DNA from: an uncultured Caryophanales bacterium
Lineage (GTDB): Bacteria > Bacillota_I > Bacilli_A > RFN20 > CAG-826
DNA: 64,000 bases
Direction: 5' to 3'
Assembly: GCA_946407815.1 (NCBI GenBank)
Contig: CAMJPB010000001.1
Coordinates: 1 to 64,000, forward strand
A program made the position numbers and the translations under genes. Of this stretch, positions 1 to 64,000 are shown piece after piece; position 1 is the stretch's first letter; every line of letters begins with the position of its first letter. The notes beneath the pieces are model-generated. The model worked only from the letters and a program-made list of their open reading frames with translations, was not told where the DNA came from and ran no database searches.

Positions 1-402
1 AACCATATGCTTGATTGTTTAACCACATATCCTTTTGAAATTATTGATGAATTCAAAGGTTTCTCTAGACCTTTTGGAGATAGAGGCAATCGAGGAGACA
101 CAATAGTGGGTAACGATGTCTGGATTGGTCAACACGCTACAATATTGCCAGGAGTTCATATCGGTGATGGAGCAATTATTGGTGCCAACGCAGTTGTGAC
201 AAAAGATGTTCCTCCATATGCCGTAGTTGTGGGCAATCCAGCAGTCATTAAGAAATATAGATTTGATCAAGAAACCATTGATCTTCTATTAGAACTTAAG
301 TGGTGGGACAAAGATATAGAAGAGATCAAAAAACTTATTCCATTACTCACCGGTGATTTAGAAAAGTGTAAAAAAGAACTGAAAGAACTTCTTAAAAAGT
401 AG
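1..402 (+). CDS. Hexapeptide-repeat O-acetyltransferase (Vat/CatB-like), 5' end outside window
   Basis: This is the C-terminal part of a left-handed beta-helix acyltransferase that moves an acetyl group from acetyl-CoA to a hydroxyl group. The reading frame is open to the window edge, and the residues before the first ATG (Asn-His) fit the family's conserved N-H-x-x-D-x-x-T-T-x-P-F stretch, so the true start lies to the left. Hexapeptide repeats are visible in [19 protein letters not shown], followed by the family-typical [17 protein letters not shown]. The C-terminus adds a charged helix ending in Lys. Streptogramin (Vat) and CatB chloramphenicol acetyltransferases share this layout, but so do sugar O-acetyltransferases; the substrate cannot be told. 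A DUF1919 gene about 3 kb away makes a surface-glycan role as likely as a drug-resistance role. Confidence 0.85.
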
Positions 403-506
403 TGGTCGGTTGGTGTAGCGTTAGTAACGTTGTATCAAAACACTGAAAACCTGCTATTGATTAATAAAGCTAACTTGAAGTTATCTAATTTTAATAAAAG
501 TTATGA

Positions 507-512
507 TATAAT
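507..512 (+). promoter_or_regulatory. Extended -10 promoter for the small paralogue pair
   Basis: TATAAT preceded by TATGa, an extended -10 element. No convincing -35 box is seen. Transcription would begin near 519, at the AAGGAG ribosome site that serves the GTG start at 532, so the leader would be very short. Confidence 0.45.
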
Positions 513-531
513 CCTTCCAAGGAGAATAATA

Positions 532-855
532 GTGGACTTTACTCACTCTGAAGAGTATCAATTATTTGTTGGTCTTCATGACACAATGATTAATGATGAG
601 CTTGTTAAGGAAGCGGAACTCGAAAAGATGATTATCGGCTTTTTCGAAAAGCAAAAAGTTGATTTTACTATTTTTAAATGTGAAGGCGGATATTTATATG
701 GTGACAAGAACTATGTTCTTGAAAACGCTCTTTGTATTAACATAATCGGAGTTAGTGAAAGCAACATGTTTCATTTAGCAAAAGCGGTTTCGATGTTTAT
801 GAACCAAGAAAGCGTTTTGCTAGTGAGAAACAGAATTAAGTCTATAATTTGCTAA
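532..855 (+). CDS. Small protein of unknown function, tandem paralogue 1
   Basis: No function is recognised for this 107-residue protein. The start is taken as GTG at 532 because AAGGAG lies 7 nt upstream and because the N-terminus then aligns with the next gene; an in-frame TTG at 430 has no ribosome site. It shares a pattern with its neighbour: E-Y-x-[IL]-F-[IV]-G-L near the N-terminus, a hydrophobic strand, a central GGY, then a strand I-x-I-I-G-x-x and a helix. A compact alpha/beta fold is likely. The two genes are separated by 2 nt and are probably co-translated. No signal peptide or membrane segment is visible. Confidence 0.65.
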   Translation: MDFTHSEEYQLFVGLHDTMINDELVKEAELEKMIIGFFEKQKVDFTIFKCEGGYLYGDKNYVLENALCINIIGVSESNMFHLAKAVSMFMNQESVLLVRNRIKSIIC

Positions 856-857
856 AT

Positions 858-1187
858 ATGGGTAATAAATTTAATGAAGCGACCAAATACGAAATATTTA
901 TTGGTTTAAAAGATAAAGATAGTTATCAAGAAATCTTTAATATTAAAGATTTTGAAAAAGCCTTAACTTTTATCTGCAAAGAAAAAGAAATTAATTTCTC
1001 CTTAATTACCCAATTAGGTGGTTATAAACATAATAAAGGCTATACAACAGAGACAAGTCTGCGCATTGTTCTTATCGGAGCAAATTTAAATGAAGTCACC
1101 GAGCTAGGAAACTGGCTAAAAAAGAAAGTTAATACAGACGCCATTCTGATTACTAGCTCTGAAATTGAATACGCTTTTATTAGTTAA
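858..1187 (+). CDS. Small protein of unknown function, tandem paralogue 2
   Basis: A 109-residue soluble protein, recognisably a duplicate of the preceding gene: KYEIFIGLKDKD matches EYQLFVGLHDTM, QLGGYKHNKGY matches CEGGYLYGDKNY, and RIVLIGAN matches CINIIGVS. The ATG at 858 lies 2 nt after the preceding stop and has no ribosome site of its own, so translational coupling is likely; an in-frame TTG at 849 is an alternative. The similar size and fold suggest the two could form a heterodimer, but nothing in the neighbourhood fixes a function. It is convergent with the large membrane protein gene that follows. Confidence 0.65.
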   Translation: MGNKFNEATKYEIFIGLKDKDSYQEIFNIKDFEKALTFICKEKEINFSLITQLGGYKHNKGYTTETSLRIVLIGANLNEVTELGNWLKKKVNTDAILITSSEIEYAFIS

Positions 1188-1222
1188 AATAAATCTTTAT
1201 TAACTGGTGATCTCTCATAAAG

Positions 1223-1247
1223 TAAAAAAGGAGCTGTTTAGCTCCTT
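1223..1247 (-). terminator. Rho-independent terminator of the RyR-like membrane protein gene
   Basis: Stem AAGGAGCT/AGCTCCTT with a 4-nt loop. Read on the minus strand it is followed by a run of six T, so it chiefly ends the minus-strand gene; on the plus strand the tail is only A-rich. Confidence 0.75.
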
Positions 1248-1273
1248 AAAAGTAATAATGCATTAAATCCTAA

Positions 1274-3496
1274 TTACTTTTGGATCATATTTAAGGCTGA
1301 AAAAACTTCGCAGGTTGCATTGATATCTGTGTAGAAAGTTAAATTATCAGCCTTTTGTTTTAAATCAGGATTTGACTTAATAATTAAGTCTCTTAGCTTA
1401 ACTAAGTCAGCATTTGTAATCATACAGACATGTTGAATGTCGTTTTCTTTGGTCCAGTTATATTCTCTTTTGACAAACTTGTTATTAACAGTATTAATTT
1501 CCACAAATTTATCAAAAGGAAGTGGTTCATACTTGTAAACAAAATATGAGTTTGCAAGCCATCGATTATGTTCGAGGTTAGATATTTTCAAAACTGGATT
1601 ATTTGGGTCAATATTTGGATAACCACAATTAGCAATTTTGTCTTGAAGCTCTTTTTTAATGTCTTTGTTAGAATAGTTGTTAATTATTTGATAATTCTCA
1701 TCAATTTCATAACCAAGAAGTTTGAGTTTCGCTTTAAGCGAATAGTTGGTCTCTATATTTGCTAAAGTCTCTTTTTTATTAAGATGGAACCATTTTGTTT
1801 TTGCTTCATTAAAATCTGCAATGCCATAGTACGACTTCATTGCCATTAATCCTAGTAAATCTAAAACGCGATAGTGGTTAGGAATAAATGTTGAAATAAG
1901 GTTATCTTCTCCAAACATAACAATTGGAACAAGAGTGTTACCTGCGTTTGAAAATTTAATGCTATTAAATTCTTGCTGGGTTAAAACAAACGATTTAGAA
2001 GCACCAGATTGATTTTTTTCAGTATTGTTTTCTTTAAAGAAAGAGCCTGTTTCTTTATCATGAATTCTAACGAAAATTACGCATTTAGAAAGACGCTTTT
2101 TTTCAACGTTGTTTAGAATAGCCTTTCTTAAATATAATGCTGCCTGAATATTTGAATTTATATTTCCTAAGGAAATAACAAAAGATTCAAATCCATTTTC
2201 TGAGAAGCGATTTTCTTTGGTTTTTATTTCTTGGATGTGCTTATTTAAGATCTCGTACTCTAAAATATTTAAGCCGTTGCAATATGAATCTACACTATAT
2301 AAGAATGGGATATTTCCATCTTTTTTAGTGTAAATATTGTTATTCTCCGCACTGAAGTTATCAGCGTTTTCATCTAAAATGTGATAATGAACTTTATTAA
2401 TTGAGTCTCCCCAAAGTTGATAGGATTGGATCATTTTATTAAAAATGTTTTTGTTAACTTTTCCAAACCCAAGGAACGAAACATTGAAGCCTTCATTATC
2501 AACATCTGTGATTTTTTCGTATTCTACGAACTTATCAATTGTGTTATTCATAATGAAATCGGTGGATACGATGTCATATTGAGATAAGGTGTTGATTATA
2601 TGAAGAGTTCTATTAGAGAAATTGTTATTGAAATCAATGTCAGATTCATTGTAGTTAATTAAAACTTTAAATTTGTCTAACATTGTTAATTCAGCTTCAC
2701 TTAAAGGATTTTTATCCTTGAGCTTCTTAAATTTATTGCTTTCTATAATAGCTTGAGAAAAGTTTTCAGCGAACTTTAAAGAGAGTGAATCATCTGAGAA
2801 AAGTCCATAGAAGAAAACCCTATGCTTGCTTCCAAATTTTCTAAATAATGCCTTGAATAATCCGTCAGTAAAGTTTTCAACTTTAAGATGGAAACCTTTT
2901 CCTAACAACATGTCTTTATACTCGGTTCCTTCTTGTGTTTTTTGTGAGGCGCGAGTGACATATAGAATGACCACGTTGTTATCATCTTTTTGAAGATTTT
3001 CTGCAAACTTTACTGCGACTTCTGATTTTGGGTCTGAAAAAATATAATAAACATCACTTTTTGTGAAGATAAATTTGCAAACTGAAATAACCTTTGCTTT
3101 AAATGCTGAGACTGTGAATAAAATGACCGAAATAGATGCGGTGGTTAAGGCAAAAATTGATGTAATAACATAACCGATTCCAAAGGCTGCGTAATATGGG
3201 CCAAGATTTACGTATGCTGAAATTGTGGCTTCATCAAATGAAATCGCAAACATCTTTAATGCATCAAAGAACGAACCTGCGATTGCAATAAATGGGTTAA
3301 TTTTTACCTCTGGTGGAACAGCTGGATTAAGGTTTGCGAATATTGAAAACACTAAACATACAACGTATGCTGCCAAGATAGGAATAATTGTACTACCAAC
3401 AATTTTATATTTATTAATTTTTATAAAAAAATTAAGACCTATCAAAGTAAACACAACGCCCATAAATACGAGCAGTAAAATAATTATTGTTTCCAT
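1274..3496 (-). CDS. Membrane protein with Rossmann-type (TrkA-N-like) and C-terminal RyR-like domains
   Basis: A 740-residue protein with an N-terminal membrane part: hydrophobic spans near residues 2-22 and 33-56, a weaker one near 66-85, and one near 98-128. A large cytoplasmic region follows. Around residue 150 (VYYIFSDPKSEVAVKFAENL) and again around 340 (VSFLGFGKVN) there are beta-strand/turn patterns like TrkA-N nucleotide-binding folds, though neither glycine loop is canonical. The C-terminus contains LEHNRW followed by an aromatic-rich segment, which resembles the RyR domain of bacterial proteins. The layout suggests a membrane sensor or channel gated by a nucleotide-like ligand. The gene stands alone, is divergent from the DUF1919-like gene and has its own terminator. 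The domain calls come from motif reading only and are moderately secure. Confidence 0.55.
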   Translation of the reverse strand: METIIILLLVFMGVVFTLIGLNFFIKINKYKIVGSTIIPILAAYVVCLVFSIFANLNPAVPPEVKINPFIAIAGSFFDALKMFAISFDEATISAYVNLGPYYAAFGIGYVITSIFALTTASISVILFTVSAFKAKVISVCKFIFTKSDVYYIFSDPKSEVAVKFAENLQKDDNNVVILYVTRASQKTQEGTEYKDMLLGKGFHLKVENFTDGLFKALFRKFGSKHRVFFYGLFSDDSLSLKFAENFSQAIIESNKFKKLKDKNPLSEAELTMLDKFKVLINYNESDIDFNNNFSNRTLHIINTLSQYDIVSTDFIMNNTIDKFVEYEKITDVDNEGFNVSFLGFGKVNKNIFNKMIQSYQLWGDSINKVHYHILDENADNFSAENNNIYTKKDGNIPFLYSVDSYCNGLNILEYEILNKHIQEIKTKENRFSENGFESFVISLGNINSNIQAALYLRKAILNNVEKKRLSKCVIFVRIHDKETGSFFKENNTEKNQSGASKSFVLTQQEFNSIKFSNAGNTLVPIVMFGEDNLISTFIPNHYRVLDLLGLMAMKSYYGIADFNEAKTKWFHLNKKETLANIETNYSLKAKLKLLGYEIDENYQIINNYSNKDIKKELQDKIANCGYPNIDPNNPVLKISNLEHNRWLANSYFVYKYEPLPFDKFVEINTVNNKFVKREYNWTKENDIQHVCMITNADLVKLRDLIIKSNPDLKQKADNLTFYTDINATCEVFSALNMIQK

Positions 3497-3601
3497 ATTT
3501 TTTTCCTTAAGCTATTTCTATTCGTCTACTAGTATTTTATACTATTTCATGAATCATAAAAAGTTATTACTCATTTTGTAGAGCAACTTGATTATCTTTC
3601 A

Positions 3602-4213
3602 ATGGTAAAAATGGACGCAGCAAAGTTAAAAAGTGACGATTTCTCGATAATTTCACGAGATTGCATTGGCGGAATTTTATACCACCAACTTGGAAAGAAA
3701 TTTTTAAGTCCAACAATTAATCTATTTTTCACGATTGAAGATTTTAACTATTTTTGTAAATATTTAAAAACTTACATAAAAGCAGATCTTAAAGTATTTA
3801 AGGATGATAATGTTGATTATCCGGTTGGCTTATTAGTCCCTAAATCTTTCTTTAGAAAGTTAAAACCTCTAAGAGTGGATTTCATGCATTATCCGACATT
3901 TGAGAATGCAAAAGAAAAATGGGAAGAGCGAAAGAAAAGAATAAATTACAACAAAATTCTTGTAGTAAATTCTTGTTGTTACTCTACTGAAGTAGATTCT
4001 CTAAAAGAGAAAGATATAAAGAACTGGAGCAAAATCAAATATCCTAAAGTGATGCTTGTTGAATCATCTTTTGGTTTTGAAAATGAATTCATTATTAAAA
4101 AGCCTGAAGATTGCAAAGAATTTGCATGGCTTTTGTTCCAAAAAGATAAAAGTAATGATTTAAGAGTTTTCAATGACTTTGACTTTATAACTTTTATTAA
4201 TAAAAATATTTAA
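3602..4213 (+). CDS. DUF1919-like protein, possible polysaccharide biosynthesis enzyme
   Basis: A 203-residue soluble protein with the DUF1919 pattern: F-S-I-I-S-x-[DN]-C-x-G-G near residue 14, LSPTINLFF, then YPVGLL, then a histidine-containing strand (DFMHYPT), an A-K-E-K-W-x-x-R-x-x-R-I-N-Y helix, and a final KI-strand. Such proteins are often found in exopolysaccharide or capsule loci and are assumed to act on glycans, although their reaction is not established. No ribosome site precedes the ATG at 3602; the ATG at 3611 is an alternative start. It is 48 nt upstream of the STAND gene, but that gene has its own ribosome site and a possible -10, so a functional link is not implied. Confidence 0.6.
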   Translation: MVKMDAAKLKSDDFSIISRDCIGGILYHQLGKKFLSPTINLFFTIEDFNYFCKYLKTYIKADLKVFKDDNVDYPVGLLVPKSFFRKLKPLRVDFMHYPTFENAKEKWEERKKRINYNKILVVNSCCYSTEVDSLKEKDIKNWSKIKYPKVMLVESSFGFENEFIIKKPEDCKEFAWLLFQKDKSNDLRVFNDFDFITFINKNI

Positions 4214-4261
4214 AATTTATGTTAGAATATCATTTAACTACTAGGAAATAGGAAACAATCT

Positions 4262-6760
4262 ATGTATCGCAATTTTATTTGTTATCGTGGTGGCAGTTCT
4301 GCGGGTTCTTTTTTTGGTGAAGAAATTTATTTAGCTGCTAAGAAAGTAGAAGATATTGTTGGTAAAACATATTTTTCTTTGTATAAAGAAAATAGCGAAG
4401 AGATTAGAAATTTCCTAAATGATCCAAAACAGCACTTAGGTGAAATTAGGAATTTCATCATGATTCTTACTAAAGGTTTCCTTGATGCGTTTTTAATTAA
4501 TGGAGAACCTAATCCTAACTCAGTCACAAGAATCGAACTTGAAGAAGCTCTTAAGAATAAAAATTTAAGATTTATTCCTATTCAATTTGCTGATTTTTCA
4601 TGGAATGACAAGACTGATGGAATAGTTAATAAAGACATTTTAGTTAAACTTTATGGTGAAGCAGGTGCTGATAGAATTATTGGTTCACCAGCAATTAATT
4701 TCACTTCAAATTTAAAAGATGAAATCGTTGAAAAAGTCGTTTCTGAATTAGATGATCAAGGGCTTATTAAGTTAAAAGTTAATAAAGATATTGTTTACAA
4801 ACTTGAATCAACTCCTTCAGTAACTCCTAAGCCAGTTTTCTGCGGTAGAGAAGAAGAACTTAGACGCATTAGAGAATTATTTGATAATGGTGATCGCATT
4901 ATTTTCTTACAAGGTATTGGAGGCATCGGAAAGACCGAGATTGCAAAGCAATACGCTAAAAGAAATAAAGCTGATTTCGACACAATTATCTATGCAACAT
5001 ATACAAATTCAGTTGTTGAACTTGTTTCATCACAAAACTATTTTAAATTAAGTCCAAACTTCCCAAGACTTGTCTTAAAAGACGGCAGTCAAGAAAGCGA
5101 TATTGATTATTTCAAGAGAAAATTAGAAGAAATTAAAAATTTCGCCACTGACCGCACTTTGATTATCATTGATAACTTTGATGTTATGGATGATGAATAC
5201 TTTAAGTTGCTGGTGGACGGCCGCTATAAAATGATTATCACAACTAGATGTGATTATTCTCGTTTCTATCCTGTTATTAAAGTCGAAGCACTTTATGATA
5301 TTGCTCAACTAAAGCAAGTATTTTTAGATAATTATCAAGGCTACATTGTTGATGCGGACGACCCAGATTTAGAGCAATTAATTACTCTTGTTAATCGTCA
5401 CACTTATACAATTGAGCTTTTAGCTCAACATATGGAGAATAGCTGCCAAACAGTTCAAGAAATGATTGAAGTGTTAAAAGACCGTGGCATTGTCTCACTT
5501 GATGAAAAAGTTAGATCAACATCTGACTCAACTCAAGTTGCATATGAAAACTTACTTAAAATGTTCAAAGTCTTCGATTTATCTAGCGATGATAAATACG
5601 TTCTAAAGATCTTATCTTTAATGCCTTTAGGTGGAGTTAATGTTAAAGATTTAAAGAATTGGATTGGAACTGAAGGACTTAAGACTGTTAAAAACTTAGA
5701 AAATAGAAGCTGGGTAACTAACACTTCTAACGGTATTGCTTTACACCCAATTATTAGAGAAGTCGTTAGACATGAACTTAAGGTAAGTGAAGCTGACATT
5801 GAGTCATTCCTAAGTGCTTTTAACGAAACAATTAAAGAAGAAAAATCATGGCATTATGTCATGGATGTTAGAAATTATTACGCTGAAATTACTGCCGAAA
5901 TTATCAAAATCCTTAAGGATATTAACGATAAAACGCTTCAATTATATAAGAATGCAGAACTCTTATTCTCATTTGGTGTTAGACCAACTCAGGCAGTGGA
6001 ACTCGGCACTAGACTTTTCAAATATTTTGAAACTAAAGATGGTGCAGATTGCTATGAATGTGCCTATTATTCATTCCAAATTGGCTGGACATATTTATTT
6101 AATATGCAACTTACCGACGCCATTTCTAATGCTGATAAATGGTTCAATGTTTCATTTGATACATTTAGAAAACTCTCACTTACCAAAGAAGATGAGTTTG
6201 CTTTCTATGGCCATTTGTTAACTCATTTATGCCGCATTAATTTAATTAAATACACAAATAGTGGAGATGCTTCTTTATTTAATCTCGCATTAAAATATGG
6301 TGAAGAAGCACTCGATAATGCTTTAAAGCATTTTGATACAAATTCCCCATTCTATTCTAGACAAGCTGTTGCCTACATGCAGTTATCTGAGGCGTATGTT
6401 ACAAACAAAGAATACGATAAGGCTTTAGACTACATTAATCACTCTTATGACATCATCGTCTCCTTATTTGGAGAAGAAGATTCAGATACATTAAATGTTT
6501 GTAGTAGAAAAGCTTTGATTTTATATAACTTAGACCGATATGAGGAAGCCTTAGATTTATCTAAGAAGAACCTTATTTTGTACGATAAATATTTCGGAAA
6601 GATGAACTATTTAAGATTTGAGCAGCTTATGACAGCATATCGCTCAAGCAAGAAACTTGGACACGATGAGGAATGCAAAACACTTCGTGAAGAAGCAATC
6701 CAAGTTGCTGATCAGTTATTGACATCTGACTCCCCAATCGTTAAGGAGTTAAATGATTAA
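4262..6760 (+). CDS. TIR/NB-ARC/TPR STAND protein, probable antiphage or stress sensor
   Basis: An 832-residue three-part protein. Residues 1-165 read as a TIR-like domain (FICYRGGSSAG at the first strand and loop, an E-rich helix RIELEEAL near 90, and FIPIQFADFSW). A GREEEL box near 195 leads into an NB-ARC ATPase with P-loop GIGGIGKT (218-225), Walker B IIIDNFD (301-307) and sensor strand IITTR (near 325), followed by a winged-helix region. From about 590 to the end lie TPR-type helical repeats (for example A-x-x-Y-x-Q-L-S-E-A-Y and the ALILYNLDRYEEALDL repeat). This matches bacterial NLR-like proteins in which ligand sensing by repeats triggers oligomerisation and TIR activity, often NAD hydrolysis. 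The ribosome site AGGAAA fixes the start. The TIR call is weaker than the NB-ARC call, because the catalytic Glu cannot be assigned without alignment. Confidence 0.8.
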   Translation: MYRNFICYRGGSSAGSFFGEEIYLAAKKVEDIVGKTYFSLYKENSEEIRNFLNDPKQHLGEIRNFIMILTKGFLDAFLINGEPNPNSVTRIELEEALKNKNLRFIPIQFADFSWNDKTDGIVNKDILVKLYGEAGADRIIGSPAINFTSNLKDEIVEKVVSELDDQGLIKLKVNKDIVYKLESTPSVTPKPVFCGREEELRRIRELFDNGDRIIFLQGIGGIGKTEIAKQYAKRNKADFDTIIYATYTNSVVELVSSQNYFKLSPNFPRLVLKDGSQESDIDYFKRKLEEIKNFATDRTLIIIDNFDVMDDEYFKLLVDGRYKMIITTRCDYSRFYPVIKVEALYDIAQLKQVFLDNYQGYIVDADDPDLEQLITLVNRHTYTIELLAQHMENSCQTVQEMIEVLKDRGIVSLDEKVRSTSDSTQVAYENLLKMFKVFDLSSDDKYVLKILSLMPLGGVNVKDLKNWIGTEGLKTVKNLENRSWVTNTSNGIALHPIIREVVRHELKVSEADIESFLSAFNETIKEEKSWHYVMDVRNYYAEITAEIIKILKDINDKTLQLYKNAELLFSFGVRPTQAVELGTRLFKYFETKDGADCYECAYYSFQIGWTYLFNMQLTDAISNADKWFNVSFDTFRKLSLTKEDEFAFYGHLLTHLCRINLIKYTNSGDASLFNLALKYGEEALDNALKHFDTNSPFYSRQAVAYMQLSEAYVTNKEYDKALDYINHSYDIIVSLFGEEDSDTLNVCSRKALILYNLDRYEEALDLSKKNLILYDKYFGKMNYLRFEQLMTAYRSSKKLGHDEECKTLREEAIQVADQLLTSDSPIVKELND

Positions 6761-6782
6761 TATTTAATATTAGGAGAAAAAT

Positions 6783-7214
6783 ATGAACGCAGAATTAAAA
6801 GAATTTTTGCAAAGCATCCTTGAGATGAGCTTCGAAGAAAAGGTTGGATTAGGCAAAAGCGCACTTGCTGAGTTCACTCACGCATTAGCTGATTATGGAC
6901 TTTCAGACAATGAAATTGGTGCTTCTATTGTTGGTTTCACCAGATTATTCGTTTCCGCTGATTACGATTGTGGAAGAGAAGAATATGAGTTCTTCAAAGC
7001 AGTTACTGGTCAATACATTTCAGAATCTGATTTCTATGATTTAACCAACCACGGAAGAGATACTGATTTCTTACAAAGCGCTGGTGAATATCTCGATTCT
7101 ATGACATTTGAGCAAAGAAGAGCCATTGTCATTTATGGTGTTGCTTTATTAAGCTGCGACAACGTATTAAAAGTTGACGAGATTAAGATGATTGAAGCCA
7201 TTCTTGGCCAATAA
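6783..7214 (+). CDS. TerB-like small acidic protein, partner of the STAND gene
   Basis: A 143-residue, acidic, all-helical protein. The C-terminal segment (DNVLKVDEIKMIEAIL) has the TerB pattern of an acidic loop before a helix that starts D-E/E-x-x-x-I-x-x-I, and the N-terminal half may be a second, degenerate copy (SADYDCGREEYEFFKAV). TerB-type domains are found in tellurite-resistance and phage-defence loci and near stress-signalling ATPases. A 22-nt gap holding TTAGGAGAAA joins it to the preceding gene, so the two are almost certainly one operon. A role as regulator or cofactor of the STAND protein is inference from position. Confidence 0.6.
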   Translation: MNAELKEFLQSILEMSFEEKVGLGKSALAEFTHALADYGLSDNEIGASIVGFTRLFVSADYDCGREEYEFFKAVTGQYISESDFYDLTNHGRDTDFLQSAGEYLDSMTFEQRRAIVIYGVALLSCDNVLKVDEIKMIEAILGQ

Positions 7215-7231
7215 TTATTTAATAATTAAAC

Positions 7232-8749
7232 ATGTATCAAAAGATTAAAAAACATTTTTTAGAACACGCAAATGAGGTTGCTTTAATCTACAAAGATAGG
7301 CAAGTTTCTTATAAGGATTTAGGTAAGCTTATTAACGAGATAAGTGATCGTTTAGAGCACACTTTAGGCGTGAAAGAAAACGATGTTATTTTAATCGCAA
7401 TACCAAATACAATTGAAGCTGTGACAAGCATCTATGGCGTAAATAAAATCGGTGCAATATGTGATATGATGCATCACATTTGCCCGTTTAATATGATTAT
7501 TAATAACGCCATATTTACTGAAGCAAAATACCTTCTTCTTTCAGATAAGGTAGTCAAAGACTACGTTGAAGATTATAAAAAATACAAAGATAAGATTTAC
7601 CTATTCCAAAGTGATGACGAAGAGAGAATTCCGGGTTTTAATTATTTATTAGACTTAAGTCTAACTTATAAAGAAACAAGAGAATGCCACGATGATAAAA
7701 AGACATCATTTTATCTTCAATCTGGATCGACAACAGGAAAATCAAAAAGTATTTGTTTAAATTCTTATTCTTTCGACATTCTTGTTGATGAGTTTCCGAA
7801 ACTTTTAAATACAGACAAGCACTTAAATTATGCTTCCGTATTGCCGCTTCATCACGGTTTCGGTCTTTGTATGTGCATGCATGCTGCTCTTTCGTTTGGA
7901 AATACACTGATTCTTTTTTCTAAATTTAGAACTCAAGACTTTATAGATGCGATGAACAAATATAAGATCCATGTGATTAATGGAGTTCCCACAATTTACG
8001 AAGCACTTTTAGCGAATCCAAATTTTTACATTAGTAAAAATATTAAAGACATTTATATGACTATGTGCGGAGGGGACGGAACTTCCAGAAGTTTAAAAGA
8101 GAGATGGAATAAGGCGATGAAAGACGGAGGAAGTAGTTGCCTCCTTTGCGAAGGTTATGGCTTAACTGAAACAGTTACCGGAATTGCTCTTAACACTTAT
8201 GAACACTACAAAATTGAAGGTGTTGGAAGAGCATTTTCATACGCTGAATTCATTATTATGGATGAAAATCATAACATCCTCAAACCATACGAAATTGGCG
8301 ATGTCTGCATTAGATCAAAATGTATGATGAACGGTTATCTAAAAGACGAAGAAGCAACCAAAAAGACTTTTTATAAAGATTTGCTCATAACTGGTGACCT
8401 CGGCTACCTAGATGAAGACGGTCATTTATACTTTAAAGGTAGAAAAAAGAGAGTCGTTAAAGTTCAAGGAGCGATGGTGTTTCCTCAAGAAATTGAAGAA
8501 TTGGTGGAGCACATTGCAGGTGTTAAAAGAGCCTGCGCAGTTGGGATCAAAGATGAAAGAAAAGGCGCAAAAATTAAGTTATTTGTTATTAAAGATAACA
8601 CTGACGAAAATGAGCTTCGAAAAAATATCTTAGATACTGCTAAGAAAAATCTTGATAAATGGTCGATTCCTGAAGAAATTATTTTCTTGGAAGATTTTCC
8701 AAAAACACCAATTGGGAAGGTTGATTTTAATGCCCTTGCTAAAATGTGA
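7232..8749 (+). CDS. AMP-dependent synthetase/ligase (acyl-CoA synthetase family)
   Basis: A 505-residue ANL-superfamily adenylating enzyme. The phosphate-binding loop is LQSGSTTGKSKSI (near 158-170), the adenine and acyl-pocket motif is EGYGLTET (near 308), the conserved Asp is in ITGDLGYLDEDGHLYFKGRKK (near 390-410), and the C-terminal catalytic Lys is in PIGKVD. These residues are all present, so the enzyme should be active in adenylating a carboxylate and passing it to CoA or a carrier thiol. The substrate cannot be told. It follows the TerB-like gene by 17 nt and precedes the RiPP precursor by 56 nt, though the latter has its own promoter. A free-standing acyl carrier protein lies about 8 kb away and could be an acceptor, but that is only a possibility. 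Confidence 0.85.
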   Translation: MYQKIKKHFLEHANEVALIYKDRQVSYKDLGKLINEISDRLEHTLGVKENDVILIAIPNTIEAVTSIYGVNKIGAICDMMHHICPFNMIINNAIFTEAKYLLLSDKVVKDYVEDYKKYKDKIYLFQSDDEERIPGFNYLLDLSLTYKETRECHDDKKTSFYLQSGSTTGKSKSICLNSYSFDILVDEFPKLLNTDKHLNYASVLPLHHGFGLCMCMHAALSFGNTLILFSKFRTQDFIDAMNKYKIHVINGVPTIYEALLANPNFYISKNIKDIYMTMCGGDGTSRSLKERWNKAMKDGGSSCLLCEGYGLTETVTGIALNTYEHYKIEGVGRAFSYAEFIIMDENHNILKPYEIGDVCIRSKCMMNGYLKDEEATKKTFYKDLLITGDLGYLDEDGHLYFKGRKKRVVKVQGAMVFPQEIEELVEHIAGVKRACAVGIKDERKGAKIKLFVIKDNTDENELRKNILDTAKKNLDKWSIPEEIIFLEDFPKTPIGKVDFNALAKM

Positions 8750-8767
8750 TGTTAAGGACATTTATAA

Positions 8768-8778
8768 TGTGATAAAAT
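8768..8778 (+). promoter_or_regulatory. Extended -10 promoter of the RiPP cluster
   Basis: TGTGaTAAAAT, an extended -10 element located 28 nt before the precursor ATG. The same 11-base motif recurs at 17503-17513, before the structured RNA, and nearly so at 16737-16747, before the acyl carrier protein. No clear -35 is seen. Confidence 0.5.
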
Positions 8779-8805
8779 ATTAAAAATCGGTAAAGGAGAA
8801 CTAAA

Positions 8806-8973
8806 ATGTTTAAAATTACAGACAATTTAGCTAACGAAATGAATTCTTACGTTGAAGCAAATAACGCTAACGTTAAAGAATACGAATGTGAATCCTTTGG
8901 TTGTATGGATTGCACAAATTCCTGCGCAGAAAACTGCTCAAGAAACTGCAAACACAACGTTAAGAATCACTAA
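8806..8973 (+). CDS. Cys-rich RiPP precursor peptide candidate (six Cys, C-x3 repeat core)
   Basis: A 55-residue peptide with ribosome site AAAGGAG 7 nt before ATG. Residues 1-26 form an acidic, Asn-rich, cysteine-free leader-like region. All six cysteines fall in residues 28-48 (C28, C33, C36, C40, C44, C48), the last four at exact four-residue spacing (CTNSCAENCSRNC), and the tail is short and basic with two His. It lies 5 nt before a SPASM radical SAM gene. The layout matches radical-SAM-modified RiPPs that gain thioether links (SCIFF/ranthipeptides, and peptides with C-x3 repeats); the exact spacing differs from the SCIFF consensus as I know it. That it is modified and secreted is inference from the neighbouring gene; no dedicated protease or exporter sits next to it. 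Confidence 0.75.
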   Translation: MFKITDNLANEMNSYVEANNANVKEYECESFGCMDCTNSCAENCSRNCKHNVKNH

Positions 8974-8978
8974 TTTTC

Positions 8979-10097
8979 ATGTCGTCTAACATTAAAACAA
9001 AAAGTATTACACTAGTTTTAACTCATCAGTGTAATTTAGCATGCACTTATTGCTATGAGAAACACAAAGACAATCAAAGAATGTCTTTTGATGTTGCTAA
9101 AAATATTGTAGACAAAGAGTTGATGCTAGATGACGGAACCAACTTTGTTGAAATAGACTTATTCGGTGGAGAACCACTTTTAGAATTCCCTCTTGTTCAA
9201 AAGATCGTTGAATACGTCAAAAGTAGGAAATATCCAAAAGAATATGTCTTTTTTATTACCACAAACGGTGTTCTTTTAAATGAGACACGTAAGAAATGGC
9301 TTGCTGAAAATGCTGAATATTTGCAACTAGGTTTATCTTTGGATGGCACTAAAAAGATGCACGATATGAATCGTAATAATTCATATGACAAAATCGACAT
9401 TCCATTCTTTGTAAAAACCTATAAAAATCAGGGCATTAAGATGACCATTTCTAAAGAAACCCTACCATTTTTAGCGGAAGGAATTATTCACGCTCACTCA
9501 TTAGGCTTTGATGATGTTAATGCTAATTTAGCTTATGGCATTGACTGGACAGACAAAGAAAATGAAAAGATTTATGAACGTGAACTAATAAACTTAGTTG
9601 ATTATTATTTAGAACATCCTGAAATTACACCTTGCTCTATTCTTGACATTAATCGTTTACAGTCATTGACAAGTGAACTTAATGAAGCAAGCAGACATTG
9701 CGGAGCGGGTGTTTATATGAAAGCTTATGACTATGATGGAACATTCTATCCATGTCAGCATTTCTTACCATTATCAATTGGTCAAGAGAAAGCTTTCGAT
9801 TCATTAAAAATTGATTTTAAAAACTCAGCGACAGACATTGATTCATTCTCTGAGGAATGTCGAAACTGTAAAATGAAAAATGTTTGTCCAACTTGTTATG
9901 GAGAAAATTTCTCCATGACAGGGGATATTAATAAACGAGATATGTCGTTATGCCGCTTATTCAAGATTCAATTTAAATCATTAGCCTACTTTGTCTCAAA
10001 ATTATTTGAGAAAGGTCGCCTTGATGATCTTGATGTATCAAGTAAAGTTCGTATTTTGAAAGCCGCATTAATTGTCGATAAAGAAATATCTTTATGA
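8979..10097 (+). CDS. Radical SAM/SPASM peptide maturase
   Basis: A 372-residue radical SAM enzyme. The S-adenosylmethionine cluster motif C18-x3-C22-x2-C25 lies in THQCNLACTYCYEKH, followed by the GGEPLLE loop near residue 64. The C-terminal half carries SPASM-type cysteines: HCGAGVYMKAYDYDGTFYPC, then ECRNCKMKNVCPTCYGEN, then a last Cys in MSLCRLF, enough to bind one or two auxiliary Fe-S clusters. SPASM enzymes next to small Cys-rich peptides install thioether crosslinks. The start lies 5 nt after the precursor stop and has no ribosome site, so its translation is likely coupled and low compared with the peptide, as is usual for a modifying enzyme. It is somewhat shorter than SCIFF maturases. 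Confidence 0.88.
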   Translation: MSSNIKTKSITLVLTHQCNLACTYCYEKHKDNQRMSFDVAKNIVDKELMLDDGTNFVEIDLFGGEPLLEFPLVQKIVEYVKSRKYPKEYVFFITTNGVLLNETRKKWLAENAEYLQLGLSLDGTKKMHDMNRNNSYDKIDIPFFVKTYKNQGIKMTISKETLPFLAEGIIHAHSLGFDDVNANLAYGIDWTDKENEKIYERELINLVDYYLEHPEITPCSILDINRLQSLTSELNEASRHCGAGVYMKAYDYDGTFYPCQHFLPLSIGQEKAFDSLKIDFKNSATDIDSFSEECRNCKMKNVCPTCYGENFSMTGDINKRDMSLCRLFKIQFKSLAYFVSKLFEKGRLDDLDVSSKVRILKAALIVDKEISL

Positions 10098-10606
10098 GAA
10101 TAGAAACTGAAAGATTATTTATTTTAAATGTCACTCAAGAAGATGCTAGTGACATTTTAAAAATACAGGAAACCCATTATGCTAAAAGATATAATCTTTT
10201 CCCATCTCTAAAAATTGATGATATACACAAGGAAATTAGTGACTCCGAAATGTATAAATTAATTTTAAAAGATAACAACGAGATAATCGGATTGATCAGA
10301 GTCAAAGAAGATTATTATAGATATAATCCTAAAGCAAGACATGTCCTAATTATTATGAAGGAAGAATATTCTTCTAAAGGATATATGTCTGAAGCATTAA
10401 GTAATGTTTATGATGAACTTTTTAAAAAGTATGACATCTTAACAGGTTACATTTTCGCAGACAACAAAGCCTCAATTAGAGTCAGCGAAAAAACCGGATG
10501 GAAAAATGAAGGAACGCTTCGTCAGGCAATCTTAGACTCAAATAACATTGTTCATGACTTAGTTGTCGTGTCATTAACTAAAGAAGATTATTTAAATAAC
10601 AAATAG
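10094..10606 (+). CDS. GNAT N-acetyltransferase (RimJ/RimL type)
   Basis: A 170-residue acetyl-CoA-dependent N-acetyltransferase. The opening IETERLFIL, the strand-and-helix segment ARHVLIIMKEEYSSKGYMSEAL (acetyl-CoA loop Y-S-S-K-G-Y-M-S-E-A) and the closing NKASIRVSEKTGWKNEGTLR are typical of the RimJ/RimL branch. Its ATG overlaps the TGA of the radical SAM gene by 4 nt (ATGA), so the two are translationally coupled. This suggests that it acts in the same pathway, either acetylating the peptide or giving self-protection. The family also includes housekeeping enzymes acting on ribosomal proteins, so this role is inference. Confidence 0.85.
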   Translation: MRIETERLFILNVTQEDASDILKIQETHYAKRYNLFPSLKIDDIHKEISDSEMYKLILKDNNEIIGLIRVKEDYYRYNPKARHVLIIMKEEYSSKGYMSEALSNVYDELFKKYDILTGYIFADNKASIRVSEKTGWKNEGTLRQAILDSNNIVHDLVVVSLTKEDYLNNK

Positions 10607-10615
10607 CAAAAATCT

Positions 10616-11479
10616 ATGAAAGTTTTATATCTTTATTCAGATAAAACAGGCATTTCTAAATCTAAAAGAAAAGTCGAAAAATTGAATAATTCACTACGAA
10701 GTATTTACAGTGACATAACAATAAAAAAGACGGAAAATCTCGAGGATTTTGATAAAAATATACGGGATTCTGCGGGAATTTTTGATATTTTGATCGTCGC
10801 CGGTGGTGATGGTACAGTCAAGTATACTGTCGGAGTTTTAATGAGCATTCCGAAAGAGAAAAGACCAATTGTTGGTTACATTCCAACAGGCACAGTAAAT
10901 GATGCTGGAAAAGCAGCTGGCTATAAAGGATCTATTCGCCAAGCTCTTAAAGTTTTAAAGGCTGGCGCTGTCGATACAGTTGATATTTGTAAAGTTAATA
11001 ATGAATACTTTACCTTTGTTTGTGCTGCTGGAGCTTTCTCTGATATTTCTTACGTTGTCAAAAGAGGTTATAAAAAGGTAATTGGCCGCTTAGCTTATTA
11101 TTTCTATGCTTTATCACAAGTATTTAAGAAAAGAGTGATTGAGGCAGAAATTGAAACTAAAGACAACAAATTTAGCGTTAAAGCTCCATTTATAATGATT
11201 ATGAACAGTAGAAACGTTGGCGGTTTCCCAGTTAATTTCGATTACTCTGTCAAAGATGGACTGGCGGAAGTTTACATTACAAAACCTGGAATATTTAACG
11301 GTTTACTTCATTATGCCTTCTTCAAAGTAAGAACAATCAAGATGAAAGTTGATTACATAAAAATCACCTTAAAGAATGATGATTATTGGTGCTATGATGG
11401 CGAAAGAGGGGACAAGAAAACTGTTGAAATTCAAGTCCTAAAACAAGAAATAAAAGTCATTGGAAAAGCGCAAAAATGA
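10616..11479 (+). CDS. Diacylglycerol/lipid kinase, YegS/DgkB type
   Basis: A 287-residue soluble lipid kinase. The nucleotide-binding loop VAGGDGTVKYTVG lies near residue 62, followed by PTGTVNDAGKAAG and the C-terminal family signatures MIMNSRNVGGF and YDGERGD. Members phosphorylate diacylglycerol released during lipoteichoic acid synthesis, or related lipids. The gene begins 9 nt after the acetyltransferase and ends at a strong terminator, so it lies in the same transcription unit as the peptide cluster although it is probably a housekeeping gene. Confidence 0.9.
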   Translation: MKVLYLYSDKTGISKSKRKVEKLNNSLRSIYSDITIKKTENLEDFDKNIRDSAGIFDILIVAGGDGTVKYTVGVLMSIPKEKRPIVGYIPTGTVNDAGKAAGYKGSIRQALKVLKAGAVDTVDICKVNNEYFTFVCAAGAFSDISYVVKRGYKKVIGRLAYYFYALSQVFKKRVIEAEIETKDNKFSVKAPFIMIMNSRNVGGFPVNFDYSVKDGLAEVYITKPGIFNGLLHYAFFKVRTIKMKVDYIKITLKNDDYWCYDGERGDKKTVEIQVLKQEIKVIGKAQK

Positions 11480-11502
11480 AAGGAGCTAACTAGCTCCTTT
11501 TT
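11479..11502 (+). terminator. Rho-independent terminator after the lipid kinase
   Basis: Nine-base stem AAAGGAGCT/AGCTCCTTT with AACT loop and five T. It overlaps the last base of the kinase stop codon and the last two bases of the convergent guanylate kinase gene. The stem core is the same as that of the terminator at 1228-1247. Confidence 0.85.
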
Positions 11503-12037
11503 AGTTACCTAATTTTTCCTTATACAATTTGAATATCAAATCGCTTGTTTCTTCAATCGATTGATTCTCTGTATTAATCACAAAATCAACTTTACCGATG
11601 TTATCTAATGAGAAGTCGTTTACATCGTTTTTAATTCTTTGTTCAACGTTTTCCATTTTATCACCACGTGAGACCATTCTTTCTTTACGTGTTTTTTCAT
11701 CTGCGATAAGAAGAAATGAAACAATGTTCTTATTTTTAAGTTTTAAGAAGGAGTGAAGACCATTTGGATCTAAAACAACAATTTTATTGTCACTTACTTG
11801 GTCTATTCCGCATCCATAGTAATTACCGTTATATAAAGAGTGTTCGACAAACTTGTTGTCATTTAAGTGTCTTTGGAACTCTTCTTTGGTGACAAAAAAG
11901 TATTCGACGCCATCGGTTTCGCCTACTCTTTTTTCTCTTGTGGTGGTGGTAATTGCTTTAACTAAACCGTGTCTTTTTTGTAGGTCTAGGGCGGTAACAG
12001 TTTTCCCGCTTGCAGAAGCTCCGGTTAAAATAATCAT
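11501..12037 (-). CDS. Guanylate kinase family protein
   Basis: A 178-residue P-loop kinase (usual length 190-210). The P-loop is GASASGKT at residues 5-12, and the GMP-binding region reads TTTTREKRVGETDGVEYFFV with the expected Arg pair and Glu, then EHSLYNGNYYGCG. Family members convert GMP to GDP. All key residues are present, so it should be active; the small size could mean a paralogue rather than the essential enzyme. It starts without an obvious ribosome site and is divergent from the pilus operon. Confidence 0.85.
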   Translation of the reverse strand: MIILTGASASGKTVTALDLQKRHGLVKAITTTTREKRVGETDGVEYFFVTKEEFQRHLNDNKFVEHSLYNGNYYGCGIDQVSDNKIVVLDPNGLHSFLKLKNKNIVSFLLIADEKTRKERMVSRGDKMENVEQRIKNDVNDFSLDNIGKVDFVINTENQSIEETSDLIFKLYKEKLGN

Positions 12038-12170
12038 ACGACAATTATAAAACAGAGATGGGAAAATCGCAAAAAAAGTTAAAAAATTTTTATATAATAA
12101 AAATATTTTAAAAAAAGTTTTTTAGCCAAAATGCGATTTTAGACCGTAATAGGTATATAGAGGGGGAAAA

Positions 12171-12479
12171 ATGGACAAATTAGAAAACCGAACAAAATTG
12201 ATGGCCATCCTTGGTGAACGAGATAGGCTTTTTGAAACCAATAATTCCCAAGCATATAAAAAATATCAGGAGGTTATTGACTATTGTTACAACGCACTCA
12301 GCTATGAATATCAAAGAATAATTAAAAAATCTTATTTAGAATTCGATGATCTTTTCAAATTCTGGTGGATTGACGAATATTCAAAAAGTGCTTTTTACAG
12401 GAAGATAAGAAAAGCTGAAAACGCGTTTGTGAATTTATTTGAAATGAAATATGAAAAATTTATTATTAGTACCAATTAG
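12171..12479 (+). CDS. Small helical protein, possible HTH regulator (MG284/ArpU-like), first gene of Tad operon
   Basis: A 102-residue protein with ribosome site GAGGGGG. Its C-terminal part, FWWIDEYSKSAFYRKIRKAENAFVNLF in pattern, resembles the recognition helix of sigma-70 region 4/ArpU-type proteins (Y-S-[KR]-S-x-[FY]-Y-R-x-x-x-K-A) and the uncharacterised MG284/MPN403 family of mycoplasmas. It lies first in the Tad pilus operon and overlaps the next gene by 29 nt, so a regulatory role for pilus genes is plausible. I recognise the pattern but cannot confirm the family without a search. Confidence 0.55.
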   Translation: MDKLENRTKLMAILGERDRLFETNNSQAYKKYQEVIDYCYNALSYEYQRIIKKSYLEFDDLFKFWWIDEYSKSAFYRKIRKAENAFVNLFEMKYEKFIISTN

Positions 12480-13386
12480 TGTTCTATCAGTATTCTCTAG
12501 GGTTACTAGATCAAACAATAACCCTTTTGAATCAATAACTATTACGCCTCTTTACGCGTACGGAGAAAACTCCACAATAGTCGTGAAAAGTAGGGCGAGT
12601 AATTTTAGAATTACCGTTTATTTAAATAATGACAGATACAACGGAAGACAAATCGTAAACACTACGATAAACGGGTCTGGAAACTTTAGCTTTACTTATA
12701 ACAATAGTTATACACGCATTAAAAATCAACTTTATGTAGCATTAACTTACAATAATGTCACTACATATTCTGAGCGAATCGACATGAATATAACTTCGTC
12801 TGGTTATGATGTCGTTAACACTCATCAAGAAATTACTTCTGATAACTACTTAGCTGTTTTAAATGATGATTTTAATTGGGAAAAGAAAAAGGCAACCTAT
12901 ACTTTTAATAACTTTGAGGATTATTACATTCCAGATTATTTTCAAAAGTTTGATTTCGGTAATTTTTATATTTCAGTCCCAGAAGAACAAAGAAGCTTCT
13001 TTGGATGTAATGCAAAATTGGTAATCACTTACAAAAATGGAGTATTTGATAACTTGGCAGGCGCTGAAAATGGATTCGTTGAGCTGCCATTAAAACGTAG
13101 ACTTACAAATGGAAAATTTTACTTTAGTTTAGAAAAGAACATATATGTTGATCCGATTACTTTAGCAGTGTCGTCCGATAAACTAAGCGGATACGTTCAA
13201 ACAAGACACATCTATTTCCCACGAAACAGCATGCAAAATCAGGAAGATTATTACTGCTATTTTGCCTTTTCAAAGTTCGGACTTGATAAAGATCTTGTTT
13301 ACCATTATTTCAGCATTAGAGCTTTAAGAAATATTGTAGGAGACTGTCACAATTCAAAATATTGTGTTCAGAAATTATATAAATGA
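12451..13386 (+). CDS. Secreted protein of the Tad operon, function unknown
   Basis: A 311-residue protein. A short hydrophobic N-terminus (LLLVPISVLSVF) acts as a likely signal sequence or anchor. The rest is rich in Asn, Tyr, Thr and predicted beta strand, with a first half that resembles an Ig-like beta sandwich (TVYLNNDRYNG, TINGSGNFSFTYNN). Two Cys sit at the far C-terminus (GDCHNSKYC), enough for one disulfide. No enzyme motif is seen. It overlaps the genes on both sides, so it is an integral part of the pilus operon, perhaps a surface adhesin or tip component. Confidence 0.6.
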   Translation: MKNLLLVPISVLSVFSRVTRSNNNPFESITITPLYAYGENSTIVVKSRASNFRITVYLNNDRYNGRQIVNTTINGSGNFSFTYNNSYTRIKNQLYVALTYNNVTTYSERIDMNITSSGYDVVNTHQEITSDNYLAVLNDDFNWEKKKATYTFNNFEDYYIPDYFQKFDFGNFYISVPEEQRSFFGCNAKLVITYKNGVFDNLAGAENGFVELPLKRRLTNGKFYFSLEKNIYVDPITLAVSSDKLSGYVQTRHIYFPRNSMQNQEDYYCYFAFSKFGLDKDLVYHYFSIRALRNIVGDCHNSKYCVQKLYK

Positions 13387-13781
13387 CGAATTGTTTATTT
13401 TATACGATGTTTTTCACCTTGTTTCTCAACTTAAGTTTCGGTTCTTTGAGATATTCTCAAATAAACAGAAATTTCATGTCAATTTATAAAGGAATGCTAG
13501 AGGCTTGTTTAATCACAGTAAATACCGGTGGAGAGCCTGTCTTCCCTTATTTTGATAATACCCAGATTAATGATTATGTAGTGAATTATTTAGACAAAAA
13601 CATATCAAGATATTCCCGTGATTATGAAGTGAAAACAACGTATTTAGTAAAGAATTCAGACACGATGATTTGTAGCAATAAATGCACAGTTTTAAAAATC
13701 AGTTTAAAAGCAAGAATTAATGCCTTCTTAGATTACCAGAAGGATCAAACATTCGTTGTTAGAAGTGAGGAGGAATTATGA
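13383..13781 (+). CDS. Single-span pilin-like protein (TadE/TadF-like)
   Basis: A 132-residue protein with one N-terminal hydrophobic span (near residues 3-20) followed by a polar extracellular domain with a Cys pair (CSNKC). The N-terminal hydrophobic helix with a small C-terminal domain, and the position directly before the ATPase gene, match minor pseudopilins of Tad systems. Its start overlaps the preceding stop by 4 nt (ATGA), and its stop overlaps the ATPase start by 4 nt. Sequence identity to TadE or TadF cannot be claimed. Confidence 0.5.
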   Translation: MTNCLFYTMFFTLFLNLSFGSLRYSQINRNFMSIYKGMLEACLITVNTGGEPVFPYFDNTQINDYVVNYLDKNISRYSRDYEVKTTYLVKNSDTMICSNKCTVLKISLKARINAFLDYQKDQTFVVRSEEEL

Positions 13782-14746
13782 ACCAAAGAGCATTAGAGTT
13801 TATTGAAAATTCATTCATTTCACCTCTTTTAAAGGACAAGAATGTCACTGATATTTCATACAATGGAGTTTCGTTCTTCTATGTTCATAACGACAAAGGA
13901 AGGTTGAAATTTAAATTAAATGTTTCGAGTGAAGATGTCGTTAATTTTATTAGGCAGATTGCTAATTTCACAGAGAAGCAGTTTTCCTATACGATTCCTA
14001 CATTAGACGTTTCGGTTGGCAAATACAGAATTAACGCCATGCATCCATCAATCGTAAGAGTAGAGAATGACAAATCCTGTTCTTTCTCTATGAGAATCGG
14101 TTCAAAAGAAACAAGAATTAAGCCGAATTCTGAGTTTATTTCAAAAGAATGTGAAGAGTTTTTAGTGGACTGCTTAGACAAAGGTAGATCCCTTGTAATT
14201 GCGGGTCCAACCGGGAGCGGTAAAACCGAGCTACAAAAGTATTTATTATCAAAATTACGTAAGAATTCTCGTGTAATTGTCATTGACAATATTCAAGAGT
14301 TAGAAAACTTACGACAGTTTGAAGATTTGGATTTAACAAGCTGGCAAGTATCTGCAAATAATCCGAATGCATCGATGGAGGAATTAATTAAAAATGCTTT
14401 GCGAAGTAATCCTGATTGGCTTGTTGTAGCAGAAGCTCGTGGTAAGGAGATGAATGAAGTTTTAACTAGCGTTATGACTGGTCACCCAATTATTACGACG
14501 GTTCACGCTGAATCTTTAGAAGCAATTCCGAAAAGAATATGTCGAATGATTATGAAGGCTGATACAACACAGAAATATGACGACATTTATGACGATGTTT
14601 ATGATCACATTAAATACTACGTTTATCTTAATAGAAAGTTTTCAAGTAACGAGAAAGTTTTGAGATTTGTTGAATCGATTGGGGAGCTCCAAAAAGACGG
14701 AACCATGAAAGTAATTTATAGGAGAAAAGAGAATGAAAAAGACTGA
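13778..14746 (+). CDS. tadA: Tad secretion ATPase TadA/CpaF
   Basis: A 322-residue secretion-superfamily ATPase (GspE/VirB11 type) that powers pilus assembly at the inner face of the membrane. Walker A is AGPTGSGKTE near residue 146, the Asp-box region is VIVIDNIQEL, Walker B and its neighbour read WLVVAEARGKEMNEVL, and the His box is GHPIITTVHAES. Compared with typical CpaF (about 450 residues) the N-terminal extension is short. The family residues for ATP hydrolysis are intact. Ribosome site GGAGGAA lies inside the preceding gene; it overlaps the following tadB by 14 nt. Confidence 0.92.
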   Translation: MNQRALEFIENSFISPLLKDKNVTDISYNGVSFFYVHNDKGRLKFKLNVSSEDVVNFIRQIANFTEKQFSYTIPTLDVSVGKYRINAMHPSIVRVENDKSCSFSMRIGSKETRIKPNSEFISKECEEFLVDCLDKGRSLVIAGPTGSGKTELQKYLLSKLRKNSRVIVIDNIQELENLRQFEDLDLTSWQVSANNPNASMEELIKNALRSNPDWLVVAEARGKEMNEVLTSVMTGHPIITTVHAESLEAIPKRICRMIMKADTTQKYDDIYDDVYDHIKYYVYLNRKFSSNEKVLRFVESIGELQKDGTMKVIYRRKENEKD

Positions 14747-15437
14747 TTTAATATTTATATTAATTGGATTCATGCTTGGTGTTGTTTGTTATCTCGCTAC
14801 AAACAATTATATTTTCTCTATTTCAACTTTCTTGATTTTAGTAATCGATTATTTCCTATTGATGCGAAAGAAGTTTAATAATTGTTTCTCGTTAATTGAA
14901 AGAGTTCATACAAGCTATCACTTTATTAATTCGTTTGTTGTTTCGATGTCAGTTAAAGACTCTTTAGAGGATGCATATCAAAACGGAATTAGGATTAACA
15001 ATGCAACATTAAATGCTGAGACGAAGGAACTAACAGAAATGCCTGTTATTGATCGAGTTAGATATTTAAAAGGTTATTTCAATCTTTCGATTTATAAGAT
15101 GTTCTTAAATGTCTTGGATTTATATCAAGATCAAGGAGGAAATATCTTAAACATGTCAGACAATCTCATTAGAGAATGCACTAGAACTGAGAAAGTATTA
15201 AGTGACACTTTAGCAATTGGCTACAAACACTTAAGTGAATTTATAATCCTTTGGATTATGTCATTTGGAATTCTATTGTTTATGAGATTCAGTCTGGTCG
15301 AATTTTATCAATCAATGCTTAACACATCATTGGTTGTGTTCATGCTCTTTGTGTTTTTCTTAATCTGTATCGCTTCAATCAATTTATTTGTGAATGCGTT
15401 CACTAATTTGACGATAAAGGAGGAAGAGAAGAAATGA
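14733..15437 (+). CDS. tadB: Tad platform protein TadB-like
   Basis: A 234-residue membrane protein with two hydrophobic spans at the N-terminus (near 5-45) and a cluster near 163-220, separated by a cytoplasmic helical domain with the type II secretion F (GspF) layout (a conserved region around DLYQDQGGNILNMSDNLIRE). TadB and TadC form the membrane platform that the TadA ATPase drives. The order TadA-TadB-TadC is the canonical one. The C-terminus overlaps the next start by 4 nt. Confidence 0.8.
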   Translation: MKKTDLIFILIGFMLGVVCYLATNNYIFSISTFLILVIDYFLLMRKKFNNCFSLIERVHTSYHFINSFVVSMSVKDSLEDAYQNGIRINNATLNAETKELTEMPVIDRVRYLKGYFNLSIYKMFLNVLDLYQDQGGNILNMSDNLIRECTRTEKVLSDTLAIGYKHLSEFIILWIMSFGILLFMRFSLVEFYQSMLNTSLVVFMLFVFFLICIASINLFVNAFTNLTIKEEEKK

Positions 15438-16102
15438 AAAAACTAAAAGAAAAGATGCTATTTTTAGGACTAAACCCAAAGAAAGAGTTTTTGATAATTC
15501 TCATTTCGAATTTGGTTTTAATTGCGGTGGCAGCGGTGCTTTATCTAATCCTCAAAGAGATTATTTACGTTGCGGTTTGCGTCGGTGCAGCATTCATTTT
15601 TGATCTCTTATTCTTGTCTCGATATTCGAAGTTAATAAATGCAAAAAATGCGCAAAATCTCCAGGAATTTGCAACTTTATTTGGTTATTTTAGGATTTAC
15701 ATACATAACGGATTTTCCGTCTATTCAGCTCTTAAAGAGTTAGTTAACTTTGCAAATCCCGACTTAAAGAAAATGCTGGAAGATTTAGTTAATGAAATTG
15801 ATGAAGATAAGAGCGTTCAACCATTTGTCAAATTTGGCAAGAAATTTAACGAGATTATTGTTGAAGAAATGATGATTTCAATTTACCAATTAATCGATGA
15901 TGGTGAAACATCAGATTATCTAGTCCAATTTGAGTTAATTTTTGATAAATTCTCTGACCTTTTGTACGAAAACTACTTAAGGTCTAAAGATAAGAAACTT
16001 GGGACATTATCTAGTGCCCCATTAATAGGATCAAGTTTTCTAATTGTTGTTTTAACTATTGGAATTCTTGGAGTAATAGGAGAAGTAGTAAATGGGATAT
16101 AA
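15434..16102 (+). CDS. tadC: Tad platform protein TadC-like
   Basis: A 222-residue membrane protein with two spans near residues 19-60, a helical cytoplasmic domain (LQEFATLFGYFRIYIHNG, a T2SSF-type helix) and a C-terminal span (LIGSSFLIVVLTIGILGVIG). It is the second half of the assembly platform. It overlaps tadB by 4 nt and the downstream pseudopilin by 11 nt. Its ribosome site GGAGGAAGAG lies inside tadB. Confidence 0.78.
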   Translation: MKKLKEKMLFLGLNPKKEFLIILISNLVLIAVAAVLYLILKEIIYVAVCVGAAFIFDLLFLSRYSKLINAKNAQNLQEFATLFGYFRIYIHNGFSVYSALKELVNFANPDLKKMLEDLVNEIDEDKSVQPFVKFGKKFNEIIVEEMMISIYQLIDDGETSDYLVQFELIFDKFSDLLYENYLRSKDKKLGTLSSAPLIGSSFLIVVLTIGILGVIGEVVNGI

Positions 16103-16433
16103 AGTCGGATTTTTATTGTCATTATTACTTGTCATTCAATTGTTTGTTTTGGCTGGTGATATTTTCACTGCCCAAATCATATATACCAATTTAGACGCTG
16201 TAAGCATAACAGCTGGAAACGTTATTTCATCTAAGGGAGTAATCACAGATGAACTCAAGTCATATGTGAAAGAGCAAACTGGTGGTGAAATAGAGGCGGT
16301 CGGAGATGAAACACCCATGTTTGGCTCAATATTTACGTTTAAAGTGTCGAGAGAATACTGTCCCATGAATAAATTCATCACACAAAACGAAATCTCCGTG
16401 GTGCGCAGTGTCGTAATTGGTTATTACAACTAA
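16092..16433 (+). CDS. Pseudopilin-like protein of the Tad operon
   Basis: A 113-residue protein with a single N-terminal hydrophobic helix (VGFLLSLLLVIQLFVLAGDIF) followed by a small soluble domain rich in Val, Thr and Gly. The layout matches TadE-type minor pilins. It overlaps tadC by 11 nt, so translation is coupled. No prepilin-peptidase consensus is clearly seen before the helix, and the family is uncertain. Confidence 0.5.
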   Translation: MGYKVGFLLSLLLVIQLFVLAGDIFTAQIIYTNLDAVSITAGNVISSKGVITDELKSYVKEQTGGEIEAVGDETPMFGSIFTFKVSREYCPMNKFITQNEISVVRSVVIGYYN

Positions 16434-16450
16434 AGAAAGGAGGTAAAACT

Positions 16451-16645
16451 ATGTCTGAAGTAAAAGGTACATTGTTAGGTATCGTCTTAGCAGTTTCTGT
16501 TTTTGCTATCGTATTCGGAATCATCACTATTTCAGTTAACCGTAGTTCCAACACAATTGCTGGAAGAATGAAAGATTCTGTTGAAGTAGAACCAGATATC
16601 ACACCTGTCCAATATGATAGTGTAGTTTATACTATCGGCGACTAA
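16451..16645 (+). CDS. Small hydrophobic protein, candidate major (Flp-like) pilin
   Basis: A 64-residue protein with one hydrophobic helix (GTLLGIVLAVSVFAIVFGIITI) after a seven-residue polar start and a short acidic tail. The size and single N-terminal helix match Flp-type pilins, which are the major subunits of Tad pili. The ribosome site AAAGGAGGT is the strongest in the operon, as expected for an abundant subunit. The gene is followed by hairpins in an AT-rich stretch. A canonical Flp cleavage site (G/xxxxEY) is absent, so this stays a candidate. Confidence 0.5.
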   Translation: MSEVKGTLLGIVLAVSVFAIVFGIITISVNRSSNTIAGRMKDSVEVEPDITPVQYDSVVYTIGD

Positions 16646-16648
16646 AAA

Positions 16649-16679
16649 AAGAAAAGGGGCTATAAATAGATAGCCTCTT
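16649..16679 (+). terminator. Possible terminator of the Tad operon
   Basis: GGGGCTAT/ATAGCCTC hairpin with flanking A/T pairs, 10 nt after the last pilus gene. It lacks a clean T run; a second weaker hairpin followed by ATTTTT lies at about 16689-16710. Confidence 0.4.
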
Positions 16680-16736
16680 CTCAAAAGCAGATTAAGTTAG
16701 TCTATTTTTAAGAAGAGAGTTTCTTTTTAAAAAAGA

Positions 16737-16747
16737 TGTGGTAAAAT
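16737..16747 (+). promoter_or_regulatory. Extended -10 promoter of the acyl carrier protein gene
   Basis: TGTGgTAAAAT, 25 nt before the ATG. It has the same form as the elements at 8768 and 17503. Confidence 0.5.
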
Positions 16748-16772
16748 ACCAAAACGAAATGAGGTAATACTT

Positions 16773-16997
16773 ATGGACAAAATAGAAGAAATTAAAGGTC
16801 GTCTTGCTGCAGTTGCTCACAAAGACAGCATTGATGGTTCATTAAAATTAAGAGAACTCGGTATCGATTCGCTTGATATCGTCGAATTACTTCTTCAATT
16901 AGAAGAAGACTATGGCGTACATTTTGATGACATGGATATGTCAGCACTTGTTACAGTCCAAGATTTATTAGACGCAATTTCAAAACAATTAAAATAA
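16773..16997 (+). CDS. acpP: Acyl carrier protein
   Basis: A 74-residue acidic four-helix carrier protein. The phosphopantetheine attachment serine is in GIDSLDIVELLLQLEE, an almost perfect match to the ACP consensus G-[ILV]-D-S-L-D. It carries growing or activated acyl chains in fatty acid or related synthesis. It is monocistronic, with its own promoter, between the pilus operon and a tRNA pair, and no fatty acid synthesis genes are nearby. A specialised carrier working with the AMP ligase at 7232 is possible but not supported beyond family logic. Confidence 0.92.
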   Translation: MDKIEEIKGRLAAVAHKDSIDGSLKLRELGIDSLDIVELLLQLEEDYGVHFDDMDMSALVTVQDLLDAISKQLK

Positions 16998-17010
16998 GTT
17001 TTAAAAATTA

Positions 17011-17039
17011 TTGTTAAGAATTTTAGCGTGTGATACTAT
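17011..17039 (+). promoter_or_regulatory. Sigma-A promoter of the tRNA-Asn/tRNA-Glu unit
   Basis: TTGTTA, 17-nt spacer, TACTAT, with the -10 box ending 10 nt before the tRNA-Asn 5' end. Confidence 0.6.
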
Positions 17040-17049
17040 TTAAGGCGTC

Positions 17050-17124
17050 GCCCACTTAGCTCAGCGGTAGAGCTATCGGCTGTTAACCGATCGGTCTGCG
17101 GTTCGAATCCGTAAGTGGGCGCCA
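17050..17124 (+). tRNA. tRNA-Asn (anticodon GTT)
   Basis: The acceptor stem pairs GCCCACT with AGTGGGC, followed by discriminator G and encoded CCA. The D arm is GCTC/GAGC, the anticodon stem is ATCGG/CCGAT around loop CTGTTAA, and the T loop is TTCGAAT. It is co-transcribed with the tRNA-Glu 6 nt downstream. Confidence 0.96.
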
Positions 17125-17130
17125 TCACCT

Positions 17131-17207
17131 GGCCTGTTGGAGAAGCGGCTTAACTCATATGCCTTTCACGCATACATTCATGGGTTCGAATCCCGTACAG
17201 GTCACCA
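17131..17207 (+). tRNA. tRNA-Glu (anticodon TTC)
   Basis: The acceptor stem pairs GGCCTGT with ACAGGTC (one wobble pair), followed by discriminator A and encoded CCA. The anticodon loop reads CTTTCAC and the T loop TTCGAAT. The body closely matches Gram-positive tRNA-Glu. Confidence 0.96.
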
Positions 17208-17218
17208 ACGCAAATAAC

Positions 17219-17250
17219 AAGGATTGATGTTAAAAGTCAGTCCTTTTTTT
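17219..17250 (+). terminator. Rho-independent terminator of the tRNA pair
   Basis: Stem AAGGATTGA/TCAGTCCTT with one wobble pair, a 9-nt loop and seven T. Confidence 0.8.
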
Positions 17251-17502
17251 CTGAAAATATAAAATAAAACAAGAAGTTTAAAAGCAATTAAATAATAAGC
17301 AAAAGTTAATGGAAACTTGATGAAAGTTTTCATTTTAAACAAATCTATTTGATTTCGTTTGAATTATGTATTATAAGATAGAATAAGACTATGTCTTATG
17401 ATAAGATATAGACATGGCAAAAAAGATAAAACTTACTCATGACCAGAAGATTATTAAGGCTCTAGAATAAATCAAAAATAAGTGATGGCGCTAACTAATT
17501 AA
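17251..17502. other. AT-rich intergenic stretch without a recognisable gene
   Basis: The stretch holds a dyad TCTTATgATAAGA (17394-17406) and an 18-codon open frame at 17414-17470 (MAKKIKL...) with no ribosome site. I see no supported gene here. Confidence 0.5.
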
Positions 17503-17513
17503 TGTGATAAAAT
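17503..17513 (+). promoter_or_regulatory. Extended -10 promoter of the structured RNA
   Basis: TGTGaTAAAAT, identical to the element before the RiPP precursor. Transcription would start near 17520, exactly where the structured segment begins. Confidence 0.55.
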
Positions 17514-17520
17514 ATCTTTG

Positions 17521-17640
17521 TCAAAGGTGGAAAGTCGCTGTGCGACCACGACGCATTTCTTCGGAAATGGATGGCTAGCGATTCAGGATGCAGCGCCCTG
17601 ATTGACGGAATAGCATCTCTATTGAGGTGCTTTTTCTTTT
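17521..17640 (+). ncRNA. Unidentified structured RNA with own promoter and terminator (sRNA or leader riboswitch)
   Basis: The segment is GC-richer than its surroundings and folds locally. Hairpins seen are GTCGC-TGT-GCGAC (17534-17546), CATTTC-TTCG-GAAATG (17554-17569, a perfect stem with a UUCG tetraloop) and TCAGG/CCTGA (17583-17601). It ends in a terminator, GCATCTC-TATT-GAGGTGC plus a T run (17613-17640). GCTA at 17574-17577 can pair with TAGC at 17611-17614, which enters the terminator stem, so a terminator/antiterminator switch is possible. The next gene starts 42 nt later and may have its own TATAAT, so either a free small RNA of about 115 nt or an attenuating leader is possible. I checked it from memory against SRP RNA, 6S, tmRNA and the common riboswitch classes and found no match. 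Confidence 0.6.
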
Positions 17641-17681
17641 GTTTGATTTATAATATATAAAATCGAATTGAGGGCATAATT

Positions 17682-19367
17682 ATGGAAAAGAAGAAACTGT
17701 TTATTAACCAAAAGTATTTTTACTTTATAACTGAATTATTTGTTGGTATCGCCTTAATGGGTATTGAAATGTCCGCTTCTCGATTAATCTCGGTTTATTT
17801 TTCTTCTTCCCAAATTGTCTGGACAATCATTATTGGCGTTATTATGATCGCAATGGCAAGTGGTAACTACTGGGGCGGTCGTCAGGCTGATAAAAAGCCG
17901 TCCTATCTAAGATTGTACGCTGAGTTATTATTCGCAGGTGCTTGGGTAGTGCTTATTCCGTTCCTCGGCCGCTTTGTTATCGCAGGTGTCTCGGTATTCT
18001 TCGCCTTGTTTGTTACAAAAGGCTTAGTTATTTGGTCAGCATTGTTCTCTTGCTTGATCTTGTTCGTGCCACCTTTATTATTCTTGGGAAAAGTAACTCC
18101 TTCTTTAATTAAGTACTCACTTGGAGAAAAAGTTTCAGGAAAAGTCATTGGTTTACTTGAAGCTCTCAATACAGTTGGTTCAATCGTTGGCACATTCCTT
18201 CCAACATTCCTTACAATCCCATTTATTGGTACATCAAATTCGTTCGTTTTATTCGGCTCAATGATTGCTTCTTTAGGCCTCGTTTTCGTGGTTACTTATT
18301 ACATTGATAAATTCAAAAATAATGAGGAAAAACCGGGGATTTTAGAAGAAAACGAGCCAAAAAAGAAGCAAAAACGCAAAGACATAAAACGCACAATTTT
18401 AGCAAGTGTGTGTGCCTCAATTTGGATCTTTGGTATTTGTATTTCCACAAACTCATCGTTCATTTTCTGGAACGAGTCAAACATGATAAATGAACGTGAA
18501 TCCATGTATAACTACATCAAAGTTGACAAGGTTGGCAAGACAACATATTTCTCCACGAACGCTCTTTATGGAGTTCAATCGTGCATTAACGATGATTTCT
18601 CGCTCACTGGAATGTACTATGATTACGTTCTAATCGCTCCTTACTTAGTAAAGGAAAACCCTAATGTCCTCATTTTGGGCAATGGTGCAGGAACTTACGG
18701 CACCATGCTCAAAGAATATTTAAAAATTCCTTGCAACGTCACCGGAATTGAAATTGACCAAAGCATTATTGATATCTCCTATGAATACTTTCATATGAGC
18801 AATGATATCAATGCCGTCTGTGACGATGGAAGGAATTTTATCGCTCGAGATAATAACAAATACGACATTATTTTGGTTGATGCCTATTCATCAATCTCGC
18901 CTCCATTTCATATGACCACTACAGAGTTCTTTACTTTAGTAAAAGACCACTTGAATGATGATGGTCTTATGATCATGAATATCAACATGCACTCTGATAA
19001 ACCAGGCTCTTTAAGTGCCGCTTTATGTGACACTGCTTATGGAGTTTTTGGAAATCTCTATAAATTCCGCTACACTGGCGAAAGCGGTGCAGAGGCTTTT
19101 GCCACTAAAGATAGTAGCGTTGATTTAATTTCAAAAGTTAAAGACGTCAACGTTGAAAACGCTAAACTTCAACATTGCTTCAACGTTGTCAAAAACTCCA
19201 TTAAATCTCACGAAGACAGTGGCATTCGTTTGTTTGACGATACTGCCGATGTTGAGATCAGAAGTATTTGGTCACTTGATGAGCTCATTCAAGAAGAACT
19301 CAATTATTACCGCGCTATTTATCAAGAGTACGGTCTCAAGGGCTTACTCGAAAGACTCCTCGGATAG
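17682..19367 (+). CDS. Membrane-fused spermidine-synthase-like protein
   Basis: A 561-residue protein. Residues 1-210 are six or more hydrophobic spans of the fused transporter-like type (MGIEMSASRLISVYF, IMIAMASGNYWGGRQAD). After a charged linker and one more span near 240-260, the C-terminal 270 residues form an aminopropyltransferase/methyltransferase fold: VLILGNGAGTYGTMLKEYL (cofactor loop), VTGIEIDQSIIDISYEYF, DDGRNFI and ILVDAYSS. Known soluble spermidine synthases keep a catalytic Asp in this last segment (here VDAY). Membrane-fused members are widespread, but their substrate is not established. Ribosome site GAGGG. It is preceded by the structured RNA and is monocistronic. Confidence 0.8.
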   Translation: MEKKKLFINQKYFYFITELFVGIALMGIEMSASRLISVYFSSSQIVWTIIIGVIMIAMASGNYWGGRQADKKPSYLRLYAELLFAGAWVVLIPFLGRFVIAGVSVFFALFVTKGLVIWSALFSCLILFVPPLLFLGKVTPSLIKYSLGEKVSGKVIGLLEALNTVGSIVGTFLPTFLTIPFIGTSNSFVLFGSMIASLGLVFVVTYYIDKFKNNEEKPGILEENEPKKKQKRKDIKRTILASVCASIWIFGICISTNSSFIFWNESNMINERESMYNYIKVDKVGKTTYFSTNALYGVQSCINDDFSLTGMYYDYVLIAPYLVKENPNVLILGNGAGTYGTMLKEYLKIPCNVTGIEIDQSIIDISYEYFHMSNDINAVCDDGRNFIARDNNKYDIILVDAYSSISPPFHMTTTEFFTLVKDHLNDDGLMIMNINMHSDKPGSLSAALCDTAYGVFGNLYKFRYTGESGAEAFATKDSSVDLISKVKDVNVENAKLQHCFNVVKNSIKSHEDSGIRLFDDTADVEIRSIWSLDELIQEELNYYRAIYQEYGLKGLLERLLG

Positions 19368-19466
19368 TTTTTTGCTTGTTTTCAATACTATGTATTGGAA
19401 TATTTACTTTGTATTTACGAAATTATTGTGAAAGAATATTTATAATAATTCTTTGGTCGTTGATTT

Positions 19467-20612
19467 ATGAATCTTCAAGAAATTATTATGGCCGATTGCA
19501 CTGCGATTCTGCTAATGGGGATCTTGCTCATTAGTCGTTTTATAAATCGCCGTCGTAGACGTACAGAAGATAAGTTCTTTACCGTTCTAGCCTGTATTGG
19601 AATAGGCGCAACTCTATTTGAGTTAATAGCTTTTTTGATCGACGGGCAACCTGGCGTGCTCACTAAAGGGCTCAATATTTTCTCAAATGCTTTAATTTAT
19701 TGCTGTACAGCTTCCATTTCAGTCATTTGGGTTTGGTACGTTGATTCATATTTGAATCATAACCCAAGAAGAATTAAAACTGTCTTCCTTCCATTTGTCA
19801 TTGTCTGGGGCATCTTAATTGTGATGGTTGTTGTGAATATTTTCACAGGGTTCTTGTTCATAATTGACGAAAATAACATATATGGCAGAAAACCTTTGGG
19901 TTACATTTATTACGCCTTCTTGTTTATTTCCTTTATTGTTTCAATCATCATTTTCATCAAGAACCGTGTAGAACACGGAAGAAACCAATTCTTCCCAATT
20001 TGGATGTTCTTGTTACCAGTTATTGCTGCCTGTATAATTCAAGCATTATGGTATGGCATTGCCGCAGCCTGGTTAGGATGTGCAATTGGCTTAACAAGTA
20101 TTTACTTAGACATCCAAAGTCGTTACTCCTTAGTGGACGATTTAACGCACATTTATAACCGTGCTTTCATCGAGCATAAACTAATAGTTTATCGTCATAA
20201 TTCTTCCCATGTTTATGGAGGAATTATGTTAGATATTGATCGCTTCAAAGAAATCAATGATACTTTTGGTCACTCAGTTGGTGATGAGGCTCTTAGAAAA
20301 GCTGCCAGCATTATTATGGATGCTTCTTGTAGAAACTCTTTAGTTTGTCGTTTTGCTGGAGACGAGTTTATCGTCTTGCTCAGAATGCCTCAAGATAAGA
20401 AAGATGAGCTCACCGCAAAGATGATTGAACTAGAAGAGAACGTTCGCATTAAAGCGAATGAATTCTGTAAAAAAGAACAATTACCGTACACTTTATCCTT
20501 CTCAATTGGTCACGCCATCTATGATCTAGAGAAGCCAGATGATGAGTTCTTTAGAGCGATGGATAAGGCGATGTACAAGGAAAAGAAACTTCATCACGAA
20601 CAACATAAATAA
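19467..20612 (+). CDS. Membrane diguanylate cyclase (GGDEF)
   Basis: A 381-residue protein with an N-terminal sensor of about seven hydrophobic spans (residues 5-215, the last being IIQALWYGIAAAWLGCAIGLTSIYL) and a C-terminal GGDEF domain. The active-site loop reads RFAGDEF, an accepted variant of GGDEF, and the metal/guanine-binding segment is MLDIDRFKEINDTFGHSVGDEAL. The enzyme should make cyclic di-GMP. An RxxD inhibitory site five residues before the signature is not present (RNSL). No EAL or PilZ gene is in the window; the Tad pilus operon 3 kb upstream is a possible output, as cyclic di-GMP often controls pili, but this is inference. Confidence 0.9.
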   Translation: MNLQEIIMADCTAILLMGILLISRFINRRRRRTEDKFFTVLACIGIGATLFELIAFLIDGQPGVLTKGLNIFSNALIYCCTASISVIWVWYVDSYLNHNPRRIKTVFLPFVIVWGILIVMVVVNIFTGFLFIIDENNIYGRKPLGYIYYAFLFISFIVSIIIFIKNRVEHGRNQFFPIWMFLLPVIAACIIQALWYGIAAAWLGCAIGLTSIYLDIQSRYSLVDDLTHIYNRAFIEHKLIVYRHNSSHVYGGIMLDIDRFKEINDTFGHSVGDEALRKAASIIMDASCRNSLVCRFAGDEFIVLLRMPQDKKDELTAKMIELEENVRIKANEFCKKEQLPYTLSFSIGHAIYDLEKPDDEFFRAMDKAMYKEKKLHHEQHK

Positions 20613-20621
20613 TAAAATGAG

Positions 20622-20648
20622 ACACCTTATAAAAGGTGTTTTATTTTT
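20622..20648 (+). terminator. Rho-independent terminator of the diguanylate cyclase gene
   Basis: Stem ACACCTT/AAGGTGT with 4-nt loop and T-rich tail. Confidence 0.8.
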
Positions 20649-20744
20649 GCTCATTAAGAATATCTAACTTAATAGTGCTCTTAGTTTTACTAGTTACAAT
20701 ATTCAAAATATATTAGATTTCATCAACCTTATCTTTCTGGGTGC

Positions 20745-20773
20745 TTGAATTTAGCTATGCTAGTGCGTATAAT
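20745..20773 (+). promoter_or_regulatory. Sigma-A promoter of the potassium-uptake operon
   Basis: TTGAAT, 17-nt spacer, TATAAT; the -10 lies within an imperfect dyad GCGTATAATATGCGC. Confidence 0.7.
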
Positions 20774-20799
20774 ATGCGCGAACGAAAGGAAAGTACTAT

Positions 20800-21228
20800 A
20801 TGGCAAAAAGTAGTGTCCTTAAAAACAAAACATTAATCGTTGGTTGCTCATCTTTAGGTGCTACAATTACGAATAAGTTTTCAAGCGAAGGCAAAAACTT
20901 AATGGTAATTGATAAAAACCCAAAGAATTTTGAACGTCTATCTGACAGGTTCAGCGGTTATACAATCGCTGGAGATGTCACCGATATCGACGTTTTAGAA
21001 GAAGCTGGTATTGCATCATGTAATGAAATCGTTATCGTTACTAACGATGACAATCTTAACGTTTTCGTTGCTCACATCGCTCGTAAGCTTTACGATGTTC
21101 CAAATATTTACATTCGTTTGGCAGAGCCAAATAACGAAGTTTTACTCAAGGGAATGGATGTAAAAGCCATTTACCCACTTGAGTTATCTTATGATAAATT
21201 CAACTTACTTAGAGGAGGCCGCAAATAA
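20800..21228 (+). CDS. TrkA-N (RCK-N) potassium channel regulator, lacks RCK-C
   Basis: A 142-residue single-domain protein. The N-terminal Rossmann fold shows a nucleotide loop GCSSLGATI and an acidic residue after the second strand (LMVIDKNP), then GDVTDIDVLEEAGI and the next helix, as in KtrA/TrkA. It ends before the RCK-C domain that normally binds cyclic di-AMP. It overlaps the next TrkA gene by one base, so the two are expressed together. It probably forms mixed rings with its neighbour on the cytoplasmic face of the TrkH-like pore. Ribosome site GAAAGGAAAG. Confidence 0.85.
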   Translation: MAKSSVLKNKTLIVGCSSLGATITNKFSSEGKNLMVIDKNPKNFERLSDRFSGYTIAGDVTDIDVLEEAGIASCNEIVIVTNDDNLNVFVAHIARKLYDVPNIYIRLAEPNNEVLLKGMDVKAIYPLELSYDKFNLLRGGRK

Positions 21229-21893
21229 TGAGAATTGTTATTGCTAACGGTAATAATAGTGCTGACTACATTATTAAGAACTTCAAAGGTCGTTCTCACC
21301 AACTCACAATCATTAATGATGATAAGGAAGTTGCCAATAAACTTGCTCGTTCAAGTAAGCTCCCAGTCGTTCTTGGTGATTTCACCAAAGTCGCTACTTT
21401 AAAGGAAGCAAACGTTGAAAATGCTGATTTATTTATCGCTTTAGGTCACAAAGATCCAGACAACTTTGTTGGCTGTATGCATGCTCGCCGTCAATTTGGC
21501 GTTAAAAAATGTATTTGTATCGTTCAAGACCCAAAGAACGTTGAAATCTTTAAACGTTTAGGTTTAGACTCAGTTATTTGCTCTACAGAAACTCTAGTTT
21601 CTTCTGTTCTTGCAGAGTCATCCTTAGAGTCCATTGTTAAATCAATGTCATTTGAGGATAACAAGATTGTTATGTCTGAAATTGTTGTTAAGGCAACTTA
21701 CTTAATCGCTCATAAACACATTATGGACATCGATTTCCCTAGAGAGGGCTCAATCGCCTGTGTCTACCGTAGACCTAGGGTCATTATTCCTAATGGTTCA
21801 ACTTTAATTCTCCCTAAGGATAAATTATTTATTCTTTCAACACCTGCTGATCAAAAGATGCTGATTGAATTTGTACAAAAAGATAAGAAATAA
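21228..21893 (+). CDS. TrkA-family regulator with RCK-C domain, degenerate nucleotide loop
   Basis: A 221-residue protein with an RCK-N-like fold followed by an RCK-C domain (residues about 140-221: IVVKATYLIAHKHIMDIDFPREGSIACVYR and DKLFILSTPADQKMLIEF in pattern). The first loop reads NGNNSADYI and lacks the G-x-G-x-x-G of nucleotide-binding partners, while the rest (GDFTKVATLKEANVENADLFIAL) is conserved. Together with the preceding gene it looks like one regulator split into a nucleotide-binding and a ligand-binding subunit. It ends one base into the TrkH gene. Confidence 0.85.
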   Translation: MRIVIANGNNSADYIIKNFKGRSHQLTIINDDKEVANKLARSSKLPVVLGDFTKVATLKEANVENADLFIALGHKDPDNFVGCMHARRQFGVKKCICIVQDPKNVEIFKRLGLDSVICSTETLVSSVLAESSLESIVKSMSFEDNKIVMSEIVVKATYLIAHKHIMDIDFPREGSIACVYRRPRVIIPNGSTLILPKDKLFILSTPADQKMLIEFVQKDKK

Positions 21894-23404
21894 TGAAAAA
21901 AACTGCTTCAGGATATAGGCTGATTTTTGGCTATTTAGGTTTATTTATTGCCCTCGTTGGAGTCGCAATTCTTTTACCTTTGTTTGGCATTTTCGCCTTC
22001 CCTGAAGAAGCTAAAGATTGGTATTGTTTTGTCATTCCTGGTGCATCTGCAATTGTTTTAGGCTCTTCAATGTTTGGCTTACTAATTGCTGGTAGAACCA
22101 AGTCTCAACTTGGTAAACACCAAGATGCAATTCTTTTAGTTCTTATTTGGCTTTCAGCAATATTTATATCTGCTGTGCCTTTCTTAATTAAAGGCTTCTT
22201 AAGCTTTACTGACGCCATTTTTGAGACTACTTCTTGCTATGCAACAGTCGGTCTTTCTGTCTTTAAAGAAGCTCATTATAAATTCCACTTATTTGTCTTA
22301 TATCGTTCAGTTTTATGTTTCTTAGGCGGTATCGGACTTGTTCTTATTATTACAACCGCTATCTCTGATAGATATGGACTTAAACTTTACTTAGCAGAAG
22401 GTCACACTGATAAATTAATGCCTAACTTAGCACGAAGTGCTAGAGTCATTTTAGCAATGTACTCAGGCTTCATGGTTTTAGGTGTTCTTCTTTACATGCT
22501 CGCCGGTATGAGCGGATACGACGCAATCGTACACTCTGTCAGTGCGTTTGCTACAGCCGGATTCTCATCCTACCCAGAAGGTTTAGTCCACTTTGCAAGC
22601 TTACCAAATTATTGGGCAATCCAAGTTGTTTCAATTTTCTTGATGCTTCTTGGTGCGACAAACTTTGTTTTGGTTCTTTTTATCATCACAGGTAGATTTA
22701 AGAAATTCTTAAAAGACTCTGAAACTAAGTTTTTTGCAATACTTTGTTTGGTCTTTATTCCAACATTCTTCATTACTGGTTTAGTTGCTAGAATTGGAAA
22801 AGACATTGGTGTAGGTCAAACATTTGCTCATTCTACGTTTACTTATATTTCTGCAATTACCACAACTGGTTTTGCTAACGTAGCAGACTTAAAAACACTT
22901 GGTGAAGGAACGCTTCTTCTTGTTACTCTCATGAATATCATTGGTGGCGGCATGGGTTCTACATCTGGTGGTGTTAAACAGTACCGTTTCGTTTTAGCAG
23001 GAAAAGCTTTCTATTGGAACGTTAGAGAAGCTTCGTCTTCTCCAAACAAGATTTATCCGCACTTCGTCTATAGATGTGGACAAGAAAAAGAAGTTTCTAG
23101 TAATGAAATTACTAACGCATTCGGATTTATTCTTCTTTATATAACCGTACTGTTCGTAGGTGGTTTATTAGTCGCAATATTTAATCGAAATATTGTTGGC
23201 TATAACAGTTTTGGCGACTCAATTTTTGAGTTCTCAAATGCTCTTGCCTGTACAGGCTTATCTATTGGCGTAACCCAAGTGTCTACTTTAGGCGCAAAAT
23301 GGACAATGATTGTTGGTATGTTTGCAGGACGTCTTGAAATTATTGTTATTCACTTAGCAACCTTAAGAATTTTCAGAGACATTTTGAGAAAGGAAACAGT
23401 TTAA
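21893..23404 (+). CDS. TrkH/KtrB-type potassium uptake pore
   Basis: A 503-residue membrane protein of the TrkH/KtrB family, with the expected four pore modules; the selectivity-loop segments are visible as SCYATVGLS, SAFATAGFS, AITTTGFAN and NALACTGLS, each with a central Gly of the K+ filter. It moves K+ (with Na+ or alone) across the membrane, and the two TrkA-type proteins upstream gate it. The three genes overlap by one base each and form a tight unit. Confidence 0.93.
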   Translation: MKKTASGYRLIFGYLGLFIALVGVAILLPLFGIFAFPEEAKDWYCFVIPGASAIVLGSSMFGLLIAGRTKSQLGKHQDAILLVLIWLSAIFISAVPFLIKGFLSFTDAIFETTSCYATVGLSVFKEAHYKFHLFVLYRSVLCFLGGIGLVLIITTAISDRYGLKLYLAEGHTDKLMPNLARSARVILAMYSGFMVLGVLLYMLAGMSGYDAIVHSVSAFATAGFSSYPEGLVHFASLPNYWAIQVVSIFLMLLGATNFVLVLFIITGRFKKFLKDSETKFFAILCLVFIPTFFITGLVARIGKDIGVGQTFAHSTFTYISAITTTGFANVADLKTLGEGTLLLVTLMNIIGGGMGSTSGGVKQYRFVLAGKAFYWNVREASSSPNKIYPHFVYRCGQEKEVSSNEITNAFGFILLYITVLFVGGLLVAIFNRNIVGYNSFGDSIFEFSNALACTGLSIGVTQVSTLGAKWTMIVGMFAGRLEIIVIHLATLRIFRDILRKETV

Positions 23405-23405
23405 T

Positions 23406-23828
23406 ATGTTAATAGATGAAATTAGTAGAGCTAATATTGAAGCTTTAAAAGCTAGGGATCAAGTTGCTCGAGCAATTTATTCGGTTATTTTATCAAAATA
23501 TAAAGCAACCGAGATTGAACTCAAGGCCGCTGGTAAAGAAATTACTGACGCTGATTTAGTAAAAATCATTACCAAGACAATCAAGGAACTTGATGAAGAA
23601 AAAGAATCCTACGAAAAAGCAGGAAGAAAAGAACAAGCTGAGGGTATCTCAGTTCAAAAATCTTTAATTGAAAAATATTTACTAAAATTAATGTCCGAAG
23701 AAGAGATTAGAAAAATTATTGCTTCTTTAGAAGATAAATCAATGCCATCAGTTATGAAACATTTCAAAATAAATTATGATGGCAAAGTAGACATGTCACT
23801 TGTCTCAAAAATCGCAAGACAGCAATAA
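23406..23828 (+). CDS. yqeY: GatB/YqeY-domain protein
   Basis: A 140-residue helical protein of the YqeY family, related to the tail domain of the amidotransferase GatB. Features are the start (M)LIDEISRANIEALKARD, the central ELDEEKESYEKAGRKEQAE helix and the end MKHFKINYDGKVDMSLVSKIARQ, which match the family's G-x-[VM]-[MV]-x-x-[LF] and G-x-x-[DV]-[MG]-x-x-[VL] pattern. Its cellular role is not well defined. The start lies 1 nt after the TrkH stop, in the same operon. Confidence 0.88.
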   Translation: MLIDEISRANIEALKARDQVARAIYSVILSKYKATEIELKAAGKEITDADLVKIITKTIKELDEEKESYEKAGRKEQAEGISVQKSLIEKYLLKLMSEEEIRKIIASLEDKSMPSVMKHFKINYDGKVDMSLVSKIARQQ

Positions 23829-23862
23829 AGTAATAATTACATTATTAAGTTAGGAGAAATAG

Positions 23863-25065
23863 ATGGGTAAAAAGAAAAACCAAGTAGTGTTTAAAAGACA
23901 TCTATTTTGGAACTATTTTTACCGACCAATCGTCCACTTAATGGCTCTTTTCCAAGGCTACAAAGTTAAGTCTCATTTTAAGATGGAAAAAGGCCAAAGT
24001 TATATTATTTTGTCAAACCATCAAGGTGGTGTAGATGGTTTATTTTTACCACTTTCTTTTAATAGACACATGTATGGCGTTTTAACCGATTCATTCCTTT
24101 CTAAAGGATGGGTCGCTAAAATGTTTAAACATCAACTTGGTATTATTGGTAAGAAAAAAGGAGCAGTGGATGTTTCTGCCAATATGGAAATGATGAGAGT
24201 CATCCGTGAAGGTGGAACTTTGCTTATTTTCCCTGAAGGAAATAGATCTTACGCTGAATTCCAATTCTCACTTACTGATGGATTTGCCAAGTTTATCAGA
24301 TTCTTCAAAAAGCCAATTATTCTTTTTAACCTTCATGGTGGTGCAGGTGTTGATCCTCGCTTTGGTAAGAAAAGAAGAAAAGGTCCATTTTATGGAGAAA
24401 TCAAGCGTATTTTACAACCTGAAGAATATGAAAGTTGGTCTGACGATGAACTTTACAAAGTAATTTCTGAAAACTTAAGAGTATTTGATTCAAGCTCTGG
24501 AAATAAATATAAATCGAAGGAAAGAGCAGAATATTTAGAAAGAATGTTCTTTATCTGTCCAAAGTGCGGAAAGCTTGAAACCCTTTATTCTAAAGGCAAT
24601 TACTTCTATTGCAAAAACTGTGGGCTAAAAGTTGAATACACAGAAGACCTTCACTTTAAGAGTGATGATCCAGAGTTTAAATTTGAAAGACTTGTTGATT
24701 GGTACAATTTCCAAATTAGATACCTTAATGAACATGAATTCACTGGCGAAATCTTTAAGGAAGGCGATGCAAAACTTTATATTTCCCATCCTGGAGAGAA
24801 GCGCAAATTAATCGCTGAAGGAAACGTCGTTTTAACCGAAAATTCCTTAAAATTCCCGGGAAAAACCATAGATATTCATGAAATTGAGATCGCTTCTCCT
24901 ATTAACGGAACTAACTTTAACTTCTCCACAAAAGACGAAGATTATTTAGTTATGGGAAGCGAAAGATTTAATCCGTTAAAATTCGTTTTAATGTTTAATA
25001 AACTTGATACAAAGATGAGAAATAGTAAAGCCGATATTTACTACAATCTCATAGAGAGGAGTTAG
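23863..25065 (+). CDS. PlsC-type acyltransferase with C-terminal zinc ribbon
   Basis: A 400-residue protein. The acyltransferase H-x4-D motif is NHQGGVDG (near 46) and the second catalytic box is FPEGNRS (near 126); family members acylate lysophosphatidic acid. After the catalytic domain comes a zinc ribbon (CPKCGKLETLYSKGN, then CKNCG, near 228-252) and a C-terminal domain of about 140 residues of unknown function. Two further genes in the window (49926 and 60685) share this acyltransferase plus ribbon layout. Ribosome site AGGAGAAA. The neighbours are YqeY and a GltS-like carrier. Confidence 0.88.
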   Translation: MGKKKNQVVFKRHLFWNYFYRPIVHLMALFQGYKVKSHFKMEKGQSYIILSNHQGGVDGLFLPLSFNRHMYGVLTDSFLSKGWVAKMFKHQLGIIGKKKGAVDVSANMEMMRVIREGGTLLIFPEGNRSYAEFQFSLTDGFAKFIRFFKKPIILFNLHGGAGVDPRFGKKRRKGPFYGEIKRILQPEEYESWSDDELYKVISENLRVFDSSSGNKYKSKERAEYLERMFFICPKCGKLETLYSKGNYFYCKNCGLKVEYTEDLHFKSDDPEFKFERLVDWYNFQIRYLNEHEFTGEIFKEGDAKLYISHPGEKRKLIAEGNVVLTENSLKFPGKTIDIHEIEIASPINGTNFNFSTKDEDYLVMGSERFNPLKFVLMFNKLDTKMRNSKADIYYNLIERS

Positions 25066-25068
25066 TAT

Positions 25069-26448
25069 ATGGATAACCCAATTGTTGAATTTTCATTAGA
25101 TCAATATGGCGGAGTTTGGGCGTTTTTAGTCCAAATAATGCTCTTATTAGGATTTTTAGTTTTAGGAAATATGCTTAGAAGAAGCATTCCTTTCTTAAGA
25201 AAGTCCTTTATTCCTTCAGCATTAATTGGTGGTGTTTTATTAGCCCTTGTTGCTTTGTTCGTTAAGTGGGTTTCTCCTATTGACTATGAACTTGTCGACA
25301 AAGGCATAATGAAAATCGTTACTTACCACGCCCTTGCAATCGGATTTATTGCAATGACCTTAAAGGTCTCGAGTAAGGAAAAGAAAAGTGGCATTGGTAG
25401 TTTATCAATTCAAAACGGTTTAATTACTGGTGCAACTTACATGCTCCAAGCTGTTTTTGGAATTATTACAGTTTTTATTTTTGTGTGGTTAGGCGCAAAA
25501 ATCTCCGATAAATCTGGCATTATTTTACCTTTAGCATTCGGTCAAGGTCCTGGTAATGCCATGACTTGGGACATTAACTTTGGTATTGCTGAAGGAAGCT
25601 TCGGATTAGCTCTTGCATCTATTGGATTTATCGTTGCTTCTGTTGTTGGTGTTATCTACCTTAACATTTACAAGAGAAAAGGCGAAATTGTTAAAAATGA
25701 AGCTTTAGCTTTAAGAAGAGTTGAAGAATTTGTTGAAGATCACGAAATTGAAGACTCGGATTCAGTTGATAAAATGTCAATTCAGGTTGGTATTGTTGCT
25801 ATATGTTATGCGATTACATTTGGCATTATGTGTGCGTTATCATTCACTCAATTCACCAAATCAATTGCTTGGGGATTTAACTTCATCTTTGGTGTTATCT
25901 CTGCAACTTTAGTTAAAGGTGTCTTGGTCTTTGCAAGGAAAAAGAAAATCATTAAACACAAATACATTAACAATTATCAAATGGATAGGATCTCAGGCTT
26001 TGCCTTTGACTTAATGATTATTGCTGGTGTTGCTGCAATCGATATTAATAATATCAAGGATTATCTTTGGGTGATCGTTGCCTTAACAGTTGTTGGAACA
26101 ATCGTTACATTCTTATTTGTAAAGATTATGACAAAGCACTGTTTCAAAGGTTTAGAGCATCATATGTTCTTAGTTAACTTTGGCACATTAACTGGAACAG
26201 CTAGTAACGGTATGATTTTACTCCGTGAAGTCGACTCATCTTTCGAAACTAGATCAACTGATATCTTTGTTATTTCTCAGTTCCCAGCTATGCTGGCAGT
26301 TGCTCCTATCTTACTTTTACTCGGGGCAGTTAAAAAAGGAAATTTACACCCACTAATTTTGATGGGAATATTCGCTGCATTAGCGGTTTTATATGTAGTT
26401 ATAATTTTAATCCTTGCCAAAAAATTGAAGGCAAGAAAGAAAGATTAA
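25069..26448 (+). CDS. GltS-like sodium/glutamate symporter family protein
   Basis: A 459-residue protein with about 12 hydrophobic spans, split by a charged cytoplasmic loop near residue 205-235. The N-terminal segment LVLGNMLRRSIPFLRKSFIPSALIGGVLLAL and the G-P-G-N-A motif (FGQGPGNAMTWD) match the GltS family, which takes up glutamate with Na+; the second half carries the matching FGTLTGTASNGMILLREVD segment. The substrate could be another anion. The gap to the acyltransferase gene is 3 nt, with ribosome site GAGAGGAG inside that gene. Confidence 0.82.
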   Translation: MDNPIVEFSLDQYGGVWAFLVQIMLLLGFLVLGNMLRRSIPFLRKSFIPSALIGGVLLALVALFVKWVSPIDYELVDKGIMKIVTYHALAIGFIAMTLKVSSKEKKSGIGSLSIQNGLITGATYMLQAVFGIITVFIFVWLGAKISDKSGIILPLAFGQGPGNAMTWDINFGIAEGSFGLALASIGFIVASVVGVIYLNIYKRKGEIVKNEALALRRVEEFVEDHEIEDSDSVDKMSIQVGIVAICYAITFGIMCALSFTQFTKSIAWGFNFIFGVISATLVKGVLVFARKKKIIKHKYINNYQMDRISGFAFDLMIIAGVAAIDINNIKDYLWVIVALTVVGTIVTFLFVKIMTKHCFKGLEHHMFLVNFGTLTGTASNGMILLREVDSSFETRSTDIFVISQFPAMLAVAPILLLLGAVKKGNLHPLILMGIFAALAVLYVVIILILAKKLKARKKD

Positions 26449-26456
26449 AATTTAAC

Positions 26457-26485
26457 TTGTTAAAATAACTTTGATTTAATATAAT
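26457..26485 (+). promoter_or_regulatory. Sigma-A promoter of tRNA-Trp
   Basis: TTGTTA, 17-nt spacer, TATAAT, ending 11 nt before the tRNA. Confidence 0.65.
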
Positions 26486-26496
26486 TTTAGGGCAAT

Positions 26497-26570
26497 AGGG
26501 GCGTCGTACAATGGCAGTACAACGGTCTCCAAAACCGCTAATGCGGGTTCGATTCCTGTCGCCCCTGCCA
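26497..26570 (+). tRNA. tRNA-Trp (anticodon CCA)
   Basis: The acceptor stem pairs AGGGGCG with CGCCCCT, followed by discriminator G and encoded CCA. The anticodon loop reads TCTCCAAAA in context, and the T loop TTCGATT. The anticodon is CCA only, in line with TGA being used as stop. Confidence 0.96.
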
Positions 26571-26727
26571 GAAAATTGTTCAATTGAGGATGAACCCCTC
26601 TTTGATTAAGTGCAAGTCCTATTTATTTGCACACATGATAAACCCCAGAGTGGTCATACATCAATCCATTAGGATGGATTAAAGGTTTATGAAAAGGGAC
26701 TAGACATAATGCCTAGTCCCTTTTGTT
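26571..26727 (+). ncRNA. Structured transcript after tRNA-Trp, possible small RNA
   Basis: The 157 nt after tRNA-Trp carry several clean stems: GTGCAA/TTGCAC (26610-26632), ATAAACC/GGTTTAT (26638-26690) enclosing AATCCAT-TAGG-ATGGATT (26663-26680), and a final terminator GGGACTAG/CTAGTCCC with T run. There is no open reading frame with a ribosome site. It would be transcribed with the tRNA and could be released by 3' processing. I do not recognise the family. Confidence 0.45.
26691..26727 (+). terminator. Rho-independent terminator downstream of tRNA-Trp
   Basis: A-run, GGGACTAG/CTAGTCCC stem with 9-nt loop, TTTT. Confidence 0.85.
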
Positions 26728-26920
26728 TGGTTAAAGAAGTTTTTCTTCTACTAATTTATTCATTAATTTTTCATCATGTTTTGATAAATTCTATTATAGT
26801 AGTGTAGAAAATTTACATTCCAACTACGAGTTGAATTACCTAATCTTCCCTAACTCAACCATTGGTATGTAACAAAACTATTGCACTTATTTTAAATTGT
26901 TAGCGAAGGAGGAGAAAGTT
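26728..26920. other. AT-rich intergenic stretch before XRE gene
   Basis: I see no open frame or strong repeat in these 190 bases, apart from the AGGAGGAG ribosome site at 26908-26915 that serves the XRE gene. It must hold that gene's promoter, but no clear -35/-10 pair stands out. Confidence 0.4.
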
Positions 26921-27544
26921 ATGGATCTCATCAAAATCGGAAAGTTCATTGCTACAAAAAGAAAACAGAGTAATCTCACACAAATGCAGTTAGCAGAACT
27001 TTTACATGTCACTGATAGAGCTATTTCAAAATGGGAATGTGGTAGATCAATGCCAGATTCAGCTATCATGCTTGAACTTTGTGACGCACTTAAAATAAGT
27101 GTCAATGAGTTATTAACCGGGGAGGAACTAGAAATGAAAGAATACAATAAACAAGCAGAATTAAATTTAATTCAAATTACAAAAGAAAAAGAAGAATCAG
27201 ATAAAAGACTTCTAAAAGCAGAAATAATCTTTGGAATTATTGGAGTAGTCTTATTTTTTGCTTTATTACTTGCGGGTTTATATCTAATTAAAGAAGAAAG
27301 CTCTCTTTTATGGCTCGGAATTATTATGGTTTCAGTAGGAGTAGTTGAATTCCTAACAATGGCATTTTTTGCATTAAGAATTGAGCAAAAAGCTGGCTAT
27401 TATGAATGTAAAGAATGTGGGCATAGATACACTCCAACGTATGGGCAAGTTTTCTTTGCGATGCATTTGAGTAGAACTAGATACATGAAATGCCCTCATT
27501 GTCACAAAAGATCTTGGAATAAAAAGGTCATTTCAAAAGATTAA
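26921..27544 (+). CDS. XRE-family regulator with two membrane spans and zinc ribbon
   Basis: A 207-residue protein. ATG at 26921 is chosen for the AGGAGG site 9 nt upstream, over an in-frame TTG at 26897. Residues 3-65 are an XRE helix-turn-helix (IATKRKQSNLTQMQLAELL, DRAISKWECGRSMPD). A coiled linker leads to two hydrophobic spans (about 100-150), and the C-terminus is a zinc ribbon (CKECGHRYTPTYG and CPHCHKRSW). DNA-binding domain, membrane and metal-binding tail suggest a membrane-anchored regulator responding to an envelope or metal signal. Its target is unknown; the lipoprotein gene downstream is a candidate. Confidence 0.82.
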   Translation: MDLIKIGKFIATKRKQSNLTQMQLAELLHVTDRAISKWECGRSMPDSAIMLELCDALKISVNELLTGEELEMKEYNKQAELNLIQITKEKEESDKRLLKAEIIFGIIGVVLFFALLLAGLYLIKEESSLLWLGIIMVSVGVVEFLTMAFFALRIEQKAGYYECKECGHRYTPTYGQVFFAMHLSRTRYMKCPHCHKRSWNKKVISKD

Positions 27545-27651
27545 AACTATAATATAAGATATAAATATCTTCCTAATTCGTTATTCCTTGACTAACGGAA
27601 TTTATTGTAAGTAAAATATATTTACTACATAAATCATCTTGGGAGGAATTT

Positions 27652-28488
27652 ATGAAAAGAAATTATTGTTTAGTATTCGTATCCTTATTTGCATTAACAG
27701 GATGCGCATCCAAAATCTCTGTTGCTGACGCTAAAACAAGAGCAAGCGAAATTCGTCAACACGAGATTGCTGATGAAGAAGTAAAAGAAATCAAGATTAC
27801 TTCAGCATCCACAATGACATTGAAGGCAAAAACTTCTTTCTTAACACTTGATACGACAAATACAAGTAATGCACTTTATGAAGTTTCTGCTGAAAAGAAC
27901 TTTATCCACACCCACACAAAATCCGAAGGTGCAATGTATGGAAGTTCAGCTGGAGAATATGAAACTTGGTTCTATGTTAAAGACAACGTCTTTTATAACG
28001 TTAGTAGACAAGTGAAGGGCGAAACCGAAACTGCTCAATACACCAAAGTTGAAGGTAATGACGCAGCTGTTGCAGCATTCTCTAATTCATTAAAAGAAAT
28101 GGTTTCTGAAATTAAATCAGGCATGGCTTATGCAAGCAAAGATTCATTAGATATCGTTGATGCATTAAGTGAAAACGGTGAAGCTGAAATTGAACTTTAT
28201 GAAGGCGTTAAAGCAAAAGGCACATTAACACCTTATAGCAGTGGCGAAGGCAGCTTAATCATTAAAGGTTCATTATCATTAGACAGATTTGCTGGTATTG
28301 AAGGAAAAGCAAAGAGTAGCGTTTTACTTTCATGGGACAAAAATCTCATTAATGAAGCAACAATTAAATTTGACTGGTCAGGTAAGAAAGATGACGAAAC
28401 CGGATCAATCAGTATCTTAAATAGTCAAAAAGTTGCAGGTAAGGCAAAAGTCTCTTATCCAGATCTTTCAAAATACACAGCAAAATAA
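27652..28488 (+). CDS. Lipoprotein of unknown function
   Basis: A 278-residue exported lipoprotein: a basic start, a hydrophobic stretch and the lipobox LTGC at residue 17-20. The mature part is rich in Ser, Lys, Glu and Thr with a regular alternation of beta-strands, and resembles LolA/LppX-like lipid-binding folds in general shape, but no motif supports a specific family. Ribosome site GGGAGGAA. It has its own terminator. It stands next to a second, very large lipoprotein, and both may be surface proteins under the same upstream regulator. Confidence 0.75.
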   Translation: MKRNYCLVFVSLFALTGCASKISVADAKTRASEIRQHEIADEEVKEIKITSASTMTLKAKTSFLTLDTTNTSNALYEVSAEKNFIHTHTKSEGAMYGSSAGEYETWFYVKDNVFYNVSRQVKGETETAQYTKVEGNDAAVAAFSNSLKEMVSEIKSGMAYASKDSLDIVDALSENGEAEIELYEGVKAKGTLTPYSSGEGSLIIKGSLSLDRFAGIEGKAKSSVLLSWDKNLINEATIKFDWSGKKDDETGSISILNSQKVAGKAKVSYPDLSKYTAK

Positions 28489-28507
28489 GTTAAGCTCAAA
28501 CAATAAG

Positions 28508-28534
28508 GAAGGACACATAGTGTCCTTCTTTTTT
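28508..28534 (+). terminator. Rho-independent terminator of the lipoprotein gene
   Basis: Stem GAAGGACAC/GTGTCCTTC with ATA loop and six T. Confidence 0.9.
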
Positions 28535-28650
28535 ATAAACTTTTCATAATTTTTAACTATAAACTTCATTTTAATGAAACTCAATAAAATAGTGCTTTTC
28601 GTTTAATGAAGTTTGCCTATATAATTTAAGAGATGAAAGGAAACAATTAT

Positions 28651-31600
28651 ATGAAAAAACGTATGTTTACAGTTTTGGCTGTTTTTTCCTTGGCCTTATC
28701 TGGATGTAGTTTTAATGACGTTACTGATTGGCTCGGCACAAATATTGTTGATCCAGTTAAGAACTTATTAGGACTTAACTCTGGCGAAGAAGAACAGCAT
28801 GAACATGAACACTCCGAAGAAGGTGAACATCATCATGAAGAAGGTGGAGGCTCACAAGGGCAAGAAACAAAAACACTTCAAAGTATTGCTATCACAGGTA
28901 ATCTCAATAAAACAACCTATGATGTTGATGAAACTTATTCTTTGGCAGGTTTAAGAGTTTACGCTCACTATAATGTTGGTAGCGATGAAGATGTTACTAG
29001 CTCTGCTACATTAGTAGCAAATCCTTCAAAAGCTAAATTAGGTGACACTTCAATCACAGTTAGTGCAACTTATAGCGGAAAAGAAACAAGTAAAACTTTT
29101 ACAGTTACAGTCAATGATCCAACTCCAGTACAAGTACTTGAAAGTATTGCTATCCAAGGCGAACTAGATAAGACTCATTATGAAGTTGGTGATGACTATG
29201 TTTTAGATGGTTTAAAAGTTTTTGCAAAATATAATTTTGGCGATGATGAAGATGTAACTGCAAAGGCTACATTAACATCAGAACCTGCTAAAGCTTCAAA
29301 AGATGATAAATTTATCACTGTTAAAGCAACTTATGAGGGAAAAGAAGCCTCAGAAACTTACGCTGTTACTATTCAAGAAGAAGAACAACCACATACTTAT
29401 ACAATGCAATCTGATGCCAATGAGCACTGGTATGTTGATGATGTAACAGGCGATATTAGCGGAAGAGAAGAACATATTTTCCATGAAGTTTCTTCATTAG
29501 AACAAACTTGTGAACACGCTTCAAAGAAAGTTGAGAAATGTGAAGTTTGTGATTATGAAAGAATAACAAATGGTACTGAAATTGGTGAACACCATTATGA
29601 ATCACAAGTTACTAAAGAAGCAACATGCCAAGAAGATGGTGAAATTACTTTTAGATGTACAGTTTGTAACGATACATTCACTCAACCAATTACCAATAGA
29701 GCAGCTCATAGATTTGGTGAGGGAGTAGTGTCAGAAGGCGTTACCACTTATCATTGTTTAAATTGTGGCTTCGAAAAGACCACTCTTGATTATTCTGATC
29801 ACCAATCAGCATCTGTTAATACTGAAGATTTATCAAGCGCAGGTGAAATTGAACTTTCAAATGCTTCAATTGGATTTGATGAAGAAACATTAGCTCAATT
29901 TGATTCAGAAGTTACAGTTGCAGCAGAACCTGTTCAAGTAGAAGAACTTACTGAACTTGATGACGAATCAAAAGAAATGCTTGAAGGCAAACCAATTCTT
30001 GATTTTTCAGTTACAAATACAGATAGCAACGAAAAAATCAGTGAATTTGATGGAAAAGTTGAAATTTCAATTCCTTATCAATTACAACAAGGCGAAGAAG
30101 CAGAAGGTATTGCTATTTGGTATATTGATGGAAATTCAACTGATGTAATTAAAGCTGATTTCACAAACGGCAATGTTTCATTTGAAACATCTCACTTCTC
30201 ATACTACGCAGTTATCCATCTTAATCCAAGTGAAATTTGTGATAGATTTGGACATGAAATGGTTAAAGGTTCAATCGTTGCATCAACATGTACAGCACAT
30301 GGCCACGACGATATGATTTGTCGTAGATGTAAGATGACTGAATCAGAAACTTTACCACTTGCAGAACACGATTATCAATTTGTCCAAAAAGTTGAATCTA
30401 CTACAACAACTCAAGGATTTATTAAATACGTCTGTAAAGACTGTGGAGACGAACATTTCGTTTATCTTCCACTTAAAGAAGAAGTTGAGTCTGGTTTCTA
30501 CATGAATTTTGCTAAGTCAGTTATGACTCCAGAATACATGATTGAAACATCATCTGAATCTCAAGGAATGACCTACAAATATACTCAATACGAAGGTTAT
30601 GATGAAGAAGGTTACTATTTTGAGTACAATGTTTCCTCTTCTTTCAATCAAGAAAACGCAACTTATAAAGGTTATTATTACTCAAGCGATTTCTATAGAT
30701 ATGAAGATCATAGTGAAAATAGAAACCTCTTTATATTTGATATTGTTAAAGATGTTTTAACTCACTTACCAGAATCCACAACTGAAAAAGTTGAAGATTT
30801 ATGTAACTGGTTAGTTGAAACATTATTTGTTAGAGAAGAAGTCGATGAAGGTTATAAATTCACCATCAATTATGCAAGGATTAACGAAATTTATAACGCC
30901 TTCAAAGAAGGAACTCTTACTGAAGGTCTTATTGCCTTAATTGGTCAAGACGCATATGACGCAATATTTACCTTTATTGAAGAACACTACGAAGGCACAT
31001 TAGATAAACTTCTTACCGATTTAGCGGGTCTAGGCTTTGACATTGCAGCCATCTATGCTTCAGTTAAAGAAGTTCTTATTGCTCATGGTATGTCTGAAGA
31101 AATGCTTCCAGATTTTGACGCTATTGTTACAGAAGAACTTAGAGGAATGAGAGTTGTTGACATTGTCAATGTTGTAGTTCCACAAATTATGGAATCCATG
31201 AATGGTAGTAGTGGTTCTGGTCAAGAAGTTAAACCTGAAGAAGGTTATGAAGGTAAACCAGAACATACTGAAGAGCCAAAACGTTTACTTGATAGAGATC
31301 CTAGCGAAGGAGAAGGACAAGAAGGTGGCGAAGAACAGCCAGAAATTCCAACTTTAATTCCTGAAACATATGTTGAATTTAAAGCTGTTATCGACCAATT
31401 CTTAGAAGCTAACATCATTGATGTTGTTTGTATGATTACAGGCTCCCCGCAAGAAGCTAAAGAGTCTCTAATTCAAATGGCAGATGCTTATGTATTAGGA
31501 TTAGATCAAATTATTGATTTATCTTTAATTACAACAACATCTGGTCAATTTGTTTCATTAAATATGAATGCTACTGAGCCAACAGAAAATGGAAATGGCA

Positions 31601-33459
31601 GTGTTGCCCATGTCACAATTTCTAAAGCATTTGATAAAGCCACTATTGTTTCCAGAATTCAAGAAATGGCTGAAAAATGTGAAGCTAGAGAAAATGCATT
31701 CAAGTTAGACGCTACAAATTATGAATGGTTTAGTAAACCATATAATGAATACTTCAGAAGTAAATATGGACTTGATGAAAGCTTTGAGTTTGAATTTGTC
31801 CGTGATTATCATAACCAAGGAAGAGATGCGCTTGTTGGTAATAAAGAAATTACTTTGACATTGACTCATCGCGATTATTATGAAATTCCTTACGGAGAGA
31901 CTAGAACTTACACCGGAATTCCAGTATTTAAATTCAGTTCTTACTATAATGAGTATGGCTGGTCCAGAGGTAGAATAGTTACTAATAGATATGGTTTAGG
32001 AACTCTTACTGAGAAAAATGAGCGTTCTTTAATCCTTAATACAGGTGAATTAATGAACAGTTCATTTAATCTTGAATACACAAATGAGGGTGAGGCTAAT
32101 TCTGAAATTTATGTCTCACGTGCACCAAAATTTGGCATTTTATTTGATTTTGATGATTATTCATATCATTACACATCAAATGGTGGTTCTTATGATTATT
32201 TAGATCAAGAATTCTATTCATACACTTTCGTTACTCGCGAAGAATATGTAGAACAAACCGGACGTGAAATTGAAAAAGATAGTGATCAAATGATTTTCTT
32301 TAAGGTCGTTAGTAAGGTTAATCCTACTAATGTCTATTATGATTATTCATATGGTTCAGTTACAGAATATGCTTTCTCAAGAAATATGTCACAAACTGCT
32401 TTAGAACATTATAAAGATTTCGCTATTGAACACAAATTCCGTAATGGAAAACGTTATGATGTTTATTACGCAGATGATGTAAAAGCTCCAGATTTTAGTT
32501 TTGATTCATCTTACAATTATGAGAAAGACGAATTCTGGAACTATCCAGAGGCTAACTACAATAAGGATCAAACTAAGACAGTTCAATATGGAAATACAAA
32601 AATAGTCTATGAGAATAAACACACTTCTTTGAAGTGTACAAGAAAAATTTCATGGAAAATCTATGTTGATAGTCAGATTATTTCTTCAAGTAGTTATACA
32701 TATCATTTTGAACCTGGACAATGGACAACAAACAAAAACTTAGGCAGTGTAGAAATTGATGCATGCCATACCCAATATAGTTACGCTGAGTCTTGTTCCG
32801 TTTGTGGAAAAGAACTTGGAGTTTATTCATCTATTTCTGTACACCATTCCGGCGAAGCTGAATTAGTTGGTCATTATGAAAGAGAAATGACTTTAACTAG
32901 ACCAGGTTACTCTTATGATCTTTATGAATGCCCATTATGTCATGAACAATGGGTTCAGTACTTTAAAACGGAATATCCATGTAATCATGGTTGTACCCAC
33001 GATAGTACTGGCGATTTAGTTTACGACGAAGAAACAGGATTGTATTATTGTGAACATTGCGGAGAGACATTTGAGAATAATTTCATTCCTCAATTCATAT
33101 TTGAAAATTTTGAATCAGATGAAGATTACATTAAGTTTTCGATGTTTGCCCCTGCATATGAATCCTATGAAATGTATAAAATTAGGGAATATTATCAATT
33201 CTATCTTGTAGCAGGTTATCTAAATGATAACGGAGAATTCGTAGATTATACCTCGTGTGAAAGACCATTATATTTTGATCAATATTATGAAGATATTGAG
33301 GGATACGGTCTTATGTGGTGGTATGTCGGATATGATCTCCGTTCATACTATGAATTCATGAATGAAGCCTACGAAAGATACGAAGGACAAGACCTTATCG
33401 TAGCTATTATGGCTGTCCCAAATGATGGTGGAACAGTTCATATTTACGAGATTAATTAA
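28651..33459 (+). CDS. Very large surface lipoprotein with Ig-like repeats and CxxC zinc-knuckle modules
   Basis: A 1602-residue exported lipoprotein. ATG at 28651 has AAAGGA 9 nt upstream and gives a signal peptide with lipobox LSGC; an ATG 18 nt earlier is less likely. A His/Glu-rich stretch follows (EEEQHEHEHSEEGEHHHEE). Two similar Ig-like domains (about residues 65-240) share L-x-S-I-A-I-x-G-x-L-[ND]-K-T-x-Y-[DE]-V and [VL]-x-V-[YF]-A. Then at least eight CxxC units appear (for example KCEVC, RCTVC, HCLNC, ICRRC, VCKDC, SCSVC, ECPLC, YCEHC), each near conserved His. A central region of about 700 residues has no recognised motif, with an acidic low-complexity stretch near residue 860-900. 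The protein is likely surface-exposed and may bind metal, though neither is proven. Confidence 0.82.
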   Translation: MKKRMFTVLAVFSLALSGCSFNDVTDWLGTNIVDPVKNLLGLNSGEEEQHEHEHSEEGEHHHEEGGGSQGQETKTLQSIAITGNLNKTTYDVDETYSLAGLRVYAHYNVGSDEDVTSSATLVANPSKAKLGDTSITVSATYSGKETSKTFTVTVNDPTPVQVLESIAIQGELDKTHYEVGDDYVLDGLKVFAKYNFGDDEDVTAKATLTSEPAKASKDDKFITVKATYEGKEASETYAVTIQEEEQPHTYTMQSDANEHWYVDDVTGDISGREEHIFHEVSSLEQTCEHASKKVEKCEVCDYERITNGTEIGEHHYESQVTKEATCQEDGEITFRCTVCNDTFTQPITNRAAHRFGEGVVSEGVTTYHCLNCGFEKTTLDYSDHQSASVNTEDLSSAGEIELSNASIGFDEETLAQFDSEVTVAAEPVQVEELTELDDESKEMLEGKPILDFSVTNTDSNEKISEFDGKVEISIPYQLQQGEEAEGIAIWYIDGNSTDVIKADFTNGNVSFETSHFSYYAVIHLNPSEICDRFGHEMVKGSIVASTCTAHGHDDMICRRCKMTESETLPLAEHDYQFVQKVESTTTTQGFIKYVCKDCGDEHFVYLPLKEEVESGFYMNFAKSVMTPEYMIETSSESQGMTYKYTQYEGYDEEGYYFEYNVSSSFNQENATYKGYYYSSDFYRYEDHSENRNLFIFDIVKDVLTHLPESTTEKVEDLCNWLVETLFVREEVDEGYKFTINYARINEIYNAFKEGTLTEGLIALIGQDAYDAIFTFIEEHYEGTLDKLLTDLAGLGFDIAAIYASVKEVLIAHGMSEEMLPDFDAIVTEELRGMRVVDIVNVVVPQIMESMNGSSGSGQEVKPEEGYEGKPEHTEEPKRLLDRDPSEGEGQEGGEEQPEIPTLIPETYVEFKAVIDQFLEANIIDVVCMITGSPQEAKESLIQMADAYVLGLDQIIDLSLITTTSGQFVSLNMNATEPTENGNGSVAHVTISKAFDKATIVSRIQEMAEKCEARENAFKLDATNYEWFSKPYNEYFRSKYGLDESFEFEFVRDYHNQGRDALVGNKEITLTLTHRDYYEIPYGETRTYTGIPVFKFSSYYNEYGWSRGRIVTNRYGLGTLTEKNERSLILNTGELMNSSFNLEYTNEGEANSEIYVSRAPKFGILFDFDDYSYHYTSNGGSYDYLDQEFYSYTFVTREEYVEQTGREIEKDSDQMIFFKVVSKVNPTNVYYDYSYGSVTEYAFSRNMSQTALEHYKDFAIEHKFRNGKRYDVYYADDVKAPDFSFDSSYNYEKDEFWNYPEANYNKDQTKTVQYGNTKIVYENKHTSLKCTRKISWKIYVDSQIISSSSYTYHFEPGQWTTNKNLGSVEIDACHTQYSYAESCSVCGKELGVYSSISVHHSGEAELVGHYEREMTLTRPGYSYDLYECPLCHEQWVQYFKTEYPCNHGCTHDSTGDLVYDEETGLYYCEHCGETFENNFIPQFIFENFESDEDYIKFSMFAPAYESYEMYKIREYYQFYLVAGYLNDNGEFVDYTSCERPLYFDQYYEDIEGYGLMWWYVGYDLRSYYEFMNEAYERYEGQDLIVAIMAVPNDGGTVHIYEIN

Positions 33460-33475
33460 TTTTACTATCATGAAC

Positions 33476-33506
33476 AAAGGTTCTAGGTTCGCTTAGGACC
33501 TTTTTT
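33476..33506 (+). terminator. Rho-independent terminator of the large lipoprotein gene
   Basis: Stem built from AAGGTTCTAGG and CTTAGGACCTT around a TTCG loop, followed by six T. Confidence 0.85.
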
Positions 33507-33603
33507 CTATAAAATATACGGGATTTCCTGCAAATTTTATAAAATAATGCCAAAAATTTTGTTGAAAATTGTTATTTAAAAAACTACTATATATCTACTA
33601 ATT

Positions 33604-33655
33604 GCAACCAAAAGTTGCGCATTTTCTAACTAGAGTTGGTAGAGCAACCAAAAGT
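33604..33655. promoter_or_regulatory. Pair of candidate XRE operator half sites
   Basis: GCAACCAAAAGT occurs at 33604-33615 and again at 33644-33655, exactly 40 bp apart (about four helical turns). The first copy extends to a perfect dyad GCAAC-CAAAA-GTTGC (33604-33618). They lie 43-95 bp before the XRE gene and are good candidates for autoregulation. Confidence 0.5.
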
Positions 33656-33698
33656 GTTCGTGCTAGATTATAGTCGTTCAAATTAGGAGGACACGAAA

Positions 33699-34475
33699 AT
33701 GACAATCGAAATCGCTGATAGACTTATTAAATTAAGAAAGAAATACGGGTACTCGCAAGAAGAACTTGCTGATAAACTCGGACTCTCCCGCCAAGCAGTC
33801 TCAAAATGGGAAAGAGCAGAAGCTTCACCTGATACAGACAACTTGATCTGCCTCGCGAAATTATATGGAGTTTCTCTTGATGAACTTCTTTCTACTGATG
33901 ATGACGTCGAAACAATCGTTGAAGAGCAAGTTAAGAAAGAAGAAAAGAAAGATGGAATTAACTTACAAGATGACGAAGGTAATTCAGTTCATATTGGAGA
34001 AGGCGGAATTCATATGGAAGACTCTAATGGTCAAAAAGTCCATATCTCTGATGACGGAGTAATGTTCAAAGATAAGAATGGACATTGGGTCAAAAAGGAT
34101 AAAATCCTTTCTAAAGGAGATAAAGTAAATATTGTTCTCAGCTCAGTCCTTGGTGGTGTCGCTTTAATTACATACATTCTACTTGGTGCATTACTTGGAA
34201 TGTGGTGGAACGCATGGGTTGTATTCTTTGTTCCAGAAATTATTTGCTCAATTGTACGCGCTATTTCTAAAAAGAACGCTAATAAATTCAATATGGCATT
34301 CGCAGCATGCTTTGCATTCTTCTTCGTTTGTATGGTTATCCCTGGTACAGAAGCTTGCTTATGGCATCCAATGTGGGTTGTTTTCTTAGCAATCCCTGTC
34401 TATCACTCAATCTGTGGATCAATTAACAAAGCTCTTGGTAAAAAAGACGACGAAGATGATGAAGAAAAGGAATAA
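33699..34475 (+). CDS. XRE-family regulator with beta-repeat linker and membrane tail
   Basis: A 258-residue protein. Residues 5-65 are an XRE helix-turn-helix of the strongest type (LIKLRKKYGYSQEELADKLG, RQAVSKWERAEASPD). A short acidic linker is followed by a glycine-rich repeated beta region (HIGEGGIHMED, HISDDGVMFKD), then four hydrophobic spans (about 145-245) and an acidic tail. The beta repeats look like a small ligand or lipid-sensing module. Ribosome site TTAGGAGG. It is followed by its own terminator and by the YugP-like gene. A one-component membrane-anchored regulator is the best reading. Confidence 0.82.
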   Translation: MTIEIADRLIKLRKKYGYSQEELADKLGLSRQAVSKWERAEASPDTDNLICLAKLYGVSLDELLSTDDDVETIVEEQVKKEEKKDGINLQDDEGNSVHIGEGGIHMEDSNGQKVHISDDGVMFKDKNGHWVKKDKILSKGDKVNIVLSSVLGGVALITYILLGALLGMWWNAWVVFFVPEIICSIVRAISKKNANKFNMAFAACFAFFFVCMVIPGTEACLWHPMWVVFLAIPVYHSICGSINKALGKKDDEDDEEKE

Positions 34476-34498
34476 GCCACATAGTGGCTTTTCTTTTT
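34474..34498 (+). terminator. Rho-independent terminator of the XRE gene
   Basis: Stem AAGCCAC/GTGGCTT, ATA loop, T-rich tail. It overlaps the last bases of the stop codon. Confidence 0.8.
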
Positions 34499-34560
34499 AT
34501 CCTAACACTTTTAATTTTATTACTATAAAATAAACACGTCTTAATAATAAGGAGAGAATT

Positions 34561-35364
34561 ATGGGAATTTTAGAAAAATTAGGATTAGCTGAACAATTTT
34601 CTGGTGTTGCCCCGGGATTACAACTTGCAATTTTTATTGTTGCAATCGTAATTGCAGTAGTTGCAGTGTTTGCTGTTGGCGTTAGCATTTACCTTGCCAT
34701 TAAATACGTTAAATATAACCGCACAATGAACAAAGCTGGCATTAATGGTAAAGATGCCGCAAGAAAAATTCTTGATGATAATGGTTTACAACACATTAGA
34801 GTTTCAGTCGGTGGCTCAATGATGTTTGGTAATAGCTATTCACATTATTTTAAGAAAATTAGACTAAGAAGATTAACTGTTAAGAAGAATTCTATTTCTT
34901 CTTTAGCAATGGGTGCTCAAAAATCAGCTTTAGCTATCTTAGATAAAGAAGGCGATAAAGATATGAGAACCAGAGTTAAATTAACTCCAATTATCTTCTT
35001 TGGCCCAATTATGTTTGTTCCAATTGTTATTATTGGTGTCTTGCTTGACATCCTGTTATTTGGATTTAGTGGTGCTGTCACAGTAGTTGCAGCAGTTATT
35101 GGTTTATCCTTCTATGTTTTATCGTTTGTCATGTCAATCATGGTGCTTAAAACAGAGGTTAAAGCTCAAAATAGAGCTCTTGAGATATTAGAAAAAGAAC
35201 ATTTAGCAGATCAAGAAGAAAGAGAAATGATGAAATCATTATTCAAGTTATATAACATTGAATATGTTAACAACATCATCCTCGAATTCTTAGAAATGAT
35301 TCTTAAAGTTCTTGAAATTGTCGCAAATGCACAACACTCAAATTCAATGAGCAAAAACGATTAA
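34561..35364 (+). CDS. YugP-like membrane protein lacking the HEXXH protease motif
   Basis: A 267-residue protein that follows the YugP (zinc-dependent membrane peptidase) template: an N-terminal span, then G-x-x-A-A-R-x-I-L-D-x-N-G-L near 63-76, then a strand with SISSLAMGAQKSAL (112-124), two spans, and a C-terminal helix RALEILEKEHLADQEE. In active YugP the segment after S-I-A-A-I-x-x-A reads HEVGH; here the same place is Q120-K-S-A-L124, so both zinc-binding His and the Glu are lost. It is therefore probably a pseudo-enzyme with a scaffold or regulatory role. Ribosome site AAGGAGAG. It has its own terminator. Confidence 0.7.
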   Translation: MGILEKLGLAEQFSGVAPGLQLAIFIVAIVIAVVAVFAVGVSIYLAIKYVKYNRTMNKAGINGKDAARKILDDNGLQHIRVSVGGSMMFGNSYSHYFKKIRLRRLTVKKNSISSLAMGAQKSALAILDKEGDKDMRTRVKLTPIIFFGPIMFVPIVIIGVLLDILLFGFSGAVTVVAAVIGLSFYVLSFVMSIMVLKTEVKAQNRALEILEKEHLADQEEREMMKSLFKLYNIEYVNNIILEFLEMILKVLEIVANAQHSNSMSKND

Positions 35365-35381
35365 TAATTAAATAAAGAGAT

Positions 35382-35419
35382 AAAGGTTTTGATTAGATTC
35401 AAAGCCTTTTTCTTTTTAT
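35382..35419 (+). terminator. Rho-independent terminator after the YugP-like gene
   Basis: Eleven-base stem with one wobble pair (AAAGGTTTTGA with TCAAAGCCTTT) and T-rich tail. Confidence 0.85.
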
Positions 35420-35475
35420 TCTCCTCTCTTCATAAAATATGAAGTATAATAATAGAGTCTTAAAGATTAAAACTC

Positions 35476-36267
35476 ATGAATAAGAAACTACTTATATTTG
35501 ATATGGATGGAACAATCTATCTTGGCAAAGATTTGATTCCAGGCACATTAGAAACTTTTGAGTATTTAAATAAGCATAATATTGATTATGTTTTCTTCAC
35601 AAATAATTCATCCCATGATTTAGAGTCTTATCACAAAAAAGTTTCTAATTTCGGTATTAAATGTTCTTTAGAACATAATTTCTATTCATCAACCGAAGTA
35701 ACAATTTCTCACCTACAAAAAATAGGTGTTAAAAATATCTATTGTATCGGTAATAAATGTCTAAAAGATAAACTTAAAAAATTCTTTAACGTTATTGATC
35801 GCTACGATGAAAACTTCCTAGTTGAAGCTGTAGTAGCGGGCTTTTCTACAGAGCTCGTTTATGACGAACTTAAAGGTGCATGTTTGTATCTACAAACAAA
35901 GGACATTCCATTTATCGCTACAAACGGAGACTGGCGATGCCCAATCGAAGATGGACTTTATATTCCAGATTGCGGTGGAATGTGCGAATGGATTTATAAA
36001 TGCACTGGTAAAAAAGCAACAGTTATGGGTAAACCAAACCCTGAAATTATTGACTATTTAGCAAACCAATTCGGAGTTAAAAAAGAAGAGGTTATGGTCA
36101 TAGGCGACCGCCTTTACACCGATATCTTAGTTGGTGTCAACGCTGGGGTTGACTCCTTATGTGTTTTAAGCGGAGAATCATCCCTTGAAGATGTTCATTC
36201 ATATGAACATCAACCAACCTATATTTTGGATTCAATTAAAGACCTTCCTGGTCTACTTGAAAAATAA
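35476..36267 (+). CDS. HAD-IIA phosphatase (NagD/glycerol-3-phosphatase-like)
   Basis: A 263-residue HAD hydrolase. Motif I DMDGTIYLG (Asp nucleophile near residue 9), motif II FFTNNSS, and the late motif GDRLYTDI are present with a C2-type cap, as in NagD and phosphoglycolate/glycerol-phosphate phosphatases. It leads a run of four genes (phosphatase, permease, phosphodiesterase, esterase), which suggests work on a phosphorylated small compound taken up or released from phosphodiesters. No ribosome site stands out before the ATG. Confidence 0.85.
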   Translation: MNKKLLIFDMDGTIYLGKDLIPGTLETFEYLNKHNIDYVFFTNNSSHDLESYHKKVSNFGIKCSLEHNFYSSTEVTISHLQKIGVKNIYCIGNKCLKDKLKKFFNVIDRYDENFLVEAVVAGFSTELVYDELKGACLYLQTKDIPFIATNGDWRCPIEDGLYIPDCGGMCEWIYKCTGKKATVMGKPNPEIIDYLANQFGVKKEEVMVIGDRLYTDILVGVNAGVDSLCVLSGESSLEDVHSYEHQPTYILDSIKDLPGLLEK

Positions 36268-36296
36268 ATCATTTTGTTCATTTTGGAGGTAAAACA

Positions 36297-37736
36297 ATGG
36301 GACAAAGTAAAACTGCTGATCAAGGTTTTAAACTCAATTACAAGAGAACCTTTACGATTGGCTTTGCCTTTTTTGGCATCTTGCTATTATGGCAAGTCTA
36401 CGACACCTGGTGTCCAACATTCTTGACCGAACTTTTCAAGAACTCATTTAAAGTTACTGATGAAAAGCAAGTCCAATACCTTGTTGGTATCATGATGGCT
36501 ATCGATAACTTAGCAGCCTTAATCTTATTACCAATATTTGGTAAGCTCTCAGATAAAACTCACACTAGATTTGGTAAAAGAATGCCTTACATCTTAGTAG
36601 GTACTTTTGTCTGTGCAGTAGCTTTCCCATTTATTCCTGTTTTATTCCATTATTCAAAGGCCGTTGGCGTCATTATTATGATGGCCATTGTTGTTTTATT
36701 TGCAATGATGTATCGTAACCCAGCTGTTGCTTTAATGCCTGATATGACACCAAAACCTTTACGTAGTAAAGCAAATGGTATTATTAACATTATGGGCTAC
36801 CTTGGTGGTGCCTTTGCAACCGTTGTTGGTTTCTTCTTTGTCTTATCAGATTATTTAGGAACCGCTGTTACAAAAGATGGGTTACCAAAACCTCATACCT
36901 GGGCTTATAACAATATCTGGGCAGTTGAAGGACCATTCTTAGTTGCTTCCTTACTTATGTTAATTTCTGCAATCGTTTTATTTATCTTAGTTAAAGAAAA
37001 TAAGATTGCTGATGAAATGAAAGATGAAATGGCTCGTGCCGACGCAATGAGCGAAACAGTTGATAAAGTTGATGATGATAAACCAATGTCGAAAGCCAAC
37101 AAGATTATGCTCTTCTTAATCTTAGGTGCAGAATTCTTCTGGTTTATGGCAGATAATGGTATTGGTACTTTCTTAAATAACTATGTTATTTACGGAACAC
37201 AATCATCTTCAGTTGGTACCGGTATTTTAACAATCTTAGGTGGTGTTGGTAGTGTTATCGGTTTCGCCTTTGGTGGAATCATCGCTTCTAAGATTGGTAG
37301 AAAATATACACTTTTAGGTGGCTTAGTTTTAACATTTGTTAGCTACCTTATTTGGATTATTTTAACATTCGCTGTTGGTTTACCAACAGGCTCACTCCCA
37401 GTTTGGTTATTTGTTATCTGGTTTATTAAAGGCTTTGGTATGTCTTTGGTCCACGTTAACTCATTCCCAATGGTTGTCGAACTTTGTAATTCCAAGAAGA
37501 TCGGTGCATTCACTGGTTACTATTACGCCGCAAGTATGGCGGCTCAATCAATTACACCTATCGCATTAGGTTCATTATTAATGGTTCCTAACTTCGATTG
37601 GGACTTACTTCCAATTTATGCCGGCATTTGTATCGCCATCTCAATCGTAATCTTCTGTTTTGTTAAAAACGTTAAATCTAAGAAAACAACTTTCTCCAAA
37701 GGTTTAGAAGGCATTGGAGAAGCAAGTGACGATTAA
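36297..37736 (+). CDS. MFS/GPH-type sugar symporter
   Basis: A 479-residue carrier with 12 predicted spans. The loop after span 2 reads GKLSDKTHTRFGKRMPYILVG, the signature of glycoside-pentoside-hexuronide/sucrose-type permeases (D-x-x-x-x-x-x-G-[KR]-R-x-P). Its ribosome site GGAGGT is strong. It lies between the HAD phosphatase and the glycerophosphodiesterase, with its end overlapping the next start by one base, so the four genes are one operon. The substrate, possibly a glycoside, glycerol-linked sugar or its product, is unknown. Confidence 0.85.
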   Translation: MGQSKTADQGFKLNYKRTFTIGFAFFGILLLWQVYDTWCPTFLTELFKNSFKVTDEKQVQYLVGIMMAIDNLAALILLPIFGKLSDKTHTRFGKRMPYILVGTFVCAVAFPFIPVLFHYSKAVGVIIMMAIVVLFAMMYRNPAVALMPDMTPKPLRSKANGIINIMGYLGGAFATVVGFFFVLSDYLGTAVTKDGLPKPHTWAYNNIWAVEGPFLVASLLMLISAIVLFILVKENKIADEMKDEMARADAMSETVDKVDDDKPMSKANKIMLFLILGAEFFWFMADNGIGTFLNNYVIYGTQSSSVGTGILTILGGVGSVIGFAFGGIIASKIGRKYTLLGGLVLTFVSYLIWIILTFAVGLPTGSLPVWLFVIWFIKGFGMSLVHVNSFPMVVELCNSKKIGAFTGYYYAASMAAQSITPIALGSLLMVPNFDWDLLPIYAGICIAISIVIFCFVKNVKSKKTTFSKGLEGIGEASDD

Positions 37737-38467
37737 TGAATAAAAAAGTATTACTTTCTAAACTTAATCCTTCTTTATTAAACGGAATTGCTCACCGTGG
37801 ACTTCATAACAACAAGTTCACTGAGAATGGTTTAAAAGCTTTTCAAAACGCTATTGATCACGGGGTAGCATTTGAATTCGATATTCATTTAACTAAAGAC
37901 AATGAACTTGTCGTTTGTCATGATGAAAATCTTGTTCGCACTACCGGAAAAGAAGGCATTATTGAAGACTTAACTTTAAGCGAAATTAAGGCAAATTACC
38001 GCCTTCTTGACGGTGGTGAAATCCCAACACTTCAAGAGGTAATTGACCTCAATAATGAGCGAGTTCCAATGGTCATAGAACTTAAGGTTTTTAGGAAAAA
38101 TTATAAGGAAATCGCGGGGATTTTCAAAAAATACCTAGGAAAAATAAGGGATAAAAGTAATGTCTTAATCATCTCTTTTGACCCTCGTAGTTTATGGCCA
38201 CTTAAGCACGAAGGATTTATCCGCTCCCTTTTAGTCGCTAAGTCTGACGAATACACTTGGTTCTTTAGACACACAGTAGAATCGGTGGACGTTGAATTTA
38301 AGTTACTTGAAGAAAAACGCGTGCTTAGATACGCTAAAAAACATTTCACAAACGTATGGACAATTGATAACGAAGAAAAGCTAAAAAAATACGCTCCTTA
38401 CGTTGATACAGTCACATATCAATTTATTGAACCAAGTGTTGTTAAAAACACATTGAAAGGTAACTAA
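37736..38467 (+). CDS. Glycerophosphodiester phosphodiesterase
   Basis: A 243-residue GDPD-family enzyme with no signal peptide. The catalytic motifs are AHRGLHNNKFTENGLKAF (two general-base residues H-R and E) and EFDIHLTKDNELVVCHDENLVRTT (E-x-D metal ligands and catalytic His). It hydrolyses glycerophosphodiesters to glycerol-3-phosphate and an alcohol. Being cytoplasmic and next to a permease, it probably works on imported or internal substrate. It overlaps the permease by one base. Confidence 0.9.
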   Translation: MNKKVLLSKLNPSLLNGIAHRGLHNNKFTENGLKAFQNAIDHGVAFEFDIHLTKDNELVVCHDENLVRTTGKEGIIEDLTLSEIKANYRLLDGGEIPTLQEVIDLNNERVPMVIELKVFRKNYKEIAGIFKKYLGKIRDKSNVLIISFDPRSLWPLKHEGFIRSLLVAKSDEYTWFFRHTVESVDVEFKLLEEKRVLRYAKKHFTNVWTIDNEEKLKKYAPYVDTVTYQFIEPSVVKNTLKGN

Positions 38468-38470
38468 TTT

Positions 38471-40291
38471 ATGAAAAAGAACAAGCATTTACTCTTCTGG
38501 ATTTTATTTCCAATCATTTGGAGTATAATTGCTTTTCTTTTAGTGTTCTTATTTGATTTATCAAATGGTCCAATTATTTGGTTTATTCTTGAGCTACTAC
38601 TTTTAGTAGCCCTTTTTGTCCTTAGGGTTATCTTTAGAGACAAGAAATTCTGGGTTAGAGCAGCCACATGGGGAGGCTTTTCAGTTTTAGTCATCTCCTG
38701 TTTAGTTTTTTGTAAACCTTCAGTTGTCTCGAAAAAGGCATATTATTACGATAATCCTCAACTTGTTGAGGAACCGCTAACTTTAAACGAAGGAAAAGTT
38801 CAAGGCGTTTATAACGAAGATAAAAGCGTGAAGATTTATGCTGGTATTCAATACGCCGAAGCCGAAAGATGGAAAGAACCACAAGCTCATACCTGGGAAG
38901 GCATCCATGATGGAACTCATTTTGGTCCTAAATCGATGCAACCTTCTTCAAATGCCTACGTTGATAGTGTTTTAGACATCTATTCTGAAAAAGGTTGGCA
39001 TCCAAATTTGAAGATGAAACCTCAACAAGATCGCGACGAACAAGGACTTTACTTAAATATTTGGATACCAAATATTAGCGAAACTAATCTTCCTATCCTT
39101 GTTTTCATCCATGGTGGGTCATTAACTAATGGCTCAGGCGCGAGCAATGATTACAATGGTGAAGCAATGGCTAAACTTGGTGTAATTATGATTACAATTC
39201 AATATCGTTTAGGCGTATTTGGTTACTTTGCACACCCTGATTTAAGAAATGAATCGCCTAACCACACAACTGGTAATTATGGTTTATTAGATCAAATTTT
39301 TGCCTTAAATTGGATTAACAATAACGCCGCAAACTTCGGCGGAGATAAAAATAACATCACAATCGCAGGTGAAAGTGCTGGTAGTTCCAGTGTTTCAGCA
39401 TTATGCACATCTCCGCTTGCCTCAGGTTTATTTAAACGTGCAATTGGTGAATCTTCATCACTTGTTATGAAGGATGTGCCTCATACTTATAGAACTGAAG
39501 AAGAGGCCTACGAAGTAAGTGCAAATATCTTAAAAGAGTTTAGATGTTCTTCTATAGAAGAATTAAGAAAAATTCCAGCCAAGAGACTTGTTAATACTAA
39601 GTACAAAAATCAAGGAATGATGCTCGATGGTTATGCTCTTACAAAGAATCCTTATCAAGTTTACATGGATGGAGAAAATAATGAGGAAGCTTTGCTTAAT
39701 GGCTACAACATTAAAGAAGCTGATGCATTTGTTATCCCAATGTATTTACTTTCGCCAACAAACAAGAACAACATCAAATCTCGTTTAGCGCAGTGGTACG
39801 ATGAAACATGCGTGAATGAGATTTATGATCTTTATAAAGACAAAATTGAGAAGAATGGCACAGATGCAATGTGTGAAATCACCTCAGTTGCTTGGTTTAT
39901 TATGCCTCATCACGTTTGGTCAAATATGGCAATTAAATCTTCTCACCACGTAAAGGTTTATCGTTACCAATTTACAAAAGAGAATGGTTATCGTGGCACT
40001 TATCATAGCGGTGAAATGATTTATGCGTATGGAAATTTGCACTTATCTAATCAACCATTTGCATATAATGAAGGCGACTATAAATTAGAGAAAATTATGG
40101 TGAATTACTGGGCAAATTTTGCAAAAACAGGAGATCCAAATGGAGCAGATTTACCTGTGTGGAATGAGTACACAGAATCTAATGAATTTATAATGGAATT
40201 AGGCGAAAAAACCCAGGAAATCCCGGATATTTACAAGAATTTATACGAAATCTTAGATAGAAATTTTGATAGAAAAAATGCTTCCGTTTGA
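38471..40291 (+). CDS. Membrane-anchored type B carboxylesterase
   Basis: A 606-residue alpha/beta hydrolase. Residues 1-80 hold three hydrophobic spans, so the enzyme is anchored and its catalytic part probably faces outside. The carboxylesterase domain starts near 108 (YAGIQYAEAERWKEPQ). The nucleophile serine is in GESAGSSSV, the oxyanion region reads FIHGGSLTNGSG, and the catalytic His is near GTYHSGEM. It hydrolyses esters; its natural substrate is unknown. The start lies 3 nt after the phosphodiesterase stop. The terminator overlaps its stop codon. Confidence 0.85.
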   Translation: MKKNKHLLFWILFPIIWSIIAFLLVFLFDLSNGPIIWFILELLLLVALFVLRVIFRDKKFWVRAATWGGFSVLVISCLVFCKPSVVSKKAYYYDNPQLVEEPLTLNEGKVQGVYNEDKSVKIYAGIQYAEAERWKEPQAHTWEGIHDGTHFGPKSMQPSSNAYVDSVLDIYSEKGWHPNLKMKPQQDRDEQGLYLNIWIPNISETNLPILVFIHGGSLTNGSGASNDYNGEAMAKLGVIMITIQYRLGVFGYFAHPDLRNESPNHTTGNYGLLDQIFALNWINNNAANFGGDKNNITIAGESAGSSSVSALCTSPLASGLFKRAIGESSSLVMKDVPHTYRTEEEAYEVSANILKEFRCSSIEELRKIPAKRLVNTKYKNQGMMLDGYALTKNPYQVYMDGENNEEALLNGYNIKEADAFVIPMYLLSPTNKNNIKSRLAQWYDETCVNEIYDLYKDKIEKNGTDAMCEITSVAWFIMPHHVWSNMAIKSSHHVKVYRYQFTKENGYRGTYHSGEMIYAYGNLHLSNQPFAYNEGDYKLEKIMVNYWANFAKTGDPNGADLPVWNEYTESNEFIMELGEKTQEIPDIYKNLYEILDRNFDRKNASV

Positions 40292-40304
40292 GAAGCACTT
40301 TTTG
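40275..40304. terminator. Bidirectional terminator between esterase and galactokinase
   Basis: TGCTTC/GAAGCA stem with A run on the left and T run on the right, so it can stop both the plus-strand esterase and the minus-strand galactokinase transcripts. Confidence 0.75.
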
Positions 40305-40311
40305 TTTGTTT

Positions 40312-41469
40312 TTACAAATCTTGAACAATTAGTCCATCACATATTTCAGCAAGGAATATTGTGGCATCTAAATCGTATTTTTCTTTGTAGTCTTTTTCGA
40401 CTTTTGCTTTAAACGATTCAAACTCATTTTTCTTAACTAATGCGATTGATGATCCGCCGAACCCTGCGCCTGTCATACGTTCTGCAAGAGCGCCATACTT
40501 AAGGGAGATGTCGTGAAGATAATCAAGATATTCGCCTGTAACTTCATAATCATCTCTAAGTGATTCATGTGAAGCATTAAGGAGTTTGCACATTTTATCA
40601 ATGTCACCTTTTTTAGATGCTTCAACGAAATCTAAGACTCTTTGATTTTCTGTTACAACGTGTCTTACTCTTCTAAATAAGACATCATCTTTAAGAAGTT
40701 TTTCGCATTCATCTAAGTCAGAAACTCTGAGTTGTGACAAATTTAATAAATTAAATTTTTGTTTAAGTATCTCAAGAGCTTTTTTGCACTCTTCAACTCT
40801 TTGATTATAAGGTGAACAAACGAGATTTCTTCTAACATTAGAAACAATAACAACTAAAGACAAATCTTTAAAATCGATATCTTCATAACTAAATTTGTTA
40901 TTAAGACAATCAAGGAGGATACATTTGTCTTTCTTGCCTAACGCGATTGCAAATTCATCCATGACCCCACATTGTAAGCCGTTAAACTCAGTCTCGCTTT
41001 GATGCGCTAATAAAGCAATCTCTGGAGCAGTAAGTTTAATGCCATACATTGTAGAAGCAATAAATGCTGTTAAGTTTAAAAGTGCAGCAGAACTAGATAA
41101 ACCACTTGCAATTGGAATATTCGCGCCATAAACGATATTAAGTCCAAATGGAAGTTTGTGACCATTTTTCTTTAATGTTGCAAAGATTCCAAGTGGGTAA
41201 TTTCCCCATGAATTTCTTGGATTGTTAGATATATTATCTAAATCAACCACAACATCGTAGTTTTTGTTTAAAGATTTAAGGTAAAGTTTACGATCATCTC
41301 TTTTGCCAACAACCGCGCCAATATACTTGGAAATGGCCGCAGGTAAAGCAAGTCCATAGTTGTAGTCAGTGTGCTCTCCAATGAGATTTATTCTACAAGG
41401 AGAGGCAAAAAACTTTTCAGGACTTTTATGAAATGTTTTGGTGTAAGCTTCAATTAATTTATTCCCCAT
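40312..41469 (-). CDS. galK: Galactokinase
   Basis: A 385-residue GHMP kinase. The galactokinase signature PCRINLIGEHTDYNYGLALPAAI (near 23-45) is intact, the phosphate loop reads GLSSSAAL (near 122), and the C-terminal motif 3 is RMTGAGFGGSSIALV. It phosphorylates galactose with ATP. Its start overlaps the end of the preceding gene by 11 nt, and it is the last gene of the alpha-galactoside operon. galT and galE are not in the window, so galactose-1-phosphate use must be encoded elsewhere or differ. Confidence 0.95.
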   Translation of the reverse strand: MGNKLIEAYTKTFHKSPEKFFASPCRINLIGEHTDYNYGLALPAAISKYIGAVVGKRDDRKLYLKSLNKNYDVVVDLDNISNNPRNSWGNYPLGIFATLKKNGHKLPFGLNIVYGANIPIASGLSSSAALLNLTAFIASTMYGIKLTAPEIALLAHQSETEFNGLQCGVMDEFAIALGKKDKCILLDCLNNKFSYEDIDFKDLSLVVIVSNVRRNLVCSPYNQRVEECKKALEILKQKFNLLNLSQLRVSDLDECEKLLKDDVLFRRVRHVVTENQRVLDFVEASKKGDIDKMCKLLNASHESLRDDYEVTGEYLDYLHDISLKYGALAERMTGAGFGGSSIALVKKNEFESFKAKVEKDYKEKYDLDATIFLAEICDGLIVQDL

Positions 41470-42901
41470 AACCTTTAACTGCTAGTTTAACACATTCGTA
41501 TGCGCCATCATAGAAACCAGCCTTCTTAAGTTGGTCAATACGGTCGCACATTGCAGGAATGATTTCTCTATCTAAAATGAGATTATCAAGCATTGCGTTC
41601 ATGCTCTTAACATCTGGGCATTCTTTTGTGGCATCGCCCATTTCTCTACCAAAGATTCCGCCATAAACTTCATGACCACCAATATGTCTCATAAATACCT
41701 TCGGTATTGGATAGTAGACGAGTTCACTTGGTTTAGTGATTAATAAATCACAAACTGGCATAAGTAAATTGGTGGAGTAAACAGCTTCAAAAATGTTTGA
41801 ATTGTAAATTGCGTGTACACCTAAAGAATCTACTTTATAAAGTTTTTCTTTAAGTTTTAATAAATCATCATACTTATTAAAGTATTCATTACATTTAAGC
41901 TCTGGAAGATCCTTCATAAGTTTTTCATAAACTGTCTTATGATCACCAAAGTTAATGAAAATAGCGACTTTTCCTTCTTTAACGTATGGAAGAAGGTGGA
42001 CAATCATTGCTTTATAAAGTGAATAACCTGCTCCTGCACCTCCAACAGTCATTAAAACTCTAATTGGGCGATTAGAAGAGATTCTCTCTTTACGAGCCTT
42101 GTTGTCTTTTTCTAAATCAACGAGTAATTCATGGTCAACATAACAACCAACCATCTTTAAGTCTTTGCTAGAAAGGCCGTTTAAACGTTGTTTTGCAAAG
42201 CCATCAAGGGTTTTATAACCAAGATACGCAAATGGGGTTTGTACGGTGTGTATTGCCCCTTCTGAGAGGTGTAAACCCATTGGCCAGTTGTCAGGAATAG
42301 CATTAACAACGTGTGTCATACCAGCATGAAGGGCTCCTTGAGCAGGCCAAACGTGTGTTGCGATATAAGGAATATCTTTTGGAATATTTCTAAAAATAGG
42401 CACTAAAAGTTCGCTATTCTTTTGGTCTTTTGCATTATATGTAATCTTCTTAAAACCTTCAGAATTAAGTGGTTCCCAGACAAGTTTATTAAATAACTTT
42501 GATTTTTGGGAAATTCTAGAAGCAGTGGAATATAAATCATTTTGATGACGGATCATCTTTGATCCAGTTGCATCAAAAGATGCTAAATCTAACCAATAAG
42601 GAGTATAACCAAGTGCTCTAGCAGCAGATGCCATCGCAATAGAAATACGGTAATGGCCAAAACCCATACGAATATTTCCAACAATAAGTGGCTTTTTATC
42701 AAATTCAGCATTTTTCTCGGAAAAAATAATGTTTTTTGCACCTAAATAATCTAAGGTTTTGATATCTGCAAAGCCAATCTTGTAGTCTTTTCCTGAATCA
42801 TCACCAAACTTTTTAATATAGCCTGCTTTTGATTTTTCTGCTCCCTTAATGGTTTTCTTGTCCATTGGGTTATTAAATATTAAAGAGGTTCTATCTTTCA
42901 T
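41459..42901 (-). CDS. GT-B-like protein of the galactoside operon, function unassigned
   Basis: A 480-residue soluble protein. ATG at 42901 is chosen because AAGGAG lies 8 nt upstream; longer frames reach further left but lack a site. Two Rossmann-like halves are suggested: VGNIRMGFGHYRISIAMASA near 92 (a glycine-His loop as in MurG and MGDG-synthase-type glycosyltransferases) and VLMTVGGAGAG plus CDLLITKPSELVYYPIPKVF, which resembles the donor-binding region of GT28-like enzymes. It sits between alpha-galactosidase and galactokinase and overlaps both. It may handle a galactosyl or sugar-nucleotide intermediate, or act as an epimerase-like enzyme. I do not know the family name. Confidence 0.65.
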   Translation of the reverse strand: MKDRTSLIFNNPMDKKTIKGAEKSKAGYIKKFGDDSGKDYKIGFADIKTLDYLGAKNIIFSEKNAEFDKKPLIVGNIRMGFGHYRISIAMASAARALGYTPYWLDLASFDATGSKMIRHQNDLYSTASRISQKSKLFNKLVWEPLNSEGFKKITYNAKDQKNSELLVPIFRNIPKDIPYIATHVWPAQGALHAGMTHVVNAIPDNWPMGLHLSEGAIHTVQTPFAYLGYKTLDGFAKQRLNGLSSKDLKMVGCYVDHELLVDLEKDNKARKERISSNRPIRVLMTVGGAGAGYSLYKAMIVHLLPYVKEGKVAIFINFGDHKTVYEKLMKDLPELKCNEYFNKYDDLLKLKEKLYKVDSLGVHAIYNSNIFEAVYSTNLLMPVCDLLITKPSELVYYPIPKVFMRHIGGHEVYGGIFGREMGDATKECPDVKSMNAMLDNLILDREIIPAMCDRIDQLKKAGFYDGAYECVKLAVKGYGE

Positions 42902-44504
42902 TTGAAAGTTCTCCTTTATTTGTATTGTAAGTAAAGGCGTGTTCCTCACCTTTAAGCTCATATTTGACACGAATCAAATGCCCTCTAGTCTCGTAAGACA
43001 GGACCTTTCCTTCTTTAAATAACTCAAGAGATTTCTTAAGTAACTCTTTCTTCTTATCATCATATGAAGCGATATTATCGCTTGTCATAAGAACTGAACC
43101 AAATAAAGCGTTAATTGTGATAAGTGCTCTTTTTTGTTGTTTTGTTAATGAGATGTTGTCATCTCTAAGAAGGAAGACATCTGGGTCATTGCCAAATAAT
43201 CTTTTGTTCATAAATGAACGATAAATTGTGTTTTGAAGTGTAACTTTGGTCGAGATTCTCTCGCGGTGGAACATCTTCATATAAGCAACGTCATCAAACA
43301 CAAGTGAGACGTCTGGTCCAATACGAAGATAATCAAAGTTATTAAATGAGTTCATGACGTGAGCTCCGCATCCTAAGATAATCTTATCTTTTAAAATTGA
43401 TCTTAAGAAGCTATAAGCTTCGCTCTGAACTTGTGCTCTACTTCTACCTACGTATTCACCAACACCTGAAGCATAAAGGAAGTCGAGTTTAAAGAAATCA
43501 AACCCTAAATCCATGTAGTAAGTTAAACACTTTTTGATGTAGGCTTTGACGTCTTCATTATCTAAATCTAACGCATAATGACCAGACCAGTTTCCGCCTG
43601 CTTTTTCAGGTTTATTGTGCTTATTTTTCTTGAAAAGCTCAGGATGTTCTCTGAATAATTTAGATTTCTCTTCAGCGACGAAAGGAGCGAGCCAAATACC
43701 AGCCTTTAAGCCTTTCGCGTGGATTTTATCCACGATTGGCTTAAGTCCGTTAGGGAATTTCTTTTCATCAACGTCTAACCAGTCACCAACAAAAGTCTCA
43801 TAACCATCATCAATTTGGAAAAGGTTGAAACGATCATCAAGAGCGTCTAAATCTCTTAAAATGATCTCTTCATTGATGTTTTGATAGTAGTTATACCAAG
43901 AAGTGTAACCAAAGATTTTCTCTAAGTCTTTCTCTGGGAAGTCGTGACGGAAATGATCCATCCCTTCTTTAAGTTCATATTCAAGGGCGTAATCAAAGAT
44001 TGTAACTTCTTCACCTTTCTTCAAAGAGATGTTTTTAACATCTGAGATAAGGTGAATTGATCTTCTACCTTTAACTAGCTCAATAATTAAATAAGCGACA
44101 CTAGAGTTATATGAACAAATGAATATTTCATGCTCACCTCTAGAATAGAAGACGTCATAACCATGAGATTTTCTAATAGAATACTTGTAGAAACTTGAAT
44201 CACCATATTTATCCATTGCAAACATTTTTGTAATGATATGTGGTGATTTTTTAATGTTTTTAAGTCTTTTTGCGAGTTTAAATTCCTTTGTGTCAGTCCA
44301 AGACTGATAACCATTAAGGAAATATAAGTCTTGGAAATTGACATTAAATGGAATGATATCATCTGCTTTTAAAAGCGTAATATCATTTAAGGCTTTTATG
44401 CGAACGGTGGTACGATTATCAACCATGTTGAAAATGAATTTCACATCTTGGTTAGTGAATTTCGCAACCTTTTTATGACCGTTTTTATAATAATATAAAC
44501 GCAT
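42891..44504 (-). CDS. Alpha-galactosidase, GH36 (melibiase)
   Basis: A 537-residue glycoside hydrolase with a TIM-barrel core. Recognised segments are NLFQIDDGYET, the loop GDWLDVDEKKFPNGLK, AGIWLAPFVAEEKS, and the nucleophile region FFKLDFLYASG with Asp341; a second conserved Asp follows in LRIGPDVS. This is shorter than typical GH36 enzymes of about 700 residues, because the N-terminal beta domain is reduced. It has no signal peptide, so it acts on sugar brought in by the permease upstream, probably melibiose or raffinose-type oligosaccharides. It overlaps the next gene by 11 nt. Confidence 0.9.
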   Translation of the reverse strand: MRLYYYKNGHKKVAKFTNQDVKFIFNMVDNRTTVRIKALNDITLLKADDIIPFNVNFQDLYFLNGYQSWTDTKEFKLAKRLKNIKKSPHIITKMFAMDKYGDSSFYKYSIRKSHGYDVFYSRGEHEIFICSYNSSVAYLIIELVKGRRSIHLISDVKNISLKKGEEVTIFDYALEYELKEGMDHFRHDFPEKDLEKIFGYTSWYNYYQNINEEIILRDLDALDDRFNLFQIDDGYETFVGDWLDVDEKKFPNGLKPIVDKIHAKGLKAGIWLAPFVAEEKSKLFREHPELFKKNKHNKPEKAGGNWSGHYALDLDNEDVKAYIKKCLTYYMDLGFDFFKLDFLYASGVGEYVGRSRAQVQSEAYSFLRSILKDKIILGCGAHVMNSFNNFDYLRIGPDVSLVFDDVAYMKMFHRERISTKVTLQNTIYRSFMNKRLFGNDPDVFLLRDDNISLTKQQKRALITINALFGSVLMTSDNIASYDDKKKELLKKSLELFKEGKVLSYETRGHLIRVKYELKGEEHAFTYNTNKGELSNER

Positions 44505-44506
44505 AA

Positions 44507-45991
44507 TTATTTGTTTTCGCTAGGGACTTTATCATTTTCAACTGCTTTAAGGAATGCTTTATCTTCTTCCTTAGCAATTGTTTTCATAACTTTCTTTTCG
44601 TTATAGAAGAATAAGATAACTGCGCCTAAGACACAGAAAACAACTGCGACGATGGCAACAATAACCATGCCAATTTTAGTTGCAGTGATGTCGTTAGACT
44701 CAATATTTTGTGTTGCGCCAATAATTGCTAAAGATGTGAAGAGAAGTAAGGCTAAAGATTGACCAAACTTCATAGCAAATGTACGGGCAGCAAAGAACAT
44801 ACCTTCTCTATTTTGTCCTGTAACTTTTGCTTCAGCTTCAGCAACGTCTGCAACGATTGATTGTGGAATAATGCCAAGTAAAGCCATTGGAAGAGCAGAA
44901 ATAAGCATGACTACGACACCAAAGACCCAGCTTAAGATGTTAGCATGTCCTTCTTCTGGAAGTATTCCAGGAATGGAAGAAATTGCTGTAATTGCATAAC
45001 AAATTGCAAGTCCTAAGAAACCAGCAATAACGAGTTTTTTCTTACCAAATTTCATAACCATCTTGGTAACAAATGGATAGAAAACAGCACTTAATAAGGT
45101 CATTCCGCCCATGAATAACATGACCATTCCTTCGTCAAATCCCATTGAGACTTTAACAAAGAATGGAAGACCTGTTTGGAATAATGTTAAGCCAACCCAG
45201 TACATAATGTCAGATGCTGAGAAGACTCTGAAATCTTTGTTTTTGAATGTAGCAGTAAGTGATTTGAAAACGTTCTCATTTGATGGTTTTGCATCGGTGT
45301 ATTCCTTCTCTTTGATAAGGAATGCTGGGAGTAACATACAGACACATGCGATGACTGCTAAGACGATAAAACAAATTCTATATGCCCATGAGTTTCCGAC
45401 TGCTCCTCTTAAGAAACCAGCGAAAACAAATGGTGTATAAGCAAGTAAAGTGCCGCCAAAGTAAGTTAATGAAATAGCAGTGGAGATGAACATTCTGTCT
45501 TCTTGGGTTTTGCCAAATTCAGAAATTAAAGCATTGTAAGGTGTGCAGTACATTGTCATAAATAAGTAGAATAAGACGATGAAGACTGCGATCCATGCGA
45601 TGTTCCATCCGCTAATAGCGTTAACTGGTGCACAGAATAATAAAACTGTAATAACCGCAAATGGGATAGCTGCAAGTTTCATAAATGGCATTCTTCTACC
45701 ACGTGGGTTTTTGCTTCTATCACTCATTGATGCGATAAGTGGATCTGTAACAGCGTCAAAAATACGGCTAAGAGCAGTAATTAAACCTAAAACTGTTAAG
45801 AAACCGCCAATAATAAGACCTGGAACAATAAATTGAGTTGCTCCATTTCCACCTTCTGCGATTGGCTTTAAGTCATTTTGAGTTGGTAAATAGAAGGTGA
45901 CAAGCCATGCGTTGATGATGCCGCCTAAAATTGACCAGCCAAGTTGACCAATCGCGAAGATGATCATTTGCTTTTTGGATAATCTTTTCAT
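44507..45991 (-). CDS. GPH-family glycoside symporter
   Basis: A 494-residue, 12-span carrier. The start segment FAIGQLGWSILGGIINAWLVTFYLP and the loop DAVTDPLIASMSDRSKNPRGRRMPFMK are characteristic of the glycoside-pentoside-hexuronide:cation symporter family. The operon partner is the GH36 galactosidase 2 nt downstream, so alpha-galactosides are the likely substrate. Ribosome site AGGAGG lies 8 nt before the ATG. The gene follows the TetR gene by 25 nt. A related carrier lies at 36297. Confidence 0.9.
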   Translation of the reverse strand: MKRLSKKQMIIFAIGQLGWSILGGIINAWLVTFYLPTQNDLKPIAEGGNGATQFIVPGLIIGGFLTVLGLITALSRIFDAVTDPLIASMSDRSKNPRGRRMPFMKLAAIPFAVITVLLFCAPVNAISGWNIAWIAVFIVLFYLFMTMYCTPYNALISEFGKTQEDRMFISTAISLTYFGGTLLAYTPFVFAGFLRGAVGNSWAYRICFIVLAVIACVCMLLPAFLIKEKEYTDAKPSNENVFKSLTATFKNKDFRVFSASDIMYWVGLTLFQTGLPFFVKVSMGFDEGMVMLFMGGMTLLSAVFYPFVTKMVMKFGKKKLVIAGFLGLAICYAITAISSIPGILPEEGHANILSWVFGVVVMLISALPMALLGIIPQSIVADVAEAEAKVTGQNREGMFFAARTFAMKFGQSLALLLFTSLAIIGATQNIESNDITATKIGMVIVAIVAVVFCVLGAVILFFYNEKKVMKTIAKEEDKAFLKAVENDKVPSENK

Positions 45992-46016
45992 TTGATAACC
46001 TCCTATATATGAAAAG

Positions 46017-46622
46017 CTATGCTTTTAAAACTGAAATAAATAGTGAGATTAAGTATTCAATCTCATCAACTTTGCTCACTTCTTTGTCTTGTTTTAAACC
46101 TGATTCAGTTGAGGCAAGTTTCTTACAAAGTTCAAGTAAGGAGTGAGTGGATGTGTAGTAATAAAGTTTGATATTTTTAACTTCTTTAATTGATTTATCT
46201 TTAAGCCCGAGCTCGTATGCGCTCATGAAAATGTCATAGAAAGCATCAAGACCCAAAGAATATTCTTTGTTCTCTTTATTTTTGATGTTATTTAGATAAA
46301 CTGTGTCAAATTCAGCGATGAATTTAAAATAGTCTTTATGTTCAACAAAAATGTTTCTAAAAAGGTTGAAGAAATCTTGAATTTTATCAATTCCAGCTCT
46401 CTTTTCTTCAGAAAATGGAACTTTTAGAATGTCATGTTGAATTGAAAGAGAAACCGCAATAACTAGGTTCTCTTTGTTATTAAAATAACGATAAATAGTG
46501 GCCTCGCCAATACCACTGACTGATGAAATATCTTTGATTGTGATTTCAGATATTGATCTAGATAAAAACAACTTTTTGGCTGAGTCAACGATGTAATCGC
46601 GTTTTAAATCTTTGAAGCTCAT
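46017..46622 (-). CDS. TetR-family regulator of the alpha-galactoside operon
   Basis: A 201-residue regulator. The N-terminal helix-turn-helix (DSAKKLFLSRSISEITIKDISSVSGIGEATIYRYFNNKENL in pattern, residues about 13-54) is typical of TetR, and the rest is helical, as expected for the ligand-binding domain. It is the first gene of the operon it most likely controls: the promoter contains two dyads, one across the start site. The ligand could be a galactoside or a derivative. Ribosome site AAAGGA lies 10 nt before ATG. Confidence 0.88.
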   Translation of the reverse strand: MSFKDLKRDYIVDSAKKLFLSRSISEITIKDISSVSGIGEATIYRYFNNKENLVIAVSLSIQHDILKVPFSEEKRAGIDKIQDFFNLFRNIFVEHKDYFKFIAEFDTVYLNNIKNKENKEYSLGLDAFYDIFMSAYELGLKDKSIKEVKNIKLYYYTSTHSLLELCKKLASTESGLKQDKEVSKVDEIEYLISLFISVLKA

Positions 46623-46641
46623 GATAGTTTGTCCTTTATTT

Positions 46642-46658
46642 TGATAGACCGTCTATCA
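46642..46658. promoter_or_regulatory. Candidate TetR operator spanning the transcription start
   Basis: Perfect dyad TGATAGACcGTCTATCA (17 bp) directly downstream of the -10 box of the minus-strand operon promoter. Its position would block polymerase, as typical TetR operators do. Confidence 0.75.
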
Positions 46659-46661
46659 CTT

Positions 46662-46689
46662 ATTTTATATGAATATATTCATGTGTCAA
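46662..46689 (-). promoter_or_regulatory. Promoter of the alpha-galactoside operon, with dyad in the spacer
   Basis: On the minus strand: TTGACA (46684-46689) and TAAAAT (46662-46667), separated by 16 nt. The spacer is almost filled by a second perfect dyad, ATGAATATATTCAT (46669-46682), another possible operator. Confidence 0.75.
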
Positions 46690-46703
46690 TGAAAACGTTT
46701 ACA
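46690..46703. promoter_or_regulatory. cre-like catabolite site abutting the -35
   Basis: TGAAAACGTTTACA matches the CcpA cre consensus TGWNANCGNTNWCA at all fixed positions. It touches the -35 box of the galactoside promoter, so CcpA binding there would repress (or, just upstream, activate) the operon. Confidence 0.65.
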
Positions 46704-46792
46704 TTTTTATTAAGAGCATTAAAAATAATAGGTCTTTTTGCTTCATAAGAGTACAATAGTACTCGGTTTTAGATTTTTAGAGGTAATTTAAA

Positions 46793-47728
46793 ATGAAAAA
46801 GGGTTGGAAAACTGGATTAATAATTGGCGGAGCAATTTTAGCTCTCACCGCGATAAGTGTAACTATTTCACTCGTCGCGAAAAACGTAAATCAAGTAACT
46901 GAAACTTACGAATTAGATAAGTCTTTTAATAAAATTAAAGTTGATGTTGATACTTCAGACGTTGAGTTTATTAAAGTTAATGAAGGTTATGGAAAAGTAA
47001 TCTGTAAAGAATCAAAGGAACATAAACACACTGTAAAAATTGAAGATGATACATTAAAAATCGAGTTTGATCAGAAGTATCTAATTCATTTTGGATTTGT
47101 TTCTCCTGATTACAAGGTCCAAGTCTACATTCCTGCAACTAATGAATATGATTTAGACGCTGTTCACACAACTGGTGACTTCAGAATTGGCTCAGATTTC
47201 ACTTTCACAAACGTAAAAGTTAAAGGCGCCACTGGTGACAATATTATTGCCTCTAACGTTAAAAATTCACTTAATATTACTTGCTCAACTGGCAAGATTT
47301 CAGTCTCAAATATGAACCCAACTTCAATTTATATTGAAAGTTCAACTGGAGATGCATATTTGAAGGATATTAATTGCAGTGGAAACATCAACATGAAATC
47401 AACCACTGGCAAGAAACAATTCGATAATGTTAAAGCGCAAAACTTAACTCTTGATTCATCAACTGGTGCATCTAGACTTGATAAGGTGACTCTTACTTCT
47501 AAACTTTCCATTACAGCATCAACAGGCGATGTAAGAATAAGCCAAAGTGATGCTGCTGAAATTGATATCAAATTATCTACCGGTGATGTTAGCGCAGAAT
47601 TCTTAACAAGCAAGATTGTTTATGCAAAATCAATCACTGGAAAAGTTGATGTTCCTAAATCAACAAGTGGTGGACTTTGTTCAATTGAAACTTCAACCGG
47701 TGATATCAAGGTTACATTTGCAAAATAA
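46793..47728 (+). CDS. DUF4097-like beta-helix membrane-anchored protein with STGD repeats
   Basis: A 311-residue protein with one N-terminal hydrophobic span (GLIIGGAILALTAISVTISLV) and a long right-handed beta-helix-like domain. The unit S-T-G-[DKA]-x-x-[IVL] appears about eight times (for example CSTGKIS, SSTGDAY, SSTGASRL, ASTGDVRI, LSTGDVS, TSTGDIK). This matches DUF4097/DUF4098-type repeat proteins that are thought to be membrane-anchored sensors or adhesin-like. Ribosome site GAGGT precedes the ATG. It is monocistronic and convergent with the small membrane-protein genes. Confidence 0.75.
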   Translation: MKKGWKTGLIIGGAILALTAISVTISLVAKNVNQVTETYELDKSFNKIKVDVDTSDVEFIKVNEGYGKVICKESKEHKHTVKIEDDTLKIEFDQKYLIHFGFVSPDYKVQVYIPATNEYDLDAVHTTGDFRIGSDFTFTNVKVKGATGDNIIASNVKNSLNITCSTGKISVSNMNPTSIYIESSTGDAYLKDINCSGNINMKSTTGKKQFDNVKAQNLTLDSSTGASRLDKVTLTSKLSITASTGDVRISQSDAAEIDIKLSTGDVSAEFLTSKIVYAKSITGKVDVPKSTSGGLCSIETSTGDIKVTFAK

Positions 47729-47746
47729 AAAGGCCATAGGCCTTTT
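47728..47746. terminator. Bidirectional terminator after the DUF4097-like gene
   Basis: AAAAGGCC/GGCCTTTT stem with ATA loop, with A run and T run on the two sides; it overlaps the last base of the stop codon and serves both converging genes. Confidence 0.85.
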
Positions 47747-47749
47747 CTT

Positions 47750-48076
47750 TTAGCTCATTATTCTTCCGCTGAACATTTTTATATATATAAAAATTGAAAC
47801 AATCGACACAAGTAGTGGAATAAATGCGATTAAAACTGATGGTAGATAAAATGCTTCTTCATTGAAAATCAATGATAGAACACCAGCAATAATCATTCCA
47901 AGTGAGCCAATAATTAATTGAGCTCCGATGCCACGACAGAAGATTTTTTGGTGTTCTTTTTTGATATTTTCAGTGTGACTGGCACTAATAAGATTGATGT
48001 GACCAAGGAAAATAAAAATACCTAGGGTTAATAGGATAACGCCAACAACAAGAATAATAATGCCGTAAATAATCAT
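47750..48076 (-). CDS. Small membrane protein, DUF3784-like
   Basis: A 108-residue protein with three hydrophobic spans (about residues 2-25, 45-72 and 78-100) and a short charged loop after the first span. The overall shape (span, K-K-E-x-x-x-x-x-C loop, two spans) recalls DUF3784, a family with no assigned role. It follows the 176-residue membrane protein gene by 6 nt on the minus strand, in one operon. Confidence 0.55.
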   Translation of the reverse strand: MIIYGIIILVVGVILLTLGIFIFLGHINLISASHTENIKKEHQKIFCRGIGAQLIIGSLGMIIAGVLSLIFNEEAFYLPSVLIAFIPLLVSIVSIFIYIKMFSGRIMS

Positions 48077-48082
48077 AAATAA

Positions 48083-48613
48083 TTAGAAACTATGGTCGAT
48101 GTGATGAGCTGCTCTATATGCCATTAAGTCGTTAATCAATGACGAAACAAATCCGACTAAAAGAAGGATTGGCATATTTATGAGCATTGAAAGTAAAATT
48201 TGTCCGCCAGAAAGCATTGGCTCATGCTTAATAAGTGGATAAAAAACACAGTTAACTAAAGTTAAAGTTGGTGAAATAATTAAATAGAAGATGACTGTGG
48301 AACTAAATGTTGCAAGTAATCTATATTTAACATTTCCTGTGTAAGTTTCATTTGGAACATGGAATAAACCTGTAAACCATCTACCAATCGCGGTTAATGG
48401 AATAAAGTTAGAAATCATAATTGATAAGAATAAGGCAATAATGAAATTCGTTAAGAAGTTCATCCAATCAATAGTGGTGAAGTTAACAGTTAAAACGCCA
48501 CCTTCTAAATCTGATTGGGCAACAATTGCAGAAGTGATGCACAAAAAGAATGAGACTGGAACGCCACATATAATGCTATAAACGAATGTTGCTAATCTAA
48601 ATCTTCTTGTCAT
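48083..48613 (-). CDS. Membrane protein of unknown function
   Basis: A 176-residue protein with four hydrophobic spans (near 8-30, 50-72, 100-125, 140-165). The second span region, NFIIALFLSIMISNFIPLTAIGRWF, recalls DUF2798-type two-span units, and the protein may be a duplication of such a unit. No charged active-site residues stand out. It is upstream of the DUF3784-like gene in the same direction. The function is not known. Confidence 0.5.
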   Translation of the reverse strand: MTRRFRLATFVYSIICGVPVSFFLCITSAIVAQSDLEGGVLTVNFTTIDWMNFLTNFIIALFLSIMISNFIPLTAIGRWFTGLFHVPNETYTGNVKYRLLATFSSTVIFYLIISPTLTLVNCVFYPLIKHEPMLSGGQILLSMLINMPILLLVGFVSSLINDLMAYRAAHHIDHSF

Positions 48614-48656
48614 AACGAGTTATGATTATACTAACTTAATTTAATAAATCAACAAA

Positions 48657-49775
48657 TTATTTTGTGGATTTAATCGCAGATGCAAATGCCCAAGTTAGAT
48701 TGTATCCTCCGCATGGCCCATCAATATCAAGTAGCTCCCCAATGATATAAACATTTTTCTCACGTTTTGACATTAATGTTTCGTCAACTTCTGTGACTGA
48801 AACACCTCCAACCGAAACTTGAGAAAAATCGAATCCGTATGACCTATCAAAAGTGAACTCTAGGTTCTTTATTGAATCAAAAATCTCGTCTTCAGAATGA
48901 TATCTATCCTTCAAATAAGCAGAGATTTTTGGATTTAAAAAAGCTAGCATGAAATCTGAAAATTTGCGGGAATTCCTATAGTTTTTTAAATAATCTAAAG
49001 AAAATTCCGGTAATAAATCTAAGTAAATTTTATAAGGTTTTGTAATGTCTCTTGCGATTAAAGACATTGTGTTAAAAATAACGATTCCAGAAAGGCCATG
49101 ATCCTTAAAAAGAACCTCGCCATCTTCCTTATGAACAAGTTTTTTGCCTTCAAAAAGAGTAACGGAAGCTTTTACGCGGATTCCATCAACCAATTTTGTC
49201 TTTTCTTTTGTATAAAGTGGAGATAAACCAGGTTGAGGCTCTTTAATTTGGTATCCGTGCCTCTTCAAAATATCTAAAACTGAGCCGTTGCTACCAAGTT
49301 TTGGAGACGATTTTAAGCCTCCTGCCAAGTAGAGTTTATCTGCAAAATATTCGCCTTTATCGGTGATGATTTTAATTTTGTCTTTTACCTCAAAATCTAC
49401 CATAATTTCCGCATTTTTTACGGAAATTCCCTGGGATTTTGCAGAATTTAAGAGTGCTTCTTTAACAGCGACAGCGGACTCTGAAACAGGGTAGGCAAGC
49501 GATCCATTTAACTTAGTTTCAATGCCAACTGAACTGAAGAATTTTTTGTAGTCATAGTCGCCAATAACGGATTTAGCAAATTCAGGATTATTGTAAGCAG
49601 AAAAATCAATCTCAGAATTTCCGAGGTTACATTTTCCGTTTCCGCTCGCTAGAAGTTTCTTTAATGAGCTTTCTAGTCTTTCAATTACTAAAACATCATC
49701 ATTTTTGTGATTTCTTTTGTAATTAATTGCGGCCACAAGTCCAGAGGCGCCTGCCCCAATAACAACTATTTTCAT
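48657..49775 (-). CDS. HI0933-family FAD-dependent oxidoreductase
   Basis: A 372-residue flavoprotein. The N-terminal dinucleotide loop is VVIGAGASGLVAAINYKRN, and the family marker GNGKCNLGNSE follows near 50. Near the C-terminus, GGVSVTEVDETLMS and GELLDIDGPCGGYNLTWAFASAIKS are the classic HI0933 segments that bind FAD. The start is MKIVVIG at 49775; an ATG 18 nt upstream is possible but adds residues that the family lacks. The reaction is not established for the family. It is monocistronic and divergent from tRNA-Arg. Confidence 0.88.
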   Translation of the reverse strand: MKIVVIGAGASGLVAAINYKRNHKNDDVLVIERLESSLKKLLASGNGKCNLGNSEIDFSAYNNPEFAKSVIGDYDYKKFFSSVGIETKLNGSLAYPVSESAVAVKEALLNSAKSQGISVKNAEIMVDFEVKDKIKIITDKGEYFADKLYLAGGLKSSPKLGSNGSVLDILKRHGYQIKEPQPGLSPLYTKEKTKLVDGIRVKASVTLFEGKKLVHKEDGEVLFKDHGLSGIVIFNTMSLIARDITKPYKIYLDLLPEFSLDYLKNYRNSRKFSDFMLAFLNPKISAYLKDRYHSEDEIFDSIKNLEFTFDRSYGFDFSQVSVGGVSVTEVDETLMSKREKNVYIIGELLDIDGPCGGYNLTWAFASAIKSTK

Positions 49776-49797
49776 CGACAAAAATTTTATCATATTG

Positions 49798-49827
49798 TTG
49801 AGAATAATAAAATTATTTGGTTATAAT
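49798..49827 (+). promoter_or_regulatory. Sigma-A promoter of tRNA-Arg (and probably the following gene)
   Basis: TTGAGA, 18-nt spacer, TATAAT, with the tRNA starting 9 nt after the -10. Confidence 0.6.
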
Positions 49828-49836
49828 ATATGCCAC

Positions 49837-49913
49837 GCCCCAATAACTCAACTGGATAGAGTGTCAGACTTCGAATCTGAAAGTTGTGGGTTCGACTCCT
49901 GCTTGGGGCGCCA
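49837..49913 (+). tRNA. tRNA-Arg (anticodon TCG)
   Basis: The acceptor stem pairs GCCCCAA with TTGGGGC, followed by discriminator G and encoded CCA. The anticodon loop CTTCGAA has anticodon TCG. Only 12 nt separate its end from the following coding sequence. Confidence 0.93.
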
Positions 49914-49925
49914 AAAAATTAACAA

Positions 49926-51800
49926 ATGAAAAGTAAGAAAAGATTAATAACTGAAAGAATCGTAATTCTCTCAGTCGCTGTAATTGTACTAACTTTGTTA
50001 GTATTTTTCTTGAAAGATATATTTTTCCCATTTATTAAACTTGAAATTAATAGAGACTTTGATGGTGCTAAAGCTCTTCTTCAAGAAAAAGGTTTCCTTG
50101 GTTGGATTACTGTTTCTTTAGTCGAAGCTTTACAAATGGTTGTTATTTTCATCCCTGCTGAATTTATTCAGCTTTCAAGTGGAATGAGTTACCCATGGTG
50201 GCAAGCAATCTTACTTTGTGATTTTGGTGTTATCTTAGGATGTAGCATCATCTATTTCCTTGTTCATATCTTTAAATTTGATGGCGATATTTTTAATAAA
50301 GGTTCTAAAATCGCTAAATACGAGAAGAAATCAAAAGCTAAAAACGCTGTTATACTAACTTATATTTTATTTATTATGCCAATCATTCCTTTTGGAGCGA
50401 TTTGCTATTGGTTCTCAAATAAGAAAGTCTCCTATTGGAGATATGTTTTTACATGCGCTACAGGCGTTATTCCATCCATCTGTACATCCATCTTTATGGG
50501 TACTGCTCTGAAATTGTTTATTTCACAATCACTTCCTATTTGGGCGCTTATACTTGCAATTATTGGCGCAGCCGCAGTCTTGTTCGTGTTGCTCGCATTC
50601 GTGCTCCACAAGTTCTTCTTCAAGCAAGATGATGGAACTCCAGAATCAGTCTTCTATACCTGGTCTTTAGTTGCAGGTTACAAGATTTTAAGACTTAAAA
50701 ACAAATTTATTCCTATTAATAACGAGAAATATAAAGCTTTGGAAGGACCTTGCTTAGTCTTAGCAAATCATCACTCCTTCTTGGATCCTTTCGCATTAAT
50801 GGCCTTAAACCCTGAAAGACGTTTCTGCTACTGCATGAACAAGTATTATTTCCATTTACCTATTTATGGTAACTTCTTAAAAAGAAGCGGATTTATTCCA
50901 AAGAAGATGTTTACTAACGATGTAACTTGCTCTCTTGGAATTATCCAAGCACTTAAAAAAGGCTATCCAGTTCCAATCTTCCCAGAAGGTAGACTTTCAA
51001 CTCATGGTGGTCCTTCACATGTTCCAATTTCAACTGCTAAACTTTGTTTACTTTGCAAAGTTCCAGTCGTATTAGTCCAAATTAGAAATGCCTATTTTGG
51101 TAAGCCAAAATGGAGACCATCTCGTTATCGTCAAAAGGTTGAAGTTGAGGTAATGGACATTATTACTAGAGATGAATTATTAAATGCATCTCTTGAAGAA
51201 ACTAACGAAAGAATTACTAAAGCAATATGCTTTAATGAGTTCGATAATAAAGACATTAACATTAAGAGCGGAAACAAAGCTAAAGGCCTTGAAAACATCC
51301 TTTATATGTGTCCTCATTGTAAAACAATGTATTCCAATGTTAGCAAAGGAAACACAATCACCTGTCCTCACTGTGGTAAGACTTATCACATCAAACCAAA
51401 TTATCAATTTGAAGAGGAAGATATTGCAAACATTCATGATTACTATGAACGCATTAAGCAAATCGAATTAGAACATTTAGATGAAACAGTCTTTGATATT
51501 GAAGTAGACACTAAAATATTTAGTGAAGACATGAAAAAGACAACTAAAGATCATGGTGTCTTCCACATCGATAGTAAGACTATGTCTTACAAGTCATCAT
51601 TAACAGATTTATACTTTGAATATAAAACTGATGAAGTCGAAGGCTTAGCCTATTCAGTTAATGAAGAATTTGAAACTTATTATAATGGGCAACTTTACTA
51701 TTTCTATCCTGCTAAAAAGGAAAGAAAAATTTGCACAAGAGTTGCTTTATTCCAAGAATTAGTAAGGGAGAGAGCTTATGGAAACCACAACAAAAAATAA
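49926..51800 (+). CDS. DedA/TVP38 - PlsC acyltransferase - zinc ribbon fusion
   Basis: A 624-residue fusion. Residues 1-230 are a DedA/VTT-type membrane domain (F-I-P-A-E-x-x-Q-x-x-S-G and a glycine-rich later segment), likely involved in lipid or protein handling. The PlsC domain follows, with NHHSFLD (H-x4-D) and FPEGRLS. A zinc ribbon (CPHCKTMYSNVSKGN and CPHCGKTY) and a tail of about 130 residues complete it, as in the two other acyltransferases of the window. There is no ribosome site; the ATG lies 12 nt after the CCA of tRNA-Arg, so the mRNA is probably made by tRNA processing. It overlaps the next gene by 23 nt. Confidence 0.85.
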   Translation: MKSKKRLITERIVILSVAVIVLTLLVFFLKDIFFPFIKLEINRDFDGAKALLQEKGFLGWITVSLVEALQMVVIFIPAEFIQLSSGMSYPWWQAILLCDFGVILGCSIIYFLVHIFKFDGDIFNKGSKIAKYEKKSKAKNAVILTYILFIMPIIPFGAICYWFSNKKVSYWRYVFTCATGVIPSICTSIFMGTALKLFISQSLPIWALILAIIGAAAVLFVLLAFVLHKFFFKQDDGTPESVFYTWSLVAGYKILRLKNKFIPINNEKYKALEGPCLVLANHHSFLDPFALMALNPERRFCYCMNKYYFHLPIYGNFLKRSGFIPKKMFTNDVTCSLGIIQALKKGYPVPIFPEGRLSTHGGPSHVPISTAKLCLLCKVPVVLVQIRNAYFGKPKWRPSRYRQKVEVEVMDIITRDELLNASLEETNERITKAICFNEFDNKDINIKSGNKAKGLENILYMCPHCKTMYSNVSKGNTITCPHCGKTYHIKPNYQFEEEDIANIHDYYERIKQIELEHLDETVFDIEVDTKIFSEDMKKTTKDHGVFHIDSKTMSYKSSLTDLYFEYKTDEVEGLAYSVNEEFETYYNGQLYYFYPAKKERKICTRVALFQELVRERAYGNHNKK

Positions 51801-53202
51801 AAAACTTATTAATATTTCCAAGAAAACATTTATAGGTGTAGCAATATTGCTATTCCTTTTAATGGTTGCAGCTATTGTAATGACCTATGTTTTACCAAAA
51901 GGTAAATTCGAAGAAGTTGGTGGAGTAGTTGATTACACTCAATATACAAACTTAGGAAAAGCTGGTGGAATTCCTATTTGGAAAGGCATTCTTTCTCCAT
52001 TTCTCCTATTAGGAGCTGATGGCGGAATTACCATTATAATGCTCTGTGTTTTCTTATGCGTTATTGCTGGTGTTTTCCAAGCAATGAACGATAACAATGG
52101 TATTAAAGTTATTGTTAACCGCGTTATTAACAAGTTCCAAAACAGAAAGTTCTTATTACTTTGCGTTATTGCTTTAGTTTTCATGTTATTTGGCGCATTC
52201 CTCGGTCTTTTCGAAGAAATGCTTACCCTTTTACCAATTATCGCAATTCTTACACTTTCATTAGGTTATGACTCATTTACAGGCTTCTTAGTTTGCATTG
52301 TTGCTTGTGGATTTGGTTTCTCAAGTGCTCTTACTAACCCATTTACAGTCTTATTTGCATCTAACTTAATTGGTGCTGATCCATTCGCAAAAATTTGGTT
52401 CAGAATCATCATCTTTATCGTAATGTATGGCGTCATGGTTTTAACTATTTTCTTGTATACAAGAAGAATTAGTAAAAAACCAGAATCTTCACTTACCTTT
52501 GAAAGAGATAAAGAATTAAGAGATGAAGTCGTTGTTAAAGAAGAGATTCCTCACGAAAAGAAGATCTTCTGGTCTTATGTTGCTTTCTTTGCTTTAGCTT
52601 TAGTGACAATTATTGTTTGCTCAGCAGTGGAGGCTATTAGAGACTACACTGTTGTGGCATTAATCGCAGTCTTCTTAATCGCTGGTTTACTTCTTTCTTT
52701 AAATGCTGCTGATTGGAATGCTAAGAAAGTTTTCAAATCATTTGGTAAAGGTGTTGTTTCAGTTTTACCAACTTTAATATTCATATTAATGGCTTCTTCA
52801 ATTAAATACATTTTAGTTGAAGGAAAAGTCTTACCAACTATTGTAAATAGCATTAACGCTGCAGTTGTTGATAAAAACGTTTACTCATTAGTCTTTGTCA
52901 TCTTTGCAATTGTTATTGGTCTTGAGTTCTTTATTTCCTCAAGTACAGCTAAAGCTGTATTCGTTATGTCTATCCTTGGAGTTTTAACTCTTGGTATTTC
53001 TAAAGAAAGCCTTGTGCTTATTTATACACTCGCAGATGGTTATACAAACGTTTTATTCCCAACATCTCCAGTTTTATTAATTGGTTTATCAATGATGGGA
53101 GTTTCATACTTCACATGGCTTAAAAAGAGCTGGCCATTATTCTTAGTGACCTTCTCACTTGTCGCTTTATTCTTAGTGTTAATGGTTGTAATTGCATTCT
53201 AA
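51778..53202 (+). CDS. YfcC-family carrier (basic amino acid/ C4-dicarboxylate type)
   Basis: A 474-residue membrane protein of about 12 spans. The N-terminus, MTYVLPKGKFEE and the inserted loop before PFLLLGADGG, matches the YfcC/DcuC-like group. The central segment AFLGLFEEMLTLLPIIAILTLSLGYDSFTGF and the SALTNPFTV, SSSTAKAV and FPTSPVLLIGLSMMGV motifs are typical family elements. The group includes arginine/ornithine and dipeptide or C4-acid carriers; substrate unknown. The start lies inside the fusion gene (23-nt overlap), with site AAGGGAG upstream. Confidence 0.82.
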   Translation: METTTKNKKLINISKKTFIGVAILLFLLMVAAIVMTYVLPKGKFEEVGGVVDYTQYTNLGKAGGIPIWKGILSPFLLLGADGGITIIMLCVFLCVIAGVFQAMNDNNGIKVIVNRVINKFQNRKFLLLCVIALVFMLFGAFLGLFEEMLTLLPIIAILTLSLGYDSFTGFLVCIVACGFGFSSALTNPFTVLFASNLIGADPFAKIWFRIIIFIVMYGVMVLTIFLYTRRISKKPESSLTFERDKELRDEVVVKEEIPHEKKIFWSYVAFFALALVTIIVCSAVEAIRDYTVVALIAVFLIAGLLLSLNAADWNAKKVFKSFGKGVVSVLPTLIFILMASSIKYILVEGKVLPTIVNSINAAVVDKNVYSLVFVIFAIVIGLEFFISSSTAKAVFVMSILGVLTLGISKESLVLIYTLADGYTNVLFPTSPVLLIGLSMMGVSYFTWLKKSWPLFLVTFSLVALFLVLMVVIAF

Positions 53203-53205
53203 TAA

Positions 53206-53865
53206 ATGAAATATAAGTGTTTGATTTTTGATTTAGATGGAACACTCCTTGATTCTCTTCAAGGCATTTTAGATGCAGCCAATCTTTCCTTTGAGGAAAT
53301 GGGCTATAATGTTCATAGAACATTTGAAGAAGGAAAACACTTCATTGGTGCAGGTGCAATTGAGTTTGCTAGACGCGCAATGAAGGGGACAAATATTCCT
53401 TTAGAAAAAGAAAGAGAAATAATGGAACGCTTCTTAGTGAATTATCGTAGAATTCAATCAGAAGCCACCAAACCATTTAAAGGAATCCCTGAACTTTTAG
53501 AGGAACTACAAAAAGCAGGCTACTATCTTGCAATTGCCTCAAATAAACCTCAAGTTTTGTTAGAGCCAATTGTCGCTCAACTCTTCCCAAACATTAAATT
53601 TGATGTGGCCCTTGGTCAAAGAAAAAATAAACCTGAAAAACCTGATCCATTTATTATTTTTGAGATCATGAAGGCTTGTAAAGTTGAGCCTGATGATTGT
53701 CTTTATATTGGCGATTCTGAATACGATTATAAGACCGCTCATAACGCTGGAATTGACTCAGTAATTTGTAAATATGGCTTTGGATTTTATGACCAACCTT
53801 GGGTCAAAAAACCAACCTATTTGGTAGAGTCAGTTGAAGAGTTAAAAGAATTGTTATTAAAATAG
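53206..53865 (+). CDS. HAD phosphatase (phosphoglycolate phosphatase-like)
   Basis: A 219-residue HAD-IA hydrolase. Motif I DLDGTLLDSLQGI, the cap domain helices, motif II IASNKPQ and the final GDSEYDYKTAHNAGIDSV are all present. It removes phosphate from a small substrate such as phosphoglycolate or a sugar phosphate. The start is 3 nt after the YfcC stop, so it is in that operon. It ends at a terminator. Confidence 0.9.
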   Translation: MKYKCLIFDLDGTLLDSLQGILDAANLSFEEMGYNVHRTFEEGKHFIGAGAIEFARRAMKGTNIPLEKEREIMERFLVNYRRIQSEATKPFKGIPELLEELQKAGYYLAIASNKPQVLLEPIVAQLFPNIKFDVALGQRKNKPEKPDPFIIFEIMKACKVEPDDCLYIGDSEYDYKTAHNAGIDSVICKYGFGFYDQPWVKKPTYLVESVEELKELLLK

Positions 53866-53871
53866 GAAATT

Positions 53872-53894
53872 CCCAGGAAATCCTGGGTTTTTTC
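53872..53894 (+). terminator. Rho-independent terminator of the YfcC/HAD operon
   Basis: CCCAGG/CCTGGG stem with AAAT loop and six T. Confidence 0.85.
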
Positions 53895-53910
53895 GTAAAA
53901 TTTACTAGAT

Positions 53911-55161
53911 TTATTCGGTAATTTCGCCAGCTTTTTTAAGAGCGATTTTAGTGATAACTGGACCCGCTAATTCATAAATAATAGTGGCAGTTAAGATAAC
54001 AGCTAAAACTAAGGAAGCTTGTTGTGGATCTGGGAAAACTTTATTCGCAGTTGTGGCTAAACCAATTGCAACACCTGCTTGTGGGAATAAGGTAAATCCT
54101 AGATATTTTTGAACAGTTGGTTCAGCATGAGTTGCTTTGCTTGAGTAATAGGATCCAAGCCACTTACCAGCACATCTACCAAAGACATAAACTAAAGCGA
54201 TGATGATTAAAGTTAAAGCCTCTTTTGAAGCGAAGATTGTAATGTCTAAACTTGCACCAGAAATGACAAAGAAAAGCATATAAAGTGGTGGTGTAATTCC
54301 ATCAATTCTTTCAATTGTTCTTCCGGCATCCGCTCTAACATTAATAAATATTGCGCCTATCATCATGCATGCTAAAAGGGAAGAGATTGATACTTTCCAA
54401 CCTTTAATTTCGAATAACATTTCTAGACCAATAACTATAAAAATAGCGCAGATAATTAATATAGATCTATTTGCTCTAGATTTAAAAAATCTAAATCCTA
54501 AAGAAATACCAAAACCAAGTAATGCGCCTAGTGCAAGTGAACTGACTATTTCGACTAAAGGCCACACTAGAGTATCCATCACATTTAAGCCAGTTTTTGC
54601 AGATAAAGCTTTTGAAATAGAAAACAAAATTGCAAATGCAATAAGAGCAACCGCATCATCAAATGCAACGACAGGAATTAAAGTGTCAACAACAGGGCCT
54701 TTGGCCTTGTATTGTTTGACAACCATCAAAGTTGCAGCTGGAGCGGTGGCACAGGCGATTGCGCCGAATGTTAATATCAAAGATATTGGAAGTTCATTTC
54801 CTAAGAAAATATGAGCAATTAAAAGTGCGCCTATAGTCAAAATAGCGCCGCCTAAGGCTTCAGCAATTGTTATAACAAGTATCTTTTTACCGACTCTTTG
54901 AATGGCTTGCTTTTTAAAAGAACAACCAATCGTGAACGCGATAAAACCTAAAGCGATTTCGCTAATCCATTTAATCGCATTTATATTCGTTTCAGGATTA
55001 TCAACTGTCCATCCACCGATGTATTTTCCTAATAAATAAGGCCCAAAAATGATACCTGAAATAAGATAACCGGTAACATTAGGTAGTCTTAAAAGTTTCA
55101 TTAAACGAGAGCTTAATAAACCAACAAAAAGAGCTAACGCAATGCAAAGAATCTGATTCAT
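53911..55161 (-). CDS. Kef/CPA2-type cation/proton antiporter
   Basis: A 416-residue membrane protein with about 12 spans. Its CPA2 features include GLLSSRLMKLLRLPNVTGYLISGI, AIACATAPAATLMV (the motif after the ion-binding helix), and VVAFDDAVALIAFAILF with the conserved Asp pair of the ion site. It has no TrkA-N tail. It exchanges monovalent cations for protons. It follows a PII-like gene by 5 nt, which probably regulates it. Confidence 0.9.
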   Translation of the reverse strand: MNQILCIALALFVGLLSSRLMKLLRLPNVTGYLISGIIFGPYLLGKYIGGWTVDNPETNINAIKWISEIALGFIAFTIGCSFKKQAIQRVGKKILVITIAEALGGAILTIGALLIAHIFLGNELPISLILTFGAIACATAPAATLMVVKQYKAKGPVVDTLIPVVAFDDAVALIAFAILFSISKALSAKTGLNVMDTLVWPLVEIVSSLALGALLGFGISLGFRFFKSRANRSILIICAIFIVIGLEMLFEIKGWKVSISSLLACMMIGAIFINVRADAGRTIERIDGITPPLYMLFFVISGASLDITIFASKEALTLIIIALVYVFGRCAGKWLGSYYSSKATHAEPTVQKYLGFTLFPQAGVAIGLATTANKVFPDPQQASLVLAVILTATIIYELAGPVITKIALKKAGEITE

Positions 55162-55166
55162 TTTAT

Positions 55167-55499
55167 CTAGAAGCTACCTTCGAATTTTTCAATAGGAGTT
55201 TCGAACATTCCACCCTTAACTTTTTCAAAATTTCCCGTGATTTCCCGGATAATTTGACGAACTTCATCAATTTTTTCATCATCCAAAATGAAGTACAAAG
55301 TGGTGTTATGAACGAACTTTTTCTCTGAGATATGAGCGAGTGAAAAGAATGAGGGAACATCGTCTTCTTCATCTAGCATAAAATTATGGACTGATGTTGA
55401 ACTTAAAATGGTGCCGTTAAAGCCTCTATTTGAAAGTTCATGAATTACTTCTTCAGTCTCTGGTTTATTTTCTAAGACAACAAATAGTAGATGTTTCAT
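55167..55499 (-). CDS. PII-like protein paired with the antiporter
   Basis: A 110-residue protein with the PII-like ferredoxin-fold plan: KHLLFVVLENKPETEEVIHELSNRGFNGTILSS, then a flexible loop with an acidic patch (LDEEDDVPSFFSL), then TLYFILDDEKIDEVRQIIREI and GGMFETPIEKFEG. The T-loop region and the final glycine-proline stretch match PII-like proteins that bind nucleotides and regulate transporters. It is the first gene of a two-gene operon with the antiporter. Binding of cyclic di-AMP, ATP or bicarbonate is possible; the ligand is unknown. Confidence 0.72.
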   Translation of the reverse strand: MKHLLFVVLENKPETEEVIHELSNRGFNGTILSSTSVHNFMLDEEDDVPSFFSLAHISEKKFVHNTTLYFILDDEKIDEVRQIIREITGNFEKVKGGMFETPIEKFEGSF

Positions 55500-55544
55500 A
55501 ATTTACTCGCCTCTATCGCTAATATTATATGCTTTTTATTGTTT

Positions 55545-55640
55545 TTAACAATGTTGTTCAATAAGTTTCTGAAAAATAATGTGTGTTTTAGTTGTAATTT
55601 GAAAATTAGTCTATATGATTTATGTTAACAATTTTGTTAA
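55545..55640. promoter_or_regulatory. Pair of candidate operators in the divergent PII-like/ABC promoter region
   Basis: TTAACAA-tg-TTGTTCA (55545-55560, one mismatch in the dyad) and TTAACAA-tt-TTGTTAA (55625-55640, perfect), with starts 80 bp apart. The second touches the AAGGAG ribosome site of the ABC gene. A shared regulator of both genes is possible. Confidence 0.5.
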
Positions 55641-55653
55641 AAGGAGAAATTGT

Positions 55654-58600
55654 ATGCTAGAACTTCGGAATATTGTGAAGGACTATGTGAGTGGCAATAA
55701 CGTCACTCATGCACTTAGAGGCATTTCAGTCACCTTTAGAAAGAATGAATTTGTCTCGATTTTAGGCGCGTCCGGTTGTGGAAAAACCACATTGCTTAAC
55801 ATCATTGGTGGTCTTGATAGATACACCAGCGGTGATTTACTCATTTTAGGTAAATCCACCAAAGAATATAAAGACCGTGATTGGGATACTTACCGTAACC
55901 ACTCAATCGGTTTTGTTTTCCAAACTTATAATTTAATCGCCCACCAAAACATCCTTAAAAACGTTGAACTAGCATTAACAATTTCTGGAGTTTCTAAAGA
56001 AGAACGTAAAGAAAGAGCATATAAAGCTTTAAAAACTGTTGGCCTTGAAGGTATGGAAAAGAAAAAACCAAACCAACTTTCAGGTGGACAATGTCAAAGA
56101 GTTGCTATTGCTCGTGCTTTAATTAATAACCCTGAAATCCTTTTAGCAGATGAACCTACGGGAGCTTTAGATAGTGAAACTTCTGTCCAAATTATGGATC
56201 TTCTTAAAGAAGTCGCTTCTGATCGTCTGGTTATTATGGTTACCCATAACCCAGAGCTCGCTAATAAATACTCAACTCGTATCATTAATATGTCAGATGG
56301 ACTTTTAGTCCATGACTCTATGCCTTTCGACACTAAAGGCGAAAAGGCCGAGATAAAAGCTGAACAAAAAGCTGAAGCCAAGAAGGGAGAAGAAAATCCT
56401 GAAAAAGGTAAGAAAAAGAAAACTTCAATGTCTTTATGGACATCAATCGGACTTTCAACTTCAAACCTTCTCTCCAAGATGAAGAGAACCGTTTTAGTCA
56501 CAATTGCTGGCTCAATCGGTATTATCGGTGTCTCGGCTGTCCTAGCAGCGAGTCGCGGCATGAAGGATTATATTGCAGATTTACAAAACGATATGCTTTC
56601 CTCATACCCTCTTGAAATTGCTGAAGAATCTGTCGACTATACAGCTCTTATGAGCGGTATGAACCAAAATGACGCAAGAGAACACTTTGAGTTCGATCCA
56701 AGGGATCCAAAAGTCGGTGTTGATTCATTAATCAACTACTTAATGTCAGCCTATTCAGACATCACAAACGTTAAAACAAATACAATTGATGAGAAAATGA
56801 TGGCTTTCTTAGAAAGTGATGAACTTCCAAAACAAGACATTGGTGCAATTACGTATAACTATGGAATTGATCCTACAAATAATCTATTTGGTGCTTGGAG
56901 CGACTACACAAAAACAAGTAAATATTACTCATTTAATGGTATAACACAAGCTTACATTGCAGAGTTGAAAACTCTCGAAGATTTTGGCACTTATGCCTCA
57001 TTTGTTGACTTGTTCACATCATTCATGCATGAACTTCCAGACAATAATGACTACATCATGGATCAATATGATGTTATTGCTGGTAATGGCTATTCTGATA
57101 ACGTAAATGACCTTGTTCTTGTTGTTGACCAAAACACAACTTTGACTGATGTTCTTTTAGCCCAACTTGGCGTTTTTGATCACGATTCGTTCTTAAATGT
57201 TGCACTTTGTGCAATGCATGAACAAGAGAAGAAAAAAGAACCTGGTTACGAAAAACTCACAAAAGAAGAAAAAGAAGCTGCAATTCAAGCAGTTAGAGAT
57301 GAATACCCTTATTCAAGATCATTTACTTATGACCAAATCATTAACCGCGATTTCTATTACTTCCCACAAGAAACTCTTTATAAATATAATTCCCATGTTG
57401 CTGACGATGAAACAACATACTCATTTAACTTTACAAAGTTAGATGGCACAAATATTGATACATTTGCCACAATGCAACATCAAAAAATGGGTTTATATAA
57501 CTTATTATATGGAACCGTAATTATGGAAGAATCTTCTGATTTAGTTTCTAAATCTGTTATTTGTCTTCCTTTATCGATGATGGATCCAAATTATAAAGGC
57601 AAAGAAATCACATCTGAAGATGATTTATGCGGAGACACTTGGTACGCATTAGAATCAAACTATTTACTTGAAAACTTCAGCTATTTACTAAGTTTGATGA
57701 CAACAGGAAATTATGCTGAATTGTATTCAGAACTTACGACTCATGTTGTTTTTAATTTGAGACTAGAAGATCACGATACGTTTAAATTCGCTAGAGGCAT
57801 TTCTACTTCATATGGTGATGTCGATAAACACAAATGGACATCATCAGTTCAACAGATTCAAGGTTATTCATATCGTGCCGATGCTTCACCTGCGATGATT
57901 GAAAATTACAACAGTTCCGCTAATAAAGGTACGAAAATGCGTATTTCTTCAATCTTAAGATTGAAAGAAGGAAAGAGATTCGGTTCATTATCACGTGGAC
58001 TTTATTACTCACACGCATTCTCTGAAAAATTCATGGAAGATTCAAACAATTCAAAAGCTGACGTTACAAATGATTTTAAGAATTATCTTAAGACTGGTGT
58101 CACAACTTCTGAATATAAAGCTTACGTAACATTCAGCTTCTTAGATAGAGCTGGTGGTGGCGAAACTCCTTCAGAAGGCTATGCCTCGTCATTAAATGGT
58201 GATTTACAATCATCATTCAGTGATATTTTTGCAAGTTTTATGAATAGTGGCGCTTCTGAAGCAAACAACACACACTTTAGATCACTTTGTGGTTTAAAAA
58301 CTGTTTCTCATGGTCTTAACCCAGAAGATACAGAATTCAAAAAACTTCCAAGAGAAATTTCATTCTATCCAAAAACTTTTGAAGCCAAAGATAGACTTAC
58401 AAAGTATCTTGATAGATGGAATAGTGATGAGATTTTAACTCTTAATGGTGTTGAATATAGCAAGGCAAATCGTGATGATATCAGTTATACTGATACAATT
58501 TCACTTATTGCCTCAGTTGTTAATACATTTATTGATGCAATTACTGTTGCATTAATCGTCTTCACCTCATTGTCTTTAGTTGTTTCTTGCTTCATGATTG

Positions 58601-58941
58601 CAGTTATTACTTACATCTCAGTTGTTGAAAGAATTAAAGAAATTGGTGTTATTCGTTCACTTGGTGGTAGAAAAGGTGACGTTGCAGCCTTGTTCATAAT
58701 GGAAACATTTATGACTGGTTTATTCTCTGGTGTGTTTGGTATTGCGATGACTTATGTATTACAGCTCATAATCAACGTAATATTAAGCGCAGCATTTGGA
58801 ATTGCAATCATCCACTTAACAATCCCAACTGCCTTATTAATGATTGGTATTTCTGTTGGATTAAGTGTCCTTTCAGGTTTAATTCCATCACAAAGTGCAG
58901 CCCATAAAGACCCAGTTGTTGCACTCCGCTCAAATGAGTAA
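55654..58941 (+). CDS. ABC transporter with fused ATPase and FtsX-type permease (MacB-like)
   Basis: A 1095-residue single-chain exporter. ATG at 55654 has AAAGGAG before it; an upstream in-frame ATG at 55615 lacks a site. Residues 1-230 are an ABC ATPase: Walker A GASGCGKTT, Q loop VFQTYN, signature LSGGQCQR, Walker B ILLADEPTG and the H loop MVTHN. A Lys/Glu-rich linker follows, then one span (about residue 290), an extracellular domain of roughly 650 residues, and three C-terminal spans with the FtsX region ISVVERIKEIGVIRSLGGRKGDV. Family members (MacB, BceAB-like) export or release peptides and antibiotics from the membrane. The size of the extracellular domain suggests recognition of an envelope target. 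Confidence 0.9.
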   Translation: MLELRNIVKDYVSGNNVTHALRGISVTFRKNEFVSILGASGCGKTTLLNIIGGLDRYTSGDLLILGKSTKEYKDRDWDTYRNHSIGFVFQTYNLIAHQNILKNVELALTISGVSKEERKERAYKALKTVGLEGMEKKKPNQLSGGQCQRVAIARALINNPEILLADEPTGALDSETSVQIMDLLKEVASDRLVIMVTHNPELANKYSTRIINMSDGLLVHDSMPFDTKGEKAEIKAEQKAEAKKGEENPEKGKKKKTSMSLWTSIGLSTSNLLSKMKRTVLVTIAGSIGIIGVSAVLAASRGMKDYIADLQNDMLSSYPLEIAEESVDYTALMSGMNQNDAREHFEFDPRDPKVGVDSLINYLMSAYSDITNVKTNTIDEKMMAFLESDELPKQDIGAITYNYGIDPTNNLFGAWSDYTKTSKYYSFNGITQAYIAELKTLEDFGTYASFVDLFTSFMHELPDNNDYIMDQYDVIAGNGYSDNVNDLVLVVDQNTTLTDVLLAQLGVFDHDSFLNVALCAMHEQEKKKEPGYEKLTKEEKEAAIQAVRDEYPYSRSFTYDQIINRDFYYFPQETLYKYNSHVADDETTYSFNFTKLDGTNIDTFATMQHQKMGLYNLLYGTVIMEESSDLVSKSVICLPLSMMDPNYKGKEITSEDDLCGDTWYALESNYLLENFSYLLSLMTTGNYAELYSELTTHVVFNLRLEDHDTFKFARGISTSYGDVDKHKWTSSVQQIQGYSYRADASPAMIENYNSSANKGTKMRISSILRLKEGKRFGSLSRGLYYSHAFSEKFMEDSNNSKADVTNDFKNYLKTGVTTSEYKAYVTFSFLDRAGGGETPSEGYASSLNGDLQSSFSDIFASFMNSGASEANNTHFRSLCGLKTVSHGLNPEDTEFKKLPREISFYPKTFEAKDRLTKYLDRWNSDEILTLNGVEYSKANRDDISYTDTISLIASVVNTFIDAITVALIVFTSLSLVVSCFMIAVITYISVVERIKEIGVIRSLGGRKGDVAALFIMETFMTGLFSGVFGIAMTYVLQLIINVILSAAFGIAIIHLTIPTALLMIGISVGLSVLSGLIPSQSAAHKDPVVALRSNE

Positions 58942-58943
58942 AT

Positions 58944-58967
58944 AAAAAAGTGTTGTAAACACTTTTC
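58944..58967. terminator. Bidirectional terminator between the ABC and chromate genes
   Basis: AAAAGTGTT/AACACTTTT stem with GTA loop between the two converging genes. Confidence 0.85.
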
Positions 58968-59542
58968 TAAAAATAGTTAATCATAAGCCCGACAATAGCA
59001 GACATTATAACAATAATGACTGGTCCGGGCTTTTTCTTTAGCACGATTCTGGCGAGTAAGGTTCCGGCCACAATAATGACAAACATTTTGATATTCGTGA
59101 TATTTGGATTTATTGAGGCGTTCGCGCCTAAATTATAAGGGAATAATAGGTCTGCTAATAAAGTAAGAGCACTTGATGCAATTAAGGCAATTGCAACAAA
59201 TTTAACCCCACCTAAACTAGCTTGAACGAATCTATTCTTCATAAACTTCTTAAGAAGTACTGAAATTAAAAGAATAATAAGGAATGATGGAAGGACAACA
59301 CCAAGAGTGCAAAGTAGTGATCCCACAAATCCAGCCTGTGTAGAACCTACATAAGTTGCCATATTTATGGCAATTGGACCAGGAGTAACCTCAGAAACAC
59401 CAATCATATTTAAGAATTGGGCTTCATCCATCCAACCATGAGATAAAACAACTTCTCTAATAAGAGGAATCATCGCGTATCCACCTCCAAAGGTGAATAA
59501 GCCAATTTTGAAGAATTCAAAGAAAAGTTTTAGGTAAAGCAT
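58967..59542 (-). CDS. Chromate-transporter half protein
   Basis: A 191-residue half-size ChrA protein with about six spans. The N-terminal motif FKIGLFTFGGGYAMIPLIREVV and the later EVTPGPIAINMATYVG are the family hallmarks. Paired half-size proteins form a full carrier for chromate or a related oxyanion. It starts one base into the stop of the preceding half gene. Confidence 0.9.
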   Translation of the reverse strand: MLYLKLFFEFFKIGLFTFGGGYAMIPLIREVVLSHGWMDEAQFLNMIGVSEVTPGPIAINMATYVGSTQAGFVGSLLCTLGVVLPSFLIILLISVLLKKFMKNRFVQASLGGVKFVAIALIASSALTLLADLLFPYNLGANASINPNITNIKMFVIIVAGTLLARIVLKKKPGPVIIVIMSAIVGLMINYF

Positions 59543-60126
59543 TATTTTTTACCTCTTTTCTTTGGAATGATTCCATACACGACTAAGCCAAGTAATGCGC
59601 CTAATAAGATAAAGTAGATTGCGGAGAAACTAACGGAGAAGATAGTAAACAAAATCATTGTGGTGGTGACAACACTCATTACGATAACTCCAAACCAGTC
59701 TTTCTTGATATTTTTTACTAAAGTAAAAGTAACTCTCACAAGTAAGAAAACAACACCTACTTTAATTCCAGCAAATGCATACTTAACAGCCTCTACAGGA
59801 AGCACGTTTTCTAAGAATAAAGAAATAAGGTACATTAGGACAAATGGAGTAACAATGACTCCAAGTGTTGCAAGTACCGCACCTAAAAATCCGTTACGTT
59901 TATACCCGATATAAGTCGCTAAGTTAATTGCGATAGGACCTGGTGTAGATTCTGCAATAGCAGTGATCTCCATAAGTTCATCGTTATCAATCCACTTTTT
60001 ACGTTCAACAAGCTCGCCTTGAAGTAAAGTAAGCATTGTTGGTCCTCCTCCAATGGAAAATAGCCCCATTTTGAAGAAAGTTAGGAACAAAATAATAAGG
60101 TTTTTTAGCGAATTCTTCTTTTCCAC
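59542..60126 (-). CDS. Chromate-transporter half protein
   Basis: A 194-residue half-size ChrA protein, the partner of the gene that follows it on the minus strand. It has FKMGLFSIGGGPTMLTLLQGELV and ESTPGPIAINLATYIG. The two halves are similar but not identical, as expected for a heterodimer. In gut bacteria the physiological anion is not known, and resistance to chromate is not certain. The gene is divergent from the NUDIX gene and its start lies about 47 nt from it. Confidence 0.9.
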   Translation of the reverse strand: MEKKNSLKNLIILFLTFFKMGLFSIGGGPTMLTLLQGELVERKKWIDNDELMEITAIAESTPGPIAINLATYIGYKRNGFLGAVLATLGVIVTPFVLMYLISLFLENVLPVEAVKYAFAGIKVGVVFLLVRVTFTLVKNIKKDWFGVIVMSVVTTTMILFTIFSVSFSAIYFILLGALLGLVVYGIIPKKRGKK

Positions 60127-60172
60127 GTGGGAGATTATAGCATAATTTATAAATTTTGCTAAAATATATCAC

Positions 60173-60688
60173 ATGTCGAAACTCTTTAAGTACAAAGATG
60201 ACCAATACATGTTTAAAGGTGTGACCCACACTAGAGAAATTGTCCGCGCTATTTTGTTAGACGAAAATAACAACGTTTGTATTGAGAAATTAAAAGATGA
60301 TGATGGCTTTGGTCCAAGGGATTATTATGAAACTCCTGGTGGCGGAATAAAAGCTAATGAATCTCATGACGATGCTCTGCATCGAGAAATCGAAGAAGAG
60401 GTCGGCTATAAGTGTGAAGTACTCGCGCACATCGCTGATGTTCATGATTATTACAACCTTATTGGTCGCAAAAATCACAATTACTTCTATTTAGTAAGAA
60501 GAAAAGAAAAAGTTGAACAACATCTCGAGCCTGCTGAAAAGATTAGAATCGAAAAAATCATTTGGGTTCCAATTGATGAAGCAATTCGTTTATACGAAGA
60601 AATGCAAAATGTTTTAGTGGGCAAAATCGTAAAACAAAGAGAACTCCCAATCCTCAAACTCGCGAAGGAAATGATAGATAAATTATGA
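60173..60688 (+). CDS. NUDIX hydrolase
   Basis: A 171-residue hydrolase of nucleoside-diphosphate-linked compounds. The Nudix box is complete: GGGIKANESHDDALHREIEEEVGY, matching G-x5-E-x7-R-E-U-x-E-E-x-G-U with all metal-binding glutamates. The substrate, for example a mutated nucleotide or NDP-sugar, cannot be read. No ribosome site is seen before ATG. The stop overlaps the next gene's start by 4 nt. Confidence 0.9.
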   Translation: MSKLFKYKDDQYMFKGVTHTREIVRAILLDENNNVCIEKLKDDDGFGPRDYYETPGGGIKANESHDDALHREIEEEVGYKCEVLAHIADVHDYYNLIGRKNHNYFYLVRRKEKVEQHLEPAEKIRIEKIIWVPIDEAIRLYEEMQNVLVGKIVKQRELPILKLAKEMIDKL

Positions 60689-62010
60689 AAAAGACATTAC
60701 AACAAAAAGTCGCTACAAGAAATTATAAGCGTCCAAATAAATTCGTTTGGTGGGTAATTTCCCACTTTATCGCAGCTATTGTAATGAAACAATATGGTAA
60801 ACAAATTACAACAGTTAAAGACGATATTGATAAATATCCAGGTGCAAAGTTTATTATTTATAATCACCAATCACGTTTTGACTGGGTTAACATTGTTAAA
60901 ATGACCAAGAAACAAAGAATTAACTTTGTCATTGGTTATAATGAGTTCTTTAGATCTCATTTTAAACTTATATTTAAGTTAATTAAGTCAATTCCAAAGA
61001 AGAATTTCACCCAAGATTTAGTCTCAATTAAGGCTATGACTAAAATTATTAAAGATGGTGGAATTGTCTGTTTCTCTCCTGAAGGAATGAGCTCAATTAC
61101 AGGTCATTCTCAACCAATCGCTCCAGGCACTGGACGATACTTAAAACGAATGGGAGTTCCTGTCTATGCGATGAAATCGCAAGGAGCATATTTAGTTAAC
61201 CACAAAGTCTGTCTTGATAACCGTCAAGGCATGATGGAAGCAGAACTTGTTTGTCTTTTCTCACCTGAACAGTTACAACAACTTTCCGCAGAAGAAATTG
61301 ATAAGAGAATCAATGAATACTTATGGCAAGATGACTATGATTGGAACTTTGAGAAAAAGTATCACTTCAATCATATGGAAAACGCTACATCTCACTACGA
61401 AGATCTAGCCTACCATTGTCCAAAATGTGGTAAAGAATTCGGTATTGAAACTCATGACAATGAAATTCATTGTAAATACTGTGGCAATGGAGCAACTTTA
61501 GATGATACATATATGTTCCATCCATATAAAGACTCAAAAATGCCTAGATCACTCTCAAAATGGGTTGATTATGAAAGACACGTTGAACATCAACGTATCA
61601 AAAATGATCCTAACTACGAATTTGTAGTAGAAGACGTAGTATTAGGAGAACTTCCAAAATATAAATATCTCACTAAAAAACGTACATCAATGCCATGTGG
61701 TAAAGGTAAAATCACCTGTAACCACTCTGGTTTCTATTTTGATGGAACTAGAGATGGCCAACCATTTAACTTTAAGTTAACATATGACCAATTCTGGACT
61801 TTAGTTATTGTTACTGACTGTACATTCACTGGAATTTACGTAAATGGTGAATATCTTGATTTAGTTCCTCCAAAACCAGTTATTGGTAAATTACTTGTAA
61901 TGGTGGAAGAATTCTCAAGATTCCATTTTAACGTATGGCCAAATTTCCCTTGGATGGATTACATCTACGAGGATAAGGATAACGACGACAAATATTTCTT
62001 TACAAAATAA
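60685..62010 (+). CDS. PlsC-type acyltransferase with C-terminal zinc ribbon (third copy)
   Basis: A 441-residue acyltransferase. NHQSRFD (H-x4-D) and SPEGMSS are the catalytic boxes; then there is a zinc ribbon (CPKCGKEFGIETHDNE and CKYCGNG near 255) and a tail of about 160 residues, similar in layout to the genes at 23863 and 49926. It starts inside the NUDIX stop (ATGA overlap). It has no membrane domain of the DedA type. It probably acylates a lysophospholipid or related glycerolipid. Confidence 0.86.
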   Translation: MKKTLQQKVATRNYKRPNKFVWWVISHFIAAIVMKQYGKQITTVKDDIDKYPGAKFIIYNHQSRFDWVNIVKMTKKQRINFVIGYNEFFRSHFKLIFKLIKSIPKKNFTQDLVSIKAMTKIIKDGGIVCFSPEGMSSITGHSQPIAPGTGRYLKRMGVPVYAMKSQGAYLVNHKVCLDNRQGMMEAELVCLFSPEQLQQLSAEEIDKRINEYLWQDDYDWNFEKKYHFNHMENATSHYEDLAYHCPKCGKEFGIETHDNEIHCKYCGNGATLDDTYMFHPYKDSKMPRSLSKWVDYERHVEHQRIKNDPNYEFVVEDVVLGELPKYKYLTKKRTSMPCGKGKITCNHSGFYFDGTRDGQPFNFKLTYDQFWTLVIVTDCTFTGIYVNGEYLDLVPPKPVIGKLLVMVEEFSRFHFNVWPNFPWMDYIYEDKDNDDKYFFTK

Positions 62011-62040
62011 AGAATAATTTATATCATTATTGTCGCATCT

Positions 62041-62118
62041 GGCGATTGTGGTGAAGAGGCCTAACACTACCGGCTGTGAACCGGTCATTCGCGCGTTCGA
62101 ATCGCGTCAGTCGCCCCA
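62041..62118 (+). tRNA. tRNA-His (anticodon GTG), target of an insertion
   Basis: The feature includes the extra 5' G (-1) typical of tRNA-His. The acceptor stem pairs GCGATTG with CAGTCGC, discriminator C73 and encoded CCA follow. The anticodon loop CTGTGAA has GTG. Its 3' 24 bases plus two more recur at 63489-63514 as a perfect copy. Confidence 0.95.
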
Positions 62119-62120
62119 TA
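62095..62120 (+). repeat. Attachment-like direct repeat, left copy (tRNA-His 3' end)
   Basis: Twenty-six identical bases shared with 63489-63514, running from the T-arm of tRNA-His to two bases past the CCA. Flanking bases differ on both sides. The two copies are 1394 bp apart. Confidence 0.9.
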
Positions 62121-62131
62121 CAAAATAAATT

Positions 62132-62156
62132 AGAACCAATCCTTTGGTTCTTTTTT
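62132..62156 (+). terminator. Terminator of tRNA-His, inside the cassette
   Basis: AGAACCAA/TTGGTTCT stem with TCCT loop and six T. It lies inside the cassette, so the element carries the transcriptional stop for its host tRNA. Confidence 0.85.
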
Positions 62157-62168
62157 ATAAATTGACTC

Positions 62169-62197
62169 TTGAAAAAGTGTCGGTTAACCGATATAAT
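62169..62197 (+). promoter_or_regulatory. Promoter of the HipB/HipA pair with operator dyad in the spacer
   Basis: TTGAAA, 17-nt spacer, TATAAT. The last 12 spacer bases are a perfect dyad TCGGTTAACCGA (62180-62191), the likely HipB operator. The -10 ends 6 nt before the hipB ATG, so the hipB mRNA would be leaderless. Confidence 0.85.
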
Positions 62198-62203
62198 ACG
62201 GAT

Positions 62204-62599
62204 ATGACATTCTTAGATTTACTTTCAGAGAAAAAAACAACTGTGTATTCGTTGTCTATTGATAGCGGTGTACCAAAAACTACTTTGACTGATATTGCAT
62301 CTGGAAAAGCAGATATTTTTGAATGTTCTGGAAAGACACTTTTAGCCATTTCTAAATGTTTAAATGTATCTATAGAGTATTTGCTTTCATTAGAAAGGGA
62401 AGAGGCAAAGACGGTTTTGCCTGCATTTTTGTCTGACTCAATTAATGATTATCGTAAAGCTATTAGAAAAGATAGCACACTTATTGACTGCTACAGTGAT
62501 CAACTCAATAGTTCAATTAATGTGGCTGAAGTTGAACATCTTATTTCCAAAGAACAAGCTGATAGATTGCGCTCTAGATATTTTAGGAGGTTTGCCTGA
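62204..62599 (+). CDS. HipB-like antitoxin, XRE-type
   Basis: A 131-residue protein. ATG at 62204 follows the promoter at once, so the message is leaderless; an in-frame upstream start has no support. The N-terminus is a helix-turn-helix (SIDSGVPKTTLTDIASGKADIFECSGKTLLAISKCL, residues about 17-55). The C-terminal half is helical and may contact the kinase. As antitoxin it should repress its own promoter and block the toxin. Its TGA overlaps the ATG of the next gene by 1 nt. Confidence 0.82.
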   Translation: MTFLDLLSEKKTTVYSLSIDSGVPKTTLTDIASGKADIFECSGKTLLAISKCLNVSIEYLLSLEREEAKTVLPAFLSDSINDYRKAIRKDSTLIDCYSDQLNSSINVAEVEHLISKEQADRLRSRYFRRFA

Positions 62600-63474
62600 T
62601 GATTGATTTTACATATTTACCAACAAAGAAAAAAGCCTATGGTGGAGCAAACGGAAGCAAACTTTCAGTTATTTATAACAACGAATTATATATGCTAAAA
62701 CTTCCTATGCATGCTTTGAAAAATCCAAATCTTTCCTACACAAACAGTTGCACATCAGAATATCTTGGCTGTCATATTTTTAATATGTTGGGAGTAAAAG
62801 CCCAAGAAACATTTCTCGGAAAGTATGAATTTCACGGGAAAGTTAGAACAGTTGTTGCTTGCAAAGATTTTACATCTCCTGGCGTTGTTATTATGGATTT
62901 TGCGTCTATTAAAAACCAAATAATAGATTCGGCATCTAACGGATATGGAACAGAATTATCCGATATTTTAGATACTATTGAGAAACAAACTGCGGTAGAC
63001 CCAAAAGAACTAAAAGAGCATTTTTGGAATATGTTTGTAATCGATGCATTTATCGGTAATTGGGACAGACATAATGGGAACTGGGGATTTTTATATAATC
63101 AAGAAACCGATCATATGGAAATTGCTCCAATCTTTGATTGCGGATCAGCCTTATTTCCACAGATTGATGACGAATTGATAAAGAAGGTTATATCGTCAAA
63201 TGCAGAAATGAATGCTCGTGTTTATGATGTTCCAACGTCGGCTATTTTAATAGATGGCAAACGAGCAAATTATTACAAAGTAATTTCATCAAAACAATAC
63301 GAGGATTGCACCAACGCAGTTAAAAGAATTTTACAAAGAATTGATTTGAACGTAATAAATGGATTAATTGACTCAGTTGAGCAGTTGAGCGAACTACAAA
63401 AAGAGTTTTTAAAAAGAATTTTGAAACTAAGAAAAGAAATTCTATTTGATGATTTGTTTGAATCTATTAAGTAA
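62599..63474 (+). CDS. HipA-like kinase toxin, short CtkA-type
   Basis: A 291-residue HipA-family kinase. The catalytic loop is GNWDRHNGNWG with Asp156, and the metal-binding segment IFDCGSALF has Asp180, both as in HipA/CtkA. It lacks the N-terminal subdomain of E. coli HipA (about 440 residues), so the closest form is the short CtkA type, where a single domain is the kinase. Family members phosphorylate host targets such as glutamyl-tRNA synthetase and cause growth arrest. The AGGAGG site lies inside hipB. The right repeat begins 15 nt after the stop. Confidence 0.85.
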   Translation: MIDFTYLPTKKKAYGGANGSKLSVIYNNELYMLKLPMHALKNPNLSYTNSCTSEYLGCHIFNMLGVKAQETFLGKYEFHGKVRTVVACKDFTSPGVVIMDFASIKNQIIDSASNGYGTELSDILDTIEKQTAVDPKELKEHFWNMFVIDAFIGNWDRHNGNWGFLYNQETDHMEIAPIFDCGSALFPQIDDELIKKVISSNAEMNARVYDVPTSAILIDGKRANYYKVISSKQYEDCTNAVKRILQRIDLNVINGLIDSVEQLSELQKEFLKRILKLRKEILFDDLFESIK

Positions 63475-63488
63475 GAATTATTCCACGT

Positions 63489-63514
63489 GTTCGAATCGCG
63501 TCAGTCGCCCCATA
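63489..63514 (+). repeat. Attachment-like direct repeat, right copy
   Basis: Identical to 62095-62120 (26 bases). It ends immediately before a terminator-like hairpin, as would follow the tRNA in an empty site. Confidence 0.9.
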
Positions 63515-63524
63515 GATTTTAAGG

Positions 63525-63558
63525 TAGTTAATATATAATATTAACTATTTTTTTATTT
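63525..63558 (+). terminator. AT-rich terminator beyond the right repeat
   Basis: TAGTTAATAT/ATATTAACTA stem with ATA loop and T-rich tail. In an empty site it would be the tRNA-His terminator; in the present arrangement it ends the hipA transcript. Confidence 0.6.
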
Positions 63559-63663
63559 TAAAACTCGTAATAATGTATTCAAAAACTTTGAATTTAACTT
63601 TCTAATTTATTGAAAGTTCGTGTATATTATTATATAATATCTATACAAAAAGGTAACTAGAAC

Positions 63664-64000
63664 ATGAAAAACAAAATCGCAATAGTGGAATCATTAATAT
63701 TCACGTATCAATCGAAAGAAAATACCGTTGCTTCTGTAATTGAAGACAATAACATTTGGCTTACTCAAAAATCTATAGCGGATTTATTTGAAACAGGTGT
63801 AAATACAATTAATTATCATATTAACGAAGTGTTTTCATCCAATTAATTGGATGAGAGGTCAACTTTTCGAAATTTTCGAATAGTTCAAAAAGAGGGTAAC
63901 AGGGAAGTAGAAAGAGATGTTAAATTTTATTCCTTAGAGATGATTATAGCGATTGGATTTAGAGTGAATTCTTCTAAAGCAACTGAGTTCCGTAATTGGG
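63664..64000 (+). pseudogene. RhuM-family gene with in-frame stop, continues past window end
   Basis: The first 60 residues match the start of RhuM/Fic-like proteins found in islands (NNIWLTQKSIADLFETGVNTINYHINEVF). Codon 61 is TAA (63844-63846). The same frame stays open to the window edge and continues the family sequence (REVERDVKFYSLEMIIAIGF, then RVNSSKATEFRNW), so a single base change likely turned a sense codon into the stop. It is a broken gene unless the stop is read through. RhuM proteins are common in mobile islands; their function is unclear. Confidence 0.78.

Follow-up and report, generated by a model that had tools for sequence, protein, structure and literature searches.

A cysteine-rich peptide and a short SPASM radical SAM enzyme form an uncharacterized RiPP family, one clade of which carries a GNAT acyltransferase and, mostly, an adenylate-forming ligase

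In the window analyzed here, the first 64,000 nucleotides of contig CAMJPB010000001.1 of an uncultured Caryophanales bacterium (GenBank assembly GCA_946407815.1), a small Cys-rich peptide is encoded immediately before a radical SAM/SPASM enzyme and a GNAT acyltransferase, which raises the question of whether these genes make a ribosomally synthesized and posttranslationally modified peptide (RiPP) and what the acyltransferase would contribute to it. The arrangement described in the original prediction holds: the peptide's stop codon (8971-8973) lies 5 nt before the radical SAM start codon (ATG, 8979), and the radical SAM and GNAT genes overlap by 4 nt. In addition, we identified an adenylate-forming ligase gene 56 nt upstream of the peptide gene. 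The features of the locus are as follows.

7232..8749, + strand: adenylate-forming acyl-CoA ligase with AMP-binding and AMP-binding_C domains, 505 aa, putative acyl donor supply
8793..8799, + strand: Shine-Dalgarno-like AAGGAGA, 5' of the precursor gene, read directly from the sequence
8806..8973, + strand: precursor peptide, 55 aa; leader MFKITDNLANEMNSYVEANNANVKEYECESFG; putative core CMDCTNSCAENCSRNCKHNVKNH; full translation from the ATG start MFKITDNLANEMNSYVEANNANVKEYECESFGCMDCTNSCAENCSRNCKHNVKNH
8902..8952, + strand: conserved core codons C-x2-C-x3-C-x3-C-x3-C-K, from comparison of relatives, the window, and simulations
8979..10097, + strand: radical SAM/SPASM peptide maturase, 372 aa, from family profiles and predicted fold
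10094..10606, + strand: GNAT acyltransferase, 170 aa, putative tailoring enzyme, from profiles, alignment, and model
10616..11479, + strand: lipid kinase resembling diacylglycerol kinase, separated from the GNAT gene by 9 nt
11479..11500, no strand: inverted repeat AAAGGAGCTAACTAGCTCCTTT with T runs, between convergent genes, read from the sequence

The lipid kinase gene probably shares a transcript with the cassette and has no counterpart at the other loci; the inverted repeat behind it likely marks the end of the transcription unit. No exporter, transporter, or protease gene was found within the cassette, so export and maturation would proceed via genes elsewhere, or the product would be intracellular. 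Upstream of the ligase gene, in the same direction and with short gaps leading into it, are a STAND-like NTPase of 832 aa that contains TPR repeats (4262-6760; AAA_16, NB-ARC, TPR_12) and a 143-aa protein with no family match (6783-7214), neither of which recurs at the other loci. The STAND-type gene, for which PADLOC returned nothing more than weak partial matches to CRISPR-associated regulators, was rejected as a component of the system, as it is not conserved at other loci.

Searches for the enzyme covered genomes from its genus, family, order, and phylum as well as from two Clostridia families, amounting to 1917 genome searches with some genomes repeated, and extended to genome, viral, and plasmid collections. 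The enzyme is rare: out of 224 genomes in its own family, 5 have it at E <= 1e-60, the window's genome counted. We examined 18 further enzymes with their surroundings, keeping two true CXXX-repeat enzymes (L003 and L049) separate, and a small Cys-rich peptide lies beside the homologous enzyme in 16 of these 18 loci, mostly upstream and within ~100 nt, and downstream in L029, L039, L040, and L048. Weaker pairings are those of L041, whose peptide does not have the MF start, and L040, whose peptide gene is 582 nt away; near the enzymes of L043 and L044, no small Cys-rich peptide was found. The peptide frame is thus kept beside the enzyme both in the window's family and in Clostridia, which supports the RiPP cluster originally proposed; a lack of such conservation had been named there as the outcome that would speak against it. 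Precursor and radical SAM enzyme are therefore very probably a RiPP pair, and they represent a real, so far uncharacterized RiPP family that recurs in distantly related bacteria. Spread by viruses or plasmids was considered and rejected: the viral collection yielded no more than a truncated fragment (44%) lying at the end of a contig and a second, weak match, and plasmid relatives reach at most 36% identity and mostly belong to known families. In genome G782 (L038), the peptide-enzyme pair adjoins two serine-recombinase-like genes, which suggests a mobile element.

Six Cys are present in the window peptide at residues 28, 33, 36, 40, 44, and 48, with the predicted spacing of 5-3-4-4-4, but the first of them is not conserved and the motif shared by the family has five. 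Alignment of the relatives defines this core as C-x2-C-x3-C-x3-C-x3-C, with C28 of the window peptide and C26 of L030 falling outside it. The pattern is not due to chance: it turns up once in the window's six frames, whereas 60 windows simulated with matched dinucleotide make-up contain no instance of it. Moreover, core nucleotide differences among five related peptides are distributed over codon positions 1/2/3 as 24/20/70, indicating a coding frame under selection. Most precursors of the family start with MF-x-[ILV]. Within the window's clade the leader is variable, the core reads GCM[D/T]C[S/T]N[S/H]CAENC[A/S]x[K/N]CK, and all five peptides have Gly-Gly or Phe-Gly before the first conserved Cys, a possible cleavage site judging from sequence. 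Across relatives the number of Cys ranges from five up to eleven, the latter in L031 (genome G358), with eight C-x3-C units.

The enzyme itself qualifies as a radical SAM/SPASM protein by motif, Cys content, and fold. It carries CX3CX2C at residues 18-25 and seven SPASM Cys (241, 259, 294, 297, 303, 306, and 325), all of which are invariant, together with the Cys of CX3CX2C, in an alignment of 17 enzymes. Its AlphaFold2 model (pLDDT 90.2) is closest among solved structures to CteB (5wgg; Z 31.9, 2.8 Å, 318 residues), ahead of ChlB (Z 26.1) and anSME (Z 24.6), and CteB is also the best solved-structure match by sequence (E 9.8e-34). As CteB is a thioether-forming SCIFF maturase, the window maturase probably makes thioethers too. 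The alignment with CteB starts at its residue 92, and that with the TIGR03974 model at position 95, indicating that the N-terminal RRE region of ~90 residues is missing from the window maturase.

Among NCBIfam models, TIGR04115 (198.5 bits, cut-off 350) and then PapB NF047865 (176.8 bits, cut-off 340) score best, and the SCIFF maturase TIGR03974 reaches 116 bits (cut-off 425), with a similar pattern for relatives of the window maturase. All scores, including those for Clo7bot and CcpM, stay below cut-off, and membership in the SCIFF, PapB, CXXX-repeat, Clo7bot, and CcpM families was consequently rejected. This agrees with the initial observation that the peptide resembles SCIFF and C-x3-repeat precursors while fitting the consensus of neither.

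With the CXXX-repeat systems (maturase TIGR04115; targets TIGR04114, TIGR04117, and TIGR04118), the family shares a core of repeated C-x3-C units, but the window peptide matches the targets faintly (16 bits, below cut-offs of 50 and 20). By comparison, L003 (504.5 bits) and L049 (487 bits), which are genuine TIGR04115 proteins, have a fused TIGR04119 domain that the 372-aa window enzyme does not have, and form a separate branch of the tree, whereas the window locus adds the GNAT and the ligase. Downstream of L049, which is on Anaerococcus prevotii plasmid pAPRE01, are genes for ABC transporters and for a lanthionine synthetase of class III, and the upstream peptide listed for L049 has only four Cys. 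The PapB/PapA system (freyrasin) likewise combines its enzyme with a small Cys-rich precursor, but PapB links Cys to Asp or Glu, and PapA contains six CX3D motifs in which each Cys is paired with Asp/Glu (PMC9413430). In contrast, the five core Cys of the window peptide are accompanied by two acidic residues, neither of which stands in C-x3-D/E register, and the cores of its siblings L035-L037 have no Asp or Glu at all, so the crosslink acceptors in this family probably differ from those of PapB. With SCIFF/CteB (thermocellin type), the enzyme shares a SPASM domain with two auxiliary clusters, yet the last SPASM pair is CX2C here and CX3C in CteB, and the window peptide matches none of the SCIFF models.

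The GNAT was singled out in the original prediction as a coupled partner, and this is borne out, as its presence is characteristic of a single maturase clade; the ligase that mostly accompanies it had gone unnoticed. A GNAT gene directly follows the maturase in all five loci of this clade (the window, L030, L004/L042, L005/L033, and L047) and in none of 14 elsewhere, and the GNAT-linked enzymes form a single clade with support of 93/95, which requires one change on the tree. The clade's GNATs are 30-33% identical to that of the window and have RYN and DxxRY motifs in common. Profile searches show likeness to RimL, SpeG, and ArsN, which are acetyl-CoA users, and the window model is likewise closest to acetyl-CoA enzymes, a fold comparison that does not separate acetyl from longer acyl specificity.

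A co-directional adenylate-forming ligase gene adjoins in four of the five GNAT loci but in none of the 14 loci that lack a GNAT. In the window and L030 it is an AMP-binding ligase upstream of the precursor (56 nt and about 30-50 nt), and in L042 and L033 a PaaK-like ligase directly downstream of the GNAT; in L047, no ligase is seen upstream of the precursor or in the 149 nt between the GNAT and the contig end. The ligases belong to two different adenylate-forming branches rather than being orthologs, sharing 26% and 16-18% identity with that of the window, and their adenylation motifs are recognizably kept. AMP-binding matches number 4 in the window's partial genome and 3 in G511, counts from a search that did not detect PaaK-like genes and so gives no background for them. 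L044, without a GNAT, has an AMP-binding gene upstream on the opposite strand. One genome, G145, contains two copies of the system with differing cores on contigs C36 (L033) and C14 (L034), only one of which is accompanied by GNAT and ligase genes. Separately, outside the window, contig C1 of G000 has an open frame of 2424 residues at 120960-125027, whose two AMP-binding domains suggest a nonribosomal peptide synthetase, although the genome is small.

The precursors change together with the GNAT. At least two Lys follow the last Cys in all five GNAT-linked precursors (two to four within the clade) and in 0 of 12 others, where there is at most one; given that the clade is one lineage, this correlation represents one evolutionary event rather than five. 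In lanthipeptides such as nostolysamides and selidamides, GNATs are known to transfer acyl groups from acyl-CoA to the side chain of Lys or ornithine (PMC13060382, PMC9505594). As in those systems, a GNAT gene within a RiPP cluster (at all five clade loci) accompanies a Lys-bearing substrate, but selidamides are lanthipeptides with the tandem GNAT NpuN (PMC13060382), whereas here the scaffold is a radical SAM one, the GNAT has a single domain, and a ligase is its neighbor. We therefore favor, with some reserve, a GNAT that acts on the peptide.

A pathway can be proposed from these observations. The precursor has a conserved N-terminal leader (MF-x-[I/V/L]...), the C-terminal five-Cys core, and a short Lys-rich tail. 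The SPASM enzyme, which has no RRE domain itself, would bind the leader and, using SAM-derived radicals and two auxiliary Fe-S clusters, form thioether crosslinks from the core Cys. The ligase would convert a carboxylic acid to an acyl-CoA, from which the GNAT would pass the acyl moiety on to the crosslinked peptide at one of its amines, most probably on a Lys of the tail. Leader removal and export may follow, and the product presumably has a biological role. That ring formation, ligase-made acyl-CoA, and acylation of the tail make up one pathway is, in our judgment, an even bet, and that the ligase is the source of the acyl group falls slightly short of even. The proposal is weakened by the nonorthologous ligases, the ligase-free L047, the resemblance of the GNAT to acetyl-CoA enzymes, and the cassette's lack of exporter and protease genes.

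The same resemblance to acetyl-CoA enzymes, in profile and model, would suit a simpler outcome in which the crosslinked RiPP is merely acetylated on its N terminus or on Lys and the ligase is an unrelated neighbor, an outcome also favored by the differing subfamilies and positions of the ligases and by the one locus without a visible ligase. Since co-directional ligases are confined to GNAT loci while AMP-binding genes are few per genome, we consider plain acetylation rather unlikely. The GNAT could instead provide self-immunity in the manner of MccE, which inactivates microcin C in the cell and belongs to a superfamily whose GNATs confer such resistance; here the mature product would be inactivated inside the producer. 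MccE chains do occur among the GNAT profile matches (E 1.7e-5), but many other GNATs score better, an exporter gene is absent, and the joint change of precursor tail and GNAT presence fits modification better than resistance, which makes immunity improbable.

A further alternative concerns the bond itself, as many SPASM enzymes form bonds other than thioethers: the product might carry a C-C or C-N crosslink or an epimerized residue, or the peptide might not be a thioether RiPP at all but a small protein that binds metal. The sibling cores devoid of Asp and Glu, the acceptors of PapB (PMC9413430), are in keeping with this. However, the nearest enzymes by sequence and fold are thioether formers, and a metal-binding protein was rejected, as the peptide's only Pfam metal-binding match is at noise level (Fer4_6, E 0.24) and no solved structure matches it; we thus give this alternative, too, only a small chance. 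Thioether rings followed by acylation of the Lys-rich tail remain our preferred reading.

To our knowledge, acylated RiPPs are rare. The literature searched contained no radical SAM RiPPs paired with both a GNAT and a CoA ligase and no acylated RiPP whose scaffold has thioethers made by a radical SAM enzyme; a gene set that joins ring formation to acyl attachment appears to be new. Tentatively, this clade may represent a class of radical SAM crosslinked peptides with its own acyl-CoA ligase and GNAT, yielding a ribosomal lipo- or arylpeptide on a thioether scaffold whose acyl group varies between bacteria by the swapping of unrelated ligases (fatty-acid-type versus phenylacetate-type) around a nearly constant core. 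More broadly, the locus defines a family, as yet without a name, of short SPASM maturases and their C-x3-C precursors, whose scores stay below the curated models. With four or five small genes, one clade of this family joins crosslinking to what is likely an acylation step. If this is true, the near-constant core combined with swapped ligases would amount to a natural experiment in changing the acyl tail.
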